Made by a program: the position numbers and the translations under genes. DNA of 21,281 nt from a virus: the IMG/VR virus record IMGVR_UViG_3300046000_005552, positions 1 through 21,281 of that record, one strand, 5' to 3'. The notes beneath the pieces were generated by a model that worked only from the letters and a program-made list of their open reading frames with translations, did not search any database and was not told the DNA's origin. Positions within the stretch are counted from its first letter, which is position 1. Each line of letters starts with the position of its first letter. Shown one piece after another: positions 1 through 21,281 of this stretch.

Positions 1-1285
1 CACTCCCGATAGATAAAGATGCGTTAAATAGCGTTAAACCACCTCCAGAGACAACCCCTTCAGCTATTGCACTCTTAACAGCATTAATTGCATCATCAAC
101 CCTATCAAGTTTCTCCTTTAACTCAACTTCTGTAATACTACCAACCTTAATAATTGATACTCCACAAGCAAGTTTAGATATCCTATCCTTTAGGTACTCC
201 TTCTCTGCTTTATTATTTGAGTTTTTAATTACCTTATTTAACTCATTAATCTTTGATTGTATCTTATCAGAATTAAATCTCTCATTAAAGAATAGGACAG
301 TATCCTCCTTAGTCGCAATTACCTTACTGCACTTACCTAGCAACTCCTCTGGGGAATATGCATCGAGGTTTGTCGATGTGTCTAAGTCAACAACTAAAGC
401 ATCTGTAGCTAACGCAATATCCGTTAAGTAGTCTCTCCTCTTCTCTCCAATTGATGGAGGTGTAATAACCGCAACCCTTAATCCATTCTTCTTATTTGAG
501 TATAGAACCTTCATTACCTCAAACTCCATTTCAGAAACAATAAATAGTTCTTGGTTATTCTTATGACAATGTTCTACAATTGGCAGAATCTCCCTAATGT
601 TTTGAAACTTACGGTTTGATAATAACAGTCTAGGTTCATTTGAAAACTCAATGCTCCTGTTTTCTGGTTTATTTATAAAACCCTCAAACTCCCAACCCCT
701 TGCAATTGGCATACCATCCACAAACTCTAAGTAGGTCTTAGATGTTTCTGATTGCTCATAAGACACAACACCATTCTTACCAGCCTTTACAAATGCCTGT
801 GCAATAATCTTTCCTAAGTCCTCGTCGTTATTAGAGGAAATCTTAGCAACGTCATAAATATAATCATTATCTACACTTACTGACTCAGACTTAATGTACT
901 CAATGGTATCCCTAACAGCCTCATCAATACCTTTCTTCACATCAATAGCAGAAACACCACTATTTAATGCCACCTCAGCTACCCTTAAGATTGCCTTTGT
1001 AAGTACTGCTGTACAGGTTGTTGAATCACCTGCCTCATTAACGGTCTTCCTACAAGCTTGCTTTACAAGTTCTGCCCCAAGACTCTCTGACGCATCCTCT
1101 AAGAAGATAGCCTCTGCAACTGATACTCCATCTTTAGTTACGATAGGTAATCCACCTGGACTCTCAATTAATACTGTTCTACCTCTATACCCCATAGTTG
1201 TAGCAACAGCATCACATACGATATTAATCCCCTTAATTAAGGGTTCTTTTGCTTCTTGGTTAAATTTAACTTCCTTAATGTTCAT
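1..1285 (-). CDS. groEL: GroEL-like chaperonin (Hsp60), 3' end outside window
   Basis: This gene reads leftward from ATG at 1285-1283 and stays open to the window edge, giving 428 codons of a family normally about 545 residues long. The protein aligns without large gaps to E. coli GroEL and keeps nearly the same numbering. The ATP-site residues are present: Thr30 and Gly32, the KDGVSVA motif with Asp52, GDSTT with Asp87 (GDGTT in GroEL), Asp398 in DRVDDA, and EGVVSGGG at 409-416. The apical domain contains GFINKP (202-207) and NIREILPI (229-236). Departures include Tyr33 for the usual Pro, Cys91 in GDSTTC, and PSIGEKRR where GroEL has PGFGDRR. The product should form a folding chamber in the host cytoplasm; a GroES-like gene lies at 12274. 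It has its own promoter, divergent from the virion operon. The identity is secure, but the C-terminal equatorial part and tail cannot be seen. Confidence 0.95.
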   Translation of the reverse strand, partial: MNIKEVKFNQEAKEPLIKGINIVCDAVATTMGYRGRTVLIESPGGLPIVTKDGVSVAEAIFLEDASESLGAELVKQACRKTVNEAGDSTTCTAVLTKAILRVAEVALNSGVSAIDVKKGIDEAVRDTIEYIKSESVSVDNDYIYDVAKISSNNDEDLGKIIAQAFVKAGKNGVVSYEQSETSKTYLEFVDGMPIARGWEFEGFINKPENRSIEFSNEPRLLLSNRKFQNIREILPIVEHCHKNNQELFIVSEMEFEVMKVLYSNKKNGLRVAVITPPSIGEKRRDYLTDIALATDALVVDLDTSTNLDAYSPEELLGKCSKVIATKEDTVLFFNERFNSDKIQSKINELNKVIKNSNNKAEKEYLKDRISKLACGVSIIKVGSITEVELKEKLDRVDDAINAVKSAIAEGVVSGGGLTLFNASLSIGS

Positions 1286-1306
1286 ATTAAATTAATTTTT
1301 TATTGT

Positions 1307-1315
1307 GCAAATATA
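1307..1315 (-). promoter_or_regulatory. Promoter -7 box for groEL
   Basis: The minus strand reads TATATTTGC here, matching the Bacteroidota -7 consensus TAnnTTTG. It lies 21 nt upstream of the groEL start codon. No clear TTTG -33 element is present at the usual 19-21 nt spacing; that position falls on the -7 box of the opposing promoter. Confidence 0.6.
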
Positions 1316-1331
1316 CACCTTTTTTATTTCG

Positions 1332-1340
1332 TATCTTTGC
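1332..1340 (+). promoter_or_regulatory. Promoter -7 box for the virion/lysis operon
   Basis: The plus strand reads TATCTTTGC, a good match to the Bacteroidota -7 element, 25 nt upstream of the ATG at 1366. The leader is A/T-rich with no Shine-Dalgarno sequence. No canonical -33 element is visible; its expected position coincides with the groEL promoter box on the other strand. No terminator is seen downstream before about 11960, so this may drive all genes from 1366 to 11955. Confidence 0.6.
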
Positions 1341-1365
1341 AGAGATTTTTAGAATAAATTAAATT

Positions 1366-1638
1366 ATGGCTAAAGTAGTTAAATCAGAGATGAAGTGCAA
1401 TGTCGCAAAGAGAACACCATCTCATCCAAAAAAAAGTCACGTAGTAAAAGCCTGTGAAGGTAGTAGAGAAAAAGTAATCAGATTTGGTGAGCAAGGAGCT
1501 AGTACTGCTGGGAAACCAAAAGCAGGTGAAAGCGAAGCAATGAAGAAAAAGAGAGCATCCTTTAAGGCAAGGCACGGAAAGAATATAGCAAAAGGAAAAA
1601 TGTCAGCAGCGTGGTGGAGTTCAACTATTAAGTGGTAA
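1366..1638 (+). CDS. Small basic phage protein with RFGEQG/SFKARH motifs
   Basis: This 90-residue, very Lys/Arg-rich protein belongs to a small family I recognise from many tailed phages, including cyanophages. The shared blocks are RTPSHPKKSH (residues 17-26), IRFGEQG, TAGKPKAGES, KKKRASFKARHGKNIAKGK, and a C-terminal aromatic cluster ending in IKW. I believe the Pfam name is DUF6321, but that is from memory. The molecular function is not known to me; strong positive charge and a location among virion genes suggest binding to DNA or to a structural protein. It is the first gene after the operon promoter, 36 nt before the next gene. Confidence 0.8.
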   Translation: MAKVVKSEMKCNVAKRTPSHPKKSHVVKACEGSREKVIRFGEQGASTAGKPKAGESEAMKKKRASFKARHGKNIAKGKMSAAWWSSTIKW

Positions 1639-1674
1639 TTAAGTAATAAATAGTAATATAAAAAATAAGATAAG

Positions 1675-1926
1675 ATGTCATATCAAAAATTACAAGTTAC
1701 AAAAGCTAAGGCGGTAGTGCCTTCAGACGAATTAATAGATACTGGTAGTACAGCACCAAATACAGGGTGTGTATTGTACGTTGGTACAGGTGGCTCATTA
1801 GATGTTGTTACTGCTAGTGGAGACGAGGTTACATTTGTTAATGTATTGAGTGGTTCTTTTTTACCTGTTCAGGTATTAAAGGTATTGGACACATCAAGTG
1901 CTGAGGATATTATAGCTTTGTGGTAA
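1675..1926 (+). CDS. Small conserved phage protein, probable virion component
   Basis: The 83-residue product has the layout of a very common short phage protein: an N-terminal strand SYQKLQV, a central VLYVGTGGSLDVVTASGDEV segment, and a C-terminus with FLPVQVLKVL followed by DIIALW. In other phages such proteins lie beside head, neck or fibre genes, usually as hypothetical proteins. Nearly all of it is predicted beta-strand with Gly/Thr-rich turns, and there is no signal peptide or membrane segment. A structural role in the particle is inferred from family context and neighbours. The stop is one base before the next ATG, which suggests translational coupling. Confidence 0.75.
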   Translation: MSYQKLQVTKAKAVVPSDELIDTGSTAPNTGCVLYVGTGGSLDVVTASGDEVTFVNVLSGSFLPVQVLKVLDTSSAEDIIALW

Positions 1927-1927
1927 T

Positions 1928-2263
1928 ATGATTTTAGCTATATCAAATATAATAGGGGGGTATAACCCACCAAAGGTGATAGATGAGAAAATTCCTGAAT
2001 CAAATATAAAGCCAACGATTAGTGGAGACCCTATTGTTGGTAGTACATTAAGCGTAAGTAATGGTGACTGGATTTATAATCCTTTATTTTTTTACTACCA
2101 ATGGAAAAGAGGTTCTGAAAGCATAGAGGGAGAAACAAAAAACACTTACACAACAAGAATAGTCGATGTAGGATTTCAAATTAGTTGTTTTGTAGCAGCA
2201 ACTAATCTAAAGGGGAAGAGTGAGTATGTAAATCCAATTAATTCTATTGAAGTAACCGAATAA
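1928..2263 (+). CDS. Free-standing Ig-like domain protein
   Basis: The 111 residues are essentially one immunoglobulin-like beta-sandwich. After a short N-terminal tail, the pattern PTISGDPIVGSTLSVSNGDW (residues 29-48) leads to the core YYQWKRG, then an IEGETKNTYT turn, DVGFQISCFVAATN and a final strand. This is the P-x-I-x-G-x-x-x-V-G-x-x-L ... YQW ... DVG ... V-A-T-N signature of bacterial and phage surface Ig-like repeats. Such domains are normally fused to capsid, tail or adhesin proteins and are thought to bind surface glycans weakly. Here the domain is its own gene, without a visible anchor, between virion genes; it may decorate the particle. The domain call is firm and the role is inferred. 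Confidence 0.75.
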   Translation: MILAISNIIGGYNPPKVIDEKIPESNIKPTISGDPIVGSTLSVSNGDWIYNPLFFYYQWKRGSESIEGETKNTYTTRIVDVGFQISCFVAATNLKGKSEYVNPINSIEVTE

Positions 2264-2277
2264 AGGAAAAATAAATT

Positions 2278-2634
2278 ATGGTAATCAAAAAATATAATAA
2301 CTTATTAAACAATACTGTATCTGATAGTACTAAGACAAAAAAAGTAAATACTACTCAAGATAAACTAGCACAAGCAAAGGAGAGTAGAAAAAAGTTAGAT
2401 AGTATTACAGCTATTAAGAGGGCTGATATATCAAGAAAGAAAGACTCTATACTAGATAGAAATGCAGCATCTAAAGGTATGACAAGAGAGCAAGTTCGTG
2501 TTCAACAAAAGAAAGACGCTAAAAAACCTGATGCTACATCTTGTAATCTAAACGACCCTAACTTTAAACCAACAAAATGCGGTATTAGTAGAAAGGGAGC
2601 AAAAGAATCAAAGGCTAATTTTAAAAAAGCGTAA
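2278..2634 (+). CDS. Lysine-rich hypothetical protein
   Basis: I do not recognise this 118-residue protein. It is strongly basic and mostly predicted helical, with long Lys/Asp/Ala/Ser stretches in the first 85 residues. A short C-terminal segment with two cysteines follows (SCNLNDPNF ... KCGISRKG), ending in KKA. There is no membrane segment or signal peptide. It sits 14 nt after the Ig-like gene and 15 nt before a fibre-type gene, in the same direction, so co-transcription is likely. A structural or nucleic-acid-binding role is possible but nothing in the sequence proves it. Confidence 0.6.
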   Translation: MVIKKYNNLLNNTVSDSTKTKKVNTTQDKLAQAKESRKKLDSITAIKRADISRKKDSILDRNAASKGMTREQVRVQQKKDAKKPDATSCNLNDPNFKPTKCGISRKGAKESKANFKKA

Positions 2635-2649
2635 AGGGTATATAAAGAT

Positions 2650-3390
2650 ATGGCAAGAATAAAGACATATAATAATGATACTTTGGTATCCTCTAATGAT
2701 AGGTGGATTGGTACTGATGGAGACAACTTCGATAGGACAAAAAACTTTTCTCCATTATCATTGGCTGGTTTTTTTAATTCTTCAGAGACAATTAATTCTG
2801 CAAATTCATTAACATTTACATATCAAACATTAGACCCATTAGAGCAAAGAGCTCTTGGTACTATATCATTTAAGAATAACCCTGCTCCTCAATTTAATTT
2901 TTCAAGCATTAACACCATAATGTTTAGTAGTAGAAGTAAGGGGCTTCATTATGTAGATATATTTTTACAAGATATGGTTGGGTATACAGTTATACTGCAT
3001 AGAGATAGGAGTATTAATGATTATGGTCTTTATCAGGTTGTATCTGTAGTGGAAGATGAAAGTGAGCCTGATTTCTTTAATGTAGGATTATTATTCTTAA
3101 AGGGTAATGGTTATTTACAGGAAGATAAAGATTATCTATTCTCGGTTATACAGACTAATTCTAGTGGTCAAGATTTATCTCAAAATAATTTTGTAAGGAA
3201 TTTATATATATACGAACTTGATTTAAGTGGTGATGGAACGATAGAGGAACAAATTTGTGAATACATCTTACTACTACCTGATGCAGAGAGGACTATTTTA
3301 GAAACTGATAGTAAGTGGAATGTTGTTATTGTTGACACACCGTTTATTGAAGGAATACACACAAGCATTTTTACAAACGTCTTTAACTAA
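2650..3390 (+). CDS. Tail or appendage protein with MARIK-type N-terminal module
   Basis: This 246-residue protein starts with a module of about 42 residues, MARIKTYNND...SSNDRWIGTDGDN...TKNF...LAGFF. It is clearly repeated at the N-terminus of the gene at 10830 (MARIKNY...DNDKVIGTDVDS...TKNY). Shared N-termini on otherwise different proteins are typical of phage fibres and appendages that dock to a common site on the particle; the docking role here is inferred. The rest is beta-rich with no recognised domain. It contains a run around residues 95-155 (FSSRSKGLHYVDIFL ... YTVILHRDRS) that looks like a compact globular unit. It precedes two further fibre-type genes. Confidence 0.65.
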   Translation: MARIKTYNNDTLVSSNDRWIGTDGDNFDRTKNFSPLSLAGFFNSSETINSANSLTFTYQTLDPLEQRALGTISFKNNPAPQFNFSSINTIMFSSRSKGLHYVDIFLQDMVGYTVILHRDRSINDYGLYQVVSVVEDESEPDFFNVGLLFLKGNGYLQEDKDYLFSVIQTNSSGQDLSQNNFVRNLYIYELDLSGDGTIEEQICEYILLLPDAERTILETDSKWNVVIVDTPFIEGIHTSIFTNVFN

Positions 3391-3405
3391 CAAAAAATAT
3401 ACACA

Positions 3406-4020
3406 ATGACAAGATTAGAATTAGATACATACATAGATACAAATATAACTGATAAGACTGAGGTAAACTCAATTACGCCAGTAGACGAGGGTAATGCATT
3501 AAAAGAGGTTGCTGATTATGTTGACCAAGAGATTGCAACAAAACAAGATGAGTTAGAAAGTGGAGCAAATATTAAAACCATTAATGGTGATAGTTTATTA
3601 GGTACTGGTGATTTAGTAGTTGGTGGTACTTCATTTCTAAAAAAAATAAACGTCACACTAAGTTCTGCTCAATTATTAGATTTATTTACAACTCCTGTTG
3701 AGTTAGTACCTGCTGTAACTGGTAAAGTTATTATTCCGCAATTTTTACTACAAAAATATACACACGTATCAACCGCATATACCACAAGTGGTCTTTTTAA
3801 AGTAGGATTAGGAAGTATAAATTTTGCTGGGATTACATTCTCGGCAACCGTAACAAGTGCAGATAATGCACAGGGCTTAACTAATCTTAATTATAATCAA
3901 TCTATATCAGGATTAGTTTACGAAAATTTACCAATTGTTGTTGGGGCTACAACTGCAAATCCAGTAGGTGGCGATGGAACTTTAGATATTTATTTAACTT
4001 ATCTTGAAATAACTATTTAA
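3406..4020 (+). CDS. Fibre protein with tail-fibre linker motif
   Basis: The 204-residue product has a short N-terminal helical segment (MTRLELDTYIDTNITDKTEV). It then carries the classic fibre linker KQDELESGANIKTINGDSLL (residues 46-65) continuing into GTGDLVVGG. This K-Q-x-x-L-x-S-G-x-N-I-K-T-I-N-G-x-S-L-L-G-x-G pattern recurs in trimeric tail fibres of many phages. The C-terminal 130 residues are beta-rich and probably form a knob, possibly receptor-contacting. The gene starts 15 nt after the previous one and ends 8 nt before the giant fibre gene, so the three probably contribute to one appendage. Fibre identity is well supported; the receptor role is inferred. Confidence 0.75.
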   Translation: MTRLELDTYIDTNITDKTEVNSITPVDEGNALKEVADYVDQEIATKQDELESGANIKTINGDSLLGTGDLVVGGTSFLKKINVTLSSAQLLDLFTTPVELVPAVTGKVIIPQFLLQKYTHVSTAYTTSGLFKVGLGSINFAGITFSATVTSADNAQGLTNLNYNQSISGLVYENLPIVVGATTANPVGGDGTLDIYLTYLEITI

Positions 4021-4028
4021 TTAACAAA

Positions 4029-7000
4029 ATGGCTATTACAAAAATATTTGAAATTATTGATAAGGGCAGGGGTATAATTGAAGAATTAACCCCAGAAAAT
4101 CTATTGCTACTTAAAGAGGGTGGTGGTGGAGCACAAACGCTATCTGAAACCTTAGACAACGGGAATGTCACAGGAGGCTTTAATATACTTATAAATGATG
4201 CCGATGCAATTGAACTTGAAAATACTTCTTTGCTAAAAAAAGGTACTTATGATTATGGTGGGGATGGTGGTATTTCACGCATTTGCTCAGTAGGTTTTGA
4301 GGATATGTGGCAAAGTGGATTCAGACACGTTTTTGATAATAACGGACTTATAAGACATTCAACAAATTGCTTTGATGTTATTCCCGATGAAACTTTTGAC
4401 GATACATTAAGATTTAAAATTGATTCATTATGGACTTTAGATAACGGTACTACTTACAAATGTTTAGACGCAAGTACTGGAGCAGCGATTTGGGAGTTAT
4501 ATAACGTAGGAGGTATTCCAACGCTTCAAGAGGTTTTAGATAATAATCACGATTTAGTTGATGGCATATTTAATGCTGGGACACTTGCAGGAGATGGAAA
4601 TACAGGTTATAATCAAAACGCTTTAGGATATGAAGCTGGTTCTGATAATTCTGGTATTAACCAAAATGCTTTAGGAGAACGTGCTGGTGAAGTTAATACT
4701 GGTGATAATCAAAATGCTTTAGGGTGGTTTGCTGGTGCTAGTAACTCAGGTTATAATCAAAATACTTTAGGATATGAAAGTGGTGCTAGTAACTCAGGTG
4801 ATAATCAAAATGCTTTAGGATATTTTGCTGGTTTTTATAATACAGGAACAAATCAAAATGCTTTAGGTAATGCTGCTGGTCAAAACAATACAGGTAATAA
4901 TCAAAATGCTTTAGGTAATGCTGCTGGTGTAGATAACGCATTTAACAACGTAAACCTATTTGGAGAAAATGCACAAGCCGATGAAGATGGACAAACGGTA
5001 CTTTCAAAAGATGGTACAATTATGGCTCGTATCTCAACTGCTGATTTGACAGATACAAGGAAATATACTTTACCTGATGCGGATGGAACAATAGCTTTAA
5101 CAACCGACATTCCAACACTAACATCACAACTTACAAATGATGGAGAAGATGGTGTTAACCCATTTATATCCTTAGCTAATTTACCATATCAGATTGAAAT
5201 ATATGATGATTCAAGTTTGTTTCCTCTTGTTGGAAATGATGATATAGTATATCTTGCTGAAGATACGGGTATATTTTATTTATGGGATGGTACAGATTCA
5301 GTATACAATCAAATTACAAGCAATGCTTTCCCTACAGGTCTTGAAAAAATAACAGAAGGCAGTAATACAGGTTGGAGATTAATAGGTAGAAATCCTGCCA
5401 ACTATGGAAATATAGGTATGAATGCTGTTGATATTTCATCTAGTCTCACAGCTTCTTCAACAAGAGGTGCTCAGGGAGAATACTCTTTTGCACAAGGAAG
5501 GAATACTAGAGCAAGTGCAACAGCAGCAGTAGCTTTTGGTGACAATACTCAGGCAACCTCTCAATATGCTTTCGCACACGGAACTGACTCTCAAGCAACA
5601 AATAACTCAGCTGAAGCAGGTGGAAATAATACTGCTGCTTCAGGAAACTCTTCTGTTGCTAAAGGAACAGGAAATAGAGCAAGAAGTCTTGCAGAATTTT
5701 CAATTGGACAATGGGGAACAGACTACACTCCTGTAAGTGCTAGTAGTGCTACTAATACTACAGACAGAGTATTTAATCTTGGAAATGGATTAAGTGATGG
5801 TACAAGAAGTGATGCTTTTACTGTTTTTAAGAATGGAGCAGTAAAATTATTTGTTGGAGCTTTAGCAAGTATTACCAATGGAGTTGCTGGATTTTTTACA
5901 TTTAACTCTACAGATAGTAATAGACCTTATATTCATAATGGTACTGCTTGGAAAGGATTAGCATATAACGATGATATACCAACAAACACATCAGACTTAG
6001 TAAATGATGGAGAAGATGGTACATCTCCTTATGTAACTGCAGACCAACTACCTTCTAACCTTAATCTATACGCAACAAATGTTTCAAGTGATATAGCTAC
6101 ATATTTCAAGTTAGTAACTTCTATTGATGACCCTGATTATAATGATACTGCTGTAAATATACCAACAGGTGCAATTACAACAACAGGACAATTTATTGCT
6201 GCATTAGCAACAACTGCAAATGTATTAGTAGGTAATCCTGGAATTATAAATATATTAACAATAGGAAATGTAAGGAGAACATCAGGTACAGGTACAGCTG
6301 AGTTTTATTATGAAGTTTATCATAGAACTTCAGGAGGTACTGAAACACTAATTGCAACATCAAGTAATACACCTCCTGTAAATTCTGCTATTTATACTGA
6401 ATTTTTAGCTGCCGCTTTATTAAATAATGGCACATTCTTAGCAACTGACAGAATAGTTGTTAAGTATTATGCTGATAGAGTAGCAGGAGGAAGTAACCCT
6501 GAATATGACTTTCAGTTTGGTGGAACAAGTCCTGTAAGAACTAATTTTCCTATTCCTGCAACAAATATACCTTTAGATGCAACTCCGACTGATGGAAGTA
6601 CAAATGGTGTACAGAGCAATGGTGTGTTTGATGCTTTGGCTTTGAAAGCTAATAAAGAGAATAATTATTTTTTAAATTGGTTTCCAACAGGAAGTATAAT
6701 AACTATAAACAATTATACATCAACTGTTTCTAGTACAGCTTTTAGTTCAACCACTTCAAATTCAAATAATTTAACTAAACTTCAACCATTTGTAACAAAT
6801 AAAACTATTACAATTGATGAATTGTATTTGAGCTTGGCTACTGCAAATAACGGAACAGGTTCAACCGCTACATTATATATATTTGATGATTCAAATGATG
6901 GATTACCTGGAGTTAAACTGCATCAAGAAATAACAGCAACAGGTATATTTACAGCAGGAAACTCTATTATTTCATTTACAAATAACATCACATTACAACC

Positions 7001-7247
7001 TGGTGTTTATTGGATTGGTATCCATATCAGGGATTTGAATACAGCTGGTACAAATCCTACTTTTTATCACGCTTCTTTAGGAGGCAATACAAAAGGTTAT
7101 CAAACAGCTGCAATTTCATTTACAAATAACTACCTAGGTACATTGTTTGTTGGAGCTACAACAGGTGATTTAGGGAATAATCCAACTATATTAGTATCAG
7201 CTGGAACATCACTTTTATTACCAATGTTAAAAATTAAAATAGGATGA
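4029..7247 (+). CDS. Large tail fibre with two classes of short beta-roll-like repeats
   Basis: This 1072-residue protein is the largest in the window. Residues 195-306 are seven perfect-length 16-residue repeats with consensus NQNALGxxAGxxNTGx. Residues about 485-560 hold a second, unrelated set (FAQGRNTRAS, AFGDNTQATS, FAHGTDSQAT, ...) resembling the head repeats of YadA-like trimeric adhesins. A linker with PTxTSxLxNDGEDG occurs twice, near residues 360 and 649. Around residue 865 is DATPTDGSTNGVQSNGVFDA, familiar from phage fibres, followed by a beta-sandwich-like C-terminal domain of about 190 residues, which may be glycan-binding. It is most likely a trimeric host-recognition fibre. Its stop overlaps the next start by 4 nt (ATGA). 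Confidence 0.85.
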   Translation: MAITKIFEIIDKGRGIIEELTPENLLLLKEGGGGAQTLSETLDNGNVTGGFNILINDADAIELENTSLLKKGTYDYGGDGGISRICSVGFEDMWQSGFRHVFDNNGLIRHSTNCFDVIPDETFDDTLRFKIDSLWTLDNGTTYKCLDASTGAAIWELYNVGGIPTLQEVLDNNHDLVDGIFNAGTLAGDGNTGYNQNALGYEAGSDNSGINQNALGERAGEVNTGDNQNALGWFAGASNSGYNQNTLGYESGASNSGDNQNALGYFAGFYNTGTNQNALGNAAGQNNTGNNQNALGNAAGVDNAFNNVNLFGENAQADEDGQTVLSKDGTIMARISTADLTDTRKYTLPDADGTIALTTDIPTLTSQLTNDGEDGVNPFISLANLPYQIEIYDDSSLFPLVGNDDIVYLAEDTGIFYLWDGTDSVYNQITSNAFPTGLEKITEGSNTGWRLIGRNPANYGNIGMNAVDISSSLTASSTRGAQGEYSFAQGRNTRASATAAVAFGDNTQATSQYAFAHGTDSQATNNSAEAGGNNTAASGNSSVAKGTGNRARSLAEFSIGQWGTDYTPVSASSATNTTDRVFNLGNGLSDGTRSDAFTVFKNGAVKLFVGALASITNGVAGFFTFNSTDSNRPYIHNGTAWKGLAYNDDIPTNTSDLVNDGEDGTSPYVTADQLPSNLNLYATNVSSDIATYFKLVTSIDDPDYNDTAVNIPTGAITTTGQFIAALATTANVLVGNPGIINILTIGNVRRTSGTGTAEFYYEVYHRTSGGTETLIATSSNTPPVNSAIYTEFLAAALLNNGTFLATDRIVVKYYADRVAGGSNPEYDFQFGGTSPVRTNFPIPATNIPLDATPTDGSTNGVQSNGVFDALALKANKENNYFLNWFPTGSIITINNYTSTVSSTAFSSTTSNSNNLTKLQPFVTNKTITIDELYLSLATANNGTGSTATLYIFDDSNDGLPGVKLHQEITATGIFTAGNSIISFTNNITLQPGVYWIGIHIRDLNTAGTNPTFYHASLGGNTKGYQTAAISFTNNYLGTLFVGATTGDLGNNPTILVSAGTSLLLPMLKIKIG
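4611..4946 (+). repeat. Seven tandem 48-bp coding repeats
   Basis: Seven consecutive 48-bp units encode the 16-residue repeats NQNALGxxAGxx(N)(T/S)G of the large fibre. An eighth, degenerate partial unit (NVNLFGENA) follows. Units vary at the residue pair after LG and at the loop residues, while the Asn-Gln-Asn-Ala-Leu-Gly core is almost fixed. Unit 4 has Thr for Ala and Ser for Ala. Confidence 0.95.
5481..5708 (+). repeat. YadA-head-like coding repeats in the fibre
   Basis: Imperfect units of roughly 14 residues with the pattern A-x-G-x-x-T-x-A-[ST] recur about five times (FAQGRNTRAS, AFGDNTQATS, FAHGTDSQAT, EAGGNNTAAS, VAKGTGNRAR). They end in FSIGQW. The spacing and the Gly/Ala/Thr rhythm resemble the left-handed beta-roll of YadA-type adhesin heads. 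The structural match is inferred from pattern only. Confidence 0.7.
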
Positions 7248-7675
7248 AACATATAATAGACTTAAATGGGTTTTATGTAGGTTTTGGTGGTTCTAAAACA
7301 GAACTGCAACAAGGTCAAAACGAAGTGCCATTTGCTCCAATTGATGGTTTAATTAAACCAAAATGGAATGGTACAGAATGGACTGAGGGAGCAACAGCTG
7401 AGGAATTAGCAGAATATCAACGTTCATTAATTCCACAAGTAATAACTCGTAGACAGTTCAAAATAGCTTTAGCGGTATTAGGTAAGAATGAAAACGATAT
7501 ATTAAATGGCATTAATCAATTACCTGAACCAACAAAAACAATAGCTTTAATTAGCTACACAGAAGCTGGAACATTTGAACGTAATAATCCTGAATTGATT
7601 TTTGTAGGTAAGACATTTTTACAAATGACAGATGAGCAAATCGATGAAATATTTAACATTGGGAATCAGTATTGA
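7244..7675 (+). CDS. Fibre-associated small phage protein
   Basis: The 143-residue product overlaps the fibre stop by 4 nt, so it is probably translated by coupling. Its middle carries KPKWNGTEWTEGATAEELAE (residues about 39-58), a motif often found in short proteins encoded just behind tail fibres. A C-terminal helical segment RRQFKIALAVLGKNENDIL then leads to ISYTEAGTFERNNPELI. That second half resembles the small phage domain R-Q-x-x-x-A-L ... lp ... a-l-i-x-[WY]-e-x-a-x-x-f-x-R-x-x-P that commonly accompanies fibres. It could be a fibre chaperone, a fibre tip or a minor tail component. No catalytic residues are recognised. Confidence 0.65.
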   Translation: MKHIIDLNGFYVGFGGSKTELQQGQNEVPFAPIDGLIKPKWNGTEWTEGATAEELAEYQRSLIPQVITRRQFKIALAVLGKNENDILNGINQLPEPTKTIALISYTEAGTFERNNPELIFVGKTFLQMTDEQIDEIFNIGNQY

Positions 7676-7676
7676 T

Positions 7677-8024
7677 ATGGGAATCCTTTTATATTTTGTA
7701 GCTATAATTTTGTACTTACCACTTACCATTATAAACACTATTTTGGTTTTAAACAAGTATGGTTGGAAATTCAAAACTATTGATGACTATTTTTTTCAAA
7801 CAGCAGTTGATATTGACAAGTTTGCAAATAGAAACTTTAGGACTTTATGGAATCAAACATTGCAAAAGAATGGCTATCAGTTCGGAGATGAAAGGGAAAC
7901 GGTTTCAAGTGCTTTAGGTAAAAATAAAAGAGATAACACACTAACACAAACGGGTAAAATACTTTGTGATTTATTAGATAGACTAGATGAAAATCATTGT
8001 ATAAAATCAATTAAAGAATTATGA
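7677..8024 (+). CDS. Small membrane protein with conserved soluble tail (lysis block)
   Basis: I choose ATG at 7677, one base after the preceding stop codon, giving 115 residues. An in-frame ATG at 7632 would overlap the upstream gene by 44 nt and add 15 residues before the hydrophobic segment. Residues about 3-25 form a strong transmembrane helix (ILLYFVAIILYLPLTIINTI). The soluble part contains ANRNFRTLWNQTLQKNGYQF, then ETVSSALGKNKRDNTLTQTG and KILCDLLDRLDENHC. I associate this pattern with small proteins near lysis genes in Bacteroidota phages, though no function is known to me. Its stop overlaps the next gene by 4 nt (ATGA). A helper of lysis or a host-envelope-modifying protein is possible. 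Confidence 0.65.
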   Translation: MGILLYFVAIILYLPLTIINTILVLNKYGWKFKTIDDYFFQTAVDIDKFANRNFRTLWNQTLQKNGYQFGDERETVSSALGKNKRDNTLTQTGKILCDLLDRLDENHCIKSIKEL

Positions 8025-9607
8025 AGAATTTAATCTATACAATAATCTTGTTAGTTACAAACTTGTTACTTGCTCAAACAGTTAGTTATAATGAAAGTGC
8101 ATCTATTATAGCTAACCCTGAAAGAGGATTGCAGAAATATTCATCCACATCTTCTGATGGTGTTGTTAGCTTATTGCCAACATTTACTTATAATCAGTTA
8201 AACCAAACCACCCTAACAGGTTGGAGAACAGGAGCAGATAAAATAACTGTTGTATATAGATACTTTATTCTACCATCTGTAGACTTAAATACAACATATC
8301 TAACCAATATGCAGACTGATTTTAATAGAATCCGTAATGCAGGGATAAAGACCATTATAAGATTTGCATATACAAATGATTGTAATACAGGATGTGATAC
8401 AGGAACAAATCCACAACAACCTACAAAGGCACAAGTATTAGCACACATCTCTCAATTATCTAATGTAATAAATACCAATAAAGATATAATATTATCAATT
8501 CAATGTGGATTTATTGGTACTTGGGGAGAATGGTATTATACAGGGTCTGCTGAATTTGGACATAAAGGAACTGTTAGTGTTACACAATGGCAGAATAGAA
8601 AGCAAGTAGTTGATTCAATGTTGTCTAATTTTCATATAGACATTCCTTTACAGGTTAGATATGCTAATGCTAAAAGACAGATGTATGGTAGTGCAATACC
8701 AACTAATTTTGGTCAAGATAGGGTGGGATTTTATAATGATGCTTTTTTAAATTCCTATGGAGATATGGGAACATATAATGTTTCAAGTAAACTTACTAAT
8801 CCAGTAGGAACTTCTGATTATAATTTTATATCCAATACATCAAAGTATTTACCTATGACAGGAGAAACTAATGGATTAAATGCTCCAAGAACTGATGTGG
8901 TAAATGCAATTAATGAAATGAACCAATTGAACTTTTCAGTTTTAAATAGAGACTATTTTACACAAAATTGGAATAATTGGATATCTTCAGGAAAATATAA
9001 TGAAATTGTAAAGAATCTTGGATATAGACTTGTGTTAGTAAGTAGTACTCTTTCAGGGAATGAATTATCATTACAAGTTGTGAATAATGGTTATTCAAAA
9101 GTGCTGTTTAATAAAAACACTTATTTAGTTTTAAGAAGTGTTAATGGAGATATAAAGAGATTAATAGGTATTGATATTAGAACCTTGAATAAAGGATTAA
9201 ACAATGTATCAGTAACAATCCCTTCTGACATACCTAATGGTAGTTATTCTATACTATTACATATTGCAGATAAAAACTTAGAAAACAAACCTGAATATTC
9301 AATACAATTTGCAAATAATAATATATTTGAAACAACAACTGGTTATAATAACTTAAACCAAACGTATATAAAGGGGACACCAACAGATATTTTTCAGTCA
9401 GTGGTTATTTTCCCAAATCCTTTTATAAATCAAATTAATATAAGTGGTATTACAGGATATACAGTTAAGGTGAGAAATTCAAGAAATAGAAATGTTGCCT
9501 TCACATTAGTAAATAATGTAGTTACATTAAACGTAAATAGAGGAACTTACTATTTAACTATAACAAAAAATGGTCTATCAAGAACATACACTATAATCAA
9601 AAATTAA
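8021..9607 (+). CDS. Secreted DUF4874/DUF4832 protein with T9SS sorting domain
   Basis: This 528-residue protein starts with a typical Sec signal peptide (MKNLIYTIILLVTNLLLAQ). The DUF4874 region follows: NPERGLQKY (32-40), VVYRYFIL, IKTIIRFAYTND, and the signature GFIGTWGEWYY (163-173) with Glu170. The DUF4832-type region includes RVGFYNDAFL, a GETNG segment and LNRDYF, and runs to about residue 440. The last 70 residues form a type A T9SS sorting domain: IFPNPFINQINI (463-474) and GTYYLTITKNG near the end. Such proteins are exported through Sec and then T9SS to the cell surface or medium of Bacteroidota. The barrel-like core and conserved acidic residues suggest a glycan-active enzyme, which is unproven. 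The start overlaps the preceding stop (ATGA), tying it to the phage operon. A host-derived acquisition is likely. Confidence 0.85.
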   Translation: MKNLIYTIILLVTNLLLAQTVSYNESASIIANPERGLQKYSSTSSDGVVSLLPTFTYNQLNQTTLTGWRTGADKITVVYRYFILPSVDLNTTYLTNMQTDFNRIRNAGIKTIIRFAYTNDCNTGCDTGTNPQQPTKAQVLAHISQLSNVINTNKDIILSIQCGFIGTWGEWYYTGSAEFGHKGTVSVTQWQNRKQVVDSMLSNFHIDIPLQVRYANAKRQMYGSAIPTNFGQDRVGFYNDAFLNSYGDMGTYNVSSKLTNPVGTSDYNFISNTSKYLPMTGETNGLNAPRTDVVNAINEMNQLNFSVLNRDYFTQNWNNWISSGKYNEIVKNLGYRLVLVSSTLSGNELSLQVVNNGYSKVLFNKNTYLVLRSVNGDIKRLIGIDIRTLNKGLNNVSVTIPSDIPNGSYSILLHIADKNLENKPEYSIQFANNNIFETTTGYNNLNQTYIKGTPTDIFQSVVIFPNPFINQINISGITGYTVKVRNSRNRNVAFTLVNNVVTLNVNRGTYYLTITKNGLSRTYTIIKN

Positions 9608-9618
9608 TAATATAACTT

Positions 9619-9906
9619 ATGAAATTCAATTTTGTAAAACTAGACTTTATGGCAGTTGTGAATGATTTTAAATTGTTTACGTGGTCAGAATTTATTAAAC
9701 AGCGTTATTACTTGCATTTTGTAATAAACGCTTTAATTTGTACCTTTGCATTTTATCCTTTGGCGGTAGGATTCTTTGTTACTGTTTTAGCAGCGTTTAG
9801 AGAAGCGTATTACACGATGAAGAACAAAACACCATTTGATTGGGCAGATATTAGATGGACTGCATACGGAGCAATTTTTACATTTATAATAAAATTAATA
9901 TTTTAG
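9619..9906 (+). CDS. Holin-like small membrane protein
   Basis: The 95-residue protein has two hydrophobic segments, about residues 33-57 (HFVINALICTFAFYPLAVGF and onward) and 78-95 (ending IFTFIIKLIF). They are separated by a polar loop with FREAYYTMKNKTPFDWADIR. A short amphipathic N-terminus precedes them. Size, two membrane passes and position just before a coiled-coil membrane protein and an amidase without signal peptide fit a holin that lets the endolysin cross the inner membrane. The loop pattern (R-E-x-Y ... D-W-x-D-x-R) also occurs in phage membrane proteins of unknown role, so the holin call is an inference. Confidence 0.6.
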   Translation: MKFNFVKLDFMAVVNDFKLFTWSEFIKQRYYLHFVINALICTFAFYPLAVGFFVTVLAAFREAYYTMKNKTPFDWADIRWTAYGAIFTFIIKLIF

Positions 9907-9909
9907 ATT

Positions 9910-10299
9910 ATGGCATTTAATTGGTTAGAGATACTATTAGCAATAGGAGGAACATCAGGAATCACAACTATCTTAACGTTACAAATACAAAGACGTAAAG
10001 GCAAAGCAGAAGCTGGACAAGAGGAAGCAAAGGCACATCAAGAAGACGTTAAGGCGAAAAAAGATTTGGCAGATTTAGAGAGAGATATTTATACTAGACT
10101 AATTAGTACTGTTAATACTGAACTTGAAACTCGTGATAAGAAAATAGATGAACTTCAAGAAACACAAAACGGATTGTTAAAGACTATTGATTTGCAAAAC
10201 GGTAACATTAAGCATCTTCAGAAAATGGTTGATGACTATAAAGCAACTTGCGATAACTGTCAGGTTAGAATTGATAAAACAAAAAAAGTAACCAAATGA
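9910..10299 (+). CDS. Membrane-anchored coiled-coil protein, spanin/holin-like
   Basis: The 129-residue product has one N-terminal membrane segment (residues about 5-24, LEILLAIGGTSGITTILTLQ). A long, highly charged, heptad-like coiled coil follows from about residue 30 to 112. A CxxC pair (Cys114, Cys117) and a basic tail close the protein. This architecture matches inner-membrane spanins (Rz-like) or other lysis accessory proteins that bridge or regulate envelope layers. It starts 3 nt after the holin-like gene and overlaps the amidase start by 4 nt (ATGA). The topology is visible in the sequence; the lysis role is inferred from neighbours. Confidence 0.6.
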   Translation: MAFNWLEILLAIGGTSGITTILTLQIQRRKGKAEAGQEEAKAHQEDVKAKKDLADLERDIYTRLISTVNTELETRDKKIDELQETQNGLLKTIDLQNGNIKHLQKMVDDYKATCDNCQVRIDKTKKVTK

Positions 10300-10805
10300 A
10301 TAAAATAGCTGTAGTTGTAGGACACGATGCAATCGAACAAGGTGCATTCTCAAACATTATTAAAAAATCAGAGTTTGCCTATCATTCAGAAGTAGCAAAA
10401 TTACTACCATTTGATGTTTACTACCGTTCAAAGGGTGGAAGTTATAAGTCAAAAATGGAAGAGTTAGCTAAACAGATAAATGGTAAGGGGTATACCTTAG
10501 TTATAGAACTACATTTTAATTCATTTAATGGTGTTGCAAATGGCACAGAGGCACTTTACTTTGATGGTTCTATAAATGGAAAGAGATGGGCAGAGGTTTA
10601 TGTTGATAAAATATGTTCAGAGTACAAGACATCAACAAGGGGTGCAAAGGTTATAAAGCATAAAGATGAAAGAGGATATTGGTTTCTTAAATTAATGGAT
10701 GCACCTGCGATTATACTTGAACCTTTCTTTGGCGATAATAAAGAGGCTGTTAGTTTTAAGGATGTAAATAAATATGCTAAATCATTAATAGACATATTTT
10801 GTTAA
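10296..10805 (+). CDS. N-acetylmuramoyl-L-alanine amidase (endolysin, Amidase_3 type)
   Basis: This 169-residue enzyme is a minimal Amidase_3 fold that should cleave the bond between N-acetylmuramic acid and the L-alanine of the peptide stem in peptidoglycan. The zinc-site pattern is complete: His10 in VVVGHD, Glu26 in SEFAYH, His73 in IELHFNSF, and the catalytic Glu142 in AIILEPFFGDN. There is no signal peptide and no separate cell-wall-binding domain, so release through a holin is expected; the upstream gene at 9619 is a candidate. The length is close to that of a single catalytic domain. This is the endolysin of the phage with good confidence. Confidence 0.88.
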   Translation: MNKIAVVVGHDAIEQGAFSNIIKKSEFAYHSEVAKLLPFDVYYRSKGGSYKSKMEELAKQINGKGYTLVIELHFNSFNGVANGTEALYFDGSINGKRWAEVYVDKICSEYKTSTRGAKVIKHKDERGYWFLKLMDAPAIILEPFFGDNKEAVSFKDVNKYAKSLIDIFC

Positions 10806-10829
10806 AGAAATAATATAAAAAAATATAAA

Positions 10830-11660
10830 ATGGCAAGAATTAAAAATTATGTTGTAGATGGTATATTGTCTGATAATGATAAGGTTATTGGAACTGACGT
10901 AGATTCTCTTAATCAAACAAAGAATTATAAATTATCAGATATAAGAAGTTATGTAGTTTCTGGCTTATCTCCAGAAATTGGCGGTACTTTCAAGATTTCA
11001 GAAGTAGTTTACGAGGGAGAATTGGAGACACCTGAAGAAGTAGCTAATGAGTTAGACCCAAGTTACATTGTTTCTGCTTATGAGAATTTGTTTTTTAATG
11101 TTAATGGGGATTTATATTTGTTAAATAAAACGGATATAAACATTGGTGTTTCACAAACCGCATTAACAAGTGCTGATTTTATTGAATTTCCGACAAGCGT
11201 AGGACCAACAGGTGCAACTGGAAATGGTATTTCATCAATCTCTTTATTATCAACTGTAGGTCTTGTAAAAACATATAGAATAATTTATACAAATTCAGCA
11301 TTCTTTGATTTTGCAGTAACAGATGGAACAAATGGAACAAATGGAACAAATTATACAGCAAATAATTTACAAAGAACAGTTACTGCATCAACCACTATTT
11401 TAGAAACGGATAATAATTCTACAATTATAATTAATAACGGAGCTACAGCTATAAATATTACAGTACCAACAGGTCTTAGTTCTAAGTTTGCGATAGGATT
11501 TATTCAGCAAGGAACAGCAGATGTTACTTTTGTACCATCAGGAACAACCATTAATTCCCCATTAGATTATTTAAAAATTAAAGGAGAAAATTATTGGGCT
11601 TACTTGGAAAAAGTAGGTACGTCAGAGGTATTTCAATTAGCTGGAGAAATAAAAGAATAG
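10830..11660 (+). CDS. Appendage protein with MARIK-type N-terminal module and collagen-like linker
   Basis: The 276-residue product begins with the same N-terminal module as the gene at 2650 (MARIK, NDxxIGTDxD and TKN blocks at equivalent positions). A small globular part follows (residues about 50-125). Next is a collagen-like stretch GPTGATGNG (about 127-135), a beta-rich unit ending in a DGTNGTNGTN loop, and a C-terminal beta domain (RTVTASTTILETDNNSTIII ... ENYWAYLEK). That last domain resembles beta-helical or trimeric fibre ends that contain Ile-Asn-Asn-Gly turns. It is probably a virion appendage that docks at the same type of site as the 2650 product. Placement after the amidase means that fibre-type genes flank the lysis block on both sides. 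Confidence 0.7.
   Translation: MARIKNYVVDGILSDNDKVIGTDVDSLNQTKNYKLSDIRSYVVSGLSPEIGGTFKISEVVYEGELETPEEVANELDPSYIVSAYENLFFNVNGDLYLLNKTDINIGVSQTALTSADFIEFPTSVGPTGATGNGISSISLLSTVGLVKTYRIIYTNSAFFDFAVTDGTNGTNGTNYTANNLQRTVTASTTILETDNNSTIIINNGATAINITVPTGLSSKFAIGFIQQGTADVTFVPSGTTINSPLDYLKIKGENYWAYLEKVGTSEVFQLAGEIKE
11325..11351 (+). repeat. Three tandem 9-bp repeats (GGAACAAAT)
   Basis: Three exact copies of GGAACAAAT encode Gly-Thr-Asn x3 in a loop of the appendage protein. Exact identity in DNA suggests recent slippage expansion and possible length variation between relatives. Confidence 0.9.
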
Positions 11661-11664
11661 TAAT

Positions 11665-11955
11665 ATGTTACAGATAAAAAAAAGAGGATTAAGTAGTAGG
11701 TTGAATATTTTTACATACGCTAATTTTGGTTTTGCTGAAACTGGTACTGCGTGTGGGATATCTCCTTCTTTATACCTTTATAGAAATTCTATTGGTCAAA
11801 ATTTTGTTGCTGCAACACTTCTTGCTGAAGATGAAGACTTCACTATTTTAGCAGATGCTGGTTATTATTCTGAATTTGACATTACACAAGGAGAAATAGT
11901 AAGTAGGTATTGGAGCGGAACTGCATTTGTAGGAGACCCTGACCTTTGTGGATAA
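11665..11955 (+). CDS. Small probable virion protein at operon end
   Basis: This 96-residue beta-rich protein starts 4 nt after the appendage gene. It shows TGTACGISPSLYLYRNSIGQ and a C-terminal segment ADAGYYSEFDITQGEIVSRYW followed by SGTAFVGDPDLCG. The final YW-S-G-x-x-F ... C pattern recalls short proteins found behind fibre genes in Bacteroidota phages and prophages. There is no signal peptide or membrane segment. The two cysteines (one near residue 30, one near the C-terminus) could pair if the protein is exposed on the particle. I cannot name a specific family. It is the last gene before the inverted repeat and promoter at 11964-12019. Confidence 0.6.
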   Translation: MLQIKKRGLSSRLNIFTYANFGFAETGTACGISPSLYLYRNSIGQNFVAATLLAEDEDFTILADAGYYSEFDITQGEIVSRYWSGTAFVGDPDLCG

Positions 11956-11963
11956 AAAATAAA

Positions 11964-11998
11964 TTATATTATGATGAAATGATTACATTATAATATAA
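11964..11998 (+). repeat. 13-bp inverted repeat upstream of packaging promoter
   Basis: The arms TTATATTATGATG (11964-11976) and CATTATAATATAA (11986-11998) are complementary over 13 positions with one G-U pair, around a 9-nt loop. No U-tract follows directly, so it is a poor intrinsic terminator. It covers the place where the -33 element of the 12011 promoter would lie, so it may be an operator. It could also be an RNA hairpin at the end of the upstream transcript. Confidence 0.6.
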
Positions 11999-12010
11999 AC
12001 ATATTTTACT

Positions 12011-12019
12011 TAACTTTGC
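12011..12019 (+). promoter_or_regulatory. Promoter -7 box for the packaging operon
   Basis: The sequence TAACTTTGC matches the Bacteroidota -7 element and lies 27 nt before the ATG at 12047. The leader is A/T-rich without a Shine-Dalgarno sequence. No TTTG -33 element is visible; the inverted repeat at 11964-11998 occupies that region. Confidence 0.6.
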
Positions 12020-12046
12020 CCTTTAAATTAAATCTAATTAAAAAAA

Positions 12047-12271
12047 ATGAATATAATAAGAAAAATAACAATTAAGATAGATAAAGATAATATAATGCAC
12101 TATCAGGTAGGCAGTAAGGTGCTTGGTGGTAGCAAAATTATCTCTAATATAATAAAGGAAGATAAGTTCTTTGATATATACGTAAAGGAAATAGATAGCC
12201 ATATAGTATTAATATGGAAGTCTTTTGGACACGAATCAGTACAGCACATAGAGTACGAAACTGAATTATAG
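12047..12271 (+). CDS. Small hypothetical protein before the GroES-like gene
   Basis: The 74-residue product is the first gene of the packaging operon and sits 2 nt before the GroES-like gene. The sequence includes MHYQVGSKVLGGSKIISNII and ends with VLIWKSFGHES followed by HIEYETEL. I recall similar short proteins with a HY-x-V-G-x-x-V start and a V-L-W-K-x-F end in other phage genomes, without a known function. It is predicted to be a small alpha/beta or beta-barrel protein with no membrane segment. Tight coupling to the co-chaperonin and terminase suggests an assembly or packaging role, but this is context only. Confidence 0.6.
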   Translation: MNIIRKITIKIDKDNIMHYQVGSKVLGGSKIISNIIKEDKFFDIYVKEIDSHIVLIWKSFGHESVQHIEYETEL

Positions 12272-12273
12272 TT

Positions 12274-12819
12274 ATGAAGAGTCCTCATTACTTTATAGTC
12301 AAACCTATTGACTCTGAAAGATATTGTAATAAATCTTCAAGTGGATTGATTATTAATGCATCTCTTGAGGACCACTCATATACTCAAAGGTTAGCTACTG
12401 TAGTATCTACGCCAATAGGGTATGAAGGCGATGTAGAGGAGGGAGACACAATTGTTGTGCATCATAATACATTTAGGGTGCAGTATAATAATCAAGGCGT
12501 TCCATTAGAGAGTAAGTACCACATTGAGGATGACTTATTTTATGTTGAAGTACCATTGGCATATATGGTTATTAAGAGTGACAACTCAAAAATAGCACTG
12601 CCACCTTATTGTTTTGTAGAACAAGCATACGTTAATGACAAGTGGGAGGGGTTAATTCAAGAGAAACAGTATGGTTTCTTAAGGTATAAAAATAAAGATA
12701 TGACTGAGTTTAATGTATCTGATAAAGTAGGTATGAAGGAAGACTCTGAATATGAATTTAATATCTTTGATGAGAAGCTATATATGATGAATCAAAACAG
12801 ATTATTATTTACCGTATGA
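12274..12819 (+). CDS. GroES-like co-chaperonin with extra C-terminal half
   Basis: Residues 1-103 follow the GroES (Cpn10) beta-barrel. A first strand (HYFIVKPID) leads to a mobile-loop segment CNKSSSGLIINAS, in which Leu25-Ile26-Ile27 takes the place of the GroES Ile-Val-Leu that grips GroEL. A strand RLATVVSTPIG follows, then the turn GDVEEGDTIVVHHNTFRV (GroES: VKVGDIVIF), an enlarged loop at about 70-82, and the closing strand LFYVEVPLAYMVI (GroES: VLIMSESDILAIV). Residues 107-181 are extra; their end (KVGMKEDSEYEFNIF ... KLYMMNQNRLLFTV) looks like a degenerate copy of the GroES second half. GroES is about 97 residues. It should cap a GroEL-type ring, perhaps the one encoded at 1-1285. 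It overlaps the terminase start by 4 nt. The fold call rests on pattern matching. Confidence 0.78.
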   Translation: MKSPHYFIVKPIDSERYCNKSSSGLIINASLEDHSYTQRLATVVSTPIGYEGDVEEGDTIVVHHNTFRVQYNNQGVPLESKYHIEDDLFYVEVPLAYMVIKSDNSKIALPPYCFVEQAYVNDKWEGLIQEKQYGFLRYKNKDMTEFNVSDKVGMKEDSEYEFNIFDEKLYMMNQNRLLFTV

Positions 12820-15443
12820 AGGGATTAAGTAAAGACATAGAGATAGCTGTAGATACTGTAATTGAAGGATTGGAGTATGAAACTGATATGTCCTTAATAG
12901 ACCCTGATAAGGTGAAGACCATTGTTAAGGCAAAGGTTGATTCATTTAAGTATGGTAAAGATTTAATTGTAAGGTGGCAAAATAGTAATAACGCTCCATC
13001 TGATGATGTTTTAAAGAAATATGTTAGAAGATTAGTCAAGGCTGGAGATGTTGCCTTAAAAGTCCTTAGAAACGCTTTAAGGAGTAAGATAGACTACAAT
13101 GAACTAGACCCATCTAAACATCACTTAGCAATATCTGTAAAACCATCCATTCACCAGGCTATTGTAGAAATAGATTCTTCATTAATTGAATTAAGATTAC
13201 AATTAGATGCTGACAATATAAACCTAAAGGAGAATGAATTTAAGAGGGGTTATCCTGAAAAATTTGCCTCTGGAGAGTTTCTCCCAACTAAAGATTACTA
13301 CAAGGAATGGTATGATAGTCAGAACGACGCTATTGTATTAGACCCAAGAGGAACTAAGGGGGAAATAATTAATGTTGGCGATATAAATATAATACTTCCA
13401 AAAGTACCCGATAAAAAAGAAATACTATTCTCTAAGTTAAAGAAAGAGGAACAGTATTGGAGAAGACAAGATGTGCCAAGTGGATTATCTCAAGATACAG
13501 CCGAATCTTACACAGAATATATAATAGAGGAGTTTAAGAGGAGGAGAGAAGGTGTTTGGTTTATGAATAATGGAAGCCCTGAGTATTTAACAGGTACGCA
13601 TTACTTTGCCTTACAATGGGTTAAGATGGAGGATTCAGGTTCTTATATGGACTTTAGACACGCACAGAGAGATATGTTTTACTTTACACAAGCTTGTATA
13701 GTTGATAAGAGATGTCTTGGCGAGTTGTTTGTTAAGTCAAGGAGAACAGGATATACCTATCAGATTATATGTCAGTTGCTAAATGATGCAACTTCTTGTT
13801 CTAATGCAAGATTAGGTATAACATCTAAATCTAATGATGATGCCGAGAAGGCTTTCTCTAAGCTTGTTTATGGCTTCCTTAATTTACCATTCTTCTTTAA
13901 ACCAGTTGTAAAGGGTGTTGAGGACTCTAAGAAAAAGATTGAATTTGCAAAACCATCTGATAGGACTAAAGCAAGTAAAAAAAGAAATGATACAAACACA
14001 GATGATTACTTGAATACACTTGTAGATTATTTACCTACAAAGAATGACTCTTATGATGGTCAAAAGATGTTTAGGTATTTAGGTGATGAGGCTTCAAAAT
14101 GGGCAAAGCCATCTAACTTTGAAAAGCATTGGGGTCAAATATCCCCTACCTTTGATACAGGTGGTAATATTGTTGGTAAGGCGTTTATAGGCTCTACCGT
14201 TGCAGCGATGAGGGATGGTGGAAAAGAGTACAAGGAATTGTACAAGCTATCGTTAATTAAGAAAAGAAATAAGGTTACAGAGAGAACACCATCAGGATTA
14301 TATTCTTACTTCCTACCAGCACACAAGAATATGGAGGAGTTCACAGATAAGTATGGTGTTTGCCACGAGATAGTTGAAAAAAGTGGTGGCTTTGAGAATA
14401 TTCAAGGGACTTGGAAGAAGATAGGTTCTGTGCAGTTCTTAGAGGCAAGAAGAATTAGTAAGAAGAAGGAAAGTGATATATCCTACAACGAGGAGTTAAG
14501 AGCTTTCCCTATGACAATAGATGAGGCATTTAGAGATGAGTTACTTCAATCTACTTTAAATATAGAGAAGATATTATCTCAGGTAAAGATAAATGAGGAG
14601 CACGAGATAGAACGTACTTTGGTTAAGGGTAACTTTCAATGGAGGGATGGTATTATTGATTCTGTTGTAGAGTGGCATCCTAATGAGAGGGGTAGATTCC
14701 TAATCTCTTGGATACCGCCAGAAGATATGAGGAACAAATGGGAGTGGAAGTCTTTATATGGTATAGAGAGTAAGTTCCCGATGAATGAGGATATAGGTGC
14801 TTTTGGATGCGATACATACGATATATCTTCTACTGTAGAGGGTGTTAGAAAGGATGGCTCTTATGACGAGAATACAAACAAGGCATCAAAGGGAGCATTA
14901 CACGGTTTAACGGGTTTCTCCTTATCTGAAATACCAAATAACACATTTTTCCTTGAGTATATAGCAAGACCAAAAACAGCAGAGATGTTCTTTGAAGATG
15001 TACTTATGGCTTGTGTGTTTTATTCAATGCCTATATTAGCAGAGAATAACAAACCAAGACTTTTATATCACTTTAAGAATAGGGGCTATAGAGGTTTCTC
15101 TATAACAAGGTTTGACAAGGTAGAGAATAGGTTATCCCCAACAGAGAAAGAATTGGGAGGGATGCCAAACTCATCAGAGGATGTTAGACAAATGCACGGA
15201 GCTGCGTTAGAGAGTTATATAGAGAAATACGTTGGTGTAGATGATAATGGAGAAGTATCAAGGAATATGCCCTTTATAGACACATTAAATGATTGGATGA
15301 ATTTTGATATAACCAATAGAACAAAATATGATGCCTCTATTAGTTCTGGATTAGCAATTATGGCAGTAAATAGAAGAATGTATGTTCCATCTTTTAGAGA
15401 AAAGAAAGATATTATCATAAACTTAAAGACATATAATAATTAA
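12816..15443 (+). CDS. terL: Terminase large subunit (TerL)
   Basis: This 875-residue protein is the DNA-packaging motor with ATPase and nuclease parts. An N-terminal region of about 200 residues precedes the ATPase domain. The Walker A segment is the deviant form KSRRTGYT (307-314), with the lysine at the front as in lambda gpA (KSARVGYS). Walker B is FRYLGDEASKW with Asp424-Glu425. The RNase H-like nuclease carries Asp666 in GCDTYD, a central acidic stretch near AEMFFEDVL, and Asp839 in YDASISSGLAIMA. It is longer than most TerL proteins (450-700), mainly through the N-terminal extension. It overlaps the GroES-like gene (ATGA) and ends 2 nt before the portal gene. No separate small-terminase gene is recognised nearby. 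Confidence 0.88.
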   Translation: MKGLSKDIEIAVDTVIEGLEYETDMSLIDPDKVKTIVKAKVDSFKYGKDLIVRWQNSNNAPSDDVLKKYVRRLVKAGDVALKVLRNALRSKIDYNELDPSKHHLAISVKPSIHQAIVEIDSSLIELRLQLDADNINLKENEFKRGYPEKFASGEFLPTKDYYKEWYDSQNDAIVLDPRGTKGEIINVGDINIILPKVPDKKEILFSKLKKEEQYWRRQDVPSGLSQDTAESYTEYIIEEFKRRREGVWFMNNGSPEYLTGTHYFALQWVKMEDSGSYMDFRHAQRDMFYFTQACIVDKRCLGELFVKSRRTGYTYQIICQLLNDATSCSNARLGITSKSNDDAEKAFSKLVYGFLNLPFFFKPVVKGVEDSKKKIEFAKPSDRTKASKKRNDTNTDDYLNTLVDYLPTKNDSYDGQKMFRYLGDEASKWAKPSNFEKHWGQISPTFDTGGNIVGKAFIGSTVAAMRDGGKEYKELYKLSLIKKRNKVTERTPSGLYSYFLPAHKNMEEFTDKYGVCHEIVEKSGGFENIQGTWKKIGSVQFLEARRISKKKESDISYNEELRAFPMTIDEAFRDELLQSTLNIEKILSQVKINEEHEIERTLVKGNFQWRDGIIDSVVEWHPNERGRFLISWIPPEDMRNKWEWKSLYGIESKFPMNEDIGAFGCDTYDISSTVEGVRKDGSYDENTNKASKGALHGLTGFSLSEIPNNTFFLEYIARPKTAEMFFEDVLMACVFYSMPILAENNKPRLLYHFKNRGYRGFSITRFDKVENRLSPTEKELGGMPNSSEDVRQMHGAALESYIEKYVGVDDNGEVSRNMPFIDTLNDWMNFDITNRTKYDASISSGLAIMAVNRRMYVPSFREKKDIIINLKTYNN

Positions 15444-15445
15444 TT

Positions 15446-17881
15446 ATGAAGAAAAAAACAGGAGTTTCAATAACCTACAGAAGTTTTCCAAGTCAAAATG
15501 TTGAATTTGAGGTTCAAAAAACAACAGACTTTGGGTTACAAGTGGCTGAAGCAATACAATACGAATGGTTTTCAAGGAACGGACAATCTTGTAGATACTT
15601 TGAGCAGAGAGATGAGTTTCATAATAGAAGAATGTATGCCAATGGTATACAGAGCTTAAAGAGATACAAGGAGAAGTTTGCTATTAATGGAGATATGTCT
15701 TATTTAAACCTTGATTGGAAAATAATTCCAGTAATACCAAAGTATGTAGATATCCTATCTAATGGTATGTCTCAAAGAGAATTTAACGTAAAGGCAATAG
15801 CGGTTGACCCAACATCTATAAAACAAAAGGCAGATAAGAAGAGAGCTATAGAGAGGGATATGATTGGGAAAGATATGGCTATTAAGATTAAGCAAGACTT
15901 AGGTATTGACGTTACATCTGTCCCACTTGATAAGATACCAGAGAGCAAGGAAGAATTAGATATTCAAATGGAGTTAGAGTACAAGCCACCAATTGAGATG
16001 GCTGAAGAAATAGCTATTGAGTATGTACTAAAGGAAAACAATTATGATGAGGTCTTAAGGAAGAAAATAGAGAGGGATATTGTAGAGGTAGGTATTGGTG
16101 CTGCCAAACATAGGTTTATACCTGGAGAAGGAATTAAAATAGAGCACGTTAACCCTGCAAACCTAATATGGTCATACACAGAAGACCCTTACTTTCAGGA
16201 TTGTTTCTACTTTGGTGAATACAGAAACACCAACTTATCAGAGGTTTACAAAGAGAATGCTTGGTTAGATGTAAATCAAAAAGAGATACTTCAAGGTATA
16301 TCAAGCTCGTGGAATAACTATTATGAGTTAAATTATGATAGTCAAAACACAGACGTATTAGATGGTAAGATTGGGCTACTATACTTTAACTACAAGACAG
16401 CAAGAGAAAAGATTTGGAAGAAAAAGAAAAAGACCAAAGGTGGTATAAAGGTAATTGAGAAGAGCCAAGACTTTGTATTCAAGGGAACTGGCGATGCTGA
16501 TTTTGAGAAACTAACTAAGATAGAGGAAGTTTGGTTTGAGGGGATATTGGTATTAGGGACTAACATACTACTTAAATGGGAGTTAAATAAAAATATGGTT
16601 AAGAAGAACTCTAATTTAAACAAGGTACTCCCTAATTATATTGTTGCAGCACCAAAGTTATACAAGGGTTATATAGACTCAACCGTGTCAAGGATGATAC
16701 CATTTGCAGATGACATTCAGATGTCTTGGTTAAAGTTACAACAGATAAAACAAAGGGTTGTGCCTGATGGTCAATACATAGATGTAGATGGTATTGTAGG
16801 TATTAACTTAGGTAACGGTAATAAATACACAATCGAGGATGCTTTAAATATGTACTTCCAAACGGGTACTGTTATTGGTAGGAGTCAAAATGTAGGCGGA
16901 GAATTTAACAATGCAAAAGTACCTATCCAAGAAATTAGACATTCATCTGGACAAGATAAGATTTCCTCACTATGGAACTCAATTCAAATATCAATGGATA
17001 TGATTGCCTCTGTAACAGGAATTAATCAAGCTATTGATGCAAGTAATCCAGACAAGAATAGCTTAGTTGGTATTCAAAAAATGGCAGCTTATAGTTCTAA
17101 TGTAGCCACAAGACACATCTTAGAGGCAAGTATGTTTATAACAAGAGAGTTGGCTAAGTGTATTGCTGTTAGAATTTCTGATGTCCTTGAATTTTCTGAG
17201 ATGAGGGATGAGCTTATAAATAAGATTTCATCATCTAACGTAGACGTATTGAGAAATATGAAAGACTCTTACCTTAGTGACTTTGCAATTAATATAGAAT
17301 TAATACCAGACGAAGAGGAAAGAGCTAAATTAGAGGCTGATATTTCATTAGAGATACAACAAGGTAATCTTGGCATTGAAGATAAGTATGCAATACTTGG
17401 CATTAAGAATATAAAGCTTGCATCTAAGTACCTCTCTGTTAAGAAAGAGAAGAGAATGAAGCAACGCCAAGAGCAAAAAATGCAAGAGATACAAGCTCAG
17501 ACTCAATCAAATATACAATCGGCACAAGCATCTTCTGAATCTAAGGCTCAGTTAATTCAATTAGAGGGACAATCTAAATCAATGGTTGAACAAGCAAGGG
17601 TTCAAGGCGAGATAGAGAAAATGAAGATGGAGGTTGAGATGAAGCTTATGTTAATGCAAAAGGAATTTGAATACCAAATGCAATTGAAGGGTATTGAGGT
17701 TGAGGGTATGAAGAGCAAGGAAAATATGAAGGAGGATAGAAAAGATGAGAGAACAAAGTTACAAGCCACACAACAGTCAAAGATGATAGAGCAACGTAAA
17801 AAAGATTTACCTGCAATGACATTTGAATCGAATGAAGATAGTTTAGATGGGTTCTCCCTTTCAGAATTTGAACCACGATAA
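15446..17881 (+). CDS. Portal protein
   Basis: The 811-residue product has the portal layout. An N-terminal wing region (about 1-240) includes YFEQRDEFHNRRMYANGIQS and a DWKIIPVIPKYVDIL stretch. A core follows with VEVGIGAAKHRF and VNPANLIWSYTEDPYFQDC. The clip/stem/crown region holds MDMIASVTGINQAIDASNPD (about 514-533) and the long helix KNSLVGIQKMAAYSSNVATR. The C-terminus (about 670-785) is a Gln/Glu/Lys-rich coiled coil with many EQ/KM heptads, as in the barrel of large portals. It should form the dodecameric ring at the capsid vertex through which TerL pumps DNA. Position right after TerL and before scaffold and capsid genes supports this. It is large compared with typical 450-600-residue portals. 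Confidence 0.85.
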   Translation: MKKKTGVSITYRSFPSQNVEFEVQKTTDFGLQVAEAIQYEWFSRNGQSCRYFEQRDEFHNRRMYANGIQSLKRYKEKFAINGDMSYLNLDWKIIPVIPKYVDILSNGMSQREFNVKAIAVDPTSIKQKADKKRAIERDMIGKDMAIKIKQDLGIDVTSVPLDKIPESKEELDIQMELEYKPPIEMAEEIAIEYVLKENNYDEVLRKKIERDIVEVGIGAAKHRFIPGEGIKIEHVNPANLIWSYTEDPYFQDCFYFGEYRNTNLSEVYKENAWLDVNQKEILQGISSSWNNYYELNYDSQNTDVLDGKIGLLYFNYKTAREKIWKKKKKTKGGIKVIEKSQDFVFKGTGDADFEKLTKIEEVWFEGILVLGTNILLKWELNKNMVKKNSNLNKVLPNYIVAAPKLYKGYIDSTVSRMIPFADDIQMSWLKLQQIKQRVVPDGQYIDVDGIVGINLGNGNKYTIEDALNMYFQTGTVIGRSQNVGGEFNNAKVPIQEIRHSSGQDKISSLWNSIQISMDMIASVTGINQAIDASNPDKNSLVGIQKMAAYSSNVATRHILEASMFITRELAKCIAVRISDVLEFSEMRDELINKISSSNVDVLRNMKDSYLSDFAINIELIPDEEERAKLEADISLEIQQGNLGIEDKYAILGIKNIKLASKYLSVKKEKRMKQRQEQKMQEIQAQTQSNIQSAQASSESKAQLIQLEGQSKSMVEQARVQGEIEKMKMEVEMKLMLMQKEFEYQMQLKGIEVEGMKSKENMKEDRKDERTKLQATQQSKMIEQRKKDLPAMTFESNEDSLDGFSLSEFEPR

Positions 17882-17900
17882 ATAGTCTGTTAATATTTTG

Positions 17901-17909
17901 TAATTTTGC
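17901..17909 (+). promoter_or_regulatory. Promoter -7 box for scaffold and capsid genes
   Basis: TAATTTTGC matches the -7 consensus, 27 nt before the ATG at 17937, in the 55-nt gap after the portal gene. A separate promoter for scaffold and capsid would allow their much higher expression. No -33 TTTG is found at the usual spacing. Confidence 0.6.
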
Positions 17910-17936
17910 ATAAAATTTAATCAAATCAAATAGTAT

Positions 17937-18932
17937 ATGTTTAAAATGAAATTAGAGGGGTCTGAGGACCTCCAAGTTCAGGATAATGAAGTGTTCAGTA
18001 ACAATGAACAAGAGACTGTAGTGAACGAAGATGCAGTTGATTCGGTTGTAGAGGTAGAGGAAAATGTTCTTAAATTTAATAATGAAGATGAGGTTTTAGA
18101 ATTTATCAAGTCTAAGGAAGATTTGTACTCTAAGGTATCACATAAATCTAATGATAGGGATGACCTGCCAGAAGACGTAAGTAAATACTTAGAGTTTAAG
18201 AAGGAGACAGGTAGAGGATATGAAGACTTCATTAATTACCAAAAGGACTACTCACAAGTTGATAAGGACACATTGGTTAAGATGTATATAAAGGAAAACA
18301 ACCCTGAGTATGACGACTTAGATATTAACGAAGAATTTGCAGAGGCATTTTCTTACGATGAAGATTATGATGACGAGAGAACAGTCAATAAAAAAACTCG
18401 TGCTCTAAAGAAGAGTCATAAAGAAGCTTTAGATTACTTTGAATCTCAAAAGGAAAAATGGAGCGTGCCATTAGGGTCTAATGAAAACGCAATACCAAAG
18501 GAGTATAAGGATGCTAAAGATGCTTTAGATAACTTTAAGACAGAGCAAGATGCTAACCAAGAAAAGTCAAATTATTTCTTGAATAAGACAGATGAATTGT
18601 TTTCAGATAATTTCAAAGGTTTTGAATTTAAAATTGGAGATGAGGTAATTGTCCAAAAACCAAGCAATGTAGAGACTGTAAGGGAAGCTCAAAAAGATGT
18701 CTCGAACTTTTTTAGTAAGTTCATAGACGAAAAAGGTCTTATTAAGGATGCTGAGGGATACCACAAGGCGTTATATGTAGCTATGAATTACGACACAATC
18801 TTAAAGGATGTGTATGACACAGCAGTAGCAAGGGCTATTGAGAATGAGGTAAGGAATAGCAAGAACATAGATATGTCACCAAGAAGAACTCAGGAGTCTA
18901 TTAAGACAGGAATGAAGTTTAAAATAGTATAA
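17937..18932 (+). CDS. Probable scaffolding protein
   Basis: This 331-residue protein lies between portal and capsid genes, the usual place of the scaffold. It is very acidic in the first 150 residues (NEQETVVNEDAVDSVVEVEE; SYDEDYDDER) and mostly helical, with a basic C-terminus that contains a run ending DMSPRRTQESIKTGMKFKIV. Acidic helical body and basic C-terminal capsid-binding tail are known scaffold traits. Residues about 240-290 (VREAQKDVSNFFSKFIDEKG; GYHKALYVAMNYD) resemble scaffold proteins I associate with Bacteroidota phages. No protease triad is recognised, so a fused protease is not supported. ATG at 17937 is used; ATG at 17946 (three codons later) is an equally good start. Confidence 0.7.
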   Translation: MFKMKLEGSEDLQVQDNEVFSNNEQETVVNEDAVDSVVEVEENVLKFNNEDEVLEFIKSKEDLYSKVSHKSNDRDDLPEDVSKYLEFKKETGRGYEDFINYQKDYSQVDKDTLVKMYIKENNPEYDDLDINEEFAEAFSYDEDYDDERTVNKKTRALKKSHKEALDYFESQKEKWSVPLGSNENAIPKEYKDAKDALDNFKTEQDANQEKSNYFLNKTDELFSDNFKGFEFKIGDEVIVQKPSNVETVREAQKDVSNFFSKFIDEKGLIKDAEGYHKALYVAMNYDTILKDVYDTAVARAIENEVRNSKNIDMSPRRTQESIKTGMKFKIV

Positions 18933-18954
18933 AAATTTAAAAAAAAATAACAAA

Positions 18955-20301
18955 ATGGCATTATTGACAACTCCAGGAGTACAATTAACTCCTACTGCTA
19001 CCAAAGAGATTTTGGCTAGCAATTACTTAGAAGCATCTGATTTTGACTTTACAAATCAGTATTTACCAGAATTGTACGAGAAAGAATTTGCTCGTTACGG
19101 TAATCAATCCTTAAAGGGATTTTTAGAGCGTTTTGGACAGGAAATCCCAATTCAATCTGACTTAATTAAATGGTCTGAAGAAGGTCGTTTACGCCCAGTT
19201 GGCACAGGAATTTCTCGTTCATCTAACGTGTTTACATTGGTTGCTCATCCTTTCCGTAAGAATGACACTGTAATTATCGTTGGTACTACAGGTACTGAGA
19301 AAAAAGGTATTGTTTCTGCTGTTACAGCTGACACATTTACAGTTCTTCCTGTTGAGGCTGCTGGATGGCCTGCATCTAACTTCGCTGCTGACCTTAAAGC
19401 ATTTACTTACTCTAATGAGTACAGAAAAGGAACTACAGGTAGAGAAGAGTCTTTAGAGGCACAACCAGACATCTTTGAGAACAAACCAATCATCATCAAA
19501 GAATTAGATGAGGTTAATGGTTCTGATATGACTCAAGTTGGTTGGATTGAAGTTGAAGGAGATAATGGTGCAGGTTACTTATGGTACTTGAAATCAAGAG
19601 CACAATCTCGTCAAAGATTTGATGACTATATCGAGATGGGTATGGTAGAGGGTGTTTCTTATGAGTCTGGCTCAGGTGCTGCAACTGCTGGATTTACAGG
19701 TACAGAAGGTTTCTTCGAGGCTATTGAGCAAGGGAATATCTTCTCAGGTGTAATTACATCTTTAGCTGATGTTGATGAGATTTTAGCTCGTTTGAATCGT
19801 CAAGGTGCTATCTCTGAGTACATTATGTTGAATGACTTTGAGCAAGACAGAGCTTTAGATTATCTATTGGCTTCTCAAAACTCTTACGGTGTTGGTGGTA
19901 CTTCTTATGGTGCTTTCAATAACAGTGAGGATATGGCTGTAAACTTAGGCTTTACAGGATTTAAAGTTGCTGGTTTTGAAATCTACAAATCTCAATGGAA
20001 ATATTTAGATGACCCAACTGCAAGAGGTTTATTCGAAGGAAACCAAGCTATCAACGGTGTTATGTGTCCTTCTGGAACAAAGACTGTTCGTGATGAGGTT
20101 TTAGGTGCTAACGCTACATTACCTTTCTTACACGTTAAATATCGTAAATCTGCTTCGGAAGATAGACGTTATAAAGTATGGATGACAGGTTCTGCTGGTG
20201 GTGCTAGTAACTCTAGTTTAGATGCTAATCAAATGCATATGTTAACTGAGAGAGCATTATGTACAATGGGTAGAAACAATTTCGTCTTAATTCGCGGTTA
20301 A
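18955..20301 (+). CDS. Major capsid protein
   Basis: The 448-residue protein is the likely HK97-fold shell subunit. The N-terminal arm-like segment (MALLTTPGVQLTPTATKEIL) is followed by the helical FTNQYLPELYEKEFARYGNQ. The C-terminal half holds a run INGVMCPSGTKTVRDEVLG, LPFLHVKYRKSASEDRRYKV and TERALCTMGRNNFVLIRG, a pattern I recognise from capsid proteins of Bacteroidota and uncultivated marine phages. Arginine codon use differs sharply from its neighbours: 13 of 22 are CGT/CGC, while TerL and portal use almost only AGA/AGG, consistent with very high expression. It follows the scaffold gene by 22 nt and is followed directly by a strong terminator, as expected for the most expressed gene. 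Confidence 0.85.
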   Translation: MALLTTPGVQLTPTATKEILASNYLEASDFDFTNQYLPELYEKEFARYGNQSLKGFLERFGQEIPIQSDLIKWSEEGRLRPVGTGISRSSNVFTLVAHPFRKNDTVIIVGTTGTEKKGIVSAVTADTFTVLPVEAAGWPASNFAADLKAFTYSNEYRKGTTGREESLEAQPDIFENKPIIIKELDEVNGSDMTQVGWIEVEGDNGAGYLWYLKSRAQSRQRFDDYIEMGMVEGVSYESGSGAATAGFTGTEGFFEAIEQGNIFSGVITSLADVDEILARLNRQGAISEYIMLNDFEQDRALDYLLASQNSYGVGGTSYGAFNNSEDMAVNLGFTGFKVAGFEIYKSQWKYLDDPTARGLFEGNQAINGVMCPSGTKTVRDEVLGANATLPFLHVKYRKSASEDRRYKVWMTGSAGGASNSSLDANQMHMLTERALCTMGRNNFVLIRG

Positions 20302-20332
20302 TAATTAGCTGTTAATCAGCAACTTAAAACAT

Positions 20333-20361
20333 AAAGAGAGGCTAAACACCTCTCTTTTTTT
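20333..20361 (+). terminator. Intrinsic terminator after the capsid gene
   Basis: A perfect 9-bp stem AAAGAGAGG (20333-20341) / CCTCTCTTT (20349-20357) with a 7-nt loop runs straight into a T-tract ending at 20361. It lies about 30 nt after the capsid stop and touches the end of the converging HNH gene. The minus-strand side has a weaker T-rich tail, so partial bidirectional action is possible. Confidence 0.85.
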
Positions 20362-21079
20362 ATTTAATACTACTTCCTTTTTTTAAATTATCCTGCCACC
20401 ACAAAGGCTGTATATTTGTATAGTGACAAAGACCTTCTAATTCTTCTTTATTTTTTGCACTACATAATGGTATTATATGGTCTAAATGCCATCCCTTTAA
20501 TCCTCTATTTTCCCAAGTCATACCTTCAGTAAATTTAGACTCTAAATATTCTTTAAATTTCTGAGGAGTACATCCTATTAAATCAGAAGTTTTTGTAGGT
20601 TTTTCAAAACCTTTTAATTTGAACGCTGTTTTTGTTCTTGTCCTATATACTTTTATTAATCTATATAGTTCATCTTCTTTGCTTCTTTTTTTTTCGTAAT
20701 TATTATTAATTTTACTTATGCTTTCTTTATTGTTTTTATAATACTCTTTATTTTTAACAGATAGCTTTTCTTTATTTTCAACCCAATATTTTTTATTTCT
20801 TTCTATACATTCTTCTCTTTTAAAATCCCATCTATCTCTATTGTATTTTTCTTGCTTATCTTTATTATCTATTCTCCATTCTTTTAAGTATTGGTTTATT
20901 TCATCTCTTTTTTCTACTCTTCTTTTCATACTTCTTTCTTTTTGTATTTCAGGATTAGCTCGATAAGACTCTTTTCTTTTAGCTTTACTACAATCCTTGC
21001 ATTCAGCTCTTCCAGAATAAAATAATTCTATATTTTTTTCTTCAGAACACTTAGTACATTTTTTTTTAATTTCATTCAT
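20360..21079 (-). CDS. HNH endonuclease with N-terminal zinc finger, free-standing homing type
   Basis: The 239-residue product has an N-terminal zinc-ribbon pattern (Cys8-x2-Cys11 ... Cys27-x2-Cys30). A long, highly basic, Lys/Glu/Asn-rich helical region follows (about 35-140). The C-terminal HNH motif includes WHLDHIIPL (Asp200-His201), TNIQPLWW (Asn222) and the closing Asn231-Lys233. Such enzymes nick or cut DNA at specific sites; free-standing copies between phage virion genes usually spread as homing elements. It lies on the strand opposite to the capsid region, with its own promoter box, between the capsid gene and the next virion gene. It reads as an insertion in the structural operon. 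A packaging-linked HNH nuclease is an alternative, less likely given the reversed direction. Confidence 0.88.
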   Translation of the reverse strand: MNEIKKKCTKCSEEKNIELFYSGRAECKDCSKAKRKESYRANPEIQKERSMKRRVEKRDEINQYLKEWRIDNKDKQEKYNRDRWDFKREECIERNKKYWVENKEKLSVKNKEYYKNNKESISKINNNYEKKRSKEDELYRLIKVYRTRTKTAFKLKGFEKPTKTSDLIGCTPQKFKEYLESKFTEGMTWENRGLKGWHLDHIIPLCSAKNKEELEGLCHYTNIQPLWWQDNLKKGSSIK

Positions 21080-21096
21080 ATCTGTTATATTTTTTA

Positions 21097-21104
21097 CAAA
21101 GATA
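21097..21104 (-). promoter_or_regulatory. Promoter -7 box for the HNH gene
   Basis: The minus strand reads TATCTTTG followed by T, matching TAnnTTTG, 17 nt upstream of the HNH start codon. It makes the HNH gene an independent transcription unit. Confidence 0.5.
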
Positions 21105-21165
21105 GTAATAATTTCGTTATGATTATAAATAATTATTAATGATTTTTTACGTTCCTTTTTTTTTG

Positions 21166-21174
21166 TATCTTTGC
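21166..21174 (+). promoter_or_regulatory. Promoter -7 box for the gene at 21201
   Basis: TATCTTTGC, identical to the box at 1332-1340, lies 26 nt before the ATG at 21201. It restarts plus-strand transcription after the capsid terminator and the HNH gene. Confidence 0.6.
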
Positions 21175-21200
21175 AAAATATAATTTAATTTAATTCAAGT

Positions 21201-21281
21201 ATGGCAAAAACAACTAAGGGTGCTGAATTAGCATCGAAGGATAGAGTTTATATCCTGAAAACAAAAAACGTACCTATTCAA
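21201..21281 (+). CDS. Start of a further plus-strand phage gene, truncated by window edge
   Basis: The first 27 codons (MAKTTKGAELASKDRVYILK then TKNVPIQ) are open to the window end. The start is supported by the promoter box just upstream and an A/T-rich leader. Position after the capsid gene suggests a head-completion, connector or other virion protein. The short fragment recalls N-termini of structural proteins following capsid genes in Bacteroidota phages, but no domain can be assigned. Confidence 0.6.
   Translation, partial: MAKTTKGAELASKDRVYILKTKNVPIQ

Follow-up and report, generated by a model that had tools for sequence, protein, structure and literature searches.

A tandem two-domain co-chaperonin encoded beside the terminase of GroEL-carrying phages, and a possible three-part phage chaperonin

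The phage DNA analyzed here (the window, all 21,281 bases of IMG/VR record IMGVR_UViG_3300046000_005552) encodes a GroEL and, in its head operon, a 181-residue protein in which two GroES-fold domains lie head to tail directly upstream of the terminase large subunit (TerL). The less expected element is this tandem co-chaperonin, which is found in a large phage family and is accompanied by a single-domain GroES and a GroEL wherever contigs cover those genes. We propose, at a probability of roughly 0.4, that the three proteins form a three-part chaperonin in which the tandem protein caps the phage GroEL and contributes to a mixed seven-domain lid for the folding of head proteins. The tandem gene and its parts are as follows.

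12274..12819 (+): tandem co-chaperonin of 181 aa, a head-to-tail pair of GroES-fold domains (PHROG, Pfam in homologues, model and structure matches)
12274..12579 (+): N-terminal GroES-fold domain, residues 1-102 (PHROG 3188 GroES on residues 6-64; structural matches)
12346..12354 (+): hydrophobic triplet Leu25-Ile-Ile, residues 25-27 of the N-domain loop, aligned with the Ile-Val-Leu of the GroES mobile loop
12586..12816 (+): C-terminal GroES-fold domain, residues 105-181 (GroES Z 9-10, hhalign 95%, Pfam Cpn10 in homologues, strands 112-122 and 126-138)

Profile comparisons identified the 12274 product as a co-chaperonin over its whole length (PHROG 13932, co-chaperonin GroES), with unequal signal in its two halves. 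The C half aligned to a GroES profile in hhalign with 95% probability and E 2e-8, and the N half did so weakly (E 0.003). Pfam Cpn10 gave no match to the window protein at E values up to 1, and in homologues it matched the C half, over the cut-off in Calle_1 and weakly in others. The two halves showed no significant similarity to each other in hhalign, which thus gave no evidence of a recent internal duplication. Searches of PDB sequences by phmmer returned nothing meaningful, and a profile search returned weak GroES matches only; neither returned 7ekq_R or 7ekq_Q, the chloroplast chains to which the structural comparison led.

An AlphaFold2 model built with 24 relatives reached pLDDT 86 and pTM 0.81, and its best solved full-chain match, over 157 aligned residues, was 7ekq_R (Foldseek 8.5e-5, Z 10.6), a chain entered in the PDB as 'Cpn20 co-chaperonin subunit'. 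When the N domain was modeled alone (pLDDT 78.5), its 15 best structural matches were all co-chaperonins, at Z 5.1-7.1, followed by the related alcohol-dehydrogenase fold at Z 4.6, so the evidence for a GroES fold in this domain is good, not overwhelming. The phage T4 co-chaperonin gp31 (1g31) was also among the structural matches, with Z 7.6 for the C part and 6.6 for the N domain, and the best match bearing a name in the public set of predicted viral structures was, again over the whole length, a 200-residue 'Chaperonin cpn10' of Cellulophaga phage phi18:3. By the model, then, the 12274 product is not a single-domain GroES, which would have one domain of about 10 kDa, and we regard the tandem anatomy as well supported.

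The two domains differ in their loops. The N-domain loop that bears the Leu-Ile-Ile triplet is a low-confidence, flexible segment of the model, and at least two hydrophobic residues occupy the triplet in 74/78 family members, with polar residues entering in some (for example FIT and FYT). In the C domain, the long strands are joined by a short turn, and this domain of the window protein therefore appears to have no mobile loop. Conservation is strongest outside the mobile loop, in the motifs SPHYF, EDH, VHHNxF and SEYxF, whose residues are not the GroEL-contact residues of GroES and may serve another partner. Such a pattern is what one would expect if the tandem protein were a GroES-fold assembly factor for the head or terminase that no longer touches a chaperonin, a reading that also draws on the fixed position of the gene directly upstream of TerL, the C domain without a long loop and the polar triplets. 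We judge it unlikely, as the hydrophobic triplet persists in nearly all members and the gene is strictly associated with groEL and groES.

The GroEL half of the proposal lies at the other end of the window, where the contig breaks.

1 (no strand): contig end; in relatives groEL runs on to a 3' end that is overlapped by a single-domain groES of 83-85 aa (16/16 loci; annotation of elemoA_7-9A)
2..1285 (-): groEL, first 428 residues; ATG-initiated, uninterrupted frame running off the contig (Pfam, PHROG and PDB sequence matches)

Pfam PF00118 (Cpn60_TCP1) matched residues 25-424 with E 9.9e-37 and 127 bits against a cut-off of 34.3, spanning apical, intermediate and equatorial parts. The PHROG groEL profile matched at E 9.2e-103, and E. 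coli GroEL in the PDB matched residues 3-423 at E about 1e-87. On these similarities the protein is classed as a group I chaperonin. Because the virus record consists of the window's bases only, D495, the C-terminus and the last part of the gene are unreadable; about 90-100 codons of the 3' end would lie beyond the contig end, and the groEL genes of relatives are intact at 518-552 aa.

To check the residues, the window protein was aligned with GroEL of E. coli, with those of 44 phage loci and with 80 cellular sequences; its clade has 11 members. The ATP-site residues T30, D52, D87 and D398 (E. coli numbering) are kept, in agreement with the original prediction, and D495 is present in 10/10 full-length clade members. 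The substitutions that the prediction had listed are likewise real, and most are fixed: P33Y, Y203G and the change of PGFGDRR to PSIGEKR occur in 11/11 clade members, as does V263Y, which was absent from that list, and 79-80 of the 80 cellular GroELs are canonical at these sites. G88S (4/11) and T91C (7/11) are variable, and V264S is confined to the window, the other 10 members having Ala. The window protein also carries Trp at Y199. This pattern indicates that the substrate and GroES face has diverged and the ATP site has not; the ring is predicted to be active.

Divergence in the clade affects not only the apical face but also the contacts between rings, at positions E461, S463 and V464, and the relatives' proteins lack the C-terminal GGM tail. 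One could read these changes as the marks of a mainly lidless holdase, possibly single-ringed, after the manner of phage EL gp146, which does not use E. coli GroES (PMC7185714). That the window GroEL works in this way strikes us as improbable, given an adjacent GroES with a canonical-looking mobile loop in relatives and a second lid protein, a combination unlike what is known of phage EL.

Searching phage records with the window GroEL by tblastn matched 255 records, the best being 68 Flavobacterium phage 'elemo' records at 77% identity, annotated as chaperonin GroEL; Immutovirus, Vibrio phages, crAss-like phages, AR9 and EL were much more distant. Closer still were the IMG/VR contigs L001 and L002, at 87% identity. 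A phylogeny with phage and Bacteroidota GroELs, as the original prediction had proposed, placed the window sequence in an eight-member phage clade (SH-aLRT 100) that lies apart from the cellular GroEL clade (98), whereas the GroEL of Bacteroides phage DAC20 and that of a Vibrio phage fell within the latter; several phage rows among the 60 sequences of this tree are long branches and its deeper joins are unsure. Horizontal capture from the present host was considered and set aside, the window sequence lying outside Bacteroidota GroEL in this tree with its long phage branches. The tree and the tblastn relatives therefore describe an old phage lineage that is already annotated in isolates. The prediction had pointed to GroEL from large phages such as EL, OBP and AR9; the phage affiliation stands, but those phages are not near kin, and the actual kin are small Flavobacterium podoviruses of about 60 kb with annotated GroEL. 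Phage-encoded GroEL is not new, and the window protein is an ordinary example with annotated relatives.

The relatives also show what follows groEL. In 16/16 of those read, an ORF of 83-85 aa that either overlaps or abuts the end of the full gene encodes a single-domain GroES, with GroES-like mobile loops reading GIIL, GLYL or GLLL. The annotation of elemoA_7-9A records an 83-aa co-chaperonin GroES that overlaps groEL by one base and, additionally, a separate 'chaperonin cpn10' just upstream of the terminase. Because of this synteny we infer that the groES of the window phage lies just past base 1.

These observations correct which GroES belongs to the window GroEL. The original prediction was right that a GroES-like gene lies about 11 kb from groEL, on what proved to be the opposite strand, and it paired the two as a two-part folding system because the 12274 gene was the only GroES-like gene visible in the window. 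That pairing does not hold up: with both genes in the window and a PHROG name of co-chaperonin GroES for the 12274 product, a simple two-part system was a natural reading, yet it is very improbable in view of the separate single-domain GroES adjoining groEL in every relative read and the two domains of the 12274 product. For the same reasons the 12274 product was rejected as the sole GroES partner.

The genes around the tandem gene belong to the packaging and head module.

12047..12271 (+): conserved 74-aa protein encoded immediately before the tandem gene, with a counterpart in most loci
12816..15443 (+): TerL (PHROG 6681, E 6e-152); its ATG overlaps the tandem gene's stop (ATGA)
15446..17881 (+): portal protein (PHROG 6547, E 1.7e-130)
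18955..20301 (+): virion structural protein of the head-and-packaging family PHROG 13704 (E 1.8e-106), probably the major capsid protein

This arrangement is conserved, with TerL downstream of the tandem gene in 19/19 loci tested and a protein of about 74 aa upstream in 74/80 loci by a simple motif test. The tandem family is large, as more than 590 IMG/VR stretches match the protein. Among the contigs and records of at least 46 kb that carry the tandem gene, 20/22 hold it together with GroEL and the single GroES, and G034 is a further record with all three. The two exceptions, G013 and G023, have their contig ends on either side of the region where their relatives G015 and G024 carry groEL, and are not evidence of groEL absence because that segment is missing at the contig ends. 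The tandem gene was not found in the other GroEL phages searched (immuto, DAC20, Vibrio 2.275, Vibrio K452 and the crAss-like cr108 and cr111), so it is dispensable for phage GroEL in general. Its profile also gave no match in two sets of 4 and 296 Bacteroidota genomes (one genome common to both). There is no genome to serve as a positive control for this search, but among virus records the profile reaches matches of E 1e-35 or better.

Co-occurrence bears on the possibility that the tandem protein is a stand-alone co-chaperonin, acting alone or with host GroEL in the way of T4 gp31, with the phage GroEL using only its single GroES. Precedents for such a lid are available: gp31, a structural match to both domains as described above, takes over the role of host GroES according to PMC6318259, and Cpn20 by itself can be functional (PMC5780408). 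A factor for host GroEL only would be expected also in phages without groEL, and the tandem gene is found only alongside phage GroEL and GroES wherever the contig covers the region. We rate this possibility as low, on a par with that of a head or terminase assembly factor, and retain the three-part chaperonin as our tentative reading.

Several other features of these loci are recorded here. An endonuclease VII/HNH-like gene (20360-21079, minus strand, PHROG 1035), possibly a homing endonuclease, follows the probable capsid gene, and in contig L044 the TerL match is split by about 840 bases (about 11737-12581), as if an intron or intein had been inserted. The 528-aa product of 8021-9607 (+) matches DUF4832 (E 1e-41) and DUF4874 (E 8e-33) and no PHROG; its N-terminus resembles a signal peptide, and it matches a secretion tail very weakly; a secreted host-type protein amid fibre and lysis genes is unusual. 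The gene at 4029-7247 (+) encodes a fibre-like protein of 1072 aa in which NQNALGxxAG motifs recur and which matches YadA_head weakly. The products of 2650-3390 and 10830-11660 (both +) share an N-terminal module, MARIKxY..D.xLSxND+.IGTD.D...TKN, as if both used one docking site on the particle.

In the three-part chaperonin that we propose, GroEL would supply the ring subunit, the single-domain GroES would be translated from the end of groEL, and the tandem two-domain lid would be produced from the terminase/head operon. Late in infection, the tandem protein would cap the phage GroEL, with the hydrophobic mobile loop in the N domain making the contact. Three tandem chains and one single GroES could share a seven-domain lid, and this mixed lid would alter the folding chamber for late head proteins, the 18955..20301 product being a possible client. 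That the chaperonin may be tuned to virion proteins, as the original prediction supposed, is plausible. The triplet in 74/78 members, the 20/22 co-occurrence and the single GroES in 16/16 relatives speak for the three-part reading; against it count the location of the tandem gene about 11 kb from groEL/groES and on the other strand, the conserved motifs outside the GroEL-contact residues, the apparent lack of a C-domain mobile loop and the GroEL phages without a tandem gene.

The mixed lid is suggested by chloroplasts together with the phage's own gene complement of one single and one tandem co-chaperonin. The distinct chains of 7ekq, an entry for a ClpP complex and not for a chaperonin, are one Cpn11, one Cpn23 and two Cpn20, which add up to 1+2+4 = 7 domains from one single and three double chains. 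Chloroplast Cpn10 and Cpn20 are reported to form mixed rings (PMC5780408, citing Tsai 2012), and six- and eight-domain rings are likewise described as functional there. A more specific version of the proposal is that Bacteroidota phages evolved, independently of plastids, a mixed lid of three tandem chains and one single GroES chain in which only part of the lid domains carry a GroEL-binding loop, yielding a phage-specific asymmetric chamber turned on together with the head genes. We regard this version as doubtful, though worth stating. The phage family would provide an independent and experimentally handier system for studying tandem lids, and it raises the questions of why lid domains are fused and how lid proteins with an even number of domains fit onto a ring of seven-fold symmetry.

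Among known phages, the elemo phages (MT497017 and 67 further records) are the closest comparison, sharing the place and strand of their GroEL relative to the head genes as well as its 77% identity, and encoding downstream, before TerL, a cpn10 that is 70% identical to the tandem protein. The window differs from them as a separate lineage, 87% identical to L001 and L002 in GroEL, and in that its contig breaks off ahead of the groEL 3' end and groES. Cellulophaga phages phi38:1, phi18:3 and Calle and Maribacter phage Panino also have a long cpn10 before TerL, and a search found GroEL and a single GroES in Calle_1/2 and Panino; their tandem protein is about 30% identical or less, and their records call it plain cpn10/GroES. 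Phage EL gp146 resembles the window protein in being a diverged, phage-encoded GroEL but is very distant, its tblastn match covering one third of the window protein, and no cognate GroES is known for it. T4 gp31 is likewise a phage lid protein of GroES fold, but a single-domain one (107 residues in 1g31) that uses host GroEL. A limited literature search found no published phage tandem co-chaperonin.

Tandem two-domain co-chaperonins have been described for chloroplasts and the apicoplast (PMC5780408). Chloroplast Cpn20 and Cpn23 (7ekq chains R and Q) share with the phage protein the head-to-tail pair of GroES-fold domains and the company of a single-domain co-chaperonin (Cpn11 there, GroES in the phages) and a group I chaperonin. 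The phage tandem protein differs from Cpn20 in its lack of a sequence match, in a C-domain short turn in place of the mobile loop and in its terminase operon. We describe it as Cpn20-like by architecture and have not filed it as a Cpn20 member because no sequence kinship was found; it is probably a fusion that arose independently of Cpn20.

Follow-up and report, generated by a model that had tools for sequence, protein, structure and literature searches.

A predicted T9SS-tagged glycosidase in the fibre-lysis module of an Elemovirus-like phage, with untagged sister copies in other Bacteroidota phages

Introduction

Enzymes with which phages attack the surface sugars of their hosts normally travel on the virion or are freed by lysis. 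The locus described here raises the question of whether a phage may also send such an enzyme out of the infected cell through the type IX secretion system (T9SS) of its host. If so, the T9SS would become part of the phage life cycle, and infected cells could act on their surroundings before bursting. The window, by which we mean the whole stretch of 21,281 bases of virus DNA that was analysed, contains a gene that had been described in a sequence-only reading as a phage gene for a protein with a signal peptide, DUF4874/DUF4832 domains and a T9SS-type tail. Our analysis confirms this observation as a whole and lends partial support to the interpretation placed on it.

Genomic context and host

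The genes around the enzyme run in the order fibre, fibre-associated gene, membrane protein, enzyme, TM protein, Rz-like protein and amidase endolysin. Together with the parts of the enzyme gene, they are:

4029..7247 (+), tail fibre-like protein with YadA-head-like repeats, belonging to the variable fibre-lysis module
7244..7675 (+), small fibre-associated protein (phrog_6034)
7632..8024 (+), small membrane protein whose stop overlaps the enzyme gene start (phrog_3342)
8021..9607 (+), CDS for the T9SS-tagged DUF4874/DUF4832 protein, 528 aa
8021..8074 (+), signal peptide, residues 1-18, predicted cleavage after LLLA and before QTV (sequence; alignment)
8114..8665 (+), DUF4874 (PF16173), residues 32-215, first half of the TIM barrel (113.8 bits, gathering cut-off 30.1; model)
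8528..8530 (+), codon of Glu170 (GEWYY), invariant, in the loop after barrel strand 4, candidate acid/base (conservation; model)
8720..9316 (+), DUF4832 (PF16116), residues 234-432, remaining barrel and beta domain (143.1 bits, gathering cut-off 29.2; model)
8864..8866 (+), codon of Glu282 (GETN), the candidate nucleophile, an invariant residue immediately after barrel strand 7 (conservation; model)
9407..9604 (+), T9SS type A sorting domain, residues 463-528, predicted to form seven beta strands (TIGR04183; tail HMM; model)
9619..9906 (+), TM protein in a holin-like position, by eye resembling the gene after the enzyme in L126
9910..10299 (+), TM and coiled-coil protein with a weak Rz-like spanin match (phrog_739, E 0.0076)
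10296..10805 (+), endolysin, N-acetylmuramoyl-L-alanine amidase, Amidase_3 (phrog_435, 8.7e-32)

The overlap with a phage neighbour and the place in the lysis block, both pointed out from the sequence, are borne out, as ATGA forms the last four bases of ORF 7632-8024 and the start of the enzyme ORF 8021-9607, and the TM protein, the Rz-like protein and the Amidase_3 endolysin lie on its 3' side. The fibre protein at 4029-7247 holds many NQNALG-type repeats with a weak YadA-head match, and segments of it are ~60% identical to proteins of the phage records L003 and L005, so that fibre pieces seem to have been exchanged between different phages.

The backbone of the window (GroEL, terminase (TerL), portal and major capsid protein) is 77-81% identical to that of elemoA-E (Elemovirus), with values of 77%, 79%, 80% and 81%, respectively, against elemoA 7-9A. 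Judged on the identity of these proteins, the window phage is an Elemovirus-like Flavobacterium phage. Phages elemoA-E differ from it in having another fibre-lysis module, without a DUF4832 gene. From ~1.9 to 12.0 kb the window gave only partial tblastn matches to elemoA (ORFs 2650 and 10830), which makes its fibre-lysis module unlike that of elemoA; the enzyme gene sits inside this divergent module, and a TIGR04183 search of the whole elemoA genome found no T9SS tail. The closest isolated phages infect Flavobacterium, and from these relatives we infer that the host of the window phage is a Flavobacterium as well. SprA was present in all six Flavobacterium genomes tested (G001, G002, G017-G020). 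Contamination with host DNA was considered as a source of the gene and rejected, because phage genes lie on both flanks and the backbone matches elemo phages.

Enzyme domains and predicted fold

Profile searches place the protein far over both gathering cut-offs for DUF4874 and DUF4832, in agreement with the motifs first seen by eye. A fold model made from 70 window and locus proteins reached a mean pLDDT of 91.2 and comprises a TIM barrel together with a beta domain and a folded tail; an earlier model, built on six sequences, was set aside for its poor quality (pLDDT 56). The best structural matches were beta-amylases and GH5 enzymes (Z about 14), and glycoside hydrolases made up most of the first Foldseek matches listed. 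Four residues (E170, R213, D240 and E282) are invariant in the 70 sequences and sit, in the model, where barrel strands 4-7 end or a short way beyond. Retaining glycosidases of clan GH-A are characterised by a pair of Glu residues, one after strand 4 and one after strand 7, and the conserved E170 and E282 match this GH-A type arrangement. By its predicted fold, the window protein is a probable TIM-barrel glycosidase.

A DUF4832 protein of Streptococcus intermedius, SIR_1591, provides a precedent for activity: its TIM barrel resembles those of beta-amylase and beta-galactosidase, and the protein, when tested, was an active hydrolase that disperses polysaccharide aggregates, breaking up those of Pel (PMC12345266). 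It is likened to the window protein by domain and fold, and differs in being bacterial and membrane-anchored, with no T9SS tail described (PMC12345266). The suggestion that the phage protein is glycan-active is strengthened by this precedent, by the predicted glycosidase fold and by the two invariant Glu residues of catalytic type. In sequence searches the protein had no match in the PDB, in PHROGs or among 50,697 deposited phage records. BFVD already holds a viral DUF4832 protein without a described function (Ackermannviridae sp. ctaCq7).

Signal peptide and C-terminal tail

The N-terminus (MKNLIYTIILLVTNLLLAQTV) has a basic n-region, a hydrophobic core and a cleavage site between A18 and Q19, giving it, by inspection, the look of a typical Bacteroidota signal peptide. 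It also aligns with the signal peptides of bacterial homologues, and both lines of evidence uphold the earlier prediction of this feature.

At the other end of the protein, the match to TIGR04183 spans residues 463-528 of 528 and profile positions 1-72 of 72, and is therefore of full length and at the extreme C-terminus. The proposed C-terminal sorting domain stands on this full-length match and on the tail HMM described below, with the qualification that it scored 24 bits in a six-frame search, over the cut-off of 23, and 18.7 bits (E 0.0013), under that cut-off, as a whole protein. Pfam PF18962 gave only 10.3 bits. We also built a host-tail HMM from 13 Flavobacterium and Aquimarina tails; because L117, one of the 13, is the same tail as that of L048, the score of L048 with this HMM is not independent. 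The window tail scored 8.3 bits with it, compared with 7.2 for the best of 5000 self-shuffles and 1.3 for the next window ORF. As it exceeds all shuffles and the other window ORFs, the tail is, on this comparison, real in kind but divergent: it has the lowest host-tail HMM score among the complete tagged phage copies, and its middle motif (NSRNRNV) lacks the Gly that usually precedes the conserved Val. The window's own TIGR04183 match is weak, and the case for a real tail rests on comparison with relatives.

Bacterial homologues and sprA

A scan of genome contigs yielded 77 homologous loci. Homologues from Flavobacterium, Aquimarina and others have the same order of parts and strong tails (73 bits with the host-tail HMM for L026), while copies from Actinoplanes and rumen Bacteroidales have none. 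The search for SprA covered 25 of the homologue genomes, and sprA, which encodes the T9SS channel, was found in 15 of 15 genomes with a tailed copy versus 1 of 10 with an untailed copy, the sole exception being L091. Since the tail tracks sprA in bacteria, it behaves as a T9SS tag. The routing of the phage protein through the T9SS, as first proposed, gains from this pattern and from the recurrence of such tails in phages; the predicted transport itself is based on comparison.

Four Aquimarina and Flavobacterium proteins (L020, L027, L038 and L048) have the signal peptide, DUF4874, DUF4832 and T9SS tail in an order identical to that of the window protein, with up to about 50% identity. They differ in being chromosomal host genes, and the phage copies fall in separate clades. 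Such host homologues stand alone: inspection of eight loci revealed no conserved partner gene or polysaccharide cluster nearby, and the neighbours name no substrate. The bacterial homologues are probably ordinary secreted enzymes, and this shared architecture would fit a role in which the phage enzyme feeds the host, and hence the phage, with sugars from environmental polysaccharides during a slow infection. We hold such a benefit to the host to be very improbable, because the gene lies in the fibre-lysis block and its recurrent neighbours are fibre and lysis genes, not metabolic ones.

Distribution and evolution in phages

Relatives of the gene occur in 14 other IMG/VR records, which range from 7 to 430 kb; the copies in two of them, L128 and L129, are near-identical. 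Among 11 records tested, the terminase of the window is shared only by L003 and L012; L005 is related to the Cellulophaga phages phi17:2 and phi4:1, and in the 430 kb contig of L013 a terminase gene is close by. When whole records were searched, 11 of the 14 had a TIGR04183 match, always a single one and always in the enzyme gene. Nine of these matches are over the cut-off (23.3-27.8 bits for L002a, L003, L004 and L005, 39.1 for L126 and 45.3 for L007), and those under it belong to L010 and to L014, the latter with an incomplete tail. The fusion of signal peptide, enzyme and tail that the sequence-only reading suggested looking for in other phages is thus recurrent, and it is found beside fibre and lysis genes. 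In L002, L003, L005, L012 and L016 the enzyme gene shares an ATGA overlap with a small gene located after a fibre gene, just as the enzyme gene of the window overlaps the gene before it.

In the tree, the phage copies fall into two groups made up of phage sequences only, both well supported (100/99 and 100/98), and the window groups with L007, L008, L002b and L016. Pairs of phage copies have dN/dS values of about 0.06-0.18 for the enzyme core and 0.28 to 0.54 for the tail (Nei-Gojobori method, several dS values being near saturation). Judged by these ratios, the core of the phage copies is under purifying selection. The phage-only groups and the low core dN/dS together point to a gene long kept by phages, neither freshly captured nor a contaminant. 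The dN/dS of the tail, which exceeds that of the core, counts against the T9SS reading, as do the weakness of the window tail and its missing Gly.

In L007 (5857-9015), the enzyme frame opens with about 45 residues that resemble the N-terminus of the gene that follows (9224-9601), which would fit an insertion with partial duplication; the signal-like segment is then internal.

Tagged and untagged copies

Ten complete proteins have both a signal peptide and a tail (the window, L002a, L003, L004, L005, L008, L010, L012, L013 and L126), and L014, which ends within its tail, is an 11th phage protein with both tags. Neither tag is present in the three other copies that can be scored, L002b, L017 and L128/L129, and no scored phage copy has one tag without the other. 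These tallies count sequences rather than independent events. L014 and L016 end at the contig end, L016 being a copy without a signal peptide that stops before a tail would start. The signal-peptide tally does not include L007, whose frame opens about 45 residues ahead of a signal-like segment that has no usual start codon adjacent to it. What is new here is that copies without a signal peptide also go without the T9SS tail, and that two of them are joined to repeated phage modules instead.

The first of these, L128, has 1051 residues, and a module in the stretch that follows the enzyme recurs in the neighbouring gene (local score 144, against 69 for the best of 500 shuffles). The second, L002b, has an N-terminal module that recurs in both of its upstream neighbours (scores 67 and 60, with 35 and 36 as the best shuffle scores). 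L128 and its neighbour had no match in deposited phages or in PHROGs, and the L002b module gave only chance matches in deposited phages. As the L128 modules match no known virion family, a virion role for L128 and its neighbour is suggested by the shared module. On this basis, the untagged copies joined to phage modules (L128/L129 and L002b) are likely addressed to the virion.

These sister copies bear on the main alternative raised for the window protein, namely that it is a virion-bound depolymerase, a tail component like other phage depolymerases, with terminal tags that are vestiges of a bacterial gene. The enzyme gene does follow a tail fibre gene, and the untagged sisters are joined to repeated phage modules. 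However, those sisters lack both tags, while the window protein and ten others have both, and a cleavable signal peptide would take the protein out of the cytoplasm, where virions are assembled; even for the L128 modules, the virion role is a putative one. We therefore regard a virion-bound window protein as quite unlikely, and the virion as the likely address of some sister copies without tags.

The two kinds of copies together suggest that Bacteroidota phages share this glycosidase as an exchangeable part with two addresses, the host T9SS for copies with both tags and the virion for copies with neither that carry phage modules; we judge the chances of this broader scheme to be about even. 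Its tagged and untagged sister enzymes offer a ready-made comparison for T9SS routing. L002 may use both addresses at once.

In L002, three adjacent genes at 8672-11290 share the N-terminal module (IG..xNLLxxIxKQxxR), one of them with the untagged enzyme, and a tagged copy lies at 6779-8278. A single 430 kb phage contig likewise holds two copies, L013 with tags and L017 without.

Proposed role during infection

We think it probable, from sequence comparison, that the window gene encodes a late, T9SS-secreted phage glycosidase that clears host surface polysaccharide (capsule or exopolysaccharide) around lysis. The course of events that we infer, from late expression through T9SS transport and enzymatic activity to substrate and benefit, would be as follows. 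Late expression of the gene would yield a secreted glycoside hydrolase, which the Sec pathway would export by means of its signal peptide. The host T9SS would recognise the folded C-terminal domain, and the enzyme would pass the SprA channel to the cell surface or the medium before the holin stops the energy supply of the cell. Outside, the TIM barrel, with Glu170 and Glu282, would cleave surface polysaccharide. The likeliest benefit would be the clearing of capsule or exopolysaccharide, which would keep progeny from becoming trapped on the infected cell, on its debris or on neighbouring cells.

The same routing evidence would serve a different outcome, in which the T9SS-delivered enzyme trims the receptor glycan of the phage itself and thereby blocks the adsorption of sister phages. 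Variable T9SS cargo has been proposed to act in superinfection exclusion in Cryophage (PMC7468147), and a link between the enzyme and tail fibre genes is seen in several phages. Sequence cannot separate such receptor masking from the clearing of exopolysaccharide, but the adjoining lysis genes favour release over exclusion, and we consider receptor masking unlikely.

A T9SS-routed phage product had been regarded as an unusual interface between phage and host, and it now appears less unusual. Cryophage carries, in variable islands, genes for an endoglucanase, a GH39 and a PA14 protein that end in a T9SS type A sorting domain and are predicted to use the host T9SS (PMC7468147). Likewise, crAss-like phages of cluster 2 have proteins with T9SS tails near structural genes (PMC6949934). 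These precedents make phage T9SS cargo a kind already known. The Cryophage cargo differs in its catalytic domains and was described for one phage, without a comparison of tagged and untagged copies (PMC7468147), and the crAss-like proteins have BACON domains rather than a glycosidase, their function having been left open (PMC6949934). What is added here is the type of enzyme, its spread over several phage lineages and the contrast between tagged and untagged copies; a limited search of open-licence papers found no T9SS-tagged DUF4832 phage protein.

Other genes of the window

Directly after the capsid gene lies an ORF at 20360-21079 (-) with an HNH-like motif (HLDHIIPL...NIQPLWWQDNLKK), which had no match within the elemoA region searched. 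The elemo counterpart of the gene at 12274-12819 (+) is annotated as chaperonin cpn10. The phage GroEL mentioned above (77% identical to elemoA GroEL) is encoded at 2-1285 (-), and a GroEL gene is also found downstream of the lysis genes in L003 and L012.
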